From: Chamaesiphon minutus PCC 6605
Lineage (GTDB): Bacteria > Cyanobacteriota > Cyanobacteriia > Cyanobacteriales > Chamaesiphonaceae
NCBI RefSeq assembly: GCF_000317145.1
Contig: NC_019697.1
Location: 2,232,001-2,296,000 of the forward strand
Reading direction: 5' to 3'
DNA length: 64,000 nt
Below the pieces are notes generated by a model that saw nothing but the letters and a program-made list of their open reading frames with translations, searched no databases and was not told where the DNA came from. The position numbers and the translations under genes were made by a program. This document shows, piece by piece, positions 1 through 64,000 of this stretch (positions are counted from its first letter, which is position 1; each line of letters begins with the position of its first letter).

Positions 1-1
1 C

Positions 2-448
2 TCTGCTGACTATAACCGAGATGGGCGGGTATCTTATCTTGAAGCCCATGCTTTTGCTAAAGTTGACGAACAAGCTGCCGATTTACCGATCTCCACCTCC
101 GAATCCTGGCTACAATCTCAGCTTTCAGAAGCAGCCACTGCGAATTTACTCGATAAGCAGTCGTTCTCCAAATTGCTAGCCACCGCTCGCCCCGAACAAC
201 GGTTTGTGGTGCAATCTCTGGCTAAACAGATTAATTTCGATCTGGGTAAAAGCTATAGGGATAACTACGATCGGATCGAGGCATCTGATACGGAAGATGA
301 ACTAAAATCTACCTATCTAGCCCGACTGAAAATGGAGCTAACTAATATTGCGATCGAACAGCAGCTTCGGACTAGCAAGAATATCCAAAAAATTGCCATT
401 CTCGATCGATTGTTAAATTGCGAGTCGGGTTCTCTGGGCAAAAGTTAA
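2..448 (+). CDS. C-terminal part of an EF-hand-bearing protein (5' end outside the window)
   Basis: The reading frame is open from the first bases, so only the last 148 residues are present. They begin with an EF-hand-like loop (DYNRDGRVSYLEAH), followed by a helical, charged tail without membrane segments. A DxDxDG loop before EAHA and a TS-rich stretch is, from memory, found in the C-terminal part of some cyanobacterial caspase-like/C13-type peptidases. No catalytic residues lie in the visible part, so that assignment is an inference. The gene ends just before a block of dispersed repeats. Function is otherwise unknown. Confidence 0.6.
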   Translation, partial: SADYNRDGRVSYLEAHAFAKVDEQAADLPISTSESWLQSQLSEAATANLLDKQSFSKLLATARPEQRFVVQSLAKQINFDLGKSYRDNYDRIEASDTEDELKSTYLARLKMELTNIAIEQQLRTSKNIQKIAILDRLLNCESGSLGKS

Positions 449-480
449 CATTTTAACATTTCGATCGATCTCAGAATTTT

Positions 481-640
481 CAACGACTAGAAGTCGTTGC
501 TAGTGATGCAAAGTCCGCCTGTCTTGAAAAGGTGCTCTACTTGGGGAAACCCCAAGACCGCACTTTTCGCTACGCGGACTGGGAGATTAGTCCGCGTAGG
601 CGGACTTTGCACCATGAGCGGCGATTTCAATCGCGCGATG
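481..640. repeat. Dispersed palindromic repeat with a nested insert
   Basis: The outer part matches the repeat at 19872-19979 (a start like AACGACTAGAAGTCGT, then AAGTCCGCCT, then its inverted copy AGGCGGACTTTGC and ATGAGC). Relative to that copy, about 50 bp at roughly 521-571 interrupt the left arm. The insert has its own hairpin (CTTGGGG-AAA-CCCCAAG). One small repeat therefore appears to have jumped into another. Several short open frames here are products of the repeat and are not called. Confidence 0.75.
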
Positions 641-892
641 CAACTGAATCTATACCCAAAGCTTGTTGCAATATCTTACGCTCCTCGATCGATAGTTCCA
701 TCCACACTCTCGGATCGTCTGGTTTTTGCTTATAATGCAGCGCGGTGGTGAGTAAGCATAAGGGTATTCGATCGACTAAATCCACCGCTATCGCCTCGTG
801 CTGCACGAAAATTTGACGACGATTCTCCTACGGAGGCTCTGCCAACGCGCTATCATCGATCTAGACGATCGGATTAAATCGAGGTAAAATCT
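641..892. other. Rest of the 449-892 gene-free stretch
   Basis: No gene is supported between 449 and 892. Apart from the repeat at 481-640, the only recognisable element is a hairpin repeat at 821-850 (GATTCTCCTACGGAG followed by GCCAACGCGC). It is the reverse-strand form of the GCGTAGCGTCTCC repeat family found inside genes elsewhere in the window. The GST promoter presumably lies in the last 40 bp. Confidence 0.5.
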
Positions 893-1570
893 ATGTTGAA
901 GTTTTACTACGCGACGATTTCGGCCAATTCGCAACGAGTTTGGATTACTTTACTAGAGAAACAAATTCCCTTTGAACCAATTATCGTCAACCTGGATGGC
1001 GAACAATTTCAATCCGAATTTACTGCTATCAACCCACTGCAACAAGTTCCAGCGATCGTCGATGACGGATTGCGGATATTTGAATCATTAGCGATTTTAG
1101 ACTACCTCGAAGCGAAATATCCCGTGCCGGAGTTAATGCCAAAAGAATTGGATAAATTGGCAATTGCGCGGATGATTTCGATAATTTCCCTAACTGAGTT
1201 ACAGCCTGCTGCCATTACATTAAGCAAGCAACTGATAGGAGTAGAGATCGATCCAACGAGCGTTGAAAAGGCACGACAACGCGCGAACGCAATTTTACAA
1301 TTTTTTGAGGATACGATTGCTGGCGCAGACAGCAAGCTGTTCGGAGATCGCCCCTACTTCACTGGAAATACATTTACGATAGCCGATATTGTCGCGGGTA
1401 CGCTGGTTCCATCTGTCGCTATGTTTGGTATTTCATTAGATTCTTATCCTGGTTTAAATGCCTGGATCGAGCGATTGTCGCAGCGCGAGAGTTTTCGACA
1501 AACGGCACCAACTCCAGAGGGGGTTCAGGCGGCATTACCAACCATTAAGAAAATTCTAGAAACACGATAA
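893..1570 (+). CDS. Glutathione S-transferase family protein
   Basis: A 225-residue cytosolic GST, the usual length. The N-terminal thioredoxin-like domain (about 1-80) begins MLKFYYATISANSQRVW, where a Ser near residue 11 is the likely glutathione-activating residue. It contains the cis-Pro QVPAIVDD and the ESLAILDYLE glutathione-binding stretch. The C-terminal helical domain carries the N-capping motif FTIADIVAG. Such enzymes conjugate glutathione to electrophiles or act as peroxidases. The substrate cannot be told from sequence. The gene stands alone, 49 bp before a convergent DUF1272 gene. A second GST lies at 11350. Confidence 0.9.
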   Translation: MLKFYYATISANSQRVWITLLEKQIPFEPIIVNLDGEQFQSEFTAINPLQQVPAIVDDGLRIFESLAILDYLEAKYPVPELMPKELDKLAIARMISIISLTELQPAAITLSKQLIGVEIDPTSVEKARQRANAILQFFEDTIAGADSKLFGDRPYFTGNTFTIADIVAGTLVPSVAMFGISLDSYPGLNAWIERLSQRESFRQTAPTPEGVQAALPTIKKILETR

Positions 1571-1619
1571 CAGCATTTTAACCCTACCTTTAATCTGCTT
1601 TAATTAGGTATTTTCTACA

Positions 1620-1931
1620 CTACCGTTGTTCTGGAGGCAAGTTATTAATTGCAGCTACCAGCTTGGCATAAGCAGCTAGATCTACTGGCTTATGTTTGAC
1701 TTTGATGCTGGCAGGATCGTTGCTAAGATAATTGTTATCTTTCCAGTTTTTCGATGGTCGAATCGGTCTGGAAACAAAGCCACCACCACAATTTGGGCAA
1801 ATATTATTGCCTAAAATACTATCCACACAAGTAGCGCAAAAGGTACATTCATAAGTACAAATGCGAGCCTCAAGTGAGTCTGGTGGCAATGCTTTATTAC
1901 AATGTTCGCAGGTTGGTCTAAGTTCGAGCAT
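1620..1931 (-). CDS. DUF1272 zinc-binding small protein
   Basis: A 103-residue protein that opens MLELRPTCEHCNKALPPDS and continues with CTYECTFCATCVDSI and CPNCGGG. These four CxxC-type pairs are the signature of DUF1272, a small cytoplasmic zinc-ribbon-like family of unknown function. The residues after the last pair (FVSRPIRPSKNW) also fit the family, and the tail from about 70 onward is longer than in minimal members. It starts 72 bp from the divergent methyltransferase gene, so the two may share a regulatory region. Confidence 0.85.
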   Translation of the reverse strand: MLELRPTCEHCNKALPPDSLEARICTYECTFCATCVDSILGNNICPNCGGGFVSRPIRPSKNWKDNNYLSNDPASIKVKHKPVDLAAYAKLVAAINNLPPEQR

Positions 1932-2003
1932 AATTCTCCTGTTGGCGATCGTTAACGTTAGACGGCAAGATCCTTTCGATATTAAAGGTTACTAAAAATC
2001 CCT

Positions 2004-2780
2004 ATGAGTACAGACACTCAAACTGAGTACATTGCTGCTTTAATCAATTTACACCGTGGACACGATCGGCAAGGGCCAGGTGACTCTGACTTCTCGCGCC
2101 ATATTTTGAACCATCTTCCTACTTTGCCCCTCAATCCGCGAATTGCCGATCTCGGATGTGGCAGCGGTGCTGGTGCATTGCTGCTGGCACAATACTACCA
2201 AAGTACGGTCGTGGCAGTCGATTCCTCTGCGGTTTTTATCGACGAACTCAAAGCGCGGGCAAAACAGCTCGATCTTGAGCATTTAATCGTGCCGATTCAA
2301 GGTGATATGGGTAAGCTCGATCGGTCAGTGGGTATGTTTGACTTGCTGTGGTCTGAGGGCGCGATTTATCATCTTGGGTTCGAGCAGGGTCTTAAACTCT
2401 GGCGACCGCTGCTTGCGGAGAGTGGTATTGCCGTTATATCTGAGCTAAGTTGGTTTATCGATCGTCCGCCAGAGGCTGCGATCGCATATTGGCAAAATGC
2501 CTATCCAATGATGGGGACTGAGGCTGAGAATATCGTTCGGGCAAATCGGTCTGGCTTTAGCGTACTTTCTACCCATCGGCTGCCGAGTCAGGCTTGGTGG
2601 GTCAATTATTACGAACCGCTGCGCGAACGGATGCAGCAAATCGAAATTACCCCAATTACTCGTTGGCGGAGCCTGTCTGCAAGACAATCGGTTATTGATG
2701 AAACTGAAGCAGAGATGCGAATGTTTGAACGATTTAGCGACTCCTACGGTTATACGTTCTATATTCTGCAAGCAATTTAG
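2004..2780 (+). CDS. Class I SAM-dependent methyltransferase
   Basis: 258 residues. Motif I (IADLGCGSGAGALLLAQ, about 47-63) and the acidic residue of motif II (VVAVDSS) mark a Rossmann-fold S-adenosylmethionine methyltransferase. A motif IV-like LLWSEGAIYHLG follows. The C-terminal part resembles small-molecule methyltransferases of the UbiE/Methyltransf_25 type rather than DNA or rRNA enzymes. No substrate domain is recognisable. The start ATG is the only in-frame one near the beginning. Divergent from the DUF1272 gene. Confidence 0.85.
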   Translation: MSTDTQTEYIAALINLHRGHDRQGPGDSDFSRHILNHLPTLPLNPRIADLGCGSGAGALLLAQYYQSTVVAVDSSAVFIDELKARAKQLDLEHLIVPIQGDMGKLDRSVGMFDLLWSEGAIYHLGFEQGLKLWRPLLAESGIAVISELSWFIDRPPEAAIAYWQNAYPMMGTEAENIVRANRSGFSVLSTHRLPSQAWWVNYYEPLRERMQQIEITPITRWRSLSARQSVIDETEAEMRMFERFSDSYGYTFYILQAI

Positions 2781-2847
2781 AAAAAAGCCATCATTGGGTG
2801 TTATGGCAATCGCTATGACTATTAAGACACTTTCAATCTCAGTCTGT

Positions 2848-2910
2848 GTAGGCAGACTTTGCATTATTAGCGACGATTACCCTACGGGAACGCTCCGCGA
2901 ACAATCGTTG
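2848..2910. repeat. Degenerate composite of two dispersed repeats
   Basis: GTAGGCAGACTTTGCATTATTAG is a decayed copy of the GGCGGACTTTGCATCATGAG repeat. It is followed by CCTACGGGAACGCTCCGCGAA, a member of the hairpin family seen at 821, 5841, 21755 and 38756. The composite sits between the convergent methyltransferase and merR genes. Confidence 0.6.
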
Positions 2911-2929
2911 TGTCCTAACTGCTATATCT

Positions 2930-3664
2930 TCAACTGACCTGGCATTGCAACGCCCGCTCCATATAGGACGCTAAGGCAGCATCGTTTTCTCCCCAATGGC
3001 TAACTGTCTCTCCTCCTTCTTCATACATCTGATTTAAAGCCGCTTCGATTTCAGGATCGCCACCCGTGAACTCCTGAATTAAAGCTTGCCGACGATGCAC
3101 TAAAGCTTGCACCACTTCGCTAGCTGGGTCTGTTCCCTTCTCCATTTCCGCCTGAACTTGGGCAATCAAGTCTTCCCAATCGACTTGTGCCTGTTGCATT
3201 CTTTCTTCTCCCAATAGTTCTTGACGTTGCTTCAGGGTTTCAAGCTGCTCGGGACTATAGTAATTTTCTAGCATGTCCATAACTTGGATAATCTGGAGAA
3301 CTTCTTCAACGGGAACTGCATCAAGTTTTGCGGCAGTTTGTTCGACGCTTTCTAATCGTTCTAAAAGCTGTTGAGACAGCTCGATCTGTTTGCGAACTTT
3401 GGCAACATGCAATTGAACCATTTCGGCAAAGGCACGATCGCCATTATCCAAGCAACTTCGCATATCTTCTAACGAAAACCCAATTTGCTTTAGAGTTATG
3501 ATTTGCTGTAGACGGATGATATCTTGCTTGGCATAAACGCGATATCCAGATTCTGTCCGATGGGATGGAGATAACAATCCAATTTCATCGTAGTAGTGTA
3601 GCGTCCGGATCGACAAGCCCGTTCGTTTCGATAGATCGCCGACTTTAAAGGTTATGGCTTCCAT
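2930..3664 (-). CDS. MerR-family regulator with TipAS ligand-binding domain
   Basis: 244 residues. The N-terminal winged helix (about 5-75) has the MerR signature KVGDLSKRTGLSIRTLHYYDEIGLLSPS...GYRVY. A dimerisation helix follows, then a TipAS-type all-helical domain (about 115-240) that binds drugs or peptides in TipAL, Mta and SkgA. These proteins activate promoters whose -35/-10 spacer is too long. The chosen ATG has AAAGGAG 8 nt upstream; an in-frame upstream start at 3691 lacks one. A matching operator-promoter lies at 3715-3746, so autoregulation is likely. Ligand unknown. Confidence 0.9.
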   Translation of the reverse strand: MEAITFKVGDLSKRTGLSIRTLHYYDEIGLLSPSHRTESGYRVYAKQDIIRLQQIITLKQIGFSLEDMRSCLDNGDRAFAEMVQLHVAKVRKQIELSQQLLERLESVEQTAAKLDAVPVEEVLQIIQVMDMLENYYSPEQLETLKQRQELLGEERMQQAQVDWEDLIAQVQAEMEKGTDPASEVVQALVHRRQALIQEFTGGDPEIEAALNQMYEEGGETVSHWGENDAALASYMERALQCQVS

Positions 3665-3714
3665 TTGTGTAACTCCTTTGTTTACTCTCATTCTTAAAAA
3701 ACAGGAACACTTCT

Positions 3715-3746
3715 ATCTTAAAACCCTCACCTAACGTGAGGGTCAA
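3715..3746 (-). promoter_or_regulatory. Predicted MerR/TipAL-type promoter with operator between -35 and -10
   Basis: On the minus strand: TTGACC (3746-3741), 20 nt, TAAGAT (3720-3715). The spacer is nearly filled by the perfect dyad ACCCTCAC-N5-GTGAGGGT (3723-3743). A 19-20 bp spacer with a central dyad is the hallmark of MerR-activated promoters. The CCTCAC/GTGAGG arms resemble, from memory, the TipAL operator. It lies about 50 nt upstream of the merR start. It could also be read as a weak terminator for the cupin gene upstream. Confidence 0.6.
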
Positions 3747-3875
3747 GAGGGGGAGGCTTCTAATTTAAGAATACACAACTGTTATTACAATACAAGCGAC
3801 ATAATATTTGAGCTGACGCATGTTGAATCTCCTGTAAAAGACTCCACTACTTCATTGTATCGAAGCTTTGTATTG

Positions 3876-4346
3876 CTAATATGGACTGCCATCTTTATGT
3901 GCTATTTTCCAAGTTCCATCAGTCATTTGAGTTGCTTGTAGATCGTTATTTGGATAATCAACTTCATCGCCTGCGGTGCGATCGCCGATCTCCAAATAGG
4001 TCACAATTTCTGACGATCGATTCGCTAATTGATGAGCGATACCTGTCCCCGCTTTGAATCCATAGCAATCTCCCGCCACCATCGAGAATTCCTGTTCTCC
4101 CAATACTAGCGTTGGGGTTCCCTCCAGAATAAAAATAAATTCATCCTGCTTGGAGTGACTATGAGCAAGGGCAGACAGGGCACCAGGTGAAAGATGGGTG
4201 AGATTGACCCCAAACTGAGTCAATCCAAAACACTCGCCTAGTTTTTGTTTTAACCTTCCTTTGACTTGCTCGGCATAAGGTTCGGGATAAATAGTTTTGC
4301 CCATCGTTGCAGGAACAGATTGGGCTGAAATCGGTAATTGGTTCAT
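3876..4346 (-). CDS. Cupin-domain protein
   Basis: 156 residues with a single conserved beta-barrel (cupin_2). Motif 1 is HSHSKQDEFIFILEGTPTLVLG (about 82-103), with two His and one Glu as metal ligands. Motif 2 is GDCYGFKAGTGIAHQLANRS with the last His. It probably binds a divalent metal in the cytoplasm and acts as an isomerase, dioxygenase or sugar/quercetin-type binding protein; the exact activity cannot be assigned. It is the last gene of the minus-strand run that starts near 6670, 77 bp after the membrane-protein gene. Confidence 0.85.
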   Translation of the reverse strand: MNQLPISAQSVPATMGKTIYPEPYAEQVKGRLKQKLGECFGLTQFGVNLTHLSPGALSALAHSHSKQDEFIFILEGTPTLVLGEQEFSMVAGDCYGFKAGTGIAHQLANRSSEIVTYLEIGDRTAGDEVDYPNNDLQATQMTDGTWKIAHKDGSPY

Positions 4347-4423
4347 ATTATTAGCCTCCTAGTTGATGCCACATGGAATAACATTGTCCGGTTGGATTGT
4401 TATGTTTGCCTTGACTGAATTGG

Positions 4424-5140
4424 CTAAAACATTCTGGTAAAATGTGGATGTTTGGTGGTGTTACGACGGAGCAGAATACCTGCCCATACGAACCATACTG
4501 GAACTAGCAGCCCAGCACCAGCACCGATCGAGAATACAATCAGCGGGCGGATGGATAAACCGTAGCCCGCCATCCCAGCAACTAGCGATAATGCTGCCGC
4601 AAAACCCAGATAGCCGAAAAAGCGTGGCAGGTAATTGGAATGCAGGGCAAGCTTGCTAACTATTAAAATCCAGATCCCGATCGCACCAAAGGTAAGCACA
4701 CCATCGCCAATGTCTAGGGCGAGTCCGGCAACGACATGAACTGCCTGTTGGAAAGCAGGATCGGCAGTTGCATACAGCGGAATAATCTTACGATCCCAAG
4801 CCTGTTCCATGAGATGGCTGCGGGCATGAGTCGCAAATCCGAACAGAGCCGCAAGGCCAGACCACAAGACAGCTTCTTGATTCAGCCCGTAAACCATGCG
4901 GGAGATGGCTGGCACTGCCGCGAGACCGCATAACCCTGCGACGATCCAGGCCCAGTGGAAGCACAGGTGTGCCGTAGGCTCCTGAGAGAGTGCCATCCAA
5001 AATTCGTGGGGTGAGACATCAGTTCGTCCCTGAAGTTTCGGTGGCATCAAGAGTGTCACAACTGCTGCTCCAAGGTAAGCCGCAGCCACGCCGAATGAGG
5101 CCATTGCCCATAGATTCTGAATTGTTTTGCTCTGTTGCAT
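4424..5140 (-). CDS. Multi-pass membrane protein of unknown function
   Basis: 238 residues with about six or seven hydrophobic segments (around 10-32, 58-78, 84-105, 135-160, 165-185, 190-210 and 212-232) and polar loops containing HARSHLMEQAWDRK. The architecture resembles DUF4386-type integral membrane proteins, but no signature was recognised. The chosen ATG has AGGAGT 6 nt upstream and starts 1 nt after the stop of the SDR gene, so the pair is translationally close and surely co-transcribed. An in-frame upstream start would overlap the SDR gene. Confidence 0.75.
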   Translation of the reverse strand: MQQSKTIQNLWAMASFGVAAAYLGAAVVTLLMPPKLQGRTDVSPHEFWMALSQEPTAHLCFHWAWIVAGLCGLAAVPAISRMVYGLNQEAVLWSGLAALFGFATHARSHLMEQAWDRKIIPLYATADPAFQQAVHVVAGLALDIGDGVLTFGAIGIWILIVSKLALHSNYLPRFFGYLGFAAALSLVAGMAGYGLSIRPLIVFSIGAGAGLLVPVWFVWAGILLRRNTTKHPHFTRMF

Positions 5141-5141
5141 T

Positions 5142-5945
5142 TCAACTCCTGTTAAGGCCATCTCCTCCAGCCGCAATACCACCATCCACTGGGAGGATCG
5201 TGCCCGTTACCCAGCTTGCATTTGCTAAATAGAGAACAGCATCGGCGATGTCTTTGGGCGTGCCAACCCGACCCAGAGGATGCTGCCAATCTAAAGAATT
5301 TAATGTTTCTGGGGTCAGTTCACCATGAAGGGGTGTGGGGACAATTCCAGGCGCGATCGTGTTGATCCGAATCCGATCCTTGGCCAACTCAAAGGCTAGG
5401 TTTTTCGCCATCGCTGTAATTGCGGCTTTCGCCATAATCGGTGCTGATGAAGGAATTGACTGGCTAGCGTGGAATGTGAGAATCGTCCCAATGTTGATAA
5501 TTGCGCCGCCATCTCCTTGCAAGCGCATTTGCTTGACAGCTTCTTGAGTGAGCGCAAAGGTACCGCGAACATAGTTTAGATATTGGTCTAACTCACCAAT
5601 GCTATATTCAGTGAACGGTTTGACCGCAAAGATGCCAGCATTATTAATGAGCACATTCACTCGACCAAACCTGGAAACAGCTTCGTCAACTAGTTTTGGG
5701 GCAAATGTCGGATCGGTAATGTCACCTGCTACAAGATGGATACGATTCGCCAAGGGCGACACTACGCGAACGGGTCGATCGAGTTTTTGAGCCGCCGTTT
5801 CAAGTTTTGAGAACGTTCTCCCGTTCAGTACTACATTCGCCCGTTCGCGTAGCGTCGGCGCAGCCGAATCGTGCAAAAATGCTTCAGCAATGGCATAACC
5901 TAAGCCAGTTGCACCGCCCGTGATAATTACAGTCTGAGTTGTCAT
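5142..5945 (-). CDS. Short-chain dehydrogenase/reductase (SDR), atypical active site
   Basis: 267 residues. The nucleotide-binding TGGATGLG (9-16), GDITDP and NNAG motifs are present, as is the C-terminal LPVDGG. At the usual YxxxK the sequence reads PIMAK, so the catalytic Tyr seems to be replaced by Pro. The enzyme may be altered or use another residue. About ten residues after EAFL (DSAAPTLRER) are encoded by a dispersed hairpin repeat inserted in frame (5841-5870). The chosen ATG has GGAGG upstream. Middle gene of the minus-strand operon. Confidence 0.85.
   Translation of the reverse strand: MTTQTVIITGGATGLGYAIAEAFLHDSAAPTLRERANVVLNGRTFSKLETAAQKLDRPVRVVSPLANRIHLVAGDITDPTFAPKLVDEAVSRFGRVNVLINNAGIFAVKPFTEYSIGELDQYLNYVRGTFALTQEAVKQMRLQGDGGAIINIGTILTFHASQSIPSSAPIMAKAAITAMAKNLAFELAKDRIRINTIAPGIVPTPLHGELTPETLNSLDWQHPLGRVGTPKDIADAVLYLANASWVTGTILPVDGGIAAGGDGLNRS
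5841..5870. repeat. Hairpin repeat inserted in frame in the SDR gene
   Basis: CCGTTCGCGTAGCGTCGGCG followed by CAGCCGAATC is a member of the GTTCGCGTAGCGTC family also seen at 21755 and 38756. It lies between the first helix and the NVVLNGR strand of the SDR, where related enzymes have only one or two residues. The frame is preserved. Confidence 0.7.
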
Positions 5946-5996
5946 GTTATCTACCTCCAATTTAGTTCAAAGATTTGACTGTCTAGATCGACATTT

Positions 5997-6212
5997 TTAC
6001 TGTGATTGTGGCTGAATGCCTTGCCGAAGTTCTTTCACAGACACGCCAGCAATTCCCCAATCTTCAGTCGCAACTTCATCAATGACAACAAATGTTGTTG
6101 CGGGTGTCTTATTTAGAACACGCACCAAAAGTTCTGTTACACCTTTGATGAGTTCAGCTTTTTGCTTCGCTGTTGCGCCTTCGCGAGTGATTTTGATGTT
6201 TATATAGGGCAT
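5997..6212 (-). CDS. 4-oxalocrotonate tautomerase family protein
   Basis: 71 residues beginning MPYINIKITREGATAKQKAELIKGVTELL, typical of this superfamily. Removal of Met would expose the catalytic N-terminal Pro. A basic residue near position 10 and the C-terminal KELRQG stretch fit the hexameric small tautomerases. AGGAGG lies 8 nt before the chosen ATG; a longer frame upstream overlaps the previous gene and lacks support. Likely role is keto-enol tautomerisation or dehalogenation of a small unsaturated acid. Operon member, 14 nt after the NTF2-like gene and 51 nt before the SDR. Confidence 0.88.
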   Translation of the reverse strand: MPYINIKITREGATAKQKAELIKGVTELLVRVLNKTPATTFVVIDEVATEDWGIAGVSVKELRQGIQPQSQ

Positions 6213-6226
6213 GGTTTGACCTCCTG

Positions 6227-6670
6227 CTAATTTCGGCTTGTTGGCACTATCGCCGTGTCTGGATGGATTGTGTAGTGAAAGACTTTGGCAATGATTTTCC
6301 ATTCGCCCTCAAGCTGAATGAGGGTAAGGAGATCGATAAAATCTTTACCTAGCATGGAACAACGCATTCGGGCGATCGCGGTGACAGCCCCTGCCAACTC
6401 GATCGAATCGATTGAAAATACATAGGGTTCACCGGATGATTCAGGAGAAATTCGTTGCTCGACGATTGGGAAATAGGAATGCATATCCAGGTGGAAGAGT
6501 TCTCCACTAGATGCCGTAAAGTATCGAGCACTGGCATGAAAAACAGTTGCCAAAAGAGCTGTATCACAACGATATAAAGCGTCATAATATCGCTTGAGTA
6601 GATCGACAATCGCGAAATATTCAATGCCGTCAACCTGTTTATCCACCGTATAGACTTGTGCTTGATTCAT
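6227..6670 (-). CDS. NTF2-like/SnoaL-fold protein (putative lumazine-binding type)
   Basis: 147 residues. The alpha+beta cone pattern is clear: helices IVDLLKRYYDALYRCDTALLATVFH, strands ARYFTASSGELFHLD, IDSIELAGAVTAIARMRC and FIDLLTLIQLEGEWKIIAKVFHY. This matches NTF2-like small-ligand proteins that often accompany oxidoreductases. The start ATG has GGAGG 7 nt upstream. It is the first gene of the minus-strand operon and lies 152 bp from the divergent LysR gene, so it is the probable direct target of that regulator. Confidence 0.82.
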   Translation of the reverse strand: MNQAQVYTVDKQVDGIEYFAIVDLLKRYYDALYRCDTALLATVFHASARYFTASSGELFHLDMHSYFPIVEQRISPESSGEPYVFSIDSIELAGAVTAIARMRCSMLGKDFIDLLTLIQLEGEWKIIAKVFHYTIHPDTAIVPTSRN

Positions 6671-6765
6671 AGTTCCTCCGCTTTGGGCTATCACATCTTG
6701 AAGCGCATAGGTTAACCATAACTCTTCACTCAGAAAAGACAAAGATCGATTTAGTTGAATAACTT

Positions 6766-6780
6766 TTCACCTATGGTGAA
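6766..6780. promoter_or_regulatory. Predicted LysR-type operator in the divergent promoter region
   Basis: TTCACC-TAT-GGTGAA is a perfect 6-bp dyad with a T-N11-A core, the consensus geometry of LysR-type boxes. It lies between the divergent lysR gene (start 6823) and the NTF2-like/tautomerase/SDR operon (start 6670). This fits the usual divergent arrangement of LysR regulators and their targets. Confidence 0.6.
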
Positions 6781-6822
6781 TAATATAAGTGGCGATATGG
6801 AGCCTTTTGGGAGTGATTTTCT

Positions 6823-7725
6823 ATGGACAAATTAACTGCTCTGCAAGTTTTTAGACGGGTCGTTGAGTTGGAGAGTTTTAGCCGAGCAGCAGAGGCTCTA
6901 AACTTATCGAATGCGGCTGTTAGTAAAAATGTCCAGGAACTGGAAAAAGAACTGAGAACCCAGTTGATCCATCGGACCACCCGACGTTTGAACTTGACTG
7001 AAGCCGGAAAAGTCTATTTTCAGCGGGTTTCCTCGATTCTGGATGAACTGGAAAGTGTTGAAGAATGTGTTGCCGATCTCTCGGTCAAACCTCACGGACT
7101 GCTTCGCGTGACAGCACCAATGTCTCTGGGTTTAACCCATGTCGCAACAGCCATTTATCAATTTCAATCAATTTATCCAGATATACAGATCGAACTCATC
7201 CTCAACGATCGCTATGTGGATCTCATTGAGGAGGGATTTGATGTGGGGATCAGAGGGGGCGGATTGGTCAACGATAATAGTCTGGTCGCGCATCAAATCG
7301 GCGATATTCAACGGGTCGTTTGTGCGTCACCGACATATCTGAAGCAGTATGGCGAACCAAAATCCCCAGAGGATCTAAAGCAGCACCATTGTGTGATTTA
7401 CACGCTGGCGCGATCGCCCCATGAGTGGAGTTTTGGGCGAGGTCATGAAACAGTATCAGTGCATGTTGATGGATCTTTAAAAGTGAACAATAGCCTTGCG
7501 GCGAGTCAAGCTGCTGTCGCGGGACTAGGTTTGATTTTTTTGCCCCTGTTCACAGTCTTAGATGGATTAGAAGGTGGGATGCTAAAAACTGTCTTGAAAG
7601 AATGGTCTACGGAACCTCTGACCCTGTATGCGATTTACCCAAAACATCGCCAACACTCTGGAAAACTTCAAGTATTTATAGACTTCATGTCGGAGGCTCT
7701 TTCATCAATTGCTGCCAGAATTTAA
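6823..7725 (+). CDS. LysR-family transcriptional regulator
   Basis: 300 residues, standard family length. The N-terminal helix-turn-helix (about 1-60) reads MDKLTALQVFRRVVELESFSRAAEALNLSNAAVSKNVQELEKEL. The linker helix is followed by a type 2 periplasmic-binding-protein-like effector domain (about 90-295) with VIYTLARSPHEW and the LGLIFLPLFTV strand. It most resembles the one-dimensional CrgA/DsdC-like branch regulating divergent oxidoreductase genes. The likely target is the minus-strand operon beginning at 6670 through the dyad at 6766-6780. The effector is probably a substrate of the SDR or tautomerase. Confidence 0.93.
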   Translation: MDKLTALQVFRRVVELESFSRAAEALNLSNAAVSKNVQELEKELRTQLIHRTTRRLNLTEAGKVYFQRVSSILDELESVEECVADLSVKPHGLLRVTAPMSLGLTHVATAIYQFQSIYPDIQIELILNDRYVDLIEEGFDVGIRGGGLVNDNSLVAHQIGDIQRVVCASPTYLKQYGEPKSPEDLKQHHCVIYTLARSPHEWSFGRGHETVSVHVDGSLKVNNSLAASQAAVAGLGLIFLPLFTVLDGLEGGMLKTVLKEWSTEPLTLYAIYPKHRQHSGKLQVFIDFMSEALSSIAARI

Positions 7726-7778
7726 CCATATGGCACTGTCGTGTGCTAATTCTAATCATCTAATAATTACGATCGACG

Positions 7779-7836
7779 ATCCGATCTTTTCCGATCGCGA
7801 ACGGCAGACTTTTACCGATCTTTTCTGGCTGTCAAA
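7779..7836 (+). repeat. GATCTTTTCC-type dispersed repeat, copy 1
   Basis: About 57 bp with CCGATCTTTTCCGATCG, an AACGGCAGACTTTTACC core and GATCTTTTCTGGCTGTCAAA. Close copies occur at 28814-28888 on the same strand and at 54778-54836 on the other strand. Here and at 28.8 kb it precedes the same secreted-protein gene or its remnant, so those two copies are part of a larger duplication. The copy at 54.8 kb is independent. Confidence 0.75.
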
Positions 7837-7918
7837 CTATTTGTGAGAGCTTATTGTGGAGACATGGAGCAGGTTAACACCTTCATCCCAACCCACAACT
7901 AAAACAGGAACGATCGTC

Positions 7919-8368
7919 ATGAATTTTTTCAAATCTAGTCTCACATTAACATTAATCGGTCTATTAACTTGTGCTGGATTGGCTACCCCAGCCCTTGCTA
8001 CACCCGATTTTGACAATAGCCTCAGTGCAGCAGATGATGAGGGGAATGTGGATAACGGGCAATCTCGGACGATTAAAGGCGATGTGACCACTACCGACGA
8101 TGCCCAAGATTTCCGGCAATTTACCCTCGTTCGTAACTCTACCGTACGCTTTAGCGGTACATCTAACGGAGGAGCAACCGATTTGTTATTAGTGCGGGAC
8201 TTTAATAATAATCGTGTACTCGATCCGGGGGAAATAATTGCTAAAAGTTCGGGTTCTTTTTCGCATTCATTTACCAGAAATCTAGCATCTGGAAAATATG
8301 TCGTTGTTATTCGGAGTCGAAAATTTAGCGCAGACATCGTTCCTTTCAACGTCACTGTTAAAGCATGA
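7919..8368 (+). CDS. Small exported protein with PPC-like beta domain
   Basis: 149 residues. A signal peptide (MNFFKSSLTLTLIGLLTCAGLATPALA, cleavage after ALA near 27) precedes a beta-rich domain with DDAQDFRQFTLVRNSTVRFSG, TDLLLVRDFNNNRVLDPGE and LASGKYVVVI. This is the pattern of bacterial pre-peptidase C-terminal (PPC)/DVUA0089-type jelly-roll domains. It is probably periplasmic or extracellular, and its function is unknown. The start follows AACAGGAACGATCGTC. The upstream 150 bp and first 60 bp of coding sequence recur at 28.8-29.05 kb, where the gene is truncated. Confidence 0.75.
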   Translation: MNFFKSSLTLTLIGLLTCAGLATPALATPDFDNSLSAADDEGNVDNGQSRTIKGDVTTTDDAQDFRQFTLVRNSTVRFSGTSNGGATDLLLVRDFNNNRVLDPGEIIAKSSGSFSHSFTRNLASGKYVVVIRSRKFSADIVPFNVTVKA

Positions 8369-8577
8369 GGATAGTTGAATCAATTCTCTTGCACAGAGGC
8401 TGCATCAACGATTAAATTTCTGGCAATAGCGAATAGATCGGCGATCGCCTGTCAATGAATTATTTCAAAAATTGGCGATCTTTACCCTAATCTAATCCAC
8501 TCCGATCTTAATTTAAAAATAGATCTTGCAATCTAGAGCGAGTTAATCGATCGCACTATATAGAGAGAAGAGGAAAC

Positions 8578-9132
8578 ATGAAAAAAGTAGCAGTGTTTGG
8601 CAATGCTGGTGGCGGGAAATCAACTTTAAGCCAGAAATTATCAGAAATCCTGGGTTCCCCACTACACAGCTTGGATAAAATCCAATTTAGACAGAATGGT
8701 GTTGCCGTTCCAGTCGCAGAATATCAGCGCATTCACGCCCAAATTCTGGCTACCGATCGCTGGATTATTGATGGCTTTGGTTGTATGGAAACGCTCTGGC
8801 CGAGACTGGATGCAGCCGATAGCTTGGTATTTGTCGATTTGCCACTGTATTTACATTTTTGGTGGGTGACTAAAAGGATGTTAACGGGTAGTTTTAATCC
8901 ACCAGCAGGCTGGCCGGAAAATAGCCCAATCTTGAAGAGTTCGATAAATAGTTATCGTAATTTGTGGTTGTGCGATCGATACTTAACTCCAAAATATCGC
9001 GAGTATATCCAAAAGGCTAAAAACAATAAAAATGTCTATCATCTGAGATCTTCTCAGCAGATCGAGCAGTTTTTGGCATCGATAAATTCGGGCAATGCTA
9101 CCAAAATTATTGTCAGCAATGAGAAAAATTGA
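8578..9132 (+). CDS. P-loop nucleotide kinase-like protein (topology modulation/FlaR type)
   Basis: 184 residues. The Walker A GNAGGGKST lies at 8-16. WIIDGFGCMETLWPRLDAADSLVFVDLP is the DGxx and hydrophobic-Asp Walker B region of adenylate-kinase-like proteins. The HFWWVTKRMLTG lid helix is typical of the family often labelled DNA topology modulation protein FlaR. It probably phosphorylates a small nucleoside or nucleotide in the cytoplasm; the substrate is unknown. The start follows GAGAAGAGGAAAC. The gene overlaps the next one by 14 bp. Confidence 0.85.
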   Translation: MKKVAVFGNAGGGKSTLSQKLSEILGSPLHSLDKIQFRQNGVAVPVAEYQRIHAQILATDRWIIDGFGCMETLWPRLDAADSLVFVDLPLYLHFWWVTKRMLTGSFNPPAGWPENSPILKSSINSYRNLWLCDRYLTPKYREYIQKAKNNKNVYHLRSSQQIEQFLASINSGNATKIIVSNEKN

Positions 9133-9616
9133 ATGGAGCAACTATATCACTCAGAGTTTAATTTGTGCGGGATTATTGACAACGATTGGTATTTCCACCT
9201 TTTCTGTCTCTCAAAATTATTCTAGTACAGATGAGATCGAACAACGATCGATCGCTAAAAATCCTCAGCAGCTCTGTAGCAATATTCCAGCAGGTAAATC
9301 TGTTGCTCGTACCGAACTATTTTTTGGATTGCGTAAACCAAATGGAACCGAAGTAAATAGTACTGAATTCCAACGGTTTCTCGATCGCGAAGTTACACCC
9401 AGATTCCCCGATGGCTTCACTTTGTTAACTGGTAACGGTCAATTCAAAAATGCTCGCGGTGCGGTTATTAAAGAGCGATCGAATTTATTGATATTGCTCT
9501 ATCCCGTCGGAACGAATAGTAACCAGCAGATCGAACAAATTCGCACAGCTTATACCACGGCTTTTCAACAACAATCTGTACTTCGTGCCGACAATCTATC
9601 TTGCGCCACTTTTTAA
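9119..9616 (+). CDS. DUF3574 family exported protein
   Basis: 165 residues with a signal-anchor or signal peptide (about 8-28, SLICAGLLTTIGISTFSV). A DUF3574 domain follows: RTELFFGLRKPNGTEVNSTEFQRFLDREVTPRFPDGFTLLTGNGQF...ERSNLLILLYP. The family is small, periplasmic and of unknown function. The start chosen (MRKIEW) overlaps the kinase stop by 14 bp, which suggests translational coupling. A slightly longer version starting at 9095 would lengthen the overlap. Confidence 0.82.
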   Translation: MRKIEWSNYITQSLICAGLLTTIGISTFSVSQNYSSTDEIEQRSIAKNPQQLCSNIPAGKSVARTELFFGLRKPNGTEVNSTEFQRFLDREVTPRFPDGFTLLTGNGQFKNARGAVIKERSNLLILLYPVGTNSNQQIEQIRTAYTTAFQQQSVLRADNLSCATF

Positions 9617-9659
9617 GCAATCGACTCAAATCAGCCAAGCGGTTAGAAACCATTCCTCA

Positions 9660-9722
9660 GCATGAAATATTAGTCCGCCTTCGCGGACTTTGCATCATTA
9701 GCCGCGATGTCAATCGCAGGCT
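9660..9722. repeat. Dispersed TCCGCC/GGCGGA repeat, short copy
   Basis: AGTCCGCCTTCGCGGACT followed by TTGCATCATTAGCCGCGAT matches the right half of the repeat at 19872-19979. It fills most of the gap between the DUF3574 gene and the next gene. Confidence 0.65.
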
Positions 9723-9753
9723 GACGTTCAATTAATTTAACGGAGTTAATCTC

Positions 9754-10257
9754 ATGATTCATCACATTTCGTTGGCGAAGCCTCTCGGAACGAGAATCGA
9801 TGCTCGCGATCCATTGCGGGTAGCTGGTGTTCTAGCAAAAATTTGGAATGGGAAGGTATATAAATTCCTAGTTTCTGATAGTTATATCGTCATACCTTTC
9901 GATGAATATGGCACTCATGTTGTAGTGTTTAAAGAAGGAGATGTATGGAGTCCAAGTACTGAAATCGAACCAGCGAAAGTAATTCAAGCTACTCCCACCA
10001 AATTGGTGGCTATCCATGCCGCTGTTTCAGTTCCTACTACCCAGCAGCAAATCGAGCAGATCGGGCAACAGGAAGGATGGCGAGTATTGACCCGCAAACA
10101 GGGAGATGCTCCATTCAGTTTAATTGAGTTTTGGGTTGAAAATCGAATTCTATTTGAATTTATGCCACCAGAATTTACACCTCAATATCTAGAAATTATG
10201 GAACTAGAATCGATCGAGCAAATGTTAGGACAGCATCTTGAATCTGTACCAGCTTAA
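9754..10257 (+). CDS. Hypothetical protein, possible VOC/glyoxalase-like fold (paralogue of 10755)
   Basis: 167 residues, clearly paralogous to the gene at 10755. Shared stretches are MIHH.S.A, PL.V..VLA.I..G, HAAVSVP, Q.Q.I...EGWR, IEFWVEN...E..PPE and ME.ES. The alternating short strands and the opening H(H/F)S resemble one half of a glyoxalase/VOC fold, but no metal-site pattern is certain. About nine residues near 9-17 (KPLGTRIDA) are absent from the paralogue and come from a hairpin repeat inserted in frame at 9771-9802. ACGGAG precedes the start. Confidence 0.75.
   Translation: MIHHISLAKPLGTRIDARDPLRVAGVLAKIWNGKVYKFLVSDSYIVIPFDEYGTHVVVFKEGDVWSPSTEIEPAKVIQATPTKLVAIHAAVSVPTTQQQIEQIGQQEGWRVLTRKQGDAPFSLIEFWVENRILFEFMPPEFTPQYLEIMELESIEQMLGQHLESVPA
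9771..9802. repeat. Hairpin repeat inserted in frame in the gene at 9754
   Basis: GTTGGCGAAGCCTCTCGGAA followed by CGAGAATCGATG has the same layout as the repeat at 51350 (GTTGGCGTAGCCTCCCC-hairpin-GGGGAATCG). The paralogue at 10755 lacks it, so the insertion boundary can be read directly. Confidence 0.75.
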
Positions 10258-10282
10258 TAAATTTTTCAAGGAGAATTCTAAA

Positions 10283-10723
10283 ATGTCTACCACCGCAAAT
10301 AAAGATATCGTCCGCCGTTTTTACGAAGAAGTTTTCAATCAACGCAACGTCAATGCGATCGATGAATTAGTCCATTCAGAGTTTACCAATCACGATCCCA
10401 CCCCTGTGGCATCGCGAGATCCGGAGTCGATGAAGCAATTCATTCACACCATCACTCAAGCATTCCCCGACCATCATCACGCGATTGAAGATCTCATTGC
10501 CGAAGGAGATAAGGTCGTGATGCGCTGTACCCTCACTGCCACTCATCAAGGTCGGTTTCCAGGTTTTTTGGAAATGCCGCCTACTGGTAAGTCAATTTGC
10601 CAGCGACAGATTCATATTTTACGAGTCCAGGATAGCAAGGTAGCCGAGCATTGGGTCATCCGAGACGATCTGACGATGATGCAACAGCTCGGCTTGATTC
10701 CGCAACCAGAAATGGCTGTATGA
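10283..10723 (+). CDS. Ester cyclase / SnoaL-like polyketide cyclase family protein
   Basis: 146 residues with the SnoaL pattern: NKDIVRRFYEEVFNQRNVNAIDELVHSEFTNHDP, FIHTITQAFPDHHHAIEDLIAEGDKVVMRCTLTATHQG, FPGFLEMPPTGKSICQRQIHILRVQDSKVAEHWVIRDDLTMMQQLGLI. The family includes small NTF2-fold hydrolases and cyclases; in cyanobacteria the substrate is unknown. The start has AAGGAGAATTC upstream; the in-frame start at 10238 would overlap the previous gene. The gene lies between the two paralogues at 9754 and 10755, with short spacers suggesting one transcript. Confidence 0.88.
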   Translation: MSTTANKDIVRRFYEEVFNQRNVNAIDELVHSEFTNHDPTPVASRDPESMKQFIHTITQAFPDHHHAIEDLIAEGDKVVMRCTLTATHQGRFPGFLEMPPTGKSICQRQIHILRVQDSKVAEHWVIRDDLTMMQQLGLIPQPEMAV

Positions 10724-10754
10724 CCGATCGCCAAAATTTAATGGAGTTAATTTT

Positions 10755-11249
10755 ATGATTCACCACTTTTCGATCGCCGCACACCATCCACTGCACGTTA
10801 GCCAAGTGCTAGCAGAAATACTGCAAGGACAATCTGTACCTTTCCCCGGTCATCCTGGCAGCCACGTCGCACTAGCTTTCGATCCGCAGGGAACGATGGT
10901 TGAAGTTCATCCATTTGGTACTGCCTTATTCCCAGGCGATGCGGCTAATGAACCAAGTCACCTGCTACCAAATCCAGCCGCATCGATTTACACCGCCAAT
11001 CATACGGCTATTTCGGTGCCAGTCAGCACCGCTCAAATTCAATCGATCGCCGAACGAGAAGGTTGGCGGATGGCGCATTGTCGTCGCGGCGATAATTACT
11101 TCGATGTAATTGAATTCTGGGTGGAAAATCAATTACTCATCGAATTGTTACCGCCAGAGCTGGTCGATCGATATCTCGCTTTTATGTCACCAGAATCTTT
11201 GGTTGCGGCAGCGCAAGCAGCAGCGGCGCAACAACCGACAGCAGCATGA
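10755..11249 (+). CDS. Hypothetical protein, possible VOC/glyoxalase-like fold (paralogue of 9754)
   Basis: 164 residues. It lacks the repeat-derived insert seen in the paralogue at 9754 and so shows the ancestral N-terminus MIHHFSIAAHHPLHVSQVLAEILQG. The C-terminus ends in an Ala/Gln-rich tail. The ribosome-binding region (ATGGAGTTAATTTT) also resembles that of the paralogue, so upstream DNA was copied with the gene. Molecular role unknown. It is 31 bp downstream of the ester cyclase gene. Confidence 0.78.
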   Translation: MIHHFSIAAHHPLHVSQVLAEILQGQSVPFPGHPGSHVALAFDPQGTMVEVHPFGTALFPGDAANEPSHLLPNPAASIYTANHTAISVPVSTAQIQSIAEREGWRMAHCRRGDNYFDVIEFWVENQLLIELLPPELVDRYLAFMSPESLVAAAQAAAAQQPTAA

Positions 11250-11280
11250 AATATAACCATTCAAAAGGGTTTGGGTAATT

Positions 11281-11332
11281 TGGTTGCCACAGGTAGGGGC
11301 AATTCATAAATTGCCCCTACCTCTAGCAACCA
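11281..11332. repeat. Long perfect-arm hairpin (GGTAGGGGCAATT family)
   Basis: Inner arms GGTAGGGGCAATT-CATA-AATTGCCCCTACC (11292-11321) are enclosed by outer arms TGGTTGC and GCAACCA. The same inner hairpin occurs at 25563-25592 inside a small transposon-like element. It lies 18 bp before the start of the GST gene at 11350 and would form a strong structure in its leader. Confidence 0.8.
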
Positions 11333-11349
11333 GATCTAGGAGTTCTACC

Positions 11350-12009
11350 ATGCCTACAATTCAACTTTACAGTGCAATTCTGTGTCCTTTTGCCCACCGA
11401 GTACGATTAACCTTAAAAGAAAAAGGTGTTCCCTTTGAGTCGATCGAAATCGACCCCCAAAATAAGCCTGCTAACTTTCTCGAAATTTCGCCTTATGGCA
11501 AAGTCCCCGTCCTCAAACATGGCGATAACCGCATCTGGGAATCGGCGATCGTCAATGAGTATTTAGAGGAAACCTTCCCCAATCCGCCACTGTTACCCAC
11601 AGAGCCGATGCAGCGGGCACAGGCACGCATTTGGATTAATTTTGCCGATACCCGCTTGTTCGCTACTACCGGAAAACTGTTACACGGTCGCGACTCACAC
11701 CCAACGGCGTTATTAACAGAGCTGATCGAGCATTTGCGCTTCATGGAACATGAGGGTTTGTGTAAAAATTCCACCAGTGCGCCCTACTGGATGGGGACAG
11801 AGCTGAGTCTCGTCGATCTGACTTTTTACCCTTGGTTCGAGCAATTAGCCGTGTTGGAGCACTTCCGAGGCTTTGGGTTGCCATCTGGACTGGATCGACT
11901 TCAGGAATGGCAAGCAGCAGTAGCTCAACGGGAATCAGTCCGATCGATCGCCAATTCGCCAGAATTTTATCTCGAACGCTACGGGCGGCTGGTTCAAGCT
12001 AAGTTCTAG
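11350..12009 (+). CDS. Glutathione S-transferase family protein (zeta/omega-like)
   Basis: 219 residues. The thioredoxin-like domain reads MPTIQLYSAILCPFAHRVRLTLKEKGVPFESIEID, with a CPFA active-site Cys at about 12 as in omega, lambda or dehydroascorbate-reductase-like GSTs. GKVPVLKHG and WESAIVNEYLEE are the glutathione-binding motifs. The helical domain carries SLVDLTFYPW. Likely a Cys-type thiol transferase rather than a conjugating enzyme. AGGAG 8 nt upstream supports the start; an in-frame start at 11284 runs through the hairpin repeat. A relic of a second copy lies at 12394. Confidence 0.9.
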   Translation: MPTIQLYSAILCPFAHRVRLTLKEKGVPFESIEIDPQNKPANFLEISPYGKVPVLKHGDNRIWESAIVNEYLEETFPNPPLLPTEPMQRAQARIWINFADTRLFATTGKLLHGRDSHPTALLTELIEHLRFMEHEGLCKNSTSAPYWMGTELSLVDLTFYPWFEQLAVLEHFRGFGLPSGLDRLQEWQAAVAQRESVRSIANSPEFYLERYGRLVQAKF

Positions 12010-12053
12010 TCTCCCGCACACCCCTTTCTAAGTAAACACAGGTCACAAATATC

Positions 12054-12329
12054 ATGAATGCTAAAACTAGCAGCGAGATCGATGGGGAAACTCATTCTAT
12101 CGAACAACCAACAGCCGATCGAACCCAGCATAAATCTTGGTTTGGCAAACTTCGTCAGGCGATCGTTACAGCCTTCGAGCCACAGGAGGAACCCATTTTC
12201 TACAAAAAACGAGATCGCAATGGCAATGTCTACTGGCAAGCCTACGACCCGGTTAGCAATCGCTCTCTCGAATTTGGCTCTGACGATGAAGCCCGCCACT
12301 GGCTCGATCTGCGAATGCCATTTCGATGA
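12054..12329 (+). CDS. Small hypothetical protein
   Basis: 91 residues, soluble, no signal peptide. The N-terminal half is polar. The C-terminal half has the pattern PIFYKKRDRNGNVYWQAYDPVSNRSLEFGSDDEARHWLDLRM, which suggests a small beta-sheet with a terminal helix. It was not recognised as a named family. It sits between the GST and a fragment of a GST 3' end, so it may have been carried in when a second GST copy was lost. Confidence 0.6.
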   Translation: MNAKTSSEIDGETHSIEQPTADRTQHKSWFGKLRQAIVTAFEPQEEPIFYKKRDRNGNVYWQAYDPVSNRSLEFGSDDEARHWLDLRMPFR

Positions 12330-12393
12330 CGGCATTGGCACTCTCAGCTCTTTGACAGAATCTAATAGTAGCCGATCGACCCACAGTTACTGC

Positions 12394-12468
12394 CGATCGA
12401 TCGCCAATCCCCCAGAATTCTATCTCGAACACTATGGGCAACTGGCTCAAATGATGTTCGATCGCTAA
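12394..12468 (+). pseudogene. Relic of the 3' end of a second GST gene
   Basis: Twenty-four codons (RSIANPPEFYLEHYGQLAQ...) plus stop match the last codons of the GST at 11350 (RSIANSPEFYLERYGRLVQ...) at both DNA and protein level. Nothing GST-like precedes them. This is a leftover of a tandem duplication whose main part was deleted or replaced by the gene at 12054. Confidence 0.75.
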
Positions 12469-12511
12469 AGACCTGCCAATTCAAAATTAGCCCAAATCAC
12501 AGAAGCATGAT

Positions 12512-13168
12512 ATGAACACTGAAGAATTTGAAGATGTGTTGCAGTTCTGGTTTCCCAGCTTACCCAGTCACGATCCAGCGGCGCGGGTAAGGCAATGGGA
12601 GTGGTGGTTTCGCGGGGGTGGCGATGCCGAAATAAGCGATCGGTTTACGCCGCTATTAGAACGTGCGATTCGAGGCGAACTCGATGATTGGTCGCAGCAA
12701 CCGCGATCTCGACTCGCCCTCATTCTCGTTCTCGACCAGTTCTCGCGCACGATTTATCGGGGTCATGCCCGATCGTATGCTCAGGATGAAACAGCTTGCG
12801 CGCTAGCGATCGAAGGAATTGCGAACGGTGATTATGCAACGCTTGAAACACCGTGGGAGCAAACATTTTTCTTCCTGCCATTGGGACATACCGAAGATCT
12901 GCATTACCTCGACATGGCGATCGAGTTAGCAGATCGACTGGTGAGTGATTCACCAGCAGAATATCGCCCCTTGTTAGCATTTTCCGCCGCCCAAGCTCGC
13001 CGTCATCGAGCTGTTATCGATCGATTCGGTCGGCAACCCCATCGCAACGAAATTCTGGGACGGCATTCGACCCCTGCCGAACTGGAATATCTGGCAACAG
13101 GTCAGCTCGTGCATAAACAACCATTCCCACCCGATTTAGCACAGTTTTTGATTCAGCATTTCGTTTAG
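12512..13168 (+). CDS. DUF924 family protein
   Basis: 218 residues, the full family length. The diagnostic stretches are VLQFWFP near the N-terminus, WWFRGG, ILVLDQFSRTIYRG, FFFLPLGHTEDL and the C-terminal HRNEILGRHSTPAELEYL. DUF924 proteins are all-helical, TPR-like, cytoplasmic and without an assigned function. The gene is monocistronic as far as can be seen. Confidence 0.92.
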   Translation: MNTEEFEDVLQFWFPSLPSHDPAARVRQWEWWFRGGGDAEISDRFTPLLERAIRGELDDWSQQPRSRLALILVLDQFSRTIYRGHARSYAQDETACALAIEGIANGDYATLETPWEQTFFFLPLGHTEDLHYLDMAIELADRLVSDSPAEYRPLLAFSAAQARRHRAVIDRFGRQPHRNEILGRHSTPAELEYLATGQLVHKQPFPPDLAQFLIQHFV

Positions 13169-13220
13169 AGCGACCGAGCGATTACTGTCGAACAACAAAA
13201 CAAACTTTTTTTCACCGACT

Positions 13221-13250
13221 GTGCATAAACCAAAAATTCCGAACGTGGAT
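13221..13250 (+). promoter_or_regulatory. Conserved upstream motif TGCATAAACC-AAAATTCCGAACGTG, copy 1
   Basis: Lies 48 nt before the start of the exported-protein gene at 13298. The same block occurs at 13923-13951, 20812-20840 and 29218-29247, three of the four in front of small exported-protein genes. From about 13165 onward the sequence is nearly identical to 29160-29247. It may be a promoter/leader element or the edge of a copied module. Confidence 0.55.
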
Positions 13251-13297
13251 ATCATCACAAGTTCAAAACACCTCATTTACCACAGGAAACACCCACC

Positions 13298-13798
13298 ATG
13301 AAATTTTTTAACTCTGCCAAAGCATTTACTCTCGCTGCTACCACGATTGTTAGCGTAATCTCTGGGTTTGCGGCTGCTAGCTTGGCAGCTACCCCAGCAC
13401 GAGTTGTTTTTTTACCAGGTCGTCCGTCGATCGCGATTTTTGAAGCGGAATTACAATCCTATAAGATCGGTTGTCCGGCACTCGATCGACTCTGGAGCCG
13501 CATTCCTCACAAACTCGTTACCGCCCCAGAATACGATCGACTCGAACGGGGTCCTTTTACCTTCAATGGCAGTGGAGATCTACCTTGTAACTCTCCCAAC
13601 CGAGTTAAAGGCTTTATTTCTCCCGCCTTTGGACGATTGATTGTGGTTGATGGCATTCGTTCCCACGTTGTTAGTAACGATAGTTTCTTTACCGCATTGG
13701 GAATTTCTCCCCGACAACTGACCCAAGCACAAGGGGCACAACTGCTCAAATCGCTCCCTCCCGGCTCTTCTAAAGTTTCACTTTCAACAGCACAATAA
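13298..13798 (+). CDS. Exported protein of unknown function
   Basis: 166 residues. A signal peptide (about 1-30, AKAFTLAATTIVSVISGFAAASLAA) precedes a mature domain with two Cys (IGCPALDRLW and GDLPCNSPN) that could form a disulphide in the periplasm. The C-terminal half is FGRLIVVDGIRSHVVSNDSFFTALGISPRQLTQAQGAQLLKSL. No family was recognised. A stem-loop at 13842-13869 could end the transcript. Its leader shares sequence with three other loci in the window. Confidence 0.7.
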   Translation: MKFFNSAKAFTLAATTIVSVISGFAAASLAATPARVVFLPGRPSIAIFEAELQSYKIGCPALDRLWSRIPHKLVTAPEYDRLERGPFTFNGSGDLPCNSPNRVKGFISPAFGRLIVVDGIRSHVVSNDSFFTALGISPRQLTQAQGAQLLKSLPPGSSKVSLSTAQ

Positions 13799-13841
13799 TT
13801 TTATACAAACTGCCAAAAAATATCTCAATTCTCACGCCAAG

Positions 13842-13869
13842 GTAGAGGTAATCGATCGATTGCCTCTAC
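13842..13869 (+). terminator. Stem-loop after the exported-protein gene
   Basis: GTAGAGG and CCTCTAC arms enclose a nearly palindromic AATCGATCGATT centre, giving an almost perfect 28-nt hairpin. The T-tract after it is poor, so termination is only possible. Confidence 0.4.
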
Positions 13870-13922
13870 TTCAATTTGCTCATCGTCAACCATATCTTGG
13901 CTTCGTGTCGGGTCACACACAC

Positions 13923-13951
13923 CTGCATAAACCAAAAATTCCAAACGTGTA
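13923..13951 (+). promoter_or_regulatory. Conserved upstream motif, copy 2
   Basis: CTGCATAAACCAAAAATTCC followed by AAACGTGTAT, 42 nt before the start at 13993. The identity with 29217-29290 continues through the ribosome-binding region (ATTGGAAACAAGGAATT) into the paralogous gene. Confidence 0.55.
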
Positions 13952-13992
13952 TCTCCTCACAAGCAAACATACACCATTGGAAACAAGGAATT

Positions 13993-14442
13993 ATGAAACT
14001 TCTACACTCGCTCAAATCCGTTAAAGCTCTCGCGCTGGCTGTTGTAAGTGCTGCCACCATGATGAGTGCAAATCTGGCTCCAGCTATGGCACAAGTATTC
14101 GCACCCAACGCAACGATCTCGTTTTCTAATCAAGGCGGCTATGACGCAGAATACTTTGTCACAGGGCAGATTAAAACCGTTAACGGGCGAGTTCTCCGGA
14201 ACATCCCCACCTTTCATACTCAAAACATGCTACTCTTTCAAAAACGATCGGTTTCCATCCCGATAAGTAAGGAAGAGATGCGGCAGGGAGGGCGGCGAAT
14301 CGTCACCGTCACAGGTCGCATGAGTCTCAATCGCCAGGTCTTTATCCAACAATCCTTCCCCCTTATCAATGATATGTGTTTCGTGAACGACAAAACCTTC
14401 TTCAACCCCAGAGGCCAGATTGCGTCGGGTGCTTGTCCCTAG
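13993..14442 (+). CDS. Exported protein of unknown function (paralogue of 29288)
   Basis: 149 residues. The signal peptide (MKLLHSLKSVKALALAVVSAATMMSANLAPAMA, cleavage after AMA near 33) precedes a compact beta-rich domain: NATISFSNQGGYDAEYFVTGQI, RIVTVTGRMSLNRQVFIQQSFPL, and two Cys near the C-terminus (DMCFVND and SGACP). It resembles small periplasmic or surface domains, but no named family was recognised. AAGGAATT precedes the ATG. Roughly 70% identical to the gene at 29288, including the upstream leader. Confidence 0.78.
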   Translation: MKLLHSLKSVKALALAVVSAATMMSANLAPAMAQVFAPNATISFSNQGGYDAEYFVTGQIKTVNGRVLRNIPTFHTQNMLLFQKRSVSIPISKEEMRQGGRRIVTVTGRMSLNRQVFIQQSFPLINDMCFVNDKTFFNPRGQIASGACP

Positions 14443-14550
14443 CCGCTCTTTTCACTGATAACTCATCGCTAGCAACTTGGGCTATTATCGTGAAATCCCC
14501 GTTAGCCAAGCTCGATCGATTAATGTTTTGTCCCAAATCTAAAAATTTCC

Positions 14551-14989
14551 ATGAAGCTGAAGATCTCGATCTGGCGTGTGCTGGCGAGCGCCTGTATTTG
14601 CATCACACTGGCAACTTCTAGTGGATTTTGGAGCGACCTAGCCGCCGCCACTAGAACTGAGCCTGTCGTTAGGTTGGCACTCAATACCAGACCGAAACCC
14701 CAACCTTTAAACGGGCAAAATTTGCAACGATCGCTCGATCGAAATGATGTGGTTGATGTCATCTGACAGGTAGAATTGGGCTGGCAACTCGATCGCTGGT
14801 TGATTCAACCCGTTGCCGCAGACTTAAAAGCTCAAAAAAATGCTCAAAGGGGATTTAACATTTAAAAATAGTCCGATTTCTAGTCGATCGCGCGGCAGTT
14901 TACCATCAGAATTACAACCATCAGTCGATCGAGATTTGTCTCATCCTTACTATTGGGCGGCATTTACCACGATCGGCAATCCCTGGTAA
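14551..14989 (+). pseudogene. Decayed CHAT-domain protein gene
   Basis: An N-terminal signal-peptide-like start (MKLKISIWRVLASACICI) leads to RSLDRNDVVDVI and a TGA at 14764. The same frame continues QVELGWQLDRWLIQPVAADLKAQ, which resembles the WLIAPxEAxLxAQ region of cyanobacterial CHAT proteins. After a shift at the seven-A run 14834-14840, the next frame reads KMLKGDLTF...LSHPYYWAAFTTIGNPW, the characteristic end of CHAT proteins. The caspase-like core is missing. This is a multi-lesion remnant just upstream of an intact CHAT operon. Confidence 0.75.
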
Positions 14990-15092
14990 TACTCACATCT
15001 TACACTAACACATATTTACTATTAGTTCTGGCCGAGGATCGGCTATGATGAGATTAATATCTTAAATCTATACTTTCTGCTGGGTTAAAATC

Positions 15093-16283
15093 GTGCGTCA
15101 ACGCAAAGATTTAATCGAGATATTTTCCGCATTTTTGCAATTTGAGGGCGATCGACCGACGCTATGGGCGATCGATCCGCGTTTGAATCGCAGTATGACA
15201 AAATCGATCGCGATTGAGCCGCGCGGTAGTGAGGATTTTTGGGCGACTTATTGGTTGCGGCAATATACCCAACATTTAGACGCAACTAATCCCGCACGGC
15301 GACAGCCAATCGACCATTTGTCGGCTTATTTACAGGAAACTTGTTTTTGGTCGGTGAGTCGAGTAATGCCCCGGATGGGTTCGACGCAGATGCAGTTATC
15401 CGATGGCTTTCAGGTGGCGATCGCTGACGTACCCAAGCTCTTAGCCGCCTTCGATGCCTCCAAACCATCGGGATTGAAGACTTATGCCAATACAGTCTTT
15501 GGCAATACTTTGCGGGACTATCTGCGCCAACGGCGAGAGGTGGATTTTTGTAGCGAGTGGGGACTGTTGCAGAAAATCAGTCGCAAACGCCTATTAGATG
15601 TCCTCGCCGCCAATAATTTCGATCGGTTGACGCGCGATCGGTATTATCTCGCATGGCAAGCTTTGACGACAAATTATAGCCCAGACAAATCGCCCAAACT
15701 CCGCACGCTGGCGGCTCCCACGCCTGAAATCTGGCAAGCGATCGAGCAGTCATACAACCGCTCTCGCCGAGACTTTCCCCACTTAACCGCCGCAACTGCC
15801 AAAGACATCGAAAAATGGTTGCTCGATGCAGCAAAAAAAGTCCGCAGCTATCTGTATCCCACCGTTAATTCGTTGAATGTGAAGAAGGGTGAGGATAACG
15901 ATGCTGAATGGGAAAGCGATTTAGTTGGGAACGATCTCGAACCGATGGCACATCTAGAAGAGCAAGAAACTAGAGCCGAACGTCAAACCCAACAGCAGCA
16001 AATGGTTGAGGTCTTGCAGACGGCGATCGATCGGCTCGACGCACCTTCTCGCCAACTGCTGAACCTGTATTATCGCGATCGGGCGACCCAACAACAGATC
16101 GCCCAACAGCTAGACATGCCACAATACACTGTCTCCCGAAAACTCTCCAAAACGCGGGAAACTTTACTCAAAGCGATCCTCGTCTGGGGACAAGCCACTT
16201 TGCATATTTCGCCAACTTCAGACGTGATTAATTCTATCAGCGCACTCCTGGAAGAGTGGCTGGAATCAGTTTTTAACCGCTAG
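15093..16283 (+). CDS. Sigma-70-family RNA polymerase sigma factor-like protein of the CHAT/DUF1822 module
   Basis: 396 residues, starting at GTG (homologues begin with the same M.QR..LIEIFSAFLQF pattern). The long N-terminal part is peculiar to a cyanobacterial family. The C-terminal part (about 320-375) is a clear sigma region 4 helix-turn-helix: LDAPSRQLLNLYYRDRATQQQIAQQLDMPQYTVSRKLSKTRETLL. It could direct transcription or act as a DNA-binding regulator of the downstream genes. It is followed after 19 bp by the DUF1822 gene, so sigma, DUF1822 and CHAT-CHASE2 form one operon. Confidence 0.85.
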   Translation: MRQRKDLIEIFSAFLQFEGDRPTLWAIDPRLNRSMTKSIAIEPRGSEDFWATYWLRQYTQHLDATNPARRQPIDHLSAYLQETCFWSVSRVMPRMGSTQMQLSDGFQVAIADVPKLLAAFDASKPSGLKTYANTVFGNTLRDYLRQRREVDFCSEWGLLQKISRKRLLDVLAANNFDRLTRDRYYLAWQALTTNYSPDKSPKLRTLAAPTPEIWQAIEQSYNRSRRDFPHLTAATAKDIEKWLLDAAKKVRSYLYPTVNSLNVKKGEDNDAEWESDLVGNDLEPMAHLEEQETRAERQTQQQQMVEVLQTAIDRLDAPSRQLLNLYYRDRATQQQIAQQLDMPQYTVSRKLSKTRETLLKAILVWGQATLHISPTSDVINSISALLEEWLESVFNR

Positions 16284-16302
16284 AACGTCTAGGAGAATCG
16301 TC

Positions 16303-17484
16303 ATGAGCCAGCTTATCCCCATTTCCCAACTCGCATTACCTATTCCCGCATCGTTGAGTGAGCTGGCTTGGGAACAGGCTCAGGCAGATCGATCGATCTC
16401 CGCGACCTGGAATGTTTATCTCAACCGCATCGCCACCGAATTACTGACTGAATATGTCAGAGCAGACTTTCCCGATCTGCGCGATCGATCGGCGGATAAT
16501 CTGTGGCAATTTGTTAATGGTAGCGGATTGGAACTCAATGGCAAACGACTGATGCTCTTGCCATCTAAAGCGATCGATCATAGCGAACTCGAAATTCCCC
16601 AGGAATGGGTCGATATTCCCGCTCTGGCTGGCGATTATTTCCTGGCGGTACAAATCGATCCCGATGCCGAACTGCTGCATTGTTGGGGCTATACAACCCA
16701 CCAGATGCTCAAATCGAAAGCGCGATACGACCCGATCGATCGCACTTACCATCTCGACGCATATCATTTAATTGCCGATGTCTCTGGATTGTGGGTGATC
16801 CAACAACTCAATCCGCAAGAAGTTACCCAAACGGAAATCGCCCCACTGCCTACTGTAGAGGCCGTTCGGGCGGAGAATCTACTGCAACGCTTGGCATCTG
16901 TCCCCAATCCTCGCCTAGAAATCCCGTTTGAATTGTGGGGCGCATTAATTAGCAATCGCGCGTGGCGACAGCAATTAGTCGCACTCCGTCAGGGTGAAGT
17001 TGACCCCCAAACTAATGTCACTACCGCCGTCAATCGACTCAGCGGTTGGCTGCAAAATGTGTTTGCGTCGGGTTGGCAAGCGGTTGAAGATTTCTGGGGT
17101 GAGGATGCCCAACTCGGATTGGCATTTCGGCAATCGGAGGCACCCACGTCAACCATGCGCCGTGTTAAAGCGTTGCAGTTGCCCGATCGCGTGTTATTTC
17201 TGCTGTTATCGGTGGCACCAGCAGCGGACGATTCTCTTTCAGAGCGGCTACGCCAACGCTTGGAGATTCAGGTACAACTGCGCTCTGACAATCTCAATGC
17301 TACCCTACCTGCGGGTTTGACGTTGGAGCTGTTGTCTAGTGAGGATGAGGTGATGCGATCGGTGACGACTCGCGATCTGGATAATGCGATTGTGTTGCCA
17401 CGATTTCGCTCGACATTAGGGATGGAGTTTAAGCTGCAAGTGCGATCGGGGGAGGTGACTTTGTGCGAATCTTTTGTGGTGTAG
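16303..17484 (+). CDS. DUF1822 family protein
   Basis: 393 residues matching the cyanobacterial DUF1822 family: an N-terminal PIPASLSELAWEQAQ segment, then GNRLMLLPSKAIDHSELEIPQEWVDIPALAGDYFLAVQID and LLHCWGYTTHQMLKSKARYDPIDRTYHLDAYHLI. Soluble, no catalytic signature. The family is known mainly by its constant position between a sigma-like gene and a CHAT-CHASE2 gene, as here, so a structural or inhibitory partner role is inferred. AGGAG precedes the start. Confidence 0.9.
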   Translation: MSQLIPISQLALPIPASLSELAWEQAQADRSISATWNVYLNRIATELLTEYVRADFPDLRDRSADNLWQFVNGSGLELNGKRLMLLPSKAIDHSELEIPQEWVDIPALAGDYFLAVQIDPDAELLHCWGYTTHQMLKSKARYDPIDRTYHLDAYHLIADVSGLWVIQQLNPQEVTQTEIAPLPTVEAVRAENLLQRLASVPNPRLEIPFELWGALISNRAWRQQLVALRQGEVDPQTNVTTAVNRLSGWLQNVFASGWQAVEDFWGEDAQLGLAFRQSEAPTSTMRRVKALQLPDRVLFLLLSVAPAADDSLSERLRQRLEIQVQLRSDNLNATLPAGLTLELLSSEDEVMRSVTTRDLDNAIVLPRFRSTLGMEFKLQVRSGEVTLCESFVV

Positions 17485-17502
17485 GGGAGAGGCAATCGAA
17501 CG

Positions 17503-19881
17503 ATGGAAAGGTTGCTAGTACTGAATTTGGGCAGTGGGGATCTTCAGACGGGGGTGCCGAGTATCATCGCGCAGCTTTGGGATGAGGGGACGGCGCAGCC
17601 GATGCAGATTGCGGGGAGTTTGCCCGCGATGCCGGAATTAGGGCGATTGAGGGGGCAGTGGCAAACTTTATATTTCGCGCTCTATACCCATCTAGGGTGG
17701 CGAAGAGCGGGCGATCTGCGTAACTTTGAATTCGATGAGGTCGAGGAAGTTTCACATATCTCTCAGGCCGAATTTGATGCAGTTTGTCAGCAATTACGAT
17801 CGAGCTTGAATCAGTGGTTGAATTCTGATGGGTTCGGGCAGATCCAGCGGCGGATTAGGACGCATCTGAGTCCCGCCGATCGGATTCGGATCGCGATCGC
17901 CGCTAACGAGTCGAGTTTATTACAGTTACCGTGGCATTTATGGCAACTTTTGGAAGATTATCCGACGGCAGAAATCGCCCTAAGTCCGGCGGAATACGCC
18001 CGTTCGCGTCCGGCTAGTCTGGAGGTAAAATCGGCACGGGTTAAAGTATTGGCGATTTTAGGTAACAGTCAAGGAATCGATGTTGCGGCCGATCGTCAGA
18101 TCCTCTCCCAACTGCCCCAAGCCGAAATCGAATGGTCGATCGAACCTACTAGCGAACGGTTGCAAGCACAGCTTTGGGAGCGGCAATGGGATGTGTTATT
18201 TTTTGCCGGACATAGTTCCAGTCAGGAGCGCGGTTGCATCCAAATTAATGCCACAGAAACGCTGACGATCGAGCGGCTCAAGTATGGCTTACAACGGTCG
18301 ATCGCCAACGGTTTGAAACTAGCGATCTTCAACTCCTGCGACGGTTTGGGACTGGCGCGAGATCTCGCTGACTTACGCATTCCCCAAACAATCGTCATGC
18401 GCGAACCCGTACCCGATCGCGTGGCACAAGCATTTCTGAAGACATTTCTGCAAACCTTTGCCGCTGGAAGCTCTCTATATGCCTCCGTGCGGGAGGCGCG
18501 AGAAAAATTACAACTATTAGAAAGTGAATTTCCCTGTGCCACTTGGCTGCCAGTCATCTGTCAAAATCCCGCCGAACCTGCCGTGCGGTGGGCGGATTGG
18601 TGTCAGCCAGAGATCGCCGCGTTACCGCCATCCACTCGCCCTTGGCAACGATCGCTATCTCGCTCGTTACTCGCGATCGCCATTGGGAGTGCGATCGGCA
18701 GCGGACTGACACTAGGAGCCAAATACCTCGGTTGGCTGCAACCATTAGAACTAGCGATTTACGATCGCCTGATCCAATCCCGCCCGATCGAACCCACCGA
18801 TCCGCGCTTATTAGTCATTACCCTCACCGATGCAGATGTCCGATCGCAACGCCGTCAAACCGCATCGGGATCGATATCCGATCGATCTCTAGACAAACTG
18901 CTGCAAATCCTCGATCGCGCCAAACCCAGTGCGATCGGGCTAGATATTTATCGAGACTTTACCAGCGAATTACCATCGCTCAAATATCAGTTATCAAACA
19001 ACGATCGACTCATTACCATCTGCAAACGTCCCGATGTCCGAGACGATCCTGCTGGCGTGGCTCCAGCCCCAGAAGCACCCTCCCAAGCCGTCGGCTTTAG
19101 CGATTTCGTGCGAGATTACGACAGCGCAGTGCGACGACACCTAATTGCAATGGATGCCCAATCTACCTCCCAATGTCAATCGGGGAATGCCTTGAGTACC
19201 CTGCTCGTCATGCGATATTTAGCAGATCGCCAAATTCCGATCGAATTCTCGCCCCAAAGCCTACACCTGGGCAAACTCCAGATTGCCCCCCTAGAAGAGA
19301 ATGCAGGCGGGTATCACGCCCAAGATGCTCAAGGACTGCAAATCATGCTCAATTATCGCCGTACCGCCCAGGGTATTGCCCAAACCGTCACCTTAGAGCA
19401 AGCTCTGTCTGGAGATCTCCCCGCCACCGCCATCAAAGATCGCATCATTCTCATTGGTTCGGTAAATCCCAGCAGCAACGATTTTTGGACGACACCATTT
19501 GGTGCGGGCTTCTCCCAACAACAGCCTGGTGTCTTCATCCACGCCCAAATGGTCAGCCAACTCCTCAGTGGAGTCCAAAACGATCGCCCACTACTATATC
19601 CAGTTAAATTACCACAATTAATTCTCCTGTCGATCGGCAGCGCGATCGTTGGTGGATCGATCGGTTTAGTCAACCAGCGATCGATCCGTTGGCTGTTATT
19701 AGGTGGTACCTCGATCGCCATCTACACCACCGCAAGTCTAACCCTAAATCACGGTATCTGGCTCCCCGTTGGCGTTCAAATGCTCTCCCTTGCTAGCACA
19801 TCACTATTAGTTTTTGGCACTCGATCGATTGCCCTGCCCACAAAAATACAAGTCGCTCGTTATGGGAGTGCCAACGACTAG
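17503..19881 (+). CDS. CHAT (caspase-like) protease domain fused to CHASE2 sensor
   Basis: 792 residues. The N-terminal CHAT domain (about 120-365) has the catalytic His in VLFFAGHSS (about 237) and Cys in LAIFNSCDGLGLA (about 279), so the peptidase dyad is intact. A transmembrane helix near 385-405 leads to a CHASE2 extracytoplasmic sensory domain (about 410-660; LAIYDRLIQSRP, AIGLDIYRDF, FIHAQMVSQLL). Two or three C-terminal membrane helices follow. A surface signal probably controls the cytoplasmic protease. The stop codon is supplied by a dispersed repeat (19872-19979), so the C-terminus may be altered. Confidence 0.92.
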   Translation: MERLLVLNLGSGDLQTGVPSIIAQLWDEGTAQPMQIAGSLPAMPELGRLRGQWQTLYFALYTHLGWRRAGDLRNFEFDEVEEVSHISQAEFDAVCQQLRSSLNQWLNSDGFGQIQRRIRTHLSPADRIRIAIAANESSLLQLPWHLWQLLEDYPTAEIALSPAEYARSRPASLEVKSARVKVLAILGNSQGIDVAADRQILSQLPQAEIEWSIEPTSERLQAQLWERQWDVLFFAGHSSSQERGCIQINATETLTIERLKYGLQRSIANGLKLAIFNSCDGLGLARDLADLRIPQTIVMREPVPDRVAQAFLKTFLQTFAAGSSLYASVREAREKLQLLESEFPCATWLPVICQNPAEPAVRWADWCQPEIAALPPSTRPWQRSLSRSLLAIAIGSAIGSGLTLGAKYLGWLQPLELAIYDRLIQSRPIEPTDPRLLVITLTDADVRSQRRQTASGSISDRSLDKLLQILDRAKPSAIGLDIYRDFTSELPSLKYQLSNNDRLITICKRPDVRDDPAGVAPAPEAPSQAVGFSDFVRDYDSAVRRHLIAMDAQSTSQCQSGNALSTLLVMRYLADRQIPIEFSPQSLHLGKLQIAPLEENAGGYHAQDAQGLQIMLNYRRTAQGIAQTVTLEQALSGDLPATAIKDRIILIGSVNPSSNDFWTTPFGAGFSQQQPGVFIHAQMVSQLLSGVQNDRPLLYPVKLPQLILLSIGSAIVGGSIGLVNQRSIRWLLLGGTSIAIYTTASLTLNHGIWLPVGVQMLSLASTSLLVFGTRSIALPTKIQVARYGSAND

Positions 19882-19979
19882 AAGTCGTGGCTAGTGATGC
19901 AAAGTCCGCCTACGCGGACTAGGAAAGTCAGTCCGCGTAGGCGGACTTTGCATCATGAGCAGCGGTTTTAACCGCTGAG
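19872..19979. repeat. Dispersed inverted repeat overlapping the CHAT-CHASE2 stop codon
   Basis: It begins CAACGACTAGAAGTCGTGGC and contains the arms GCAAAGTCCGCCTACGCGGACT and AGTCCGCGTAGGCGGACTTTGC, followed by ATGAGC and a small AGCGGTTTTAACCGCT hairpin. The TAG in AACGACTAG is the stop codon of the preceding gene. Related copies are at 481, 2848 and 9660. Confidence 0.8.
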
Positions 19980-20016
19980 ATCGTAACTAACAACTTAAAA
20001 ACACCACTATTCCACA

Positions 20017-20787
20017 ATGAAACCTAACCATCACCGCTTAACCATCGCCCTCCTCCTGGCGATCGCCACCACTCTCACCTTTCCCACCATCACCCCCACC
20101 CAAACCCCTAAACCCAAACCCACCCTCAAAATCCGCTGGAAACCCCCCATTCCCCCCAGCACCCTCGGCATTCCTGGCAATCGCGCTCAAGGTGGCGGCA
20201 CCCGTAGTGGTTGCCACTCCTATCGCGGCATTACCGCCCTCGTCCCCCTCTCACCCCAAAAAATCCACTGGGGACAAACCATAAGCGATCGACCTACCAT
20301 CTGGTTAAATGCTCCCCAAGGACTGACAAAAGACTTACCGATCGAGATTTCCGTGCGCTCGGCAAATGGCAATCCCATCGCCAAACAATTATTGACGATC
20401 GCCAATAACATCTCTGCTGGTGCAGTCAGCATCACATTCCCCCCAGATGCCACCCTAGAAGTCGATCGCACCTATCGGTGGGAAGTCGCCTTCTACTGCG
20501 ATACCGACGAGCGGATCGATCGTCCCTTTGTCATCCAGGGCAAAATTAACCGGATTACCCCACCCGCCAAACTAGAAACTGCCACATCTACCCTCGATCG
20601 CGTCCAAATCCTCGCCGAAAATGGCATTTGGTACGATGCGATTTCCACCCTCGGTACTCAGCTCCGCCAAAACAAAGATCGTCAACTAACAACAGCTTGG
20701 GCGGATTTACTCAAAGCCGCTAGTGTCAGAGGGAGCAATTTAGTTCGAGATTGCTGTCAATTCGATCTCGTCGGAACGCCACGATAG
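20017..20787 (+). CDS. DUF928 family exported protein
   Basis: 256 residues. The signal peptide (about 1-30) is followed by a Pro-rich stretch and the DUF928 domain: RAQGGGTRSGCHS..ITALVPLSPQKIHWGQTISDRPTIWL, then YRWEVAFYCDTD and a helical C-terminal region LAENGIWYDAISTLGTQLRQNKD...WADLLKAA. Two Cys may form a disulphide. The family is periplasmic and is routinely the last member of the sigma/DUF1822/CHAT-CHASE2 module, so it may be the periplasmic partner of CHASE2 (inference). A repeat separates it from the upstream gene. Confidence 0.9.
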   Translation: MKPNHHRLTIALLLAIATTLTFPTITPTQTPKPKPTLKIRWKPPIPPSTLGIPGNRAQGGGTRSGCHSYRGITALVPLSPQKIHWGQTISDRPTIWLNAPQGLTKDLPIEISVRSANGNPIAKQLLTIANNISAGAVSITFPPDATLEVDRTYRWEVAFYCDTDERIDRPFVIQGKINRITPPAKLETATSTLDRVQILAENGIWYDAISTLGTQLRQNKDRQLTTAWADLLKAASVRGSNLVRDCCQFDLVGTPR

Positions 20788-20811
20788 CTTAAAGTTTCAA
20801 GTCAATTACCC

Positions 20812-20840
20812 CTGCATAAACCCAAACTTCCGAACGTGTT
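20812..20840 (+). promoter_or_regulatory. Conserved upstream motif, copy 3
   Basis: CTGCATAAACCCAAACTTCC followed by GAACGTGTTG, 171 nt before the NB-ARC-WD40 start at 21011. This copy is not followed by an exported-protein gene, so the motif is either a general promoter element or a mobile piece. Confidence 0.45.
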
Positions 20841-21010
20841 GTGGTTGTGCGATCGATCTGATTCAGTGGTGAGAGAAAACAACATTGTGCTAACTGGAAG
20901 TGAAAAAAAACTAATGGTAACAGGAGATCGGATCGGCAACCTCGATCCCGATCTGATACGATCGGATCGATCGCAACAGTTGACGTTACTTGTGTCGATC
21001 GCCTGTGCTT

Positions 21011-24000
21011 ATGACTCCCGATGAAGCTCTGGAAATCTTGGATGGGTTGCTCAAACCCAAAATTTTGACGCAGATCCAAGAGTTTGTCTTGCGGCAAACT
21101 TGGGCGGGAGATAGCTATGCGGCGATGGCAGATCGATCGGGCTATGATGAAGACTACATCAAAGAGGTCGGTTCGCGGCTGTGGAAGCTGTTGAGTCAGG
21201 TGTTGGGGGTAAAGGTAACTAAAAACACTTTAACCTCTGCCTTTGGGCAATATGGACGCGGATTAGCAGAACCAACAGCAACCCCGATTGTCGTCAATCG
21301 ATCTATTTCGCCAAACCAGCAACAACCAGCGACACAGATCGACTGGGGCGAAGCAATGGAAGTGTTCGGCTTTCAGGGGCGGGAACTGGAACTCCAACAA
21401 CTTCAGGATTGGATTGTGCCGATTAATGATGATGTACCTTCGAGATTAGTAGCGATCTTGGGGATGGGAGGAATTGGCAAAACTGCCCTGACAGTAAAAC
21501 TAGTCGAACGGTTGCAGCATAATGGCTACGAACATATTATCTGGCGATCGCTTCGCAATGCGCCACCTTTAACTAACATACTCGCAGATTTACTCCAATT
21601 TTTCCGCGATCGGCAGCAGCAATCAGATCGTGGTGCAAAGGGTGTCTCAGCGCAGATCGCCGAACTGATCCAATATCTACGTCAGTCCCGCTGTGTGGTG
21701 GTATTAGACAACGCGGAATCGATTTTACAGGGCAAAGAGCGGGCGGGAATTTATCGTTCGCGTAGCGTCTCCAGTGGAGAAACGGGTTATGAGGAGTATG
21801 GGGAATTATTGCGACAGTTAGGAGAGATTCGTCATCAGAGTTGTGTCATCTTAACCAGTCGGGAAAAGCCCAGGGATATTGCTTTATTAGAAGGGGAAAA
21901 TAACGTTGTCAGATCGCTCGCGCTGACAGGGATCGACGATCGATCGGCACAAACGATTATGGAACAACGAGGCATATCAGCGACAAACCCAAATCGATGG
22001 CAAGATTTATCCCGAAACTACGCCGGAAATCCCCTTGCCTTAAAAATGGTCTCGGCGATGACGATCGAGCTATTTGGGGGTAGTTTAGAACAGTTTCTGG
22101 CTCAAATTGAAACGGAGAATAGTAGCCTATTATTCGATGATATTCGGGACTTATTGCAGCAACAATTCAATCGATTGTCGGAGTTGGAGCGACAGGTAAT
22201 GTATTGGCTGGCAATCGAGCGAGAATTTGTCCCACTCACCGAAATTCAGCAGGATCTAACTTCTGCTCGCGATCGGCAACACTTACCAGATATTCTCCGC
22301 TCTTTAAGCAGACGCAGTTTAATTGAAACTGCAACATCTACTCAAGGGATGAATTTTTCTCAACAGCCTGTGGTGATGGAATACGTTACCGAGCGGTTAA
22401 TTAATAATGTATGTCAGGAAATTAGGGAAGATAAGATCGGTAAATACCTGCAAAATTACGCGCTACTAAAAGCGACTGCTAAAGATTATATTCGGCAAAC
22501 TCAAGCTCGATCGATTGTCGATGAAATTATCAATCGTGTCTCTTTATCCAAAACCCAACTCGCAGCCAGATTAAGAGCAATTATCGTTACTTTACCCCGC
22601 CAACAGAGAGATTATGTTGCCGGAAATCTATTGAATCTGCTCGTGCGTTTGGGTGCCGATCTGAGTGAGTTAGATCTGTCCGATTTGTGTGTGTGGCAGG
22701 CATATTTAAAAGAAACCAATTTGCACCGCGTTAATTTTACCAATACCGATCTCGATCGATCTGTCTTTGCCGATCGCTTGGGGAGTTTATTGTCCATTGG
22801 CTTGAGTCCCGACGATCGAGTGCTGGCAACAGGTGATACCAATGGTAATGTCAATCTGTGGCAATTAGCCACCGGACAACTGTTACGGCAGATTAAAGCA
22901 CACAACAACTTAGTGTGGTCGTCGATATTTAGTCCCGATGGTAGCAGCTTGGCGACTTCTAGTGAGGAATCGATCGTCAAATTATGGGATGTCGCCACGG
23001 GTGAATGTCGGCACATATTGATGGAACATACCGCTTTTTTTCAGATCGCCATCCATCCCAACAATCGGCATCTAGTCACTGGGAGTGACGATCGGACTGC
23101 AAAATTGTGGGATCTAGCTACGGGTGAATGTTTGCGAACCTTTGTCGGACATCCAGCGCAAATTAAATCGATCGAGATCGTCGGTACCGATCGCCTGATT
23201 ACTGGGGGGGTGGATGGAACGCTCAAACTGTGGGAGCTAGAGACGGGAGTGTGTTTGTGGACGCAAGCGGCACACCTAGAGGAAATTAACTCGATCGCCA
23301 CTCATCCTCACGATCGTTCAATTGTTACAGCAAGTTCCGATCGCACCCTCAAAATTTGGGATCTAGCAACGGGAAACTGTCTGCAAACTTGCAGCGGACA
23401 TCGCGATCGCATCCTTACTTGTGCGATCGATCCCGCAGGCACACTATTAATCAGTGGAGCTACAGACAGTACAATTAAGCTCTGGGATCTGGCGACGGGA
23501 ACTTGTCTGAAAACATTGACTGGACATACTGCCTGGGTAACATCGATCGCCTGGACTAGTGACGGACAAACGATCGTCAGCGGTAGTATGGATCGGACCA
23601 TCAGGGTGTGGCAGATCTCCACAGGGCAATGTATTCGGACGATTCAGGGACATGGCAATATGGTGAGAGCAATTGCCTGGAATACCGCTGGAGACAAGGT
23701 GGCCGGGGGTGGAAGCGGTCATACAATCGGCATTTGGGATCTAGCCACTGCCACCTGTTTGCAAACCTTCTGGGGGTCGAAGATCTGGATTTGGTCGTTA
23801 GCATTTTTACGGCACACCGATAATGCAACTTCAGAAATCTTAGCTGCTGCCAGTTTTGAGGAAGATATTCGGTTGTGGAATACTGAAACGGGCACTCTGA
23901 AAGCAGCGATAACAGACGATCGGTGGAATACGGTCGTCACAGTCGATCGAGCTTACCAACTAATCGCGATCGGTGGCTACACTGGCAAAGTGCGACTGTG

Positions 24001-24661
24001 GGATCTCAAGACCGATCGATTATTACAGACGATTGAGGGACTACATAGTGGGATAATTTGGGCGATCGCGTTCCATCCCCAGGCACCTTTATTAGCCACG
24101 GGTGGTATGGAGAATTACGTCCATCTCTGGGATTTTCAGACCCAAGCTTGTCGCAAATTATTAGGACACGATCGGAGAATCGAGTCAGTAGCCTTTAGTG
24201 CCGACGGTAGATCGATCGCTAGTGGGAGCGCGGATGGTACGGCGAAGGTATGGTGCGTAGATACGGGTGCATGTTTGATGACTTTTCGCGGACATCGCGA
24301 TTGCGTTTATGGAGTTGCTTTTGCACCCGATTTTAATGACGCAGGCGGCGCGATCTTGGCTACTGGTAGCGGTGACAGCACGATTAAACTATGGAATGTG
24401 GCTACGGGTAATTGCACTATGACTCTAACTGCACACACCGATATTGTTTCATCGATCGCATTTTGTCCCAATCCGGCTACTCCTTATTTATTAGCCAGTG
24501 GTAGTTACGATGAAACGATGAAAATTTGGGATATTCGCACTGGCGATTGTCTCCAAACTTTGCGACCCGATCGACTGTATGAAGGGATGAAAATTAGTGG
24601 CGCAAAGGGTTTAACTACCGCTCAGAAAATGGCTTTGGAACTTTTAGGGGCGATCGGGTAG
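21011..24661 (+). CDS. STAND NTPase: N-terminal HTH, NB-ARC, pentapeptide linker, 14 WD40 repeats
   Basis: 1216 residues. An N-terminal helical domain (1-80, DEALEILDGLL...GYDEDYIKEVGSRLWKLLSQVLG) resembles the vMAP-type HTH of cyanobacterial signalling proteins. NB-ARC follows, with Walker A GMGGIGKT (about 151-158), a hydrophobic VVVLDNAES Walker B and a LTSREKP sensor. Pentapeptide-like repeats (near 560-590) join it to 14 WD40 units, enough for two seven-bladed propellers. Such STAND proteins are ligand-gated switches, some in antiviral defence. A hairpin repeat inserted in frame at 21755-21784 adds about ten residues. The C-terminal tail YEGMKISGAKGLTTAQ is shared with the protein at 48632. 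Confidence 0.93.
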   Translation: MTPDEALEILDGLLKPKILTQIQEFVLRQTWAGDSYAAMADRSGYDEDYIKEVGSRLWKLLSQVLGVKVTKNTLTSAFGQYGRGLAEPTATPIVVNRSISPNQQQPATQIDWGEAMEVFGFQGRELELQQLQDWIVPINDDVPSRLVAILGMGGIGKTALTVKLVERLQHNGYEHIIWRSLRNAPPLTNILADLLQFFRDRQQQSDRGAKGVSAQIAELIQYLRQSRCVVVLDNAESILQGKERAGIYRSRSVSSGETGYEEYGELLRQLGEIRHQSCVILTSREKPRDIALLEGENNVVRSLALTGIDDRSAQTIMEQRGISATNPNRWQDLSRNYAGNPLALKMVSAMTIELFGGSLEQFLAQIETENSSLLFDDIRDLLQQQFNRLSELERQVMYWLAIEREFVPLTEIQQDLTSARDRQHLPDILRSLSRRSLIETATSTQGMNFSQQPVVMEYVTERLINNVCQEIREDKIGKYLQNYALLKATAKDYIRQTQARSIVDEIINRVSLSKTQLAARLRAIIVTLPRQQRDYVAGNLLNLLVRLGADLSELDLSDLCVWQAYLKETNLHRVNFTNTDLDRSVFADRLGSLLSIGLSPDDRVLATGDTNGNVNLWQLATGQLLRQIKAHNNLVWSSIFSPDGSSLATSSEESIVKLWDVATGECRHILMEHTAFFQIAIHPNNRHLVTGSDDRTAKLWDLATGECLRTFVGHPAQIKSIEIVGTDRLITGGVDGTLKLWELETGVCLWTQAAHLEEINSIATHPHDRSIVTASSDRTLKIWDLATGNCLQTCSGHRDRILTCAIDPAGTLLISGATDSTIKLWDLATGTCLKTLTGHTAWVTSIAWTSDGQTIVSGSMDRTIRVWQISTGQCIRTIQGHGNMVRAIAWNTAGDKVAGGGSGHTIGIWDLATATCLQTFWGSKIWIWSLAFLRHTDNATSEILAAASFEEDIRLWNTETGTLKAAITDDRWNTVVTVDRAYQLIAIGGYTGKVRLWDLKTDRLLQTIEGLHSGIIWAIAFHPQAPLLATGGMENYVHLWDFQTQACRKLLGHDRRIESVAFSADGRSIASGSADGTAKVWCVDTGACLMTFRGHRDCVYGVAFAPDFNDAGGAILATGSGDSTIKLWNVATGNCTMTLTAHTDIVSSIAFCPNPATPYLLASGSYDETMKIWDIRTGDCLQTLRPDRLYEGMKISGAKGLTTAQKMALELLGAIG
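21755..21784. repeat. Hairpin repeat inserted in frame in the NB-ARC domain
   Basis: CGTTCGCGTAGCGTCTCCAG followed by TGGAGAAACG encodes RSRSVSSGET. The paralogue at 48632 has no residues at this place ([14 protein letters not shown] against GIY...TGYEEYGELL), so the insertion is evident from the alignment of the two proteins. Confidence 0.75.
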
Positions 24662-24821
24662 TCGATCGCCGCCGCAACCGCCAAGGCAATTAGGACAGAT
24701 TAGGACAGCGATTGAAACCGCCGCCTTAGTATCTAACCGAACCGTATTGTGGTATGTCCTAACCGCGTTGGCGACTGCTAGATCGGATAAGTCTAGCTTC
24801 CGTAGTCAATGCAACATCAAT

Positions 24822-25187
24822 TTACTTGGTAATACACACGGCATTGCCGTTTATAACGCACATCTGTTTTGTAGCACACAAATTGGCATTGCCACCTTCA
24901 AGTATTTTTCCGCCTAAAAATGAGCATTCGTCAGCAAGTATATTACTCGTATTGATAACGGGAGGTTCTTTGACAACGGGAGGTTTTTTCTCGATCCCAG
25001 GTCGTAGCAAATCGTTCACTTTGGTAGCGGGATTAGCCACTGATGTCGAGCCAGCAAATGCCGCATCCGTTGCACCCAGGAAGATCCCAATTAGCAACAA
25101 GCAAGACAACAAGACATTTTTCCGGCTCAACAATCTGGACTGTTGTTGAACGTTAACTCTAACAACAAAATTAGCAATAGGTTTCAT
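24822..25187 (-). CDS. Exported Cys-containing protein of unknown function
   Basis: 121 residues from the chosen ATG (MKPIANF). An N-terminal basic stretch and hydrophobic helix (about 24-41, LLSCLLLIGIFLGATDAAF) form a signal peptide cleaved after AFA. The mature part is Pro-rich and ends with four Cys (DECSFLGG, NLCATKQMCVINGNAVC), suggesting two disulphides. No family was recognised. It is preceded, 83 nt upstream, by the two-block motif at 25270-25298 shared with two other sites around the ECF sigma gene, so it is a candidate member of that regulon. Confidence 0.68.
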   Translation of the reverse strand: MKPIANFVVRVNVQQQSRLLSRKNVLLSCLLLIGIFLGATDAAFAGSTSVANPATKVNDLLRPGIEKKPPVVKEPPVINTSNILADECSFLGGKILEGGNANLCATKQMCVINGNAVCITK

Positions 25188-25269
25188 TGTGATTTTTCTC
25201 AATGATGGTAAGTTAAATCCTCGTGTCAAAAATCTGACATTTTGAAGGTAAATCTTTGACAGTTACCTT

Positions 25270-25298
25270 TAGTACGGAGGACACAGTAAATTGGATTT
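25270..25298 (-). promoter_or_regulatory. Candidate ECF sigma promoter C (AAATCCAAT-N12-CCGTACTA)
   Basis: On the minus strand AAATCCAAT (25298-25290) and CCGTACTA (25277-25270) are separated by exactly 12 nt. Both blocks and the spacing are identical to sites at 25667 and 28446. It points toward the exported-protein gene that starts at 25187. Confidence 0.65.
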
Positions 25299-25335
25299 CA
25301 CAACTTTGCAAGTTACCAAGCAAAAAACCTTATGA

Positions 25336-25464
25336 GAGGGTGGCTGAAAAGCACAGATCCAATCCCCCAGCCCCCTTAAAAAGGGGGAGGAAGAGTCTTA
25401 GTCCCCCTTGAAAAGGGGGATTTACAACCTAGGATCGTGCAAATAAAACTTTTCAGACACCCTC
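25336..25464. mobile_element. 129-bp MITE-like element with 16-bp terminal inverted repeats
   Basis: The ends GAGGGTGGCTGAAAAG and CTTTTCAGACACCCTC are inverted with one mismatch. The interior holds two C-run/G-run hairpins (CCCCCTT..AAGGGGG). No coding capacity. TGA stands on both sides and may be a 3-bp target duplication, but that is too short to be certain. Confidence 0.65.
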
Positions 25465-25521
25465 TGAGATAACACACCCTACTTTCACGAAAAATCAAGC
25501 TTTTGAGATATAAATTTTCTG

Positions 25522-25645
25522 GGCGTTGCTGAATTGATATATAAAATCCACAGGCAATTTAGGGTAGGGGCAATTCACGAATTGCCCCTACCTTGAATTT
25601 CATGTGCTGCTTAAAAAATAAATCATCTCCAGATTTAGCAACGCC
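25522..25645. mobile_element. 124-bp MITE with 13-bp inverted ends and 8-bp target duplication
   Basis: The ends GGCGTTGCTGAAT and ATTTAGCAACGCC are inverted with one mismatch. ATTTTCTG flanks it perfectly on both sides (25514-25521 and 25646-25653). The interior carries the GGTAGGGGCAATT hairpin also found at 11292. It has no gene, so it must have been moved by a transposase encoded elsewhere. The intact duplication suggests a recent insertion, right upstream of promoter A. Confidence 0.8.
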
Positions 25646-25649
25646 ATTT

Positions 25650-25686
25650 TCTGACATCAGATTTTCAAATCCAATCTGATGTCAGA
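25650..25686. promoter_or_regulatory. Perfect 14-bp inverted repeat overlapping candidate promoter A
   Basis: TCTGACATCAGATT and AATCTGATGTCAGA are separated by 9 nt. The AAATCCAAT block of promoter A sits in the loop and start of the right arm. The dyad could bind a regulator that competes with or helps the sigma factor. Confidence 0.5.
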
Positions 25687-25695
25687 TCCGTACTA
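25667..25695 (+). promoter_or_regulatory. Candidate ECF sigma promoter A (AAATCCAAT-N12-CCGTACTA)
   Basis: AAATCCAAT (25667-25675) and CCGTACTA (25688-25695), 48 nt upstream of the exported-protein gene at 25743. The identity with sites B and C is complete in both blocks while the spacer differs, as expected for a promoter. Confidence 0.65.
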
Positions 25696-25742
25696 AGGAT
25701 AACAGCGCATAAAAGACACTAATCCTTCACCACACTAAAACC

Positions 25743-26210
25743 ATGAAACTTCATTCCCTACTTTTACCGCTACTAGCGGTTCCCATTCTCTCGATATCAC
25801 TTCCTGCCAAATCCGAACCGTCGCTTATCCCCAACATCAACATCAACATCAACCCACAGCAAGTTGATGAAGTTGTCGATTTTGGCACCCGCAGTGTTAA
25901 TGAACAAGTAAATCAAAAAGCATTCAAAATCGACGTTCAAGTTCCACTCGGTCATACCAAATTTGTCGTTACGCCACCGCAGCCGTTTAATCTGAACACT
26001 CACAATGGTCAGATCGACACAAATCGTCGCGGTGAAATAGAGGCAAGCCTAAATTCAAGCGGATTAAGTGCTGGAGCACATCAAAAAGTTGTTACGATTT
26101 TAACCGAGAAAAAGTTAATAATTAAGCGAGTTTTACTGAAAGTAAAAATTGTCCCTAGCAGTACTACTCCTGGTTTTCCAAATGGCGAAGATCCTCGTAC
26201 AAAACCCTAA
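25743..26210 (+). CDS. Exported protein of unknown function
   Basis: 155 residues. The signal peptide (MKLHSLLLPLLAVPILSISLPAKS, cleavage near 24) is followed by an Asn/Ile-rich stretch NINININPQQ and a beta-rich region FKIDVQVPLGHTKFVVTPPQPF...GEIEASLNSSGLSAGAHQKVVTILTEKKLIIKRVLLKVKIV. It looks like an Ig-like or beta-sandwich periplasmic domain; family not recognised. Promoter A lies 48 nt upstream, so ECF control is inferred. Confidence 0.68.
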   Translation: MKLHSLLLPLLAVPILSISLPAKSEPSLIPNINININPQQVDEVVDFGTRSVNEQVNQKAFKIDVQVPLGHTKFVVTPPQPFNLNTHNGQIDTNRRGEIEASLNSSGLSAGAHQKVVTILTEKKLIIKRVLLKVKIVPSSTTPGFPNGEDPRTKP

Positions 26211-26285
26211 AAACTTACCAATAGGATCGAATAAATGTAAACTAATCTTTCAGATCTAATCTGAAAAAAATCCAGGGGAACACTT

Positions 26286-26567
26286 TTATCCCAAGAGATC
26301 GCGCCACTGTTTGAATAATTGATTGTGGGGTTGGAGATCGATCGCCCGATCGTAATCGACGATCGCGCCTGACAGATCTCCGATCTGCTGCCGAAAGTTT
26401 GCCCGCTCTGCATACAAATAAGCACAATTTGGATCGGTGGCAATTTCTCGATCGATCCAATCGATCGCCCCAAAAATATCGCCATTCTCCATGCAAGTAT
26501 AAATCCGATCGGCAAGATGATGTCGATCGAGATCCAATCTGATGTTTCGATCTGGATGGTTTTCCAT
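26286..26567 (-). CDS. Small tetratricopeptide-like protein
   Basis: 93 residues, soluble. DIFGAIDWIDREIATDPNCAYLYAERANFRQQIGDLSGAIVDYDRAIDLQPHNQLFKQW contains about one and a half TPR units with the usual W/L/G/Y/A/P positions. Such single-TPR proteins mediate contacts, and no partner can be named. It is convergent with the exported-protein gene at 25743. The start chosen is the Met before ENHPDRN; overlapping frames on the same strand are shadows. Confidence 0.65.
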   Translation of the reverse strand: MENHPDRNIRLDLDRHHLADRIYTCMENGDIFGAIDWIDREIATDPNCAYLYAERANFRQQIGDLSGAIVDYDRAIDLQPHNQLFKQWRDLLG

Positions 26568-26647
26568 AGCGATCTATAAAGGTGAAGCGCATCTTGCTGT
26601 GATTCGGGGTGTATAGAGATTAAGTCTAATATTTCCTTAAAGTATTA

Positions 26648-26936
26648 ACAGTAAGAAAAAGTTAGATAAAGTCAGTTATTTGGTTGCCCTAAAACTGAAT
26701 TTGAATTCTGAAAACAATTTGGAAAGGTGGGAAAAAGTCATAAAAAGTGAGTTATTTCAGCTCCATCCGATCTCACTTGTGGGTACAAGTCAAGATTTTC
26801 AGAAATCAGATTTTGCTAAGAAGATTGACTGAAAACATTGCTCGGCTTTGCTGTGAGTCGATCGCTCGGCTTTGCTGTGACATCTAGTCTCGATGGTTTC
26901 CAAAATACAACACTTTTACTGACTTTTTCTTACTGT
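26648..26936. repeat. 289-bp element bounded by perfect 15-bp inverted repeats
   Basis: ACAGTAAGAAAAAGT (26648-26662) is matched by ACTTTTTCTTACTGT (26922-26936). Secondary arms GTCAGT and ACTGAC lie just inside. Within it GCTCGGCTTTGCTGTGA occurs twice 23 bp apart (about 26840-26881). There is no open frame of interest. It fills the region upstream of the ECF sigma gene and may be a MITE or a bound regulatory region. No clear target duplication was seen. Confidence 0.55.
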
Positions 26937-26968
26937 GCAATCTCAGGTGCTTGAGTAATATAAGAACC

Positions 26969-26983
26969 AGCTAGAACCTAGCT
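26969..26983. promoter_or_regulatory. Palindrome AGCTAG-AAC-CTAGCT upstream of the ECF sigma gene
   Basis: A perfect 6-bp dyad with a 3-nt centre, 28 nt before the ATG of the sigma gene and just before a TTATTATTTATTTAGGA leader. Position suits an operator or leader hairpin. The AAATCCAAT-N12-CCGTACTA motif was not found directly in front of this gene, so classical autoregulation from that motif is not supported here. Confidence 0.35.
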
Positions 26984-27011
26984 AAATTATTATTTATTTA
27001 GGACTAATCGG

Positions 27012-27578
27012 ATGAGCAAAATTCATTTCGATCCTCCCGATGCTGACTTAATTGCTAGTTTGCATCAAGGGAACAAAAATGCTTTAAGTGTTTTATACGA
27101 TCGCTATGGGGGTTTAGTGTACACTTTAGCCCTAAAATTACTCGATCGTCCTGATGAAGCCGAAGATCTCACCCAAGACATATTCTTGAGCTTTTGGAAA
27201 CAGGATAAATTCGATCCCAGTCGTGCTAAGTTAAGTAGCTATCTGTGCTTACTGACTCGATCGAGAGCGATCGATAAGTTGCGAACTCGGCAGAGCGAAC
27301 AGAAATCGCTGCAAAGATTCCAACAAAATATCATTCCCGAAACCGATCTACCGACTCCATTAGATTCAGTAAGTCTTGCTGAGGAACGAGCTATCGTTCG
27401 GGAGTCTCTAGCTTCATTAAGCGATCGTCAAAGACAAATTCTCGAATTAAGTTATTATCAAAACCTCAGCCAATCAGCGATTGCCACACAACTCGATCTA
27501 CCAATAGGTACTGTCAAAACTCATGCACGGCAAGGACTAATTAAATTACGTCAACTGTTGCAATCGCAGATTGGTTAA
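27012..27578 (+). CDS. ECF-type RNA polymerase sigma factor (SigK-like)
   Basis: 188 residues. Region 2 (about 25-95) reads ALSVLYDRYGGLVYTLALKLLDRPDEAEDLTQDIFLSFWKQ...LTRSRAIDKLRTRQS. Region 4 (about 130-185) reads SLSDRQRQILELSYYQNLSQSAIATQLDLPIGTVKTHARQGLIKLRQLL. There is no region 3, which is typical of ECF factors. It directs RNA polymerase to envelope or stress genes when released from its anti-sigma. The anti-sigma gene follows after 11 bp in one operon. Three copies of a candidate promoter lie within 1.8 kb. Confidence 0.93.
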   Translation: MSKIHFDPPDADLIASLHQGNKNALSVLYDRYGGLVYTLALKLLDRPDEAEDLTQDIFLSFWKQDKFDPSRAKLSSYLCLLTRSRAIDKLRTRQSEQKSLQRFQQNIIPETDLPTPLDSVSLAEERAIVRESLASLSDRQRQILELSYYQNLSQSAIATQLDLPIGTVKTHARQGLIKLRQLLQSQIG

Positions 27579-27589
27579 AGGAGAAACCT

Positions 27590-28372
27590 ATGAGTGTCCC
27601 AATTTCGGAAGAAGAAAAAATGTTAGCGGCTGGCTATGTATTAGGAGATTTAGACACTTTAGAAACTAGAGAATTTGAATCTGCGCTGAATAACAACCCC
27701 GCTTTGTGGGCTGAAGTATATGCGCTCCAAGCTGCCTTTAACAAAGTGCCTGAATGCTTGCCCCAAATCGATCCACCACTGGCATTAAAAGCCAAAATTA
27801 TCGAGTCTTTCGATCCTAATTTGTCAAACTCCAGTCTAACTGTCAATCTCCCCCAGCCGACGGTAAACGAAGTAACTCCAATCCCTAAAAAAGTGTTGAC
27901 ATGGAGCAGAGCATTAGCAGGAATTGGATTGTGTCTTGCTGGATTTTTATCATTTGATAATTTTAATTTGCGGCAACAATTACAATTTGCCCAACAGGTA
28001 GATCGAGAGGAATTAGCAAGTGTATTAAGCCAACCTAAAAGTCGGCTACTTTCCTTGAGCGATCGATCGGATCGAGTAGTGGGAAAAGTGTTATTTACAC
28101 CTGGAAACTGGCAGCAGGTAATTGTATCAGCCAAAAATCTCCCACCATTACCTGTCGATCGAGTCTATCGGATGTGGTTGGAATTAGCTAATGGACAAGT
28201 TATTCCTTGCGGTGAATTCAAAACCGACAATAGCGGCAGCATATTTATTAAGTTAAATGCTAAACAAAAGCCACCAGCAGGTGTCAAAGCTAAGGGTGTG
28301 TTTGTGACGATCGATCGAACTATCGATCCACTCGAACCAATAGGGCAAAGAGTAATTCAAGGCACCATTTAA
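27590..28372 (+). CDS. Membrane-bound anti-sigma factor (RskA-like)
   Basis: 260 residues. The cytoplasmic N-terminal anti-sigma domain (about 5-75) reads EEEKMLAAGYVLGDLDTLETREFESALNNNPALWAEVYALQ. A single transmembrane helix (about 105-123, ALAGIGLCLAGFLSF) leads to an external RskA C-terminal domain with LPPLPVDRVYRMWLELANGQVIPCGEF...PPAGVKAKGVFVTID. In the resting state it should hold the upstream sigma at the membrane and release it after regulated cleavage. The start has AAGGAGAAACC upstream. Confidence 0.9.
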   Translation: MSVPISEEEKMLAAGYVLGDLDTLETREFESALNNNPALWAEVYALQAAFNKVPECLPQIDPPLALKAKIIESFDPNLSNSSLTVNLPQPTVNEVTPIPKKVLTWSRALAGIGLCLAGFLSFDNFNLRQQLQFAQQVDREELASVLSQPKSRLLSLSDRSDRVVGKVLFTPGNWQQVIVSAKNLPPLPVDRVYRMWLELANGQVIPCGEFKTDNSGSIFIKLNAKQKPPAGVKAKGVFVTIDRTIDPLEPIGQRVIQGTI

Positions 28373-28445
28373 CTAAATCATAACTCACATTTACAGGCTT
28401 TTTTAAGCAGCATGTGAGAAAATTATCGATTTTTTAGATTTTGCT

Positions 28446-28474
28446 AAATCCAATTCGCTGCTACCTCCGTACTA
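28446..28474 (+). promoter_or_regulatory. Candidate ECF sigma promoter B (AAATCCAAT-N12-CCGTACTA)
   Basis: AAATCCAAT (28446-28454) and CCGTACTA (28467-28474) with the same 12-nt spacing as sites A and C. No convincing gene begins directly downstream. The next starts are the truncated copy at 28977 and the exported-protein gene at 29288, so it may now drive a long leader or an unannotated small RNA. Confidence 0.6.
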
Positions 28475-28813
28475 TAGATAATAGCAAAGAAAGGATGATA
28501 AAACGAGCTTCTATCTTTGCTATTAGATTAGTAAATTATGATTAAGTATTCTTAATGAATACTCATAGATCGATCGCCAATCTTGTCACTCGCTATTTCA
28601 GACTGACTAAGTAGCTAGGCACAAACATTTATTAGATCTAAATCGCCTGAAACATAGATGGTTGGCATTGCCCACCCTAATCAGTATCTGAAGTGGTTGA
28701 AACCAATCCTCGCTTGTAAATTACTTTTTCAATCGGAATAATCTAACAATTAAGATCGGAAAGGCCAATCTTTTCCGTTGGCATAGCATTTTAGAATGAG
28801 AATCGTCAACAGC

Positions 28814-28888
28814 AGATCTTTTCCGATCTTTTCCGATCTTTTCCGATCGTTAACAGCAGGTTTTTACCGATCTTTTCTGGCTGTCAAA
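28814..28888 (+). repeat. GATCTTTTCC-type dispersed repeat, copy 2
   Basis: Same element as 7779-7836, here with the ten-mer GATCTTTTCC expanded to three consecutive copies, followed by TTTTTACCGATCTTTTCTGG and CTGTCAAA. Confidence 0.75.
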
Positions 28889-28976
28889 CCATTTGTGTGA
28901 GCTTATTCTAAAAGACATGGAGCAGGTTAACACTTTCCTCCTTATCTAACCCACAATTACAACAGGAACGATCGTG

Positions 28977-29072
28977 ATGAAATTCTTCAAATCTTGTCTC
29001 AACCTCACATTACTAAGTTTATTAACTTGCACTGGATTGGCTGCTCCAGTATTAGGGGTGCCCCTGTCTTGA
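28977..29072 (+). pseudogene. Truncated copy of the PPC-like exported-protein gene
   Basis: The leader and first 27 codons (MKFFKSCLNLTLLSLLTCTGLAAPVLG) match the gene at 7919 (MNFFKSSLTLTLIGLLTCAGLATPALA). The match ends at the signal-peptide cleavage region. Unrelated DNA with a palindrome (29071-29110) follows, and a TGA stops the frame after 31 codons. The mature protein is lost. Confidence 0.8.
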
Positions 29073-29110
29073 TTTGCTTTTCGCGTCGGGAAACCCGATG
29101 GGCGCAAATC
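29071..29110. repeat. Hairpin at the truncation point
   Basis: GATTTGC and GCAAATC arms enclose TCGGG-AAA-CCCGA, a nested hairpin. It begins exactly where similarity to the gene at 7919 stops, so it probably marks the insertion or deletion that broke the copy. Confidence 0.5.
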
Positions 29111-29217
29111 GCTTGTGGGTACGCTCAGATACAGGGCTTTAGGTACGAGAGAGCCGATCGTTTAGAGCGATCGATCGATTACTGTCGAAGAACAAAACAA
29201 ACTTTTTTTCACCGACT

Positions 29218-29247
29218 GTGCATAAACCCAAAATTCCGAACGTGTAT
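29218..29247 (+). promoter_or_regulatory. Conserved upstream motif, copy 4
   Basis: GTGCATAAACCCAAAATTCC followed by GAACGTGTAT, 41 nt before the gene at 29288. Upstream it continues as a copy of 13165-13250, downstream as a copy of 13940-13993. Confidence 0.55.
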
Positions 29248-29287
29248 CTTTTCACAAGCAAACATACACCATTGGAAACAAGGAATT

Positions 29288-29731
29288 ATGAAACTTCTAC
29301 ACTCGCTCAAATCCGCTAAAGCTCTCGGTTTTGCTATTGCAAGTGCTGCTAGCATGATGACCGCAACTGTTGCTCCAGCTATGGCACAAGTAGCACCCAA
29401 CGCAACTATCTCTTTCTCTAATCAAGGCGGCTATAACGCAGAATACTTTGTCTCGGGGCAGATTAAAAGCTTTGATGGGCGCGTCCTCCGCAACCTATCC
29501 ACATTTCATAGCCAAAACATGCTACTGGGTCAAAAACGAGCGGTCTCCTTCCCGCTGACTACCCAAGAGATCCGGCAGGGGGCGGCTCGATTCGTCACCG
29601 TCACAGGCCGCATGAGCCATAATCGCCAGGTCTTTATCCAAAAATCCTTCCGCCTCGACAATAATACGTGCTTCTTCAACGACCAAACCGTCTTCAACCC
29701 CAAAGGTAGTTCTCGCCCAGGTTCTTGCTAA
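29288..29731 (+). CDS. Exported protein of unknown function (paralogue of 13993)
   Basis: 147 residues, start MKLLHSLKSAKALGFAIASAASMMTATVAPAMA as a signal peptide, then the same beta-rich domain as the protein at 13993 (ISFSNQGGYNAEYFVSGQIKSFDGRVLRNLSTFHSQNMLLGQKRAVSFPL, VTVTGRMSHNRQVFIQKSF). It has two C-terminal Cys. Differences are spread evenly, so both copies seem functional. The start has AAGGAATT upstream; a longer frame from 28994 would use the repeat-derived leader and is rejected. A strong terminator follows. Confidence 0.8.
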   Translation: MKLLHSLKSAKALGFAIASAASMMTATVAPAMAQVAPNATISFSNQGGYNAEYFVSGQIKSFDGRVLRNLSTFHSQNMLLGQKRAVSFPLTTQEIRQGAARFVTVTGRMSHNRQVFIQKSFRLDNNTCFFNDQTVFNPKGSSRPGSC

Positions 29732-29766
29732 TTTCAAATCGCGATCTGCCATCTTCGGACTGAGTG

Positions 29767-29797
29767 GCTCGATCGAGATTCTCGATCGAGCTTTTTT
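29767..29797 (+). terminator. Rho-independent terminator
   Basis: GCTCGATCGAG-ATT-CTCGATCGAGC forms an 11-bp perfect stem directly followed by TTTTTT (29792-29797), 36 bp after the stop of the exported-protein gene. Confidence 0.85.
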
Positions 29798-29848
29798 ACC
29801 GAAATAAATAGCTATTTTCTAATCTAAATACAGGAGAATACAACTATT

Positions 29849-32140
29849 ATGTACCGCTGGATTCAGGGTACGGTAGTTTTGTGCTGCTCGATCGCGCTAT
29901 GCGCGCTACCCACCCGCGCACAATTACTGCCTATCTCCAAAATTAATTTAACTTTAACAACCCCAATTCTATCGCCAGTTATTACCCTTAAATCAGGGGA
30001 AATATTGCGCGTCAAAGTCGAGCGATTGCCACCTCAAACAGAAATTGCTGTATTTTTGGGCGATCTCGATATCACTTCTCAAATGCAACGAGAAGGACAA
30101 GAATTAGTATATAAATCGACTTTTTTACCCCTACCTGTTGGGGAGCAAACACTTACAGTTTATCGCACTACCACACCCGATCGGTGGGAACCTGTCGCGA
30201 CTTTCCCTGTTAAAATCACACCAAATTCCAGCCAAATCGCCACCCAAACCGAAGAATCTGGTAAATCCCCAACTTCAACAACAACCCCAGCACCCAGCCC
30301 CGATCCCTCATCTCAACCTGACTCGATCCCTGCAAATCCCAGCGATTCTCAATCCCCAACTGCTACTACACCCCCGCCAGCCGGAGCGGCACCTGCAACA
30401 ACTTCAGCCACTGCTACCGATCCCACTAGCCCCATCGGTTTCAGCACCAAACTCAACGTCAACATCAAATCTCAACTCGCCGAATCTCGCAGCCCCGATG
30501 CGGGTGTTTCACCTCGCCCCACATTCTTAGATGCCGACTTCACAGGCGAACTATCCGCCCTATATCCCATCGGGACGGGCAAATTGCAAGGCAAAGTCAA
30601 CCTCGTCGGTACCACCTTCCAACCGGAAGCTCTCCGCTTTAACGAACTCCAAGAACGCTCACCCCTTGTCGATCTCAGTGCCTACTCGATCGATTTTACC
30701 GATGGCGAAAATAAGGTGGCAATCGGTAATGTGTGCTTTGGCAACAATCCCTTACTCGTCAGCAATGTCTGTACCAGAGGCGTGACAGCCAATCTCAAAC
30801 TCAATAATTTCGCCGATCTCAGTATCGGACATCTCAGCACCACCGCGATCGTCGGTTTCGATAATATATTGGGGATTGGCGAGAGTAACAACAATCTCAC
30901 GGGAGCCACCCTCGGAATGCAAGTGGCGAATAATAACTCTGGTGGCGTGCGGCTGGAAACTACCGTGATGAATGGTTCGCGCTTACCCGTTGCCAATTTT
31001 AACGTCGGTGAAGTCGTCGATGCCGAAACCAGCGATGGGATCGGCTTCCGAGTCACCGCTGCTAACGATGACGGACGCTGGAAAGCCGATGCTGGTTTTG
31101 CTCGCAGTACCTTCACTGCGGGTGGAAATAACGATCCGCAACTCACTGAGGGTACCAACGCTATCGCCCTCCAACCCGTGACTAAAAATGCCTGGTATGC
31201 CGAAACTAGCTACGATATTCTCAAGGATGTCAAACTAGACGATAAGCGCAATATAGCTCTTTCCGCCAATATCAAACTGGAGCAGACAGATCCTCAATTT
31301 GGCACACTCGGTGCAACTGTCAATGCCGACAGGTTGCAAGCTCAGTATGGCATCAATGCCACGATCGCGGGTGCGAATATTCAATTTCAGCATACTAATT
31401 CTGAAGATAATATCGCCAATCTTCCAAATCTTTTGAAGACTAGAAATAACAGCGATACTATTAGCTTGAATATACCATTGCAGTCAGTTTTACAGAATAA
31501 TAGTCCCCTATTACCCACTATTTCCTACAGTTATCAAAAAACAGCTCAAAACGGTTCGATCTTGGCTGCCCTCAATGGTGGTTTTGACGAACCATCCGAA
31601 ATTCCTAATCAACTTACTAATACTCAAGAAATCGGACTAGAATGGAAATTTTCTGAAGCATTATCATTCGATTATAAATTTAGCACCACTTTTCAAGACA
31701 ATCGCCAACCGGGACGCGAAAATGCCGATTTTAATAATACCAGTCATCAATTTTCAGTCGGTTGGCAACCTAGCCAACAATTAAGATTCAATCTTGGCTA
31801 CAACTTCACTAATGCCCAAAATATCGAACGCCAAATTACGCGATTTACCCAAAGTCCGACCTTTGGAGTGAGTTGGGAATTCGTCCCTGATGTCACATTA
31901 GCCCTTAATTACAATTTTAATAATGATTCTGATTCGATCGGCGAATCTTTGACTCGATCGAATGCGCTAGATTTACTCCTAACTTGGAATTTCAAAACAA
32001 ATACTTTCGGTCGCGAAAATCCTGGCAGTGTTTTCCTCCGCTACAGTGGTCAATCGAATCTTAACAGTAGTTCGATCGGCAATATTAACACCAATTCAAC
32101 AATTAATACCATCAGCACAGGCATGAGCCTAAGTTTTTAA
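29849..32140 (+). CDS. Large exported, probable outer-membrane beta-barrel protein
   Basis: 763 residues. The signal peptide (about 1-25, ending ALPTRA) is followed by a small beta domain (30-125, LKSGEILRVKVERLPPQTEIAVFLG), a Pro/Ser/Thr-rich linker (130-195) and a long region of alternating amphipathic strands rich in Asn/Thr (LRFNLGYNFTNAQN, VTLALNYNFNNDSDS, LLLTWNFKTNTFG). It ends TISTGMSLSF with the terminal Phe typical of outer-membrane barrels. Family not recognised. AGGAGAAT precedes the start. It precedes a second exported-protein gene by 63 bp, so they may form one envelope module. Confidence 0.7.
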   Translation: MYRWIQGTVVLCCSIALCALPTRAQLLPISKINLTLTTPILSPVITLKSGEILRVKVERLPPQTEIAVFLGDLDITSQMQREGQELVYKSTFLPLPVGEQTLTVYRTTTPDRWEPVATFPVKITPNSSQIATQTEESGKSPTSTTTPAPSPDPSSQPDSIPANPSDSQSPTATTPPPAGAAPATTSATATDPTSPIGFSTKLNVNIKSQLAESRSPDAGVSPRPTFLDADFTGELSALYPIGTGKLQGKVNLVGTTFQPEALRFNELQERSPLVDLSAYSIDFTDGENKVAIGNVCFGNNPLLVSNVCTRGVTANLKLNNFADLSIGHLSTTAIVGFDNILGIGESNNNLTGATLGMQVANNNSGGVRLETTVMNGSRLPVANFNVGEVVDAETSDGIGFRVTAANDDGRWKADAGFARSTFTAGGNNDPQLTEGTNAIALQPVTKNAWYAETSYDILKDVKLDDKRNIALSANIKLEQTDPQFGTLGATVNADRLQAQYGINATIAGANIQFQHTNSEDNIANLPNLLKTRNNSDTISLNIPLQSVLQNNSPLLPTISYSYQKTAQNGSILAALNGGFDEPSEIPNQLTNTQEIGLEWKFSEALSFDYKFSTTFQDNRQPGRENADFNNTSHQFSVGWQPSQQLRFNLGYNFTNAQNIERQITRFTQSPTFGVSWEFVPDVTLALNYNFNNDSDSIGESLTRSNALDLLLTWNFKTNTFGRENPGSVFLRYSGQSNLNSSSIGNINTNSTINTISTGMSLSF

Positions 32141-32200
32141 ACCCCTTTTCCCTTTTCCCTTTCCCCTTTCCCCATTCCCCCTTACTTCCCTATTCCTTAA
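32141..32200. repeat. Polypyrimidine heptamer-like tract
   Basis: A run of CCCTTTT/CCCTTTC units between two co-oriented genes, the kind of short tandem repeat common in cyanobacteria. No promoter is evident in it. Confidence 0.5.
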
Positions 32201-32203
32201 ACC

Positions 32204-33418
32204 ATGAAAACTCATCAAATTCTCACCAACTCACTCGCAATTTTAGCTTTAAGTGTAACTTTATTAGGAGCGCAACCTGCCCAAGCTATCGATGTTAGTC
32301 CTAGAGGCGTAAATGTCAAAAGTTTCGGTACGACTACGGTATTTCTCACCTACTTTGGATTGAATAACCAAACTCCTGTCGAAGCATTGTGGTGTGGCGA
32401 AATTAATGCCGATGGATCGTGCGTTTCTGGTACTGTATTTGGGAGATTGCCGCGTCGGTACAATATCGGTCGAACCAGCGGTCAAAACAACTATACCGAT
32501 ATCATGACCATTCCCGCTTCTGTGGCGCGTAAAGCCTATCAAGATGCAGCGCGGGGCAATAATTCCGATTTCTTCTACGTGCGCCGCTGGAGGAGTAATA
32601 ACGGCGGCCCTGATGAATATGTAGCCGTCACCTGTCGGTTGTCTAGTGGTGGGGCGCGTGTGCCATTTAGTATTACTAGTGTCAAACTAGTTACTGGGGG
32701 CAAACCCGCACCTGCGGTTTTTACTGGGTCAACTTTACCTCAGTTCGGTGCCCAAATTAGCTACAACGGCACGGGCAGATTAAAAGGCAGATGGGAAGTA
32801 GTATTACCTGGAGATCCGCCCCCAACTGGGCGAGATTTATTAACCGAAGCCAGTTTACCGCTCGAAGAACGGGGTTTGCAAAGACGTTATACCCAGTTAG
32901 AAAGGTTCGATGTCTTCTTGCAACCGACTGGGCAAGTCTTATTACCAGGACCCGATCCGACGAAATTTCCTAAAGGTTCGACTGGTGCTTATCAGATTTT
33001 ATTACGCATCGAAGCGACAGATGATAAAGAAGGCGATTCTAGTATCGGTACTGGAATCGTAAATAGTGGTGGTGTCGCTGGTTTCCCGATGCCTGTATTT
33101 CGTTATTTTATGACTGCTAGTGCCGATAAACTTATCCCGATCCAACCCTTAACCGATCGTAAAATTGCTGTTGGGCAAACTCTTCGATTTAGTTGGCAGG
33201 GAATTAGTAATGCACGAGGCTATAAGTTAGAAATTAAGGATAAAGAGCGCGTAATTTTATCAGCTTTATTATCAGCAGAACGCACTACTTATACCGCTCC
33301 ACCTTGGCTCAAACAGAAGACAAATAAGTCGTTGACTTGGCAAGTCCAAGCTCTCGATCGCGATGGTTCAATTTTAACCCAATCCACCCCTCAACAGTTT
33401 CAGATTTTAGGAAAATGA
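32204..33418 (+). CDS. Exported protein of unknown function
   Basis: 404 residues. The signal peptide ends AQPAQA near 28. The mature protein has two Cys in LWCGEINADGSCVSG and one in VTCRLSSGG, beta-rich segments (FGTTTVFLTYFGLNNQTPVEALWCGE, RYNIGRTSGQNNYTDIMTIPASVARKAYQDA) and a C-terminal fibronectin-like unit (TLRFSWQGISNARGYKLEIKDKERVILSALLSAERTTYTAP...WQVQALDRDGSI). Probably periplasmic or surface-bound and co-expressed with the barrel-like protein upstream. No named family was recognised. Confidence 0.68.
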   Translation: MKTHQILTNSLAILALSVTLLGAQPAQAIDVSPRGVNVKSFGTTTVFLTYFGLNNQTPVEALWCGEINADGSCVSGTVFGRLPRRYNIGRTSGQNNYTDIMTIPASVARKAYQDAARGNNSDFFYVRRWRSNNGGPDEYVAVTCRLSSGGARVPFSITSVKLVTGGKPAPAVFTGSTLPQFGAQISYNGTGRLKGRWEVVLPGDPPPTGRDLLTEASLPLEERGLQRRYTQLERFDVFLQPTGQVLLPGPDPTKFPKGSTGAYQILLRIEATDDKEGDSSIGTGIVNSGGVAGFPMPVFRYFMTASADKLIPIQPLTDRKIAVGQTLRFSWQGISNARGYKLEIKDKERVILSALLSAERTTYTAPPWLKQKTNKSLTWQVQALDRDGSILTQSTPQQFQILGK

Positions 33419-33487
33419 AATTGAGAGTCATCGTGCCATCCGTACTATGGTTCTGGCTCGATATCGGGAATCTTTGCCCAGATTGCT

Positions 33488-34486
33488 TCATACTTTGACC
33501 GATCGTCTGTTCGCGGGAAGATGCTCTGGAAAGCTGTCAAAATTGCGATGAACCCAATCCATACCCACCTCATTATTCAACTTAATCTTCTGCGGAGCAT
33601 TCGGATAAATGTTACTCAAAATTGCGGCATCTTGATCGACAACAACTTTTACCACCGCTAAAAACTGTTGCTTCATCAGGTAAAATGCTGGGTGTTTGGG
33701 TTGAGCAAATAGTAAAACATAGGTGCGGGTTCTACCTTCAGATTCTGGGACGAAGAAATGACATTGAGCGACAGTTCCGGCTGGCATCTCACTGTGAAAA
33801 ACGATCGCATGGGGGAAATGATTTTCCAGATGTGCTGACATTAATTTCGGCATCATAAATAGCGGCGGATTTTTGAGTTTTTCCCACAGATTACTCGATG
33901 CGATCGGCATCTGATAATAGGCATGAGAATGATGCCCATCATCAATAAATTTCTCAAACTGCACTTCAGTGATTTTAAACAACTCGCGATGGGTGCCATT
34001 TTGATGATTATAATCGTGCATATTTAATAACATCGATCGCAAGTCAGTCTTAACGCTACAATCCCCCGTATGTCCAACAAATTCGTAATTAGCTGCTATT
34101 TCATTAAGAATATTAGGAATCGGGATTTTAGGTTCATATCCACCATACGACCAAATAAAGTCACCCTGGATAATTAATTCTAGCTGGGCTAATTGTGGTA
34201 GAGTTTGTTTGCCGGAACCAGGCAAAATCGTACAACCTTTACCATCAAATTCTAGTGCGTGAAATGGACAAACTATTCGACTCGTTCCATCTGGTTTCGC
34301 TTCGCACCAACCTTCGGATAGCATCGCCCCCATGTGGGGACACATATTTTCAAGGGCATTAAAATTTCCCTGTAGATCCTTCCAAAGCACATAATCATTG
34401 CCGTAAAGAGATACTTTGAAGGGTTTGTTGACTGCTAGCATAGATTTGTGAGCTAAGAGCCAGGGTGCGCCTTGGAGCATATTCAT
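33488..34486 (-). CDS. Rieske [2Fe-2S] non-haem iron oxygenase
   Basis: 332 residues. Rieske ligands are CPH (about 49-51) and CPFH (about 73-76). The C-terminal domain carries the mononuclear iron pattern NMHDYNHQNGTH. The enzyme should hydroxylate or demethylate a small lipophilic substrate using electrons from a ferredoxin, as in the choline-monooxygenase/Pao-like family. The start is placed at MNMLQGAPWLL because an earlier Met would overlap the divergent tetR gene. Divergent from the TetR-type regulator 39 bp away, which probably controls it. Confidence 0.88.
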   Translation of the reverse strand: MNMLQGAPWLLAHKSMLAVNKPFKVSLYGNDYVLWKDLQGNFNALENMCPHMGAMLSEGWCEAKPDGTSRIVCPFHALEFDGKGCTILPGSGKQTLPQLAQLELIIQGDFIWSYGGYEPKIPIPNILNEIAANYEFVGHTGDCSVKTDLRSMLLNMHDYNHQNGTHRELFKITEVQFEKFIDDGHHSHAYYQMPIASSNLWEKLKNPPLFMMPKLMSAHLENHFPHAIVFHSEMPAGTVAQCHFFVPESEGRTRTYVLLFAQPKHPAFYLMKQQFLAVVKVVVDQDAAILSNIYPNAPQKIKLNNEVGMDWVHRNFDSFPEHLPANRRSVKV

Positions 34487-34525
34487 GGGTGAGTGAATAG
34501 TTTGGTAAATCGATATCGCAATTTT

Positions 34526-35464
34526 ATGAATAAATCCTCGCAAATGTCAAGTCCTAATTCTTTGCGTCGTCAACCCAAACAACAACGCGGACAACAACGG
34601 GTTGTAAAAATCCTGACAGCAGCAGCCGAAGTCTTTGCCGAAGTGGGTTATGCCACCGCGACAACGCAGCAAATAGCCGATCGAGCCAATACAGCCGTTG
34701 GCTCAATTTATCAATTCTTCCCTGACAAATTGGCGATCTTCCATGCCTTAGAAGCGGAGCATATGGCGCAAGTTGAAATCGTCAATACCAGACTAATCGC
34801 CAAAGATATCCGTCGTCCCCTCGTCCAAACGATCGGAGAAATGGTCGATGCTCACGCAGAGTATTTCGAGCATCCGATCCACAAAATTGTCTATTTACAG
34901 TACTTTCTTGCTCCAATACCAGGATTATTTATTCTATTTGACGATAAGTTCGATCGAACGATCGTCAATCAATTCGCCGATCTTTGTCAACAGCGCAACC
35001 CCAATCTCAGTCGCGAAAAAAGCGAGTTAATCGCGGAAGTATTCCATCGTACCTATAATGGCTTATTTCTCACTGCCCTCAAAAGCGATCTCGAACATCG
35101 ACATAAACTATATTCAGAGCTAAAAAATTTACTTTGTGCCTATCTCAATCCGTATATCGGCGACGATCTGCTCGTACCGCACAGCGAAGTAATGATATGC
35201 GTGAAATGCGGTAGCGATCGAATAGCAAAAAATGGACATCGAAATGACAAGCAGCGGTATCTATGTAAAAATTGTGGCAAGCAGTTTGCCCAAGAATATA
35301 GTACTCGTGGCTATCCTCCGCAAATTAAGCAGCATTGCTTGGCATTACATCAGCAAGGCATGAGTTTTCGCGAGATCGAACGCCAAACTGGAGTTTCTCA
35401 TAACACGGTAATTAATTGGGTACGACAATTGAGTACCAATCTCGGTAAAATTAAGCAAGCTTAA
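34526..35464 (+). CDS. TetR-family regulator fused to an IS1-type zinc-ribbon/HTH domain
   Basis: 312 residues. Residues about 20-65 are a TetR HTH (VVKILTAAAEVFAEVGYATATTQQIADRANTAVGSIYQFFPDK), followed by a helical ligand domain to about 215. From about 223 the sequence changes to MICVKCGSDRIAKNGHR...YLCKNCGKQFAQEY, a two-CxxC zinc ribbon, and a second HTH (QQGMSFREIERQTGVSHNTVINWV). That C-terminal part is the N-terminal half of cyanobacterial IS1-type transposases (InsA-like). The catalytic half is missing. The TAA at 35462 is followed in frame by about 25 more codons up to the IS insertion. Divergent from the Rieske gene. Confidence 0.82.
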   Translation: MNKSSQMSSPNSLRRQPKQQRGQQRVVKILTAAAEVFAEVGYATATTQQIADRANTAVGSIYQFFPDKLAIFHALEAEHMAQVEIVNTRLIAKDIRRPLVQTIGEMVDAHAEYFEHPIHKIVYLQYFLAPIPGLFILFDDKFDRTIVNQFADLCQQRNPNLSREKSELIAEVFHRTYNGLFLTALKSDLEHRHKLYSELKNLLCAYLNPYIGDDLLVPHSEVMICVKCGSDRIAKNGHRNDKQRYLCKNCGKQFAQEYSTRGYPPQIKQHCLALHQQGMSFREIERQTGVSHNTVINWVRQLSTNLGKIKQA

Positions 35465-35536
35465 AGCTGTAAATCAAAATCTGCTCTGGTCGGCAAATCT
35501 AAAGCTAAATTTGAGGCATTTGTGTCAGGCAGTCAG

Positions 35537-36804
35537 CTGACGGGGCGACAGGTCGCCTGAAAACTCGGCAGAGAGACAACTCTAGACAAATAGTATCAAA
35601 AAAGATAGGGTAAGAGAGCTTCTTACCCAAAAAACAATTAAATGTTACCAGAATTGTATCATGCCCATTTGTCAGAAAAATTCACACGCGGTAACTACTT
35701 ATTGACAATTTTATTGATTCAAGTAGTGCAATCTATTAAAGAAGTCACGCTAGAAAGCATCGCAACAAAACTAGCGATGCCAATTAAATTTGAAAGCAGA
35801 AGAAAAAAAGTCCAGAGATTTTTATCAAATGATGAATGGGATTTAGATAATGTTTGGTTATCACTAGTGATTGCTTGGATTAAAGGCAATGTCAAACAGA
35901 ATAATATTATATATTTAGCAATAGATCGAACCAAATGGCAATCAAACAATATTTTGATGGTCAGTATGATTTGGCGAAAGAGAGCAATTCCTATTTATTG
36001 GCAAATGCTTGATAAACAAGGGAACAGTACATTGGAAAACCAACAATTAGTATTAACCCCAGTATTCGCTGCCCTATCAGATTATAGCTTGTTGGTACTG
36101 GGAGATCGTGAATTTTGTAGTGTTACTCTTGCGAACTGGCTTAGAGAGCAGAAAATAGATTTCTGTTTACGACTGAAAAAGAATGTTTGTATCAAGACTG
36201 AAGAGGAATTGTGGACTGAACTGAAAAGGCTAGGATTAGAGCCAGGAAATAGCTTTTTTAATCAAGAAGTAACAATTAGAAAAACTGCACCAGTTGAAGG
36301 ATTTAACCTAGCAGGTAAATGGCTAGGTAAATATCGAAATATTACCACAAAAGAGCCTTGGTATATTCTGACCAGCTTGGCAGATCTACAAGCAGCAGTT
36401 GATACCTATGCTAAAAGATTTGGAATTGAGGAGATGTTTCGAGACTTTAAGGGCGGAGGATATAACTTAGAAAAGACTAATTTAACGGGCGAACGATTGA
36501 GCAAATTATTGATTTTGCTATCACTAGCATACTTGAAGAGTATCATCCAAGGGATAGATATCAAATCAAAGCAAGTTCAAGAATATCTCGGCAGAAAAAC
36601 AGAACATCACCGAAAATATGCTAGACATAGCACTTTCTATATTGGACTCTGGGGTGAATCATGGGTCGATTCAACATCTAGTAATTGGCAGGTTGTTGTT
36701 GAATTAATGTCTTTGTCCCCACATAAACTACCTAATTATCAACAAGGCTTGAGAGCTATGAGACTTATCCTATCAGCGTTATAGGCGACAAGTCGCCCCG
36801 ACAG
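35537..36804 (+). mobile_element. Complete IS4-type insertion sequence, 1268 bp
   Basis: The left end starts CTGACGGGGCGACAGG and the right end, read inwards, CTGTCGGGGCGACTTG; 18 of the first 21 bases pair. GGCAGTCAG flanks it on both sides (35528-35536 and 36805-36813), a 9-bp target duplication. It holds one intact transposase gene, so it may still be active. Removing it gives a frame ending GTG TCA GGC AGT CAG TAA. Confidence 0.9.
35642..36784 (+). CDS. IS4-family DDE transposase
   Basis: 380 residues, full length. Catalytic Asp residues fall in LAIDRTKW (about 100) and LVLGDREFCS (about 155). The Glu is in the C-terminal IEEMFRDFKGGGYNLEKT, matching the IS4 Y-R-E-K region. The strand-rich core and the C-terminal helix are both present and no frameshift is visible. 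It catalyses cut-and-paste movement of the surrounding element. Codon use is more AT-rich than its neighbours, consistent with a recent arrival. Confidence 0.93.
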   Translation: MLPELYHAHLSEKFTRGNYLLTILLIQVVQSIKEVTLESIATKLAMPIKFESRRKKVQRFLSNDEWDLDNVWLSLVIAWIKGNVKQNNIIYLAIDRTKWQSNNILMVSMIWRKRAIPIYWQMLDKQGNSTLENQQLVLTPVFAALSDYSLLVLGDREFCSVTLANWLREQKIDFCLRLKKNVCIKTEEELWTELKRLGLEPGNSFFNQEVTIRKTAPVEGFNLAGKWLGKYRNITTKEPWYILTSLADLQAAVDTYAKRFGIEEMFRDFKGGGYNLEKTNLTGERLSKLLILLSLAYLKSIIQGIDIKSKQVQEYLGRKTEHHRKYARHSTFYIGLWGESWVDSTSSNWQVVVELMSLSPHKLPNYQQGLRAMRLILSAL

Positions 36805-36834
36805 GGCAGTCAGTAACTCAAGTAACCTAACTAT

Positions 36835-37932
36835 TTATTGTGTAGTTGATTTACTCGTAGAGATGATATGTATATCGACGTTTTTGAGCAGTCGGAGAAT
36901 CTGTTGAGTTAACGAACCTTTCCAGAAGATTTGCCAGCGCGATTTTTGACTTTCACCCATGACGATCTGGGTAATCCGATATTGTTGGGCGGTTTGGACG
37001 ATCGCCTCCAGTACTTTGTATGCACGTACTTGCAGAAATTCTCCGCCAAATTCTTGACAGAGCCGTTCGCAGGTGGCGATATGCAAGCTCTCAGCTTTAG
37101 TCAAAAATCGATCGGGTTCGTTGACAAATAAGACATAAAAACGAGCGTGCATGTAGTTAGCAACTCGCGCGCCGCGTCTGAGTAATTGGATCGTATTGGA
37201 GTATGTAGAAATACATACCAATACGCGTTCGTGAATGTTGCAAGAGGCGGTGACGAGTGCATCACCGTTTGCCTGTTCGGTGCCTTCCTCGATATTATCG
37301 GCGACTTCTCGCAATGCCAACTCGCGGAGTGCGGCCAAATTACGTCGCTGAAAGAAATTATTCAACGAGCGATCGATCTTGTCGGGAGCGTAGATCTTGC
37401 CATCGCGGAGGCGTTCTTGGAGGGTTTCAGGCGTGACATCGACGACGACGACTTCATCGGCAGCTTCGAGGACGCGATCGGGTATACGTTCGCGGACGAC
37501 GATGCCTGTAAGCTGTGCGACGGTATCGTTGAGGCTTTCAATGTGTTGGATATTCACGGTGGAATATACGTCGATGCCCGCCTGGAGAATCTGTTCGACA
37601 TCCTGATAGCGTTTTTCGCGATCGGAACCAGGGATATTGGTATGTGCTAGCTCGTCTATTAATACCAGTTGCGGTTGGCGGCGAAGGATGGCGGGGACAT
37701 CCATCTCGGAGAGGGTAACATCTTGCCAGGTAATTTGCTGGCGGGGGACTTGCTCTAGTCCGATGGCTTTGGCGATCGTTTCGGCACGATTGTGGGTTTC
37801 GAGCAAGCCGATGACGACATCGATGCCTTCGGCGCGCAGGCGATGTCCTTCTTCGAGCATTCGGTAGGTTTTGCCGACACCGGGACTCATGCCGATGAAG
37901 ATTTTATGTTTACCGCGACGGTAGGTTTGCAT
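36835..37932 (-). CDS. kdpD: Short KdpD: N-terminal sensor and USP domains without kinase
   Basis: 365 residues. The KdpD N-terminal domain has Walker A GMSPGVGKT (14-22) and the motifs DELAHTNIPGSDREKRYQDVEQIL and VYSTVNIQHIESLND. A universal-stress-protein-like domain (about 230-360) follows. The transmembrane and histidine-kinase parts of E. coli KdpD are absent; this short form is usual in cyanobacteria. It probably senses potassium or c-di-AMP and modulates a separate kinase, possibly the one at 43639. Last gene of the kdp operon. Confidence 0.92.
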   Translation of the reverse strand: MQTYRRGKHKIFIGMSPGVGKTYRMLEEGHRLRAEGIDVVIGLLETHNRAETIAKAIGLEQVPRQQITWQDVTLSEMDVPAILRRQPQLVLIDELAHTNIPGSDREKRYQDVEQILQAGIDVYSTVNIQHIESLNDTVAQLTGIVVRERIPDRVLEAADEVVVVDVTPETLQERLRDGKIYAPDKIDRSLNNFFQRRNLAALRELALREVADNIEEGTEQANGDALVTASCNIHERVLVCISTYSNTIQLLRRGARVANYMHARFYVLFVNEPDRFLTKAESLHIATCERLCQEFGGEFLQVRAYKVLEAIVQTAQQYRITQIVMGESQKSRWQIFWKGSLTQQILRLLKNVDIHIISTSKSTTQ

Positions 37933-37935
37933 GAA

Positions 37936-37976
37936 TTAGGGGATAGGGGATAGGGGATAGGGGATAGGGGATAGGT
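37936..37976. repeat. TAGGGGA heptanucleotide tandem repeat
   Basis: About six consecutive copies of TAGGGGA between kdpC and kdpD. Heptamer arrays of this kind are a known feature of cyanobacterial genomes and their copy number can vary. Confidence 0.85.
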
Positions 37977-37982
37977 GGGGAA

Positions 37983-38618
37983 TTAACGTAGCGCATCTAG
38001 AGCTAAGTTTAATTTGAGGACGTTGACACCAGGTTCGCCGAAGATGCCGAGGAAGCGATCGTCGGTATTTTGCCCGATTAATAGTTCGACTCGATTGGTT
38101 GGAAGATTGCGGGCGGCGGAGATGCGCTGAACTTGCGCTCTGGCGGCTGCTGGGGTGATGTGGGGGTCGAGGCTGGAGCCGGAGGTGTAGAGGAGGTCTG
38201 CTGTGGGTTTGATGCCTGCTTGTTGGAGTCTGGGTAGGTCGCCAGGGAGGGCTTTTTTGAGGTCGGGGTCGGTTTTGCCGTTGATGCGATCGAGTAATGC
38301 GGGGTTGGTGGGGGCGAGGTTGGTGGCTCCGGATACTCCGGTTTTGAGGATACCTGCTTCGTCTTTTTTGGGATCGGCGGTGCTGTAGCTGGTGCTGCTG
38401 GGGCGGCTGTTGAAGTAGCGATCTGTGGTGAAGGGTTGACCGATGAGGGCAGAGCCGAGGATTTGACCTTGGGGGTTTTTAATGGGACTGCCGTTGGCTT
38501 GGTAGGGGAGGGCGATTTGGGAGATGGTAAGGATGGTGAGGGGGTAGATGATGGCGACAAGGAGCCAGAGGGTGAGGGTGGCGCGGATGGCTTTGGCGAT
38601 TTCGCGGATGGGATTCAT
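37983..38618 (-). CDS. kdpC: KdpC, potassium-transporting ATPase C chain
   Basis: 211 residues. One N-terminal membrane helix (about 10-33, ATLTLWLLVAIIYPLTILTISQIA). The soluble part has the KdpC motifs GQILGSALIGQPFTTDRYFNSRPSS, SGATNLAPTNPALLDR, DLLYTSGSSLDPHITPAAARAQVQRIS and NTDDRFLGIFGEPGVNVLKLNLAL. KdpC stabilises the KdpFABC complex and aids ATP binding by KdpB. It lies between the kdpF-like gene and kdpD; a 300-bp repeat-bearing gap separates it from kdpF. Confidence 0.96.
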   Translation of the reverse strand: MNPIREIAKAIRATLTLWLLVAIIYPLTILTISQIALPYQANGSPIKNPQGQILGSALIGQPFTTDRYFNSRPSSTSYSTADPKKDEAGILKTGVSGATNLAPTNPALLDRINGKTDPDLKKALPGDLPRLQQAGIKPTADLLYTSGSSLDPHITPAAARAQVQRISAARNLPTNRVELLIGQNTDDRFLGIFGEPGVNVLKLNLALDALR

Positions 38619-38922
38619 GGGTTTAATGGTGGGTGGAGTGGTGCTTGGTTTTGGGTTGTTGGTGGGGTGGGATTTGGATTAGTGCTTAGTTTTTAGTTAC
38701 TGGTGTTGTAGAACCCGGACTTGGGGGGTCTCCCCCCAAACCCCCTCCAAAGGGTCGTTCGCGTAGCGTCTCCGTTAGGAGAATCTGTGGAAAGCGTAGT
38801 GCATTCACTCCCCTTTAGGTTTTAGTTGTAGGTTATGAGCTGAAAATTTTCTTGGATTTGTTTTTCATACTCATACTCCCCTCCGAGGAGGGGCTGGGGG
38901 TGGGTTCCGGATCTCACCTAAC
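38619..38922. repeat. Repeat-bearing spacer between kdpF-like gene and kdpC
   Basis: Contains a GGACTTGGGGGG/CCCCCCAA hairpin, then CGTTCGCGTAGCGTCTCCGT followed by TAGGAGAATC (38756-38786), an intact member of the hairpin family that is inserted inside genes elsewhere. No gene is seen in it. It interrupts what is normally a tight operon. Confidence 0.6.
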
Positions 38923-39162
38923 CTAAAATCGTTCGGGTTGAAACATGACGACGAATAGATAACCAGACAGAGCCACGGTGCCGAGTCCGAGAATGCCGAG
39001 GGCGTAGATTTGGGGGCGGGTGAAAGTGTCACCTGTGGCGGCGAAGGCGGCTGAGGCGAGGATGACGTTGAGGCAGAGGGCGAGGAAGATGTATGTGGGG
39101 TATTTGCGGCGGCTCCAGGTTTGCCAGAGTAGGGCGAGATCGTCAGTGGGGAAGCATTTCAT
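38923..39162 (-). CDS. kdpF: KdpF-like small subunit
   Basis: 79 residues. Two hydrophobic segments: YIFLALCLNVILASAAFA and the C-terminal YALGILGLGTVALSGYLFVVMFQPERF. The latter matches KdpF, the small peptide that stabilises the complex (F-x-PE-x-F end). Cyanobacterial versions carry this extra N-terminal part. It sits in the expected place between kdpB and kdpC. Confidence 0.85.
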   Translation of the reverse strand: MKCFPTDDLALLWQTWSRRKYPTYIFLALCLNVILASAAFAATGDTFTRPQIYALGILGLGTVALSGYLFVVMFQPERF

Positions 39163-39312
39163 GATGGTTAGATCGATTTAAAAATAATGGCGACAGATGG
39201 TTTGTCAGACTCCTTTGACAGCAAGGTTTTCCTAATCTTGTCTTGTTTGTTTGGCTCAATTGGGAGGTTCCCTCCAGAGCACAAGCCGCGTAATCCAAAA
39301 TCCAAAATCATA
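39163..39312. repeat. Spacer with ATCCAAA-type short repeat
   Basis: AATCCAAAATCCAAAATC at 39294-39311 is a short version of the AAAATCC array found at 62251. Nothing else is recognisable between kdpB and the kdpF-like gene. Confidence 0.4.
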
Positions 39313-41421
39313 TTAAGAGATAGGGATGAGCACATCGATGATTTTGATAGCAATGAAGGGGGCGATGACGCCGCCTAAGCCGTAGATCAGGATGTTGCGC
39401 TGGAGGAGTTGGTCGGCGGTGAGGGGACGGAATTTGACACCGTTGAGGGCGAGGGGGATGAGGGCGGGGATAATGAGGGCGTTGTAGATCAGGGCGGCAA
39501 GGATGGCGGATTGGGGATTTTTTAGTCCCATGATGTTTAATGCGCCGATGCCTGCGGCGGCGAAGATGGTGGGGATGATGGCGAAGTATTTGGCAATGTC
39601 ATTGGCGATCGAGAAAGTTGTCAACGCCCCACGGGTAATCAGGAGTTGTTTGCCGATCGCGACGAGATCGATTAACTTTGTAGGATCGGAGTCGAGATCG
39701 ACCATGTTGGCAGCTTCTTTGGCGGCTTGGGTGCCGGAGTTCATGGCTACGCCGACGTTGGCTTGGGCGAGGGCGGGAGCGTCATTGGTGCCGTCTCCAG
39801 TCATGGCGACGAGTTTGCCTGCGGACTGTTCGCGTTTAATTACGTCGATTTTGTCTTCGGGGGTGGCTTCGGCGATGAAGTCATCGACGCCTGCTTCTTG
39901 AGCGATGACGGAGGCGGTGATCCGGTTGTCGCCTGTGAGCATGATGGTACGCACGCCCATGCGCCGAAGTTGGTCGAAGCGTTCTTTGAGTCCGGGTTTG
40001 ACGATATCTTTGAGGTAGATGACACCATATAAATCGCCGTTTTTACAAATGCCGAGGGGGGTGCCGCCGAGTCGGGAGACGCGCTCGTAGGCGGCATCAA
40101 ATTCATCGGGAATGTTGCCGCCACGCGATCGGACGAAGCCACGAATGGCATCGATCGCGCCTTTGCGAATTTCGATATCGTTGGGGAGATCGGTACCGCT
40201 CATACGGGTGCGGGCGGAGAAGTCGATGCCTTCGGCGCGATCGCGAATCTGTTCGATCGAGCCACCACCCAGAAAGTCGAGCTTGGCACCCAATTTTTCG
40301 GCGAGTTGGACGATCGATTTACCTTCGGGCGTTTCATCGAAGAGGCTACCTGCTAGAGCGACGGCAGCAACTTCTTGGAGTGAGTGACCGTTGACGGGGA
40401 TAAATTCATCGGCTAGGCGGTTGCCCAGGGTGATGGTGCCCGTTTTGTCGAGAATTAAGGTATTTACATCGCCACAGGCTTCGACGGCGCGGCCAGAGGT
40501 GGCGATGACGTTAAATTGGGACACGCGATTCATCCCAGCAATCCCGATCGCGCTGAGTAGTCCGCCAATGGTGGTGGGAATGAGGGCTACTAATAGAGCG
40601 ACGAGAATGGCGATCGAAATTGGGGTGTTGACGTAGTTAGCCAGTGGTGAGAGGGTGGCGACGACGATTAAAAATACCTGCGTGAGGACAGCGAGGAAGA
40701 CTGTCAGGGCAATTTCGTTGGGGGTTTTGGTACGTTTGGCACCTTCAACGAGGGCGATCATGCGATCGATAAAGCCCTGTCCCGGATCGGCGGTAATCTG
40801 GATGGTTAGTTCATCGGATACTACCCGCGTCCCACCCGTGACGGAACTGGCGATGTCGGTTCCAGGTTGTTTGAGGACTGGTGCGGATTCGCCTGTAATG
40901 GCCGACTCATCGACGGAAGCGACACCAGCGACAACTTCGCCATCGGCGGGGATAGTTTCGCCGAGTGCAACTTTGACACGATCGCCTTTGCGGAGTTCGG
41001 TGGAGCTAACTTGGCCGATCGATCCATCCGGTAAGACCTTGCGAGCGATCGTATCCGATCTGCTCGATCTGAGGGTATCGGCTTGGGCTTTACCGCGTCC
41101 TTCGGCGATTGCTTCGGCAAAGTTGGCGAAAATTACTGTCAAAAATAAAATGATGGTAATCAACCCATTTAAGACCCGCTGGCGGTTCGGCTCGGCGGCT
41201 ACCGTCCCGAACAGATTGGGGTCGAGGGTGACGAGGAAGGTGACGATCGTCCCAACCCAGACGAGGAACATCACGGGGTTCCCGACGGCAATGCGGGGGT
41301 CGAGTTTGACAAAGGCATCGCGAATAGCACGTTGATAAAGTCCCGATGTGTCGGCTGTAGGAGATCGCCGTTGGCGGCTAGTTTCGGTTGGTTGTGGCGG
41401 GCGAGAAGTAGTGGCTTTCAT
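39313..41421 (-). CDS. kdpB: KdpB, potassium-transporting P-type ATPase B chain
   Basis: 702 residues. P-type ATPase hallmarks: TGES (about 180), the phosphorylated Asp in [10 protein letters not shown], the KGA nucleotide-binding motif (IRKGAIDAI), and [39 protein letters not shown] near the C-terminus. Seven or so membrane helices. It couples ATP hydrolysis to potassium uptake by KdpA in the inner membrane. The N-terminus has a longer Pro/Arg-rich tail than E. coli KdpB. Second gene of the operon, 62 bp after kdpA. Confidence 0.97.
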
Positions 41422-41483
41422 ATATTTATCGCGATCGTGGATCTAAATTCCCAGTTTTCAAAACTTTCAACTCTCAACTACTT

Positions 41484-43193
41484 TCAAGCTCCCTTAGCCA
41501 GTTGGAAGGCTTCTGCGATCGGCCCCAAAGCCAGGACGGGGAAGAAGGTTAAGGCACCCATGATGAGGATGACGCCTGCGGTGACGCTGGTAAATAGAAC
41601 GGTATCGGTGCGGAGCGTACCTGTGGTAAAGGGAACTGGTTGTTTGCGGGACATGCCATCGGCGAGGATCAGTAGAGCCACGATCGGGATATAACGTCCG
41701 CCGAGCAAACTCAAAGATGTACTCAGGTTCCACCAAAGGGCTGTGGGCGCGGGTTGGCTATCGGCTAATCCTTCAAAGCCAGAACCATTATTGGCAGTGG
41801 CGGAGGCATATTCGTACAGGACTTGGGCAAGTCCGTGAAAGCCTGGATTGCTGATACCTGCGAGTTGTTCGGGCAATGCTAGGGCGATCGCGCCTGGAAG
41901 CAATACGAAAATGGGATGTACGAGTAAGAGTAAGAAGCTGGTTAAGACCACCTCGTTTTTCTCGATCTTGCGTCCCAAGAATTCGGGGGTGCGTCCGACC
42001 ATCAATCCGGTCACAAATACTGCCAGAATCAGATAAGAAAATAGATAAGCAGTGCCCGTACCTTGTCCGCCCCAGATGATTTGGAGAAACAGGTTAGACA
42101 ACAGCACAAATCCACCCGCAGGCATGAAGGAGTCGTGCATGGAATTGACTGCACCAGTCATCGTCCCGGTGGTGGTGACGGCAAATAAAGCCGATTGCGC
42201 CCAGCCGAAGCGGACTTCTTTGCCTTCTAAATTGGGCTGTGTACTGCCGAGGATGGAGTTGACGAGGGGATTGCCTTGGTACTCGCCGATCGCGGTGACG
42301 ATGATAAATGCAACGTAAATAATAAACACCATCCCGAAAACTAACCAGGCTTGCTTGCGATTGTTGGCAATGACACCGTAGGCATAAATCATCGCCGTGG
42401 GAATCGAAATCATCGTCAAGATCTGAATTAGATTGGAAAATCCATTGGGATTCTCAAATGGGTGTGCTGAGTTAATTGCAAAAAAACCACCGCCGTTTTC
42501 ACCTAATTGTTTGATGATTTCAAAGTGGGCGACGGGGCCGAGGGCGATCGCTTGACGCAGATTCGGGTCTTCTAAGGTGGGCACGACGATCGGCCCAGAT
42601 AGCGTTTCGGGAACGCCCGCAGCCACTAATAAAATCGCACCCACGACACTAATCGGCAGCAAAATCCGCGTAATTGCCAGCGTCAGATCGACATAAAAAT
42701 TGCCTAACGATCTCCCTGTTAGGCCGCGAATAAAGGCGATCGCGACCGCAATTCCCGTCGCCGCTGAGGTGAAGAACATAAAACCCAACCCGACTGTCTG
42801 CGTCAAGTAACTAATCGTTGTTTCGCCAGAATAATGTTGCTGATTGGTATTGGTAATAAATGAAATAGTCGTATGTAGTGCGGTGTCCCAAGTGGGCGCG
42901 CCTAAACCAGTGGGGTTGAGCGGCAGCACTCCCTGCAACATCAAGATCGCAAACAGCAATATCGCCATTGCCAAATTGCTATATAAAATTGCCCTCGCAT
43001 ATTGCCAGCCTGTCATCTGAACTTCCGGCTTGACCCCGCTGAGGCCAAAAATCAGCCGTTCGACCGGATGCAATACTCGATCGAGTAGCGTTCTTTGACC
43101 CAAATAAACGCGGGCGATATACCCACCAAATATCGGCGTAATTGCCACGATTAGAACTAACGTTAATCCAATTTGAAGCCATCCCTGTAGCAT
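41484..43193 (-). CDS. kdpA: KdpA, potassium-binding and translocating subunit
   Basis: 569 residues with about ten membrane helices. Four pore-loop regions are visible ([61 protein letters not shown]), including the [16 protein letters not shown] selectivity-filter motif. KdpA belongs to the superfamily of K+ transporters and takes K+ from the periplasm with very high affinity. It is first in the operon and divergent from the histidine kinase gene. Confidence 0.97.
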
Positions 43194-43638
43194 GGTTCGA
43201 TATTCCTGATTTGCATGAGGCGATCGAATTCGATCGATGGATCTGTAGGATACTTTTACTTTGCCATCTGCCGATTCATTTATGCTAATGATGACGCTAT
43301 TTGAATAGTTTGAAAAGATATATTTTTTGTTTAAGTCAATTCTCTTGCTAGAGCTGCATTCCAGGCTTGCTCTTGCTCTAGTTGTTTAGGTCGCGTTTAG
43401 TTTTTGTTTATTACCCTTCTCAACATCCTCTGTTTGTATCTAGATTTGCAAACTGTAATCGATCGAAAAAGTTCGATTTAAAGAGCTATTGATGTTGATA
43501 TCAACAGAGCATCTATCAAAAGATAGATATCGATCGAGAATAGTTTCAATCGAAGTAAAATTGTCGATATAACGACCGATCTAGACAGACAATTTTTGTC
43601 GTTACACTAAATAAATTAAGAGTTGTTAATAATGCCTT
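43194..43638. promoter_or_regulatory. Divergent control region between kdpA and the sensor kinase
   Basis: 445 bp without a gene. It has an AT-rich stretch (TTGAAAAGATATATTTTTTG, about 43310-43330) on the kdpA side and TTGATATCAA-like short dyads near 43495. These could hold the kdp promoter and regulator sites. No riboswitch structure was recognised. Confidence 0.4.
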
Positions 43639-44781
43639 ATGCCACTGCGGACTCATTCACCAAGTACCTCTTCAGGATCGCCAACTCACCCATCGCAAAC
43701 GTTGTCTTTACTCAGTCTGAAAAGATACTCGCTGTTGTGGGTGACAATCGGTTTATTCGGCATCGTATTTACTTTAGAGATGCTCACTCCCGCCGAGTAT
43801 GTGATGGGATACCTCTACATCAGTCCGATTTTGTTTGTCAAACCGCGACTCAACCGTAGTAGTACCCTACTGATTACGACGATCGCGGTATTTTTAACTT
43901 TGCTAAATATCTGGATTCCAGGTAGAGAAACAATTCAACCTGCAATGGTGGCAAATCGACTGATTACTGTCGTCGCGCTAATCGTCACGGGACTTTTGAG
44001 CGATCGCAATCTTCAGATTCAGCAAGCTTTGGCACAACAGCAAGCCAAACTCCAAGTCCAAGAACAACTAGCGAGCCTGCGGGAGGATTTTACCTCGACA
44101 TTGGCGCACGATCTCAAAACGCCGATTTTGGGTGCCCTAGAGACGCTCAAAGCCTTCGATCGCGAGCAATTTGGTGAGGTGCAACCCAAGCAAAAACATG
44201 TCTTGGGCGTGACGATCCGCTCTCATCAAACAACCTTACAATTGGTAGAAACCCTGCTCGATGTCTATCGAAATGATATCGAAGGCTTGCACCTGTGCCA
44301 AATCCCGATCGACCTGAGCAAGCTAGCCGAATCCGCCACCACCGCTTTATTCGATCTTGCTACCAGCCGTCGCGTTCACCTATCATTAAATTATGGTGAA
44401 TCTGAGTTTCGGCAATTTCTCTGGGTCAATGGGGATGCTTTTCAACTAGAGCGCGTATTCGCCAATCTGCTGACGAATGCCATCAATCACTCGCCACGCG
44501 GCGCAAAAGTAGAAGTCATTTTAGGCACCCAGGGTGCGCAGCAAGTAGTAAAAGTGATGGATACAGGCGCGGGAATTCAGCCTGATGAAATGCCACATTT
44601 ATTCGGCAGGTTTTATCAAGGCGAAAGCGATCGCCAAGCCAGCGGCTCTGGTTTGGGGCTATATCTAGCTCGTCAAATTGTCGAGGCGCATGACGGGACG
44701 ATTTGGGCCGAAAATCGCTCTCCCCAAGGCGCAGTTTTTGGATTTCGCATCCCGGCGATTACCCACGCTCTAAATTCCTAA
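43639..44781 (+). CDS. Membrane-bound sensor histidine kinase
   Basis: 380 residues. Four membrane segments in the first 120 residues, a coiled linker (QIQQALAQQQAKLQVQEQLASLRED), then HisKA with H157 in STLAHDLKTP and HATPase_c with N box NGDAFQLERVFANLLTNAINHSP, VMDTGAGIQPDEMPHLFGRFYQ and GSGLGLYLARQIVEAHDG. It autophosphorylates and passes phosphate to the response regulator encoded 1 nt downstream. Being divergent from kdpFABC, whose own KdpD lacks a kinase, it is a candidate partner of that short KdpD (inference). Confidence 0.93.
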   Translation: MPLRTHSPSTSSGSPTHPSQTLSLLSLKRYSLLWVTIGLFGIVFTLEMLTPAEYVMGYLYISPILFVKPRLNRSSTLLITTIAVFLTLLNIWIPGRETIQPAMVANRLITVVALIVTGLLSDRNLQIQQALAQQQAKLQVQEQLASLREDFTSTLAHDLKTPILGALETLKAFDREQFGEVQPKQKHVLGVTIRSHQTTLQLVETLLDVYRNDIEGLHLCQIPIDLSKLAESATTALFDLATSRRVHLSLNYGESEFRQFLWVNGDAFQLERVFANLLTNAINHSPRGAKVEVILGTQGAQQVVKVMDTGAGIQPDEMPHLFGRFYQGESDRQASGSGLGLYLARQIVEAHDGTIWAENRSPQGAVFGFRIPAITHALNS

Positions 44782-44782
44782 C

Positions 44783-45448
44783 ATGTCACTCGATCGCTTA
44801 AAAATTCTGTTAGTTGAAGATGACGAGCTATTTCGCCTGGGTCTACTAGTGCGATTGCAACGGGAGCCAAGTATCGAGATTTTAACCGAAGCAAACGACG
44901 GCGAAACCGCGATCGATCTTGCCAAACAGCAGTTATTCGATCTAGTACTTCTAGATATCGGTTTACCTGGATTGGGAGGGATCGAAACCTGTCGCCAACT
45001 CAAGCAAAATCACCCCAAACTGTCGATTTTGGCACTAACTTCGCGGAGCGATCGATCTCTAATTGCCCGCTTGGTGGCTGCTGGCGCGCAAGGTTATTGT
45101 CTCAAGGGTGTGGGAGCCGAAACACTGATTTTGGCCATGCGCTCGGTCATTGCAGGCGCATCTTGGTGGGACGCTACTGCCACCGCCGAAATCCACAATC
45201 TGTTTCAAAATAATCCCACAGAAGATCGAACTAATGCAACGACGATCGAATCTTTAACTAGGCGCGAGCAAGAGATTCTCCACCTCATCGCCGATCGCAA
45301 GACCGATCGCGAAATTGCCGAAATTCTTTACATCGCCCCTGGTACCGTGCGCGTTCACGTCCATACGATCTTGCACAAATTAGGCGCAAGCGATCGCAAA
45401 CAAGCAGTCGCGATCGCTATTCAAAACGGCATAGCGACAGAATGTTAA
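44783..45448 (+). CDS. NarL/LuxR-type response regulator
   Basis: 221 residues. The receiver domain (1-120) has the acidic pair VEDDE and phospho-acceptor Asp (about 58) in LVLLDIGLPGLGG, with K in LKGVG. The C-terminal LuxR HTH (about 155-215) reads ESLTRREQEILHLIADRKTDREIAEILYIAPGTVRVHVHTILHKLGASDRKQAV. The start follows the stop of the kinase gene by 1 nt. Most KdpE proteins are OmpR-type, so if this controls kdp it is a non-orthologous replacement. Confidence 0.94.
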   Translation: MSLDRLKILLVEDDELFRLGLLVRLQREPSIEILTEANDGETAIDLAKQQLFDLVLLDIGLPGLGGIETCRQLKQNHPKLSILALTSRSDRSLIARLVAAGAQGYCLKGVGAETLILAMRSVIAGASWWDATATAEIHNLFQNNPTEDRTNATTIESLTRREQEILHLIADRKTDREIAEILYIAPGTVRVHVHTILHKLGASDRKQAVAIAIQNGIATEC

Positions 45449-45596
45449 ACTAAGCGACCATCTCACGACAGCCGCTCGTCTTCAATTAGAGTCGATGCGA
45501 TCGGCAGTTAAAAAAGGCAAGGGTCGTCATGCACATCGAGACTCGTACTCATCTAAACCTGACTTAAAGCCAGGTTGATGCGATCGAGCTTTGTCT

Positions 45597-46346
45597 CTAT
45601 AAAGTGCTCGTGCCACCATCAATAATCATCTCACTACCCAGCATAAAAGATGATTCATCAGAGGCAAGGAACACCACTGCCTTGGCTATTTCAATCGGAT
45701 TGCCAAACCGTTTTAATGGTATCTGAGAGCGAAGCATCTCGGTTACCTGATGGAGAGCCTCTGCTGGCAAGCCGGACTTTCCGAGTATTGGTGTAGCTAT
45801 CGGCCCTGGACTAACTGCGTTGACCCGAATCCCGCGCTCGATTAGTTCGCCAGATAGAGTTTTGGCAAGTGAAATCATTGCCGCCTTACTCGCACTATAG
45901 ACACTAGAGTTTGGCATCCCAATATGAGCATTAATTGAGGTATTCAGCACGATCGACGCAGGATTTGCCAAAATTGGCAACAAATTCTGAATGAGAAAAA
46001 AGGGGCCTTTAAAGTTGACTGCAATTAGATTATCGAACGTTGCTTCATACCAAGCCTCAAGCGGTTGAAAAATGGCAATTCCAGCATTTAGAAATACCCC
46101 ATCGAGCCGACCGAAAACTCGCTCGATTTCTGCTACCAATCGCTGTTGCTCGTCAACTCGACCTGCATCGCTCTTAATAACGATAACCTCTTCGCCTAGT
46201 TCCTGCTGGGCTTGAGCCAATGTGTCTGGGTTCTGTCCAGTAACGACCACCCGCGCACCTTCTAACCTAAATTGCTTGGCTGTCTCCAGTCCAATCCCTG
46301 TTGTACCACCCGTAATTAGTAGCCGTTTTCCTTGTAAGCGATTCAT
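45597..46346 (-). CDS. Short-chain dehydrogenase/reductase
   Basis: 249 residues. TGGTTGIG (13-20), NAG and the YSASK catalytic motif are all present, with the Ser upstream in NTSINAHIG, so it is an intact SDR. The C-terminal MLGSEMIIDGGTSTL is typical of glucose/3-oxoacyl-reductase-like members. NAD(P)-dependent oxidoreduction of an unknown alcohol or ketone. In the same direction as the MAPEG and AraC genes upstream. Confidence 0.92.
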   Translation of the reverse strand: MNRLQGKRLLITGGTTGIGLETAKQFRLEGARVVVTGQNPDTLAQAQQELGEEVIVIKSDAGRVDEQQRLVAEIERVFGRLDGVFLNAGIAIFQPLEAWYEATFDNLIAVNFKGPFFLIQNLLPILANPASIVLNTSINAHIGMPNSSVYSASKAAMISLAKTLSGELIERGIRVNAVSPGPIATPILGKSGLPAEALHQVTEMLRSQIPLKRFGNPIEIAKAVVFLASDESSFMLGSEMIIDGGTSTL

Positions 46347-46398
46347 ATTAAAGCTCCTTGTAAGTGTGCTTAGGTTTAACTCATCATCGCGCTCTACA

Positions 46399-46809
46399 CT
46401 AGATAATTGCCAAGCTTACTAATGCAATCAGACAACCGAACTGAGCTGCTAAACACCACACTCTCAACATCGGATTCAATCCCGCAATATGGATCGCAGA
46501 ATGGATTAACCGAAATGCAATATATGTGGCAACCAGAAAATCGATTGTCGTTCCAGAAATTCCTCGCACTGTCAACAAGAACACCACACCTAGATACAGT
46601 GGCAAATTCTCAACCAAATTAGCTTGAACTCGATAAAGTCGCCAAAACAAATTTTTGTCATCTTGAGGAGTGCCAAAATCTTGCCCCGCACCACCCGCCG
46701 CTAGATGCCGAATTCTAACGGTGAGTAGAAGACAAACGATCGCGATCGTCCATCCGATAAATACTACTAATCCCCAGAGCGGGATACTCATTGCTTGAAT
46801 ATGTGGCAT
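46399..46809 (-). CDS. MAPEG family membrane protein
   Basis: 136 residues, four membrane helices. NLFWRLYRVQANLVENLPLYLGVVFLL holds the ExNPxY-like region of membrane-associated proteins in eicosanoid and glutathione metabolism, and AFRLIHSAIHIAGLNPMLRVW the next helix pair. Family members are glutathione transferases or peroxidases of hydrophobic electrophiles. A start six codons later (MSIPLWG) is also possible, as neither has a strong ribosome-binding site. Confidence 0.85.
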   Translation of the reverse strand: MPHIQAMSIPLWGLVVFIGWTIAIVCLLLTVRIRHLAAGGAGQDFGTPQDDKNLFWRLYRVQANLVENLPLYLGVVFLLTVRGISGTTIDFLVATYIAFRLIHSAIHIAGLNPMLRVWCLAAQFGCLIALVSLAII

Positions 46810-46901
46810 CTGTTGTAAGGCGAAACTACTATCGATAGTTTAAAAAAATCGCCAGTCAGCACGCTAGAAAAAAGTTGCTCAGTTTTGGGATATTCTTGCG
46901 C

Positions 46902-47813
46902 TTAGAGTTGTCGCCATTGCCTGGGTGTCTTGCCCAAGATGCTTTTGAAACATCGAGTTAGGTGGCTGGAATCGCAAAAGCCGACCCTGAAAGCAATCTC
47001 AGAAATATCTAGATTGCTGGATTCCAACAGGTATTTTGCTCGATCGATCCGCTGCTGCAAAATGTATTGATGCGGTGTAATTCCGACACTTTTCTTAAAC
47101 AACCGTAAGAAATGATAGGGACTAATTTGGGCGATCGAACTTAACTCAGTCAGCTTCAAATCTAGATCGAGATGGCTGTTTATATAGTTAGTTATCAGCG
47201 TCAATTTGGCATCAGATAGCCCATCAGCATAGCTAGAAAGCCTCGGTGATGTCGTGCAATAGTTGCGAAGTAAATGAATGGCTAACGCCGTTTTTAGGCT
47301 ATCTACGAGTAAGTTGCTGCCGATGCCACCCGTTGCTAATTCCGCACTCAAAGTGGCAAAAATACTTTGAATTAGATCGTCTCGTTTACTCATAAACTGA
47401 GGCATCAGTTCGATTCGTTCGGGATTTATCCAGTCTTGTCCGACTTGTTGAAGTAGTGTGTGTTCGATGGCTAAAATGCCGAATCGAGCGGTAGTACTCC
47501 AATTGCAGCGATGGGCGATTCCGGCAGGAATGATGGCAATATCACCCAATTGTCGTCTTTCTGTTTCCCGCGTACCAGCCAACCAACGTTCGCCGATGGC
47601 AAACCGATCTTCCGGTGTATTTGGCAACCCAAAAGCGATGACATGCATCGTATGTTGATGCTCGGCAACCTCGAACTTGGGCTGTTGATGGAGTTCGACA
47701 TGGAGACTATCCCAGCCTGAACTAGCTAGAACAGCCGGATTGGGTACGAATGGATCTGAAGCATTTGCTTGACGGTAATCGATCGTTTTTGGGGTTGGTG
47801 CTGACAATTTCAC
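46902..47813 (-). CDS. AraC-family transcriptional regulator
   Basis: 303 residues. The N-terminal part is a cupin-like sensor domain (about 35-150; EHQHTMHVIAFGL, IAIIPAGIAHRCNW). The C-terminal double HTH (about 205-300) is canonical: LKLTELSSIAQISPYHFLRLFKKSVGITPHQYILQQRIDRAKYLLESSNLDISEIAFRVGFCDSSHLTRCFKSILGKTPRQWRQ. Probably an activator of the adjacent MAPEG and SDR genes transcribed in the same direction. The effector is unknown. Confidence 0.93.
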   Translation of the reverse strand: MKLSAPTPKTIDYRQANASDPFVPNPAVLASSGWDSLHVELHQQPKFEVAEHQHTMHVIAFGLPNTPEDRFAIGERWLAGTRETERRQLGDIAIIPAGIAHRCNWSTTARFGILAIEHTLLQQVGQDWINPERIELMPQFMSKRDDLIQSIFATLSAELATGGIGSNLLVDSLKTALAIHLLRNYCTTSPRLSSYADGLSDAKLTLITNYINSHLDLDLKLTELSSIAQISPYHFLRLFKKSVGITPHQYILQQRIDRAKYLLESSNLDISEIAFRVGFCDSSHLTRCFKSILGKTPRQWRQL

Positions 47814-48079
47814 TAGAGTTATCCCTGTTTCACAACACGATACTTATTTTGGACAAATCCAAAATCGTAGGCAAGAGTAGATATATGCTGGTGTTTGATA
47901 TCTGATTCAATTGATGTCTTTAGTGCGATTGAGTGTGCTTGTTAATTTGCCACAATTACAACGGAGTGGGTGATTCATTGTTTTAAGTTTCTCTGTTCGG
48001 TATTGCTGTTAACATTCGATCTAAAATTAGATTTCTTTTGCTAATAATCGCTTAATTGTGCTGATAAAGCAGTATGATT

Positions 48080-48514
48080 TTAAATAATTTTGAGTATTGT
48101 CGATCGATCTTCAGGGTGCCGTTCATGTCCTGTGACTGCTAAAGTCGCCGCTACTAAATGAATGGTAATATCAGTAACTTTTCTGTTGGGATAAACAAAT
48201 TTTTTATACCCGTCGAATAGAGCATCATCAAAGTTAATACGATCTGGATTGTCATGAGTATATTCTAAATTTATCACATCATTTATAAGTTTCGATCTAG
48301 ATTGATTCAGTGCTTTTTTTAGCTCCAGATAGCCTGCATACAACTTAGACCAAATATCTCCTCCTTTCTTCCGGTGTGGATCGATTGCTATGTCATTTTC
48401 ATCTTTCTGAGTCAGACCGATGGCTGGGAGAAGAGCCAGCTCGAACCAGACACCACCGAAGTGGAATCTAACTAAACCATTTGCCCCTCGATTGTCGCCG
48501 TGCAATTTTTTCAC
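48080..48514 (-). CDS. Hypothetical protein
   Basis: 144 residues from a GTG start. Soluble. The N-terminal part is hydrophobic-aromatic (GLVRFHFGGVWFELALLPAIGL), the middle helical and charged, and the C-terminus contains VTDITIHLVAATLAVTGHERHPED. No family or active site was recognised. Base composition is slightly more AT-rich than its neighbours. It lies head to head (117 bp) with the NB-ARC-WD40 gene. Confidence 0.5.
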   Translation of the reverse strand: MKKLHGDNRGANGLVRFHFGGVWFELALLPAIGLTQKDENDIAIDPHRKKGGDIWSKLYAGYLELKKALNQSRSKLINDVINLEYTHDNPDRINFDDALFDGYKKFVYPNRKVTDITIHLVAATLAVTGHERHPEDRSTILKII

Positions 48515-48631
48515 CTAATTTTCTGCGACGATCGATCTCGATCGAGATCGATCGGATGACAATTACATCAAAGTAATTGTTGAATTATTCGGACTAGAAT
48601 AAGACTAGACATTCTGGCAGGATCTTTGCCA

Positions 48632-51600
48632 ATGACAGCAGATGAAGCCCTAGCATTACTCGATCGACTACTCCAAGAACAGAGTCTCCGAGATCTTCAA
48701 GAGCAAGTGTTTCGTCACGCTTGGGAAGGTTGCACCTACCCCAAAATGGCCGAGCTAATCGGTTATGACACTGGATACATCCGCGATATCGGTTACGAAC
48801 TGTGGCGACAATTAACTCAGGTATTGGGCGAACCCGTCACCAAAAATAATTTGCAAGCGGTATTGCGTCGCCAGCGAGATCGTTCGCCTAAACTAGCGGT
48901 GCCAGAAGTTACCCAAACTTCACCCCCAGATCGAGATTGCTATTGGGGCGAGCAGATCGATGTTTCTAGCGTCATTGGGCGTGAAAATGAACTCCAGCAG
49001 TTGGAACGATGGCTGGATAACAATTCTGAAGTTAATCCCCTTGAGCCACGTTGTCGGCTGATTTCGATCGTCGGTATGGGTGGCATGGGCAAAACATCAA
49101 TTGCCGCTAAACTCACTCAAAAGTTAGCAGCCGAGCGCAAATTCGAGCGCATTGTCTGGCAATCCTTACGTAATGCCCCACCGTTGGATAAAATTCTCTT
49201 TCAACTTATTGCCTTTGTCTCCCACCAACAGCAAACCGAATCTGCGGATACTGTGGATGCGCAGATCTCGCAATTGATGGCATATTTACGCACTACTCGC
49301 TGTCTGATTGTCTTCGATAATTTTGAATCGATTCTCTCCCATGGCGGTTATCGGGAAGGTTATGCTGGGTATAGCGAACTCCTGCGCCGGATCGCAACCG
49401 AACATCATGCTAGTTGTTTAATCTTAACCAGTCGGGAAAAACCCCGAACTTTGATTCATTTAGAAGGGGAATCTGGGGCAGTTTGCACGTTAGATTTACT
49501 TGGTTTGAGCGAAATAGAAGTAGCCGAGATCGGTTCTGTGAATGGTTGTCATACAGACGATTCCAGCGATTGGCATCAATTACAGCAATCTTATTCTGGC
49601 AACCCATTAGCAATTAAAATTGCGGCGACGACCATTCGGGATCTATTTGACGGTAGCGTGAGCGCGTTTTTAGAACAGGGGGTAATTCTCTGTAATGGGA
49701 TTGAGGCTTTACTGGCACAGCAATTCGCTCGATTGTCCGAGATCGAGCAACAGGCACTGTACTGGTTGGCGATCGGTCGCGAAGCTGTATCGATTTCGCA
49801 ACTATTAGCAGACTTTATTCTCAGCGGATTTAGATCTCAAGTTTTAGCCGCATTACAATCGTTAGATCGGCAAAGTCTAATCGAAAAAAGTTCGGGCTGC
49901 TTTACTTTGCAACCCGTAGTGATGGAATATGTCACTGCACAATTTATCGATAAAATCTGTGCAGAAATTACGACTTTAGATGTGACAATCTTCAATAGTC
50001 ATGCACTGATTCAGGCTCAGGCAAAAGACTATGTGCGCGAGAGCCAAGTGCGGATGATTTTAGTTCCGCTGGTCGAAAGACTCATGGGTAAATTGCGATC
50101 GAAACTAGAAATTAGAAATCAATTAGATCGAGTATTAGTTAAGCTGCGAATCGAATTTGTTGATACCAAAGGCTATGCAGGTGGCAATTTAATTAACTTG
50201 TTTCGGCACTTACACATCGACTCGACTGGCTATGATTTTTCTGGTCTGTGCATTCGCCAAGCCTATTTATCGGGCATAAATTTACACGATACTAATTTTA
50301 CGAACACCGATTGGGCAGACTCAGTTTTTACCGAAACCTTCGGCAGTATTGAAGCAGTTGCCTTTAGTCCAGATGGCGGCTATCTGGCTAGCGGCGATTT
50401 TTACGGCGATATTCGATTGTGGGATGCCCGCACTTTCCAACTGCGATCGATCCTGCGCGGTCACACTAATTGGGTCAGGGCGATGGCTTTTAGTCCCGAT
50501 GGTCGAACGCTAGCCAGTGGGAGTTTCGATCGTACCGTGTGGCTCTGGGATGTCAGTACAGGTGAGTGCTTGCAAACATTCGCAGATCGTGCCCAAGCAA
50601 TCCAGTCAGTGGCATTCAGTCCTGATGGCAAACTACTAGTCAGCGGTAGCCTTGATACTTTTGTCAATAGTAGCGACGATTGCACGATCGGGATCTGGGA
50701 TGTCAGCACTGGTGAATGTTTGAAGACCGACTATCGTGAGACGGTCTATTCAGTAGCAGTCAATCCTGACGGTCGAACTATTGTCAGTGGCGGTGCTGAT
50801 GCAAAGATCGGGCTGTGGGATATTAACACCGGACGATGCCTGAAAACATGGACGACGCATCAAGGCAAGGTCTATTCAGTGGCATTTAGCCCCGATGGTC
50901 GAACCATCGCTAGTGGCGGTGAAGATGCCACCCTCAAACTCTATGATGCGAGTACTGGTGAATGTTTGAGCACTTATTTAGGACATCGCGATGAATTAAG
51001 GTCTGTTATTTTCAGTCGGGATGGTCGAATGTTGATTAGCGGTGGCAAGGATCGCACTATCAAGCTCTGGGATGTGCGGACGGGGAACTGTTTGAAGACA
51101 CTGGTAGGTCATGAGAATTGGATTTGGTCGATCGCTGCTAATCCGACTCATCAGATCGTAGCTAGCGGTGGTGAAGACCGCACGGTCAGGCTTTGGAATC
51201 TGGATACTGGTAATTGTCTGAGAGTTTTTCAGGGTTACGCCAATACGATTTATGGGATGGCTTGCGCCCCAGCACATTCGATCGATGCGTCACCGATGCT
51301 AGCTGCTGGATATTTTGGTGGCGCGTTACGACTGTGGAATATTCAGGACGTTGGCGTAGCCTCCCCTTCGGGGAATCGCTCTACGAGTTTGAGCGGTCAT
51401 AGTAGCTCCATTAGAACGGTAGCCTTCAGTCCAGATGGTCGATTTCTCGCTAGTGGCGGTAGCGGCGACGACCCGATCGTCAAACTTTGGAGCGTCTGCG
51501 ATGGTCGGTGCTGCCACATTTTATCTGGACATACCAATGGCATTTGGTCGGTGGCATTTAGCCCCGATGGTGACATCCTTGCCAGTAGTAGCTCCGATCG

Positions 51601-52267
51601 GACGGTGAGACTGTGGAGTACGCTGACTGGGGAATGCGTCCGAATGCTACCAGAAGATACAGATTGGGTGACATCAGTATTATTTTTGACCTCCCCAACG
51701 ATACTGGCTTGTGCTAGTCGGACGATCGCATTTTGGAATATCCAGACGGGAGAGTGTATTCAGACCTTGCAGGGCGATCGGATCGGGAAGCTCGCGCTCG
51801 CAATGAATCCCGATGGCGATATTTTGGCTGGCAGTAGTGTCGATCGGAGCATTGCCCTGTGGCGCATCGATACTGGTGAGTGTCTCCAGGTTTTGCACGG
51901 TCATAATGCCTTCGTTCGGTCGTTAGCTTTCAGTCCAGATGGGCAACTGCTAGCCAGTGGCGGTGGTGACAACACGATTAGGCTCTGGGATGTTCGCAGT
52001 GGTGAATGTTTGAAGAGCTTACAGGGGCATACGCATGGTGTGTTTGCAGTGGCGTTTGTGCCCCACTACAGTCAGGAATTTGCCGATCGACAGTTGCTAG
52101 CTAGTACTGGTACTGATGCCAGCATTCGATTCTGGGATGTTGCTACGGGTGAATGCGTCAAAATCATCCAATCGCCACGACCCTATGAGGGGATGAATAT
52201 TCGGGGCATCCAAGGATTGACTGCTGCCCAGCAGGAGAATTTAATAGCCTTAGGAGCGATCGGATAG
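48632..52267 (+). CDS. STAND NTPase: N-terminal HTH, NB-ARC, pentapeptide linker, 14 WD40 repeats (paralogue of 21011)
   Basis: 1211 residues with the same domain order as the protein at 21011. HTH-like domain 1-80 ([16 protein letters not shown]...[23 protein letters not shown]), NB-ARC with Walker [10 protein letters not shown] (about 148-156), LIVFDNFES and LTSREKP. Pentapeptide-like linker ([28 protein letters not shown]), then 14 WD40 units and the shared tail [16 protein letters not shown]. One WD40 blade carries a hairpin repeat in frame (51350-51378), which replaces the usual TGECL turn by [12 protein letters not shown]. Probably a ligand-sensing oligomerising switch. Confidence 0.93.
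51350..51378. repeat. Hairpin repeat inserted in frame in a WD40 blade
   Basis: GTTGGCGTAGCCTCCCCTTC followed by GGGGAATCG. Neighbouring blades read LWNIxTGECLxxLxGH at this place; here the connection is [23 protein letters not shown]. The open frame is kept. Confidence 0.75.
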
Positions 52268-52356
52268 AATCCCTTGGAGATCTCGATCGTTGCGATCTTG
52301 GCGATCTTGAAGAGAAAAAACTTCGACTTCCCCATGACCTATCATTACCATTACTT

Positions 52357-52620
52357 TCATGAGTTTGCCGCCAAAGCATCCAATCTTAATACATACCGCC
52401 AGTATCGGATTTCAAAGTTGCTAGGCAACTCAATATCCCGTTTAAAGCCCAGTCGTTCGTACATTTTTCGTGCAGCTACCATTACCTCGCTCGTATGCAG
52501 TCCGATCGTCTCTGCTTTGTCTTGCTGTGCTCGATCGATGCATTCCAAACTCAGTTGCCCTCCGATGCCCTGACTCCGGTACTGAGGTAATACGGCTAAG
52601 ATCCGCATTGATGCCCAGCG
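52357..52620 (-). pseudogene. C-terminal half of a GNAT acetyltransferase
   Basis: About 85 residues from MRILAVLPQYRSQGIGGQLSLECIDRAQQDKAETIGLHTS to EVMVAARKMYERLGFKRDIE and a normal end. The acetyl-CoA-binding Q/RxxGxG/A motif (YRSQGIGGQL) and the terminal YERLGF are intact. The N-terminal half is missing and the sequence joins the hydrolase remnant, in another frame, at a hairpin repeat (52615-52641). Confidence 0.75.
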
Positions 52621-53242
52621 TCCCCTTTGGGGAATCGGGCACTTCGGTGGGTGAGCCACCGATTAGTGTTGTAATCGCAGGTTCGCCACAAGCCTGGTTC
52701 TGCATTGGTAGAAACGTTTCTAGATCTACTACTCCTGCCAAATTAACGACCCCGACGACCCGCAACGGCTCTTTAAACAAGAAGTGACTCTGTTGGGGCA
52801 GCCGATGCCGAGCGGCAGCCCAAGTGCCAAGATGCCCGCCCGCCGAATGACCGACGATCGCCACACGGTCTAGGTCAAGTGTGTATGGTTTAGCCAGCAC
52901 CCGTAAGTAATCGATCGCATTGGCGACATCCTCAAATGTCCCCGTCCATCCACCGCCTGGGAGATCGATTTGACGATATTCAATATTCCAGGTGGCGATC
53001 CCGTGGCTGGTGAGAGCGGAGGAAAGAGCCGCCGTGTTCTGAAGATCGGCAGTGAGATCGCCATGCCTGTACTTCCAGCAGCCGCCATGAATCACAACGG
53101 CAACGGGGTGACTCCCTGGAGCCTGTGGTAGTCGCAAGTCGCCAAATTGAAAAGGTTCGCTCCCGTAGTGGATGCGCCGATCGGCTGGTGATGATGGGAG
53201 TCGATCGATCTGTTGAGGATTGAGAAATTGAGCGGCTGCCAT
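52442..53242 (-). pseudogene. Alpha/beta-hydrolase truncated and joined to a GNAT remnant
   Basis: The frame is 266 codons, but only the first 203 look like an enzyme: VVIHGGCWKYRHGDL (oxyanion region), VAIVGHSAGGHLGTWAA (nucleophile Ser in GHSAG), VVNLAGVVDLETF. These are typical of BD-FAE/arylformamidase-like hydrolases. After GGSPTEVPD at about 52634 the frame enters the hairpin repeat and then reads the GNAT remnant out of frame. The Asp/His part of the triad is lost, so activity is unlikely. Confidence 0.75.
52615..52641. repeat. Hairpin repeat at the hydrolase/GNAT junction
   Basis: CCCAGCGTCCCCTTTGGGGA followed by ATCGGGC belongs to the same AGCGTC-hairpin-GAATC family as the in-frame insertions. 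It is exactly at the fusion point, which suggests recombination between two copies. Confidence 0.65.
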
Positions 53243-53329
53243 AGTATGAATTACTCCGATCGCAATGAAAGGTACGAGTTTGAATATCGTCGTTCGCAGT
53301 GCTGTTTCTCATGTCTGCACGAGTAAACA

Positions 53330-53791
53330 TTACTCGATCGAAGGGCGATCGTCGGCTACGCCTAGTGCGAGTACAGCCGCCAGCTTTAAACTAATGCCGT
53401 TCGCCAGCGGATCTGCGTGCCGATGCACGAGTTGCCATGCGTTCGCTTCATGACGAAAGACTTGGGTGACTCGCAGCGACCAGTCTTGCTTGGGCAAGCC
53501 TCCGACTTCACCACACACCCGCTCGATCGTCACGAGTACGGCTAAATCTTCTGTGGCGTAGGTTGCGACTACCTCTTGGTCGAATGTGCCAGAACTAAAA
53601 AACCTGCCCATCTCGACCCGTCTCGACAGATCGAAGCCGTGGGTCGGCTCTCCACCGAATGGCGACATCAGCGTGTAGTCATGTGCATGTTCTGTCAGTG
53701 CGAGGTATCTATCGATGTCACCACGCATTAGTGCCGCGTTTGCTGCTGCTGTCTGCTGTGTTAGGTTAGCAACATCTTGACTCCCATTCAC
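53330..53791 (-). CDS. NTF2-like (SnoaL/DUF4440) protein
   Basis: 153 residues from a GTG with GGAGG 8 nt upstream; ATG starts at 53806 and 53815 are possible but lack a ribosome-binding site. Helices ALMRGDIDRYLALTEHAHDYTLMSPFGG and strands EEVVATYATEDLAVLVTIERVCGEVGGLPKQDWSLRVTQVFRHEANAWQLVHRHADPL show the NTF2-like fold, including the terminal W-x-LVHRH that closes the pocket. Substrate unknown. The last 15 residues overlap a repeat-like CGGCTACGCC stretch. Confidence 0.82.
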   Translation of the reverse strand: MNGSQDVANLTQQTAAANAALMRGDIDRYLALTEHAHDYTLMSPFGGEPTHGFDLSRRVEMGRFFSSGTFDQEVVATYATEDLAVLVTIERVCGEVGGLPKQDWSLRVTQVFRHEANAWQLVHRHADPLANGISLKLAAVLALGVADDRPSIE

Positions 53792-53865
53792 AACTCTTTC
53801 CTCCATCTTTCTCATTCCCAGTCTTTGGGCTACTTTTCGTGACTCAATGTTTGGTCGATCGCGCG

Positions 53866-54276
53866 TCAATCAGTAACTCGGTATGTCACGTCGTACATCG
53901 AACCACTACCGCTAACGCGCACGGTCTTTTGACCGCTAGCAGAGACACTAAAACTGCCCAAAAGATCGGCATCAGCTTTGGTATCACCGTCCTTATCGAA
54001 CAAGCGAACGTCCGCAGTACCGTCGAAGTTTGCACCCACACCAACACTCGCACCACCGCCATTCTGCATAACGATCGGGCGATCGCGCATCAAGATTTGA
54101 CCGTTAATAACTAAGAACAATTCGTCAGTGCCATCAGGATCGGCACATGCCCTGATACAGCGAACGCTCAAAATATCGATCCGCTTGCCGCCTTCGAGCA
54201 TTTGAGATTGGTCGGCGGTCAATTCCGCAAACAGAGATTCTGAGAGAAGGTTGAGGTTAGATTTAGAGAAAGTCAT
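53866..54276 (-). CDS. Protein with double-glycine leader, probable exporter cargo
   Basis: 136 residues, start MTFSKSNLNLL. Residues about 13-29 (LFAELTADQSQMLEGG) form a double-glycine leader of the kind cleaved by C39 peptidase-ABC exporters; such an exporter is encoded 650 bp upstream on the same strand. The mature part has two Cys (VRCIRACAD) and a Gly/Asp-rich beta region (ASVGVGANFDGTADVRLFDKDGDTKADADLLGSFSV), suggesting a small C2-like or calcium-binding domain. Much larger than usual bacteriocins. No immunity function is evident. Confidence 0.72.
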   Translation of the reverse strand: MTFSKSNLNLLSESLFAELTADQSQMLEGGKRIDILSVRCIRACADPDGTDELFLVINGQILMRDRPIVMQNGGGASVGVGANFDGTADVRLFDKDGDTKADADLLGSFSVSASGQKTVRVSGSGSMYDVTYRVTD

Positions 54277-54361
54277 GATGTTTTTTCCTGGTAAATGATG
54301 AGTTAATTTGTGGAGATCGGACAAAATTACCAAGCTACTAACTCATAAACTTGTCATTACT

Positions 54362-54452
54362 CCGTTCGCGTTGGCGTTTAGCCTGCCGTAGCGGCGCGCG
54401 TATCTGCTGACGCAGAGGCTGTGCCTACGGCAGGCTACGCCAACGCCAACGG
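54362..54452. repeat. Large imperfect palindrome
   Basis: GTTGGCGTTTAGCCTGCCGTAG pairs with CTACGGCAGGCTACGCCAAC, with a GC-rich central part (GCGCGCG, CTGACGCAGAGG). The ends resemble the GTTGGCGTAGCC repeat family. Confidence 0.65.
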
Positions 54453-54777
54453 CGGGTGTCCCGCCGTAAAAAGCGGATGCAACCACGCGGAGGTTTCCTC
54501 CGCATGTGTTGCACCAAGCAGCGCGACAAGACAGGCACAGCGTCGGCTTTGCCGAATCGATCGTGAGTCGATTCTCATTCTGAGTAACTGAGCCGACATA
54601 AATGTCGTCTAATCGGTGAAAGAAACTCTGTTTGGGTGTGCTGGATTTTATGCTCCAACCCAATTTGCAGATTCTTGCTGTGAGCCAGTTTCAGCTAAGT
54701 TTCTTAGAAGAGGCTACGCCAACGAATGGAAGGTTTAATTTCTTCCATATCCCCAGAATATGCGCCACCAGACCGAT

Positions 54778-54836
54778 TGACAGCCAGAAAAGATCGGGAA
54801 AAGTCTGGTGTTGACGATCGGAAAAGATCGGATCGT
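54778..54836 (-). repeat. GATCTTTTCC-type dispersed repeat, copy 3 (reverse)
   Basis: TTGACAGCCAGAAAAGATCG through GGAAAAGATCGGATCG is the reverse complement of the element at 7779-7836, with nine or so substitutions. Confidence 0.7.
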
Positions 54837-54865
54837 TGCCAAAAGATATCAGATTAATCTCCATC

Positions 54866-54890
54866 AAAAACCCCGCCTTTCAAGGCGGGG
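54866..54890 (-). terminator. Rho-independent terminator of the lanthipeptide operon
   Basis: On the minus strand CCCCGCCTT-GA-AAGGCGGGG is followed at once by TTTTT. It lies 35 bp after the stop of the exporter gene and ends the lanM-hlyD-like-lanT transcript, which separates it from the double-glycine protein gene downstream. Confidence 0.88.
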
Positions 54891-54924
54891 TAGATAGATC
54901 TTTTTGCTCTAAATTGTCGATCTC

Positions 54925-57171
54925 TTATGCCTTAAGTTGGCTGTGAACGAGAGCGGCATAGATGCCTTGTTGTGCCAGGAGCGTAGCGTGCGTTCCCCGT
55001 TCGACAATCCGGCCTGCATCCAGCACTAAAATACAATCCGCATTCTGGACTGTACTGAGACGATGCGCGATCGCAATGCGGGTACAGGATAAGTTATTTA
55101 AGTTCTGCTGTACCTGGTGTTCTGTTTGAACATCGAGATGACTGGTAGCTTCATCCAGCACCAGAATGGCAGGCTGATTCACGATCGATCGCGCGATCGC
55201 CAAACGCTGAAGTTGGCCTCCCGATAGCCCAGAGCCGCCTTCGGCTATGCGAGTTTCATACCCCATCGGCAAGCGGATAATGTCATCATGGATGTTTGCC
55301 AGTTTGGCAGCTTGAATGACTTGCTCTAAGGAAAGTTGCGGATGATTTAATGTAATATTTTGGCGGATAGATCCACTAAAAATCGCAGCGTCCTGGAGGA
55401 CGACACCAAACTGACTGCGGAGGGTACGCCAGTTGAGGGTTTGCAGCGGTAAATTATCGTACCGGATCTCTCCTTCCGTCGGTAGATATAAACCTAACAG
55501 CAGTTTTGCCAATGTACTTTTGCCAGAACCGGAGCGACCCACCAGTGCGATTTTTTGCCCAGGGGCGATCTTGAGGGAAATATCCCGCAATACCCAGGGG
55601 GCATTTGGATCGTAGCGAAAGTTTAGCTGTTGGAGTTCGATACATCCCGTCAACTTGGGAGCAGCATGTACCAAACAGACATCCTGCTCTGGATCTGCCG
55701 CTAGCACATCCGTCAGCCGTTCGAGATGAGCACCCACCAATTGCAAACGTTGACTATTGGACACCAGCGAAGAAAGCGGTGTAAGGACAGCAATCGCGAT
55801 CGCATTGAAGGCCAACATACTCCCGAGGGTCATCGTGTCATTGAGTACAAATAGTGTCCCCAGCCACAGCAGCAGCAGCGGTGAAAAAATGCGCACAGAG
55901 AGCATTGTGGTGTCTAAGATCGCCATGAGATAGTTTCGTTTTAGCGATACATTTAGTTGCTTGAAAAATAAGTTCGACCACCGATCGAGGGTGCGATCTT
56001 CCGCTCCAGATGCTTTGATTGTTTCGATGCCTTTGAGGGCTTCGACTAAATAGCTTTGAGATTCTGCCTGCGCCCACAAATCCTGCTGCATCAGATCGTG
56101 CATCCGATCGGTTGTCACGAACAAGATGGCAACTTGCAGGATGCCAATTCCCAGCACTGTCAGTCCAAACCAGGTTGCCTGGTTCAACAACAGTACCAGA
56201 TACCCCAACACAAACGCTCCGTCCAGAAGTATTGAAAGTGTTTGACTGGTGAAGGTCTCTCGGATCGTGGTGTTGCTACTCAGGCGCATCAAGAGATCGC
56301 CCGTCGTGCGCTGCTCGAAGAAACGGAAGGGTAAGGTGAGCAGATGCTCGAAGAAACTGAGCATTAGCTGAGAATCCAGACGGGCTTGCAGGAAGATGAG
56401 TAAAGTAGCTCGCAGATAATGAGTCACGACTTGGGCAAGCACCAGGATGACTATCCCAATTCCAAGCATCGGCATCATGTCCAGATTTTGGGCAGGTAAA
56501 ATTCGATCGACTAGCACTTGTGTCAGAATGGGCAAAGCCAATCCCAAAATTTGGAGCAGGAAGGAGGCACCCAGAATTTGCAGGAGGATACCGGGGGTTT
56601 GGAAGAAATAGCTCGACAAATAGGTGTGCCAGGAAAATTGCTCGCGAGTGGATTGGCGATCGAAGTTAACTCCTGGCTCGAAGGTCAACACCACTCCCGT
56701 GAAAGCCGCCTCAAATTGAATCGGTGTTAACCGCCGTCGTCCGCTGCCTGGATCGATGATTTCGATCTGCTGGGGCGACCATCGCTCGATGACTACAAAG
56801 TGTTCAAAATTCCAATGGGCGATCGCTGGTAGCGGCACATACCGAAACTCGGCGAGGTCTTCAATGGCATAGGCTTTGACCCGCAGTCCCAACGTCCGCG
56901 CCGTAATGGCGATCGTTTCAGCGGTCGCACCATCTCGCCCAATCCCCATCAGATTTCGGCATTCTGCGACTTGAGTAGGACGACCGAAGTAGCTGAGGAT
57001 CATTGCCAAGCAGGCTGCACCACATTCTAGGGCACTGAGTTGCAGCCGCACCGGGACGCGATGACGACGAAAAAGACGCAAAATTCTGGCATGACTATCC
57101 TTGAGGAGGTCATATCTCTGGGGACTCGATTCCCGATCGTGGATCTTGCGTGCTGTTTTAAAGATATTCAT
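54925..57171 (-). CDS. LanT-type ABC exporter with C39 peptidase domain
   Basis: 748 residues. The C39 peptidase domain (about 35-170) has the catalytic Cys in QLSALECGAACLAMIL, the His in AIAHWNFEHFVVIE and the Asp in IIDPGSGRR. Six membrane helices follow (about 195-480), then the ATPase with Walker A GRSGSGKST, signature LSGGQLQR and Walker B ILVLDEAT. It cleaves leaders after double glycine and exports the mature peptide. A TTG six bases earlier would give a 4-nt overlap with the preceding stop. Last gene of a three-gene operon. Confidence 0.95.
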   Translation of the reverse strand: MNIFKTARKIHDRESSPQRYDLLKDSHARILRLFRRHRVPVRLQLSALECGAACLAMILSYFGRPTQVAECRNLMGIGRDGATAETIAITARTLGLRVKAYAIEDLAEFRYVPLPAIAHWNFEHFVVIERWSPQQIEIIDPGSGRRRLTPIQFEAAFTGVVLTFEPGVNFDRQSTREQFSWHTYLSSYFFQTPGILLQILGASFLLQILGLALPILTQVLVDRILPAQNLDMMPMLGIGIVILVLAQVVTHYLRATLLIFLQARLDSQLMLSFFEHLLTLPFRFFEQRTTGDLLMRLSSNTTIRETFTSQTLSILLDGAFVLGYLVLLLNQATWFGLTVLGIGILQVAILFVTTDRMHDLMQQDLWAQAESQSYLVEALKGIETIKASGAEDRTLDRWSNLFFKQLNVSLKRNYLMAILDTTMLSVRIFSPLLLLWLGTLFVLNDTMTLGSMLAFNAIAIAVLTPLSSLVSNSQRLQLVGAHLERLTDVLAADPEQDVCLVHAAPKLTGCIELQQLNFRYDPNAPWVLRDISLKIAPGQKIALVGRSGSGKSTLAKLLLGLYLPTEGEIRYDNLPLQTLNWRTLRSQFGVVLQDAAIFSGSIRQNITLNHPQLSLEQVIQAAKLANIHDDIIRLPMGYETRIAEGGSGLSGGQLQRLAIARSIVNQPAILVLDEATSHLDVQTEHQVQQNLNNLSCTRIAIAHRLSTVQNADCILVLDAGRIVERGTHATLLAQQGIYAALVHSQLKA

Positions 57172-57173
57172 CG

Positions 57174-57779
57174 TCAAGGTGTCTGAAAGTGAGAACCGAT
57201 CCAGGGCAAGAGTGAAAGCAGCCGCTGCGATCCAACTACTATTTCGGCTTTGCCCGTACTACCGATATAAGCTGAGGTTGGGAGGTGTAGATCGGCGGGA
57301 TCTAGGGGGACGATCGCTACGGCAACGGGTTGGTTAATTTGCAAAGCTGTACTAGCAGTCAGTCCAAATCGATCGCGGATGTCTTCAGGGCTGCGAATCA
57401 CAGGTTTATCTTTGAGCTTCAGTCGGCTCAAGCGACTTCGATCGAGGCTGGATAGCCCCTCGAAGTGGAGTCGGAGTGGCTGATGAGCCTGCAAATGCGA
57501 TCGCGTTTGAGTGGGAAAGAATGCAGCAATGACAACTTTTTCACGAACTCCCTGAGTTCGATCTCGCGAACGTACAACCATTGCTTTCCCAGCGGCAGAC
57601 ACGGGCACCTTCGCGAACCAGGCCATGAAAATCCCCCCAAACAGTAATCCCAGGAGTACCCACAGATAGAGAAAACTGCTGGGGGAGATCCATCGCGGCA
57701 GCACGATCTCCTCACGGCTAGCAACATAACGACGAATCGCATCTTCTCGAAAAATAGAGCGGTTGGGTCGATCCATCAT
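57174..57779 (-). CDS. Membrane-fusion-like secretion protein of a lanthipeptide system
   Basis: 201 residues. A cytoplasmic N-terminus (MMDRPNRSIFREDAIRRYVASREEIVLPRWIS) precedes one membrane helix (about 36-55, SFLYLWVLLGLLFGGIFMAWF) and an external beta-rich domain with KVPVSAAGKAMVV, HLQAHQPLRLHFEG and a TGKAEIVVGSQRLLSLLP end. That arrangement is a short HlyD-type adaptor lacking the long coiled coil, as found next to NHLM-type bacteriocin exporters. It should link the exporter to the envelope. Six bp after lanM and overlapping or abutting lanT. Confidence 0.85.
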   Translation of the reverse strand: MMDRPNRSIFREDAIRRYVASREEIVLPRWISPSSFLYLWVLLGLLFGGIFMAWFAKVPVSAAGKAMVVRSRDRTQGVREKVVIAAFFPTQTRSHLQAHQPLRLHFEGLSSLDRSRLSRLKLKDKPVIRSPEDIRDRFGLTASTALQINQPVAVAIVPLDPADLHLPTSAYIGSTGKAEIVVGSQRLLSLLPWIGSHFQTP

Positions 57780-57785
57780 GCTTTC

Positions 57786-60700
57786 CTACCGAAATATGTT
57801 TACTAATGGCTCAGTCTTGGCAGTCTTGGAGCGATCGATTGGAGGTGCCAGAACTAATACCGAAGGTACTCGATCGGGTGCTGCCAGACGCAGTAGCCCG
57901 TAACCAATCCCTGCCAATCCAGTCATCAGTCCAGGGGATTCTACCGCCAGTGGAATCCCACAGAGCCATCCGTCTCGATCGATGCTGCCCAGGATCGTTG
58001 CTGCAAGGCGATCGCAGTGTACTTGCCACTGCGGTTCCCCCAGAATTTCACTCGCTTGGAGCAGGAGTTCTAGATTACCCAAATCGCCATGACAGAGGGA
58101 ATGATTGTGCCCAAATCCTTGCTCGATCGTCGTTTTGAGGGCTACATCAATCTCATCCCGCATCTGTGAGTCATGGAGATCGGCAAGGCACTGCAATCGA
58201 CCTAAACCGATGCCAGGTGCGCCATGACACCAGGCTGTAACGCAGTTCGATCGATCCTGTTTACCCGAGCGAATGGTGGCCGCAAATTCTCGCAAATCTG
58301 GCCAGTTCATCGCCTCAACCGAAAATAAACTGCGTTCGTAAGCGATCGCGCCTAGTGCCGCCTTGCGAAACCGCTGCTTGCCTGTAATTGCCGCTAATTT
58401 CAGTAGTGCCCAAGCAATACCCGCCGCACCATGAGAGAATCCAGTTAATGGTTTATTAGCCAGCCCTTCGATCCTCCAACCAATCCCTCGCGCCATTGGG
58501 GTCGCAAGTGCCAGCAATCGATCGCCACACAGCATCGCCGCGTCGAGGATCTGTGCGGTGGGAACGTATCGATAAAGGGCGAGTAAACTGCCGATGCAGC
58601 CCGCGCTACCGCGAACTATATCTAATTGCGTATCTTGTTCGATCTGTGGCGGGAGCAACGCGACGATCGCTTCTGCTTCAGCAATTAGTTGTGGCTCATC
58701 CCAGAGGATTCCTAGATGAGTGAGGGTATAGATAATCCCACCCCAGCCACTGAAACCACCAATCTGCGAGATCGACGATCGACTTTGCGCTAATTGATGT
58801 TGAAGCGTTTTCATTGCCGAACGAGCTAACTCAGTGTAGCGATCCGCTCGATCGATCTCACCGAGATAAGCCAGAAATAGAATTACCCCTGGCAAACCAT
58901 CGTAGAGATCGTACCCCAGTGGTGTCAAAGTCCAGTGGCGATCGTTGACTAGTGCCAAGCCAATCCAGGTCACATCGGACTCACCTCGTAAAGCTAACGC
59001 CTCTAAGCGATCTCCGACAGACCGCGCTGCGGCTAATAGCCGATCGCGATTGGCAATAGGTGGCGATTCAGTCAGTGGGTAGCCTGAATGTCCCTTATGC
59101 TCTGGCTCGTCAGCGATCGGATAAAGTGCTGTCAGCGATGCCCGAATAATCCAAAGTTGTCGAGCTAAATCGGCTTCACCCATTAGCTGCACGCGATCGC
59201 GTACCGATGCTAAACCAGGCTTGTCGAGGAAATTGCTAATCCGCCCGGAACTCGTCCACAGATGCTGTGAGTCAGGACGGGTGGTAAACATGGGAATGTC
59301 ACCGTCGAGCAAGTCTTCACGCTCAAAGGCGATGAGTCGAGCTAGATAGGGCAGATTTTCAACTGCTAGCCAGAGCCGATCCAACAGCCGATCGCGATCG
59401 AGGGCGTTGCGTAACACATCTGGATGGAAGCTTTCATTGAGCAGGATCGCGTAAGTCCGCGTCGCCCGCACGATGACGCGCACGGTATCTTCAGCAAAGC
59501 TGGCAATTGGCCCACTTGGAGCCAATAATTCATCGCGGTGCTGCAACAGCATGTGATACAGATTAGTAAACCCGTTGGCGATGGCTTCAGTGTAATCGAG
59601 CACATTTACTTTTTCGCCATTGAGTGTCGGTTGATTCTGCGTTTCTGGCATCTCCATCTGCTGACGGATTAGTTTCATCTCATCGGTGCCCATCCCTTCC
59701 CAGCGGGGGATCTGGTGGGGAGTCAATTGTCCTGATGGTGCCCCCAAGCCACTGATGTCAATCCCTTCAGACTCATCGTTCGACCAAATCCGTTGGGGCA
59801 GCAACCCAGTTCCATAAACTGAGTGATTCAGAGTCCCGATCGCCAGTTGGCTGGCTCGATCGAGATCGATACCCCCAATGCGGGGATGAAACAGTGCTTC
59901 TAAGTCAATCAAAATCGGGCATTCTCCAGCCGCAATTAAATTCTCGTGATGAAAATCAATGGCTTCTAGCGCATAGAGAATTGCTAAGTAAGCACCCTGA
60001 CGTTCGTAAAATCGCTGAATCTGGTCTGCTGAGGAGCAGGGTTGAGCCTCAATAAATTCGACCCAGCCATAGTCCTGACGATCGAGAATTTTCAGCAAGC
60101 GCAAAGGCGGATGGTTGCCACGTTCGTTAATCCAGTGGAGGAGTTCTTGGAAATGCACATCGAGCGACAGCGATCTGGGTTTATATACAACGCGAAGATC
60201 GGCACTGAATTTCGCAACTATCACACTCCGACCTTCGCGATGGCTGTCTCCTTGGCCAGCACTCACTTCTACCAACACCCCAGGCTGGTGACTGGGGCAG
60301 AACTGCGATCGCAGCTCGTCCCAATCCCGACACAGATGCTGGAGAAATTCCAGGCTAGTAGTCACCCAATGGTTGATGCAAAGCGCAGCTTGTCGAGCCA
60401 TCACCGGATATTCTTGCAAAATACCGAGGGCAACATCCCGTTGCCGCAATCGCTGCGTAAAACTTTGAAATCGTAGCTCTGGAGTATCGCCTTGCAGTAG
60501 TTCTTGCAACCGAGCTACATTTAACTCCAAAACCAGAGTGCGACTGACGATCGACAGTAACCGCTGGGGGAGATTTGCAAATAACAGGGTTTCGATCGTG
60601 TTGGGGTCAAATGGGAGATCCGAGGCGGTGGCGATAAGGGTCTGAATTCCCGCTTGCAGGCGAGCGCATCCTTGCTGAACGATTGGTTCGATGAGATTCA

Positions 60701-61079
60701 AAAAATCAATCGTGGGAATTTCTTTCAGTTCGTCAGGCATGTTTATTGGTTCAAATTCAGTCTCATCAGCGAAGGCTCGTTCCAATTCGATTAACCAGTC
60801 TGGTGGATGAGATCGGCGATCGCGCACTGCCTCGATCGGTTCGCCGAGAATGCGCCGGAATTGTGCTTCACTGATGTTTGCAGCCGCCAGCCGTCGAGCG
60901 AAATATGTATCTTTGTCAAATGGTGGTTGCGCTCGCCACCGATCGATCGATTGTCGAGCCAAGTCAGCATCTATCTCTAGGTTTAAATTGCCATCCTCAA
61001 TCGCCATTAAGGACGCAATCCGCTCGGATAAAGTGACTGCCCGATCCCAGTCCGCTGTTTGAAAACAAGGGTGATTCAT
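57786..61079 (-). CDS. lanM: LanM class II lanthipeptide synthetase
   Basis: 1097 residues, full length. The dehydratase domain (about 180-620) has VVYKPRSLSLDVHF, DYGWVEFIEA and HHENLIAAGECPILIDLEALFHP, the kinase-like phosphorylation and elimination motifs. The LanC-like cyclase domain (about 720-1080) has all zinc ligands: Cys in AWCHGAPGIGLG (about 951) and Cys-His in SLCHGDLGN (about 996-997). It dehydrates Ser/Thr of precursor cores and adds Cys thiols to make lanthionine rings. Divergent from the two Nif11-leader precursors and followed by the adaptor and exporter genes. Confidence 0.96.
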   Translation of the reverse strand: MNHPCFQTADWDRAVTLSERIASLMAIEDGNLNLEIDADLARQSIDRWRAQPPFDKDTYFARRLAAANISEAQFRRILGEPIEAVRDRRSHPPDWLIELERAFADETEFEPINMPDELKEIPTIDFLNLIEPIVQQGCARLQAGIQTLIATASDLPFDPNTIETLLFANLPQRLLSIVSRTLVLELNVARLQELLQGDTPELRFQSFTQRLRQRDVALGILQEYPVMARQAALCINHWVTTSLEFLQHLCRDWDELRSQFCPSHQPGVLVEVSAGQGDSHREGRSVIVAKFSADLRVVYKPRSLSLDVHFQELLHWINERGNHPPLRLLKILDRQDYGWVEFIEAQPCSSADQIQRFYERQGAYLAILYALEAIDFHHENLIAAGECPILIDLEALFHPRIGGIDLDRASQLAIGTLNHSVYGTGLLPQRIWSNDESEGIDISGLGAPSGQLTPHQIPRWEGMGTDEMKLIRQQMEMPETQNQPTLNGEKVNVLDYTEAIANGFTNLYHMLLQHRDELLAPSGPIASFAEDTVRVIVRATRTYAILLNESFHPDVLRNALDRDRLLDRLWLAVENLPYLARLIAFEREDLLDGDIPMFTTRPDSQHLWTSSGRISNFLDKPGLASVRDRVQLMGEADLARQLWIIRASLTALYPIADEPEHKGHSGYPLTESPPIANRDRLLAAARSVGDRLEALALRGESDVTWIGLALVNDRHWTLTPLGYDLYDGLPGVILFLAYLGEIDRADRYTELARSAMKTLQHQLAQSRSSISQIGGFSGWGGIIYTLTHLGILWDEPQLIAEAEAIVALLPPQIEQDTQLDIVRGSAGCIGSLLALYRYVPTAQILDAAMLCGDRLLALATPMARGIGWRIEGLANKPLTGFSHGAAGIAWALLKLAAITGKQRFRKAALGAIAYERSLFSVEAMNWPDLREFAATIRSGKQDRSNCVTAWCHGAPGIGLGRLQCLADLHDSQMRDEIDVALKTTIEQGFGHNHSLCHGDLGNLELLLQASEILGEPQWQVHCDRLAATILGSIDRDGWLCGIPLAVESPGLMTGLAGIGYGLLRLAAPDRVPSVLVLAPPIDRSKTAKTEPLVNIFR

Positions 61080-61367
61080 GTAAGTTCATCCATCATTCTT
61101 TGTTAATAAGTTAGTAAGATAGTCGATTGAATGCTATTTGCTAATCTTGTTTTAACAAAACAGTAGATAACTCACCCTACACTTCAGGGTAGTTCTCGAT
61201 CGAGAATTATTGAGATGCAACCAACAGATGAATTTAAAATAAAAATCAACAACACTACTCAAAAGTGTGGCTTCTACCTCTATTTTATTAGTTAAAACAG
61301 AATTAGAAAATCAATCCTAGACAAATTGTTTTCCGAACTCACCAAACTATAAAAGGAAACAAATCTG
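61080..61367. promoter_or_regulatory. Divergent region between lanM and the precursor genes
   Basis: 288 bp, AT-rich, no gene. TTCTCGATCGAGAA (around 61194-61207) is a perfect palindrome in the middle and a possible operator. The precursor leader ends with AAAAGGAAAC, a good ribosome-binding site. Confidence 0.45.
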
Positions 61368-61646
61368 ATGCTTGAGAATATCAAAGCACTGTTGCAAAAT
61401 ACTCAATTGCAACAGCAAGTCAAAGCCGCTGCTAACTTAGCAGCAGCGAGCGAATTAATTACAACTGCTGGTGCCCAAAAAGGCTACTCTTTCACCCCAG
61501 AAAGCGTCGCTGGGGCGATCGGTAAACTAATGCTCGGCGATCGCGAACTCTCAGAAGCTGACTTGCTCTCAGTTGCTGGTGGGGCGATGCCAGCTTGCTG
61601 TCCCGTTGTAAGAACTGCTGACAGCAAACGGGGTTGTGGCGGCTAA
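61368..61646 (+). CDS. Nif11-leader lanthipeptide precursor 1
   Basis: 92 residues. Residues 1-72 are a Nif11-type leader (MLENIKALLQNTQLQQQVKAA...FTPESVAGAIGKL...ELSEADLLSVAGG) ending in the double-glycine cleavage site. The 20-residue core (73-92) has three Cys, one Thr and one Ser: AMPACCPVV, RTADS, KRGCGG. Adjacent Cys-Cys plus a third Cys allow one or two thioether rings after dehydration of Thr84 and Ser87 by a LanM. AAAAGGAAAC precedes the ATG. Confidence 0.92.
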   Translation: MLENIKALLQNTQLQQQVKAAANLAAASELITTAGAQKGYSFTPESVAGAIGKLMLGDRELSEADLLSVAGGAMPACCPVVRTADSKRGCGG

Positions 61647-61845
61647 ATAGTCGGGGTATTTCTAGCAAGTTGCTACGTGGTTAACTCGGCTGCGGCGGCT
61701 TGCAGAAATTCTGACTTGACAGGAATGAACTTGCTCTGAGGTGACTCGCTCCGATTTGGAGCAATTTCAATACCTGGCATCAAACTAATTAGGTGGGTGG
61801 CTTTCCACATACCTCGTACTAACTTCAAAATTGGAAAATAAACAC

Positions 61846-62115
61846 ATGCTTGAGAACATCAAAGAACTGTTGCAAAATACTCAATTGCAACAGCAAGTCA
61901 AAGCCGCTACTAACTTATCAACAGCGAGCGAATTAATTACAACTGCTGCTGCCCAAAAAGGTTACTTTTTCACCCCAGAAAGCGTCGCTGGGGCGATCGG
62001 TGGACTAATGCTCGGCGATCGCGAACTCTCGGAAGCTGACTTGCTCTCAGTCGCTGGTGGGGCGATGGGTATGTGCTGTGCCATTGGGGGGACACGGAGC
62101 ACTAAGCCAGACTAG
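61846..62115 (+). CDS. Nif11-leader lanthipeptide precursor 2
   Basis: 89 residues. The leader (1-72) differs from that of precursor 1 by only a few residues and is nearly identical at DNA level. The 17-residue core (73-89) is quite different: AMGMCCAIGG then TRSTKPD, with two adjacent Cys and Thr83, Ser85 and Thr86 after them. Ring direction would therefore be from C-terminal Ser/Thr to N-terminal Cys. A TTG 15 bases earlier is in frame, but the ATG aligns with precursor 1. Confidence 0.92.
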   Translation: MLENIKELLQNTQLQQQVKAATNLSTASELITTAAAQKGYFFTPESVAGAIGGLMLGDRELSEADLLSVAGGAMGMCCAIGGTRSTKPD

Positions 62116-62356
62116 TACTGAGAGGCACAAGTTTAGAGACTATTTCTAGATAGCTCTTTACGAGTGCCAATCCTGCTTGGTGAAACGCACGCTGTAGGCG
62201 AGCGAAGCGAGACGTGCCGCTAGGCGGGAACCTCAGCGCGATTTCATCCGCAAAATCCAAAATCCAAAATCCAAAATCCAAAATAAAATGGTACCTGGAT
62301 TTACGCCGCTCAGTACTAGTGAGGGCTAAAAAACAATTTAGGCGAGAATATTACTT
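62116..62356. repeat. Spacer with AAAATCC heptamer array
   Basis: About five AAAATCC units at 62251-62287, preceded by a GTAGGCGAGCGAAGCGAGACG-like hairpin remnant (62190-62215). No third precursor peptide was found in this stretch on either strand. Confidence 0.6.
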
Positions 62357-64000
62357 ATGATGATGTCTCACAGATCGATCGCGCCTCAAATCAACTGCAC
62401 TCCAGAGCTAGCCTCGATTGTTGCTAACGCCAGCTTCCTCTGGGAACGCCTCGATTCAGCGCGTTTTACTCCAGATAACCAACCCAAAAGCGAACCAGAA
62501 ATCGATCGTCGCCTCGAGCGTTGGTGTCACGTTGTCGCACAGGACAATTGGGACACCTTGCAGAAGCGGTTAGAGTGGGCAGGATCGAACCTCGATACGG
62601 TTCGTCCGTTGCTGGGAACTGTCCGATTGACGATCGCTGAGCCGTTGCCAGAATGGGCAGAAACTTTACAACAAATCATCGAAACAGCGACAGATTTTAC
62701 ATCTGCATCCGCATCATTTTTGCCAATTGAAGCAGACAATCCAATTGTGTTCGAGGACGTTCTCTTACCTGCCATTATTGTTGCCAGACAGCAACTTTTG
62801 ACTCGGCTTGGCGATCGACAACTCACAACAGATAGCCTGCCTTTATCGATGCTCTGTGCAGATGCTTATCGTGCTTTAGAGCGCAGCTTATTGCAACGAC
62901 TATCAGAACTTTGCGCCAAGACACTAAACTTTGAATTTTCGCAGGTTCGTCCTTTTGGTGAGAACTTACTCAATTTGCTAGGGCTAGAACCGGAAACAAG
63001 CAATAACAAAACTCACTATACTCAGTTTGTCGATCGACTGCGGCAAGATGGACTATTGACTTTATTTCAAAAATATGCAGTCATGGGTCGATTAGTGGCT
63101 ACGGCAGTCAATTTTTGGGTCGAGTTCGCGGTAGAGTTCCTCCACCGATTAGATCGAGATAAACGAGACATTCAAAGAGTTTTTGGCTCGACAACCGTTC
63201 GATCTGCCCCAAACAAAGTTACTGATATCCAAACATCTCTTTCCGATCCCCACAATCGCGGACGAACCGTTATTTTGCTCACCTTTGAGTCTGGGCTAAA
63301 ACTCGTCTATAAGCCCAAAGATTTAGGATTAGAGGTGGCATTTAACCAATTGTTGGACTGGTGCAACCAACACAGACAGCTCTTGGATTTCAAAATTATC
63401 CAAGTGCTGAACCGGAACGATTACGGTTGGGTGGAATATGTAGAATATCAACCTTGTGTGGATGGAGCGGCGGCGGAACGCTTTTATCAGCGAGCCGGAA
63501 TGCTGTTGTGTCTGCTTTACACGCTCAGAGCCAACGATTGCCACGACGAAAACTTAATTGCCAGTGGCGAATATCTAGTGCCGATCGATCTGGAAACCCT
63601 AATGCACCACGAAGCAAATCCGATCGAAAATTCACCCTTTAGCCAAGAGTTTGAAACCACCGCAATCCAACAATTTTGGGACTCGGTACTCCGCACTGGA
63701 ATGTTACCTCGGTGGGATTTTAGCAGCGATCGTCGCAGTGCTTATGATATCAGCGGTTTAGGCAGTGGCAACGATCGACAGATTGCTAGAAAAGTGCCGC
63801 GCTGGCAAGCAATTAATACTGACAATATGCACCTGCGGTACGAATTTGTGACATTACCACTAGAGCAGAATGTGCCGCGCTTGGGTGAAATTGCGCTGTC
63901 TGCCAATGATTATCAGAGCCAAATTGTGGCTGGATTCGAGCAGATGTATCGTTTCCTGATGGCAAATCAGGATAAATTACTGGCTCCAGATAGTCCACTT
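62357..64000 (+). CDS. lanM: Second LanM lanthipeptide synthetase, 3' end outside the window
   Basis: Open from ATG ATG ATG at 62357 to the end, 548 codons. After an N-terminal region unlike the first LanM, the dehydratase motifs appear: GLKLVYKPKDLGLEVAFNQLLDW, NDYGWVEYVEYQPC, CHDENLIASGEYLVPIDLETLMHH, then RTGMLPRWDF and YDISGLGSG. The cyclase domain lies beyond the window. Similarity to the lanM at 57786 is that of a distant paralogue, so the two enzymes are likely to differ in substrate or ring pattern. Same strand as the precursors, 241 bp after the second one. Confidence 0.93.
   Translation, partial: MMMSHRSIAPQINCTPELASIVANASFLWERLDSARFTPDNQPKSEPEIDRRLERWCHVVAQDNWDTLQKRLEWAGSNLDTVRPLLGTVRLTIAEPLPEWAETLQQIIETATDFTSASASFLPIEADNPIVFEDVLLPAIIVARQQLLTRLGDRQLTTDSLPLSMLCADAYRALERSLLQRLSELCAKTLNFEFSQVRPFGENLLNLLGLEPETSNNKTHYTQFVDRLRQDGLLTLFQKYAVMGRLVATAVNFWVEFAVEFLHRLDRDKRDIQRVFGSTTVRSAPNKVTDIQTSLSDPHNRGRTVILLTFESGLKLVYKPKDLGLEVAFNQLLDWCNQHRQLLDFKIIQVLNRNDYGWVEYVEYQPCVDGAAAERFYQRAGMLLCLLYTLRANDCHDENLIASGEYLVPIDLETLMHHEANPIENSPFSQEFETTAIQQFWDSVLRTGMLPRWDFSSDRRSAYDISGLGSGNDRQIARKVPRWQAINTDNMHLRYEFVTLPLEQNVPRLGEIALSANDYQSQIVAGFEQMYRFLMANQDKLLAPDSPL

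Follow-up and report, generated by a model that had tools for sequence, protein, structure and literature searches.

Three two-block sites in a 64,000-nt stretch of Chamaesiphon minutus PCC 6605 (NC_019697.1, positions 2,232,001 to 2,296,000; hereafter the window) are very probably the -35/-10 promoters used by RNA polymerase carrying the RskA-type ECF sigma factor whose gene starts at 27012. The first-pass annotation had likened the blocks to promoters, and this reading is supported by the conservation of their core beside related sigma genes, by the sharply defined spacing, and by their placement before sigma genes and genes for exported proteins.

Judging from the protein families involved, a presumably membrane-anchored RskA-like anti-sigma factor would hold the sigma factor until a periplasmic or envelope signal frees it. 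The freed sigma would then start transcription shortly after CCGTACTA, turning on the exported proteins A and B together with a third transcript from site 3. Within this scheme, we infer the direct recognition of the sites by the 27012 sigma, the start points, the stress signal and the product of site 3.

The three sites and their surroundings

The coordinates and strands reported earlier for the sites proved correct (Table 1); both blocks and the 12-base gap are identical in all three, and the spacers differ. Two of them do face genes for putative exported proteins, as had been proposed: signal-peptide-like open reading frames start with ATG at 25187 (-) and 25743 (+), 82 nt and 47 nt from the second block, respectively. 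Such calls were made with a custom hydrophobicity rule and not with SignalP. When up to three mismatches to AAATCCAAT-N12-CCGTACTA were allowed, the window contained four matches against 0.20 expected, and four were reached in none of 100 shuffles.

Table 1. Coordinates of the features discussed, with sites from two same-genus genomes in the last two rows
Feature	Position	Strand	Description
Putative promoter 1	25270..25298	-	-35 block AAATCCAAT, N12, -10 block CCGTACTA; towards exported gene A
Putative promoter 2	25667..25695	+	AAATCCAAT-N12-CCGTACTA; towards exported gene B
Putative promoter 3	28446..28474	+	AAATCCAAT-N12-CCGTACTA; no ORF of at least 45 aa starting within 330 nt
Gene A	24825..25187	-	121 aa from ATG at 25187; signal-peptide-like; no Pfam or NCBIfam matches
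Gene B	25743..26210	+	155 aa; signal-peptide-like; no family matches
Small TPR-like ORF	26286..26567	-	All four TPR models under their cut-offs; between gene B and the sigma gene
ECF sigma factor	27012..27578	+	188 aa; Sigma70_r2 and Sigma70_r4; PRK12519 over cut-off
RskA-like anti-sigma factor	27590..28372	+	260 aa; RskA_C domain; gene next to sigma
Stem-loop	28480..28524	+	11 outer pairs; where a promoter 3 transcript would begin
Exported-protein-like ORF	29288..29731	+	About 0.8 kb past promoter 3, in its direction
Sites at same-genus L091	6250(+), 6134(-), 10930(-)		AATCCAA-N13-CCGTACT, 0-2 mismatches, near anti-sigma
Sites at same-genus L092	8719, 14981, 15099(+)		AATCCAA-N13-CCGTACT, 0-2 mismatches, near anti-sigma

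By the first-pass annotation's own criterion, the proposal would fall if the motif were frequent throughout the genome irrespective of where genes start. This objection fails because only three full-length copies exist in the 6.76 Mb genome, all of them intergenic and inside one 3.2 kb segment. At up to three mismatches, 33 places were found (19 for the reversed-pattern control), namely the three exact window sites, none with one mismatch, two with two and 28 with three; both two-mismatch places are overlapped by ORFs of at least 100 aa. A degenerate form, AATCCAA-N13-YCGTAYT, matched 21 places at one mismatch, with 2 for the reversed control. From these searches 20 weak sites were collected (18 one-mismatch sites of the degenerate form and the two two-mismatch full-length sites), of which 15 are overlapped by ORFs of at least 100 aa. 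The exact 10-base core, ATCCAA-N14-CGTA, occurs at 18 places (control, 3), 12 within ORFs of at least 90 aa and six intergenic. Besides the three window sites, the intergenic group includes one place adjoining a paralogous sigma gene, one about 70 nt before a 964-aa open frame with three DUF4394 matches, and one with no same-strand ORF downstream. A large genome-wide regulon is thus unsupported, most weak sites and core places lying within or being overlapped by ORFs.

As expected of an ECF sigma factor, the product of the gene at 27012 carries Sigma70_r2 and Sigma70_r4, the other sigma-70 regions being absent, and it scored 250.8 bits against NCBIfam PRK12519 (cut-off, 222). The RskA_C domain of the anti-sigma factor scored 42.8 bits (gathering score, 29.4). 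Its predicted model, of moderate confidence (mean pLDDT 66.7), has N-terminal helices (7-18, 23-35, 37-51 and 64-73), a further, long helix (105-134) and a beta domain at the C-terminus; a fold search with this model gave no matches at E <=0.001, and no solved anti-sigma factor was among the 50 matches listed. In a search of 148 genomes from the order, gene A found matches nowhere but in its own genome, and gene B, beyond its own genome, only in one of the same genus (G003, at 37% and 27% identity).

The 91-nt fold at 28480-28570, downstream of site 3, had a z of -3.49, and equal stability was seen in 0 of 200 shuffles; the stem-loop that opens it is a possible small RNA or 5' leader. The more distant exported-protein-like ORF past site 3 is an unproven candidate target. 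An Rfam scan returned one sub-threshold microRNA match, which we read as chance, and a scan for sigma-70 promoters found 8 against 9.4 in shuffles, with no excess. The "envelope-stress regulon" of the first-pass annotation can only be presumed: its targets look exported, but one of the three sites is without an evident target.

Conservation of the core beside related sigma genes

Two further sigma factors over the PRK12519 cut-off are encoded in the same genome (three in all), one of them beside the core; because of this, we infer from position which paralogue uses the window sites. The sites might be real promoters of this sigma family that depend on one of the two paralogues or are shared among all three, and the core adjoining a paralogue (G000:C1:1096879), where it points towards an exported-looking gene, would agree with such an arrangement. 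We consider it unlikely, though, given that all three full-length matches lie at the 27012 locus and that the same-genus genomes with several good sites are the two with the orthologous pair. In those two of eight same-genus genomes, the orthologous anti-sigma factors are 75% and 66% identical to that of the window, the nearby sites show 0-2 mismatches, and the genes after the sites are exported-looking or MFS. G002, also of this genus, carries one good site yet lacks an orthologous anti-sigma factor; another PRK12519 sigma is encoded elsewhere in it.

The core recurs beside sigma genes of the wider family. With at most one mismatch, ATCCAA-N14-CGTA was found within 450 nt upstream of the sigma gene at 53 of 77 related cyanobacterial loci; the same scan matched 2 of 20 PRK12518-type ECF loci (20 of the 36 over-cut-off hits) and 39 of 1540 mononucleotide shuffles, which preserve base counts only. 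After clustering of the sigma sequences, 42 of 62 loci (90% identity) and 19 of 28 (70% identity) retained the core. ECF-dependent promoters are marked by conserved -35 and -10 blocks that keep a fixed distance from each other ahead of sigma and target genes, and such blocks are present here; the remaining 24 of the 77 loci do not show them.

In named genomes, 21 of 79 loci carry the exact core no more than 450 nt ahead of the sigma match, in 29 sites that all have a gap of 14; one of these loci (L112) is doubtful, its site overlapping the start codon of the sigma gene. The reversed pattern gave none near sigma, and overall 4 versus 48. The preference for the gap is sharp, with 14 bases in 44 sites and only 1 to 4 sites for each other gap from 10 to 19. 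Of the 63 sites with the exact core in 99 stretches, 62 lie between genes; a sigma gene lies ahead of 23 and another ORF ahead of 37, and 29 of these 37 non-sigma ORFs have signal- or membrane-like N-termini. Starts of facing ORFs were sought within 330 nt and found at 6-189 nt, with ATG, GTG or TTG allowed for them and ATG only for background genes. Across 60 relatives, the full-length pattern at one mismatch showed no overall excess (36 matches versus 37 for the reversed pattern, summed), so the signal is in position and not in overall number.

A pair of conserved blocks separated by a constant gap would also suit a dimeric DNA-binding protein, an activator or repressor, bound in place of the sigma factor. 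This is very improbable, as the blocks are not repeats of one another, they accompany one sigma family more than they do the PRK12518 control, and in the given direction they are followed by a sigma gene or by an ORF that is often signal-like. We give practically no credence to the sites being copies of a small dispersed repeat without a role, for which the exact identity of both blocks might speak: a repeat or transposon copy is ruled out by the differing spacers and flanks and by the absence from the genome of further full-length copies with one mismatch or none, and it is contradicted by the recurrence of the core ahead of related sigma genes outside the genus.

Targets across cyanobacteria

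Cores that face sigma genes suggest autoregulation of the sigma factor in relatives. Upstream of the window sigma gene, a degenerate form of the motif had no match within 450 nt, and direct autoregulation is therefore unsupported in the window. In distant relatives, the core faces methionine-rich exported proteins, cytochrome b561/MsrP-like genes and redoxin/DsbD genes, which hints at periplasmic oxidant defence. A putative methionine-oxidation defence set would comprise a methionine-rich exported protein, an MsrP-like enzyme with cytochrome b561, a redoxin and DsbD. It looks as though regulator and promoter are fixed while the exported targets change.

Tentatively, one RskA-type ECF code, ATCCAA-N14-CGTA, may have been kept across cyanobacteria with its targets swapped between genus-restricted exported, CHRD-domain and DUF4394 proteins and, in several lineages, the periplasmic methionine-oxidation defence set, the common signal being periplasmic oxidant damage; we give this wider proposal somewhat less than an even chance. 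A promoter code legible from sequence would make the regulon of such sigma factors predictable in other cyanobacterial genomes, and periplasmic oxidants offer a concrete hypothesis for the signal. Among the listed papers on cyanobacterial sigma factors, judged by titles and abstract openings, none seems to report this ATCCAA promoter.

Comparison with known systems

SigK of Mycobacterium tuberculosis (ECF19) uses promoters with the hexamers CCATCC...CCGAAT and is controlled by RskA. The first-pass comparison with SigK-like factors stands as a resemblance, the best solved relative of the sigma factor being SigK (PDB 4nqw), and the window anti-sigma factor likewise has RskA_C and no zinc motif. 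Membership does not stand: the sigma scored 126.1 bits against the SigK model PRK09646, under the cut-off of 226, and has a single Cys (residue 79), lacking both cysteines of SigK. In the sections of PMC7509140 that treat them, these two cysteines are described as conserved in SigK of ECF18/19 and absent in Nocardia SigK.

The cyanobacterial SigG-SapG system, in which an ECF sigma gene is co-transcribed with the gene of an interacting partner downstream (excerpts of PMC2758279), is similar in that the window sigma gene has its putative partner, the anti-sigma gene, next downstream. The same excerpts place G-type sigmas in all strains reviewed and SigG in Synechococcus elongatus. PRK12519 is over its cut-off in 26 of 60 relatives, which, set against that distribution, is a weak argument against a SigG identity for the window sigma. 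The name "SigG-type" is not upheld for PRK12518, which exceeded its cut-off in 36 of 60 relatives and 0 of 14 control genomes, the SigG-bearing Synechococcus elongatus among them.

In the Azospira suillum SigF-NrsF-MrpX-YedY1 system, according to excerpts of PMC5748585, an ECF/anti-sigma pair controls a methionine-rich peptide and a methionine sulfoxide reductase. Unlike in that system, the window anti-sigma factor is RskA-like, and no oxidoreductase, cytochrome, redoxin or DsbD homologues were found in the window. The Azospira targets, as far as those excerpts describe them, resemble the genes that the core faces in distant relatives.

Promoter-like sites at the sigma locus

The two-block motif is present in the window sequence at all three places where the first-pass annotation put it, and the ORFs at 25187 (gene A, minus strand) and 25743 (gene B, plus strand) carry secreted-like N-termini, in agreement with its claim that sites 1 and 2 point at exported-protein genes. 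The window spans G000:C1:2232001-2296000. With up to three mismatches, four matches were found in the window against 0.20 expected, and 33 in the whole genome (6.76 Mb, three contigs) against 19 for a reversed-pattern control. Because the full-length motif occurs genome-wide three times exactly, never with one mismatch and twice with two, both of the latter being overlapped by ORFs, it is specific to the window sigma locus.

Sigma/anti-sigma genes and promoter sites in the window and two same-genus loci (L091 in genome G001, L092 in G004)
Feature	Position	Strand	Remark
Site 1	25298-25270	minus	82 nt from site end to ATG at 25187
Site 2	25667-25695	plus	47 nt from site end to ATG at 25743
ECF sigma factor	27012-27578		Sigma70_r2 + Sigma70_r4
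RskA_C protein (anti-sigma)	27590-28372		RskA_C domain
Site 3	28446-28474	plus	after anti-sigma gene
L091 promoter sites	6250(+), 6134(-), 10930(-)		0-2 mismatches
L092 promoter sites	8719, 14981, 15099(+)		0-2 mismatches

A stem-loop (28480-28524) begins at about the would-be transcript start of site 3, and the 91-nt fold (28480-28570) has a z of -3.49. This stem-loop, for which an Rfam search of the region returned no fitting family, could represent a small RNA, or else the leader of downstream genes (29288 onward); for two larger genes of that stretch, at 29849 and 32204, homologues (53% and 66%) occur in G004 close to sigma. A second hairpin follows the stem-loop, with no ORF nearby, and a short tandem run of GATCTTTTCC units lies at 28815-28849, between site 3 and 29288.

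Conservation of the core beside related sigma genes

Relatives were scanned for the short form of the motif, the core ATCCAA-N14-CGTA, among the best 80 of 519 confirmed sigma relatives in named genomes, leaving out one locus (L111) as a duplicate of G001. The exact core (ATCCAA, gap 12-14, CGTA, in the 450 nt preceding the sigma match) was found in 21 of 79 loci, one of them doubtful since its site overlaps the sigma start codon (L112); all 29 sites had a gap of 14. Over all 868 kb, the exact core occurred 48 times versus 4 for the reversed pattern, which was never near sigma. With at most one mismatch, 53 of the 77 loci whose upstream stretch was complete had a match on either strand (47 on the sigma's strand) and 24 had none, compared with 2/20 loci of the control ECF family PRK12518 and 39/1540 shuffled stretches. 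After clustering of the sigmas at 90%, 80% and 70% identity, matches remained in 42/62, 34/51 and 19/28 loci, respectively. The gap was 14 bases in 44 sites, each other length from 10 to 19 being found in 1 to 4; with so sharp a gap, the motif therefore looks like a -35/-10 promoter. On this comparative evidence, the first-pass annotation was right to read the sites as putative promoters for an ECF sigma of the kind encoded next to them.

Within the genus, an orthologous anti-sigma was found in two of eight genomes searched, G001 (75% identity) and G004 (66%), next to sigmas 82% and 78% identical to that of the window. The pattern AATCCAA-N13-CCGTACT, counted with 0-2 mismatches, gave the sites tabulated for both. 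In L091, site 6134 is followed by an exported-looking gene (6116-5604) and then the same-strand sigma from 5358; in L092, sites 14981 and 15099 are followed by such a gene from 15164 and the same-strand sigma from 15772. Read-through from the exported-looking gene could therefore raise sigma in both. Comparison of the site-adjacent exported genes across the three stretches revealed no homology at E 1e-5, and an MFS gene behind a site is common to G001 and G004. In a search of 148 genomes from the order, gene B matched only in its own genome and G003 (37% and 27%); gene A had no match outside its own genome.

G002 has one good site and another sigma of PRK12519, the NCBIfam model of the window sigma; an orthologous anti-sigma was not found in this draft. 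Its orphan promoter (L093, 5387-5413) points into a convergent gene from the 3' side; that gene shares 83% identity with a G004 gene that has a weak M41 peptidase match. A one-mismatch search for the full-length motif gave no match in G003, G005, G006 and G007, and the CGTA core was changed in the G008 match and the third G001 match. Summed over 60 relatives, there was no overall excess (36 versus 37 for the reversed pattern). Many order-level matches share the form AATCCACTGATT...CCCGTACT, which we take to be putative conserved coding sequence.

Genes faced by the core

In 99 stretches, 62 of 63 exact-core sites were intergenic. With ORF starts sought within 330 nt, 23 of these face a sigma gene (L112 counted; e.g. 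L099, L101, L103, L115, L122 and L131), 37 another ORF and two none; no start was found at this distance after window site 3 and the L093 site. Judged by a simple hydrophobicity criterion, the N-terminus was signal- or membrane-like in 29/37 non-sigma targets versus 244/952 background genes. When 36 targets were merged into 12 homologous clusters, at least half of the members were signal-like in 10 (Fisher p 5.5e-5). For the window sigma itself, a degenerate pattern had no match within 450 nt upstream of the gene; an autoregulatory link there would be indirect or absent.

In L135 and L143 the target is an exported CHRD protein encoded immediately ahead of sigma, and in L166 it is a DUF4394 protein near sigma. 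Elsewhere in the C. minutus genome (L252, about 1501; G000:C1:1373022, minus), an open frame some 70 nt downstream of a core has three DUF4394 matches. Eleven of the targets form a cluster of exported proteins with methionine-rich repeats (3.0-13.6% methionine after the first 24 residues), lipoprotein-like in 7/11 with a cysteine at residue 21. The core also faces a redoxin gene with an adjoining DsbD_TM gene, and a cytochrome b561 gene. In L094 the cytochrome gene has a molybdopterin oxidoreductase behind it, for which MsrP is the best NCBIfam model, at a score below cut-off (94.8 versus 207). Of 100 stretches, 10 have homologues of the oxidoreductase, 9 of the cytochrome and 8 each of redoxin and DsbD (duplicates L094/L138 and L098/L100 counted). 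The set of MsrP-like oxidoreductase, cytochrome b561, redoxin and DsbD (L094, 14482-17638; likewise L098, L100, L122, L131, L138 and L147) has an RskA-type ECF pair, or a sigma, and its promoter core in the vicinity, and is accompanied by a methionine-rich exported protein in all seven stretches except L147.

In Azospira suillum, an ECF/anti-sigma pair is reported to regulate both a methionine-rich peptide that scavenges hypochlorite and a methionine sulfoxide reductase (PMC5748585). By analogy, the system may answer periplasmic oxidants in lineages with methionine-rich or redox targets. The analogy is drawn for those lineages, none of the four redox homologues having been found in the window.

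The sigma/anti-sigma pair and SigK

The window sigma scores 250.8 against PRK12519 (cut-off 222), and its relatives are nearly all cyanobacterial. Its genome holds two more PRK12519 sigmas and one PRK12518 sigma over cut-off; PRK12519 is over cut-off in 26/60 relatives. A core (L095, 6879; G000:C1:1096879) lies upstream of a paralogous sigma/anti-sigma pair and is directed away from it, toward an exported-looking 144-aa protein. A sigma-like frame with an internal TGA (G000:C1:4238862-4239395) may be an ECF gene in decay. A Deltaproteobacteria-titled contig (L162), perhaps a misbinned MAG, also has a sigma of this type, which is otherwise cyanobacterial.

The RskA_C protein lacks a zinc motif, and its moderate-confidence model (mean pLDDT 66.7) has helices at the N-terminus, a long one at 105-134, and a beta domain at the C-terminus. 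The closest solved structure to the window sigma is SigK of M. tuberculosis (4nqw). The first-pass description as SigK-like thus stands as a resemblance but does not extend to membership, as the window system failed two tests for belonging to SigK.
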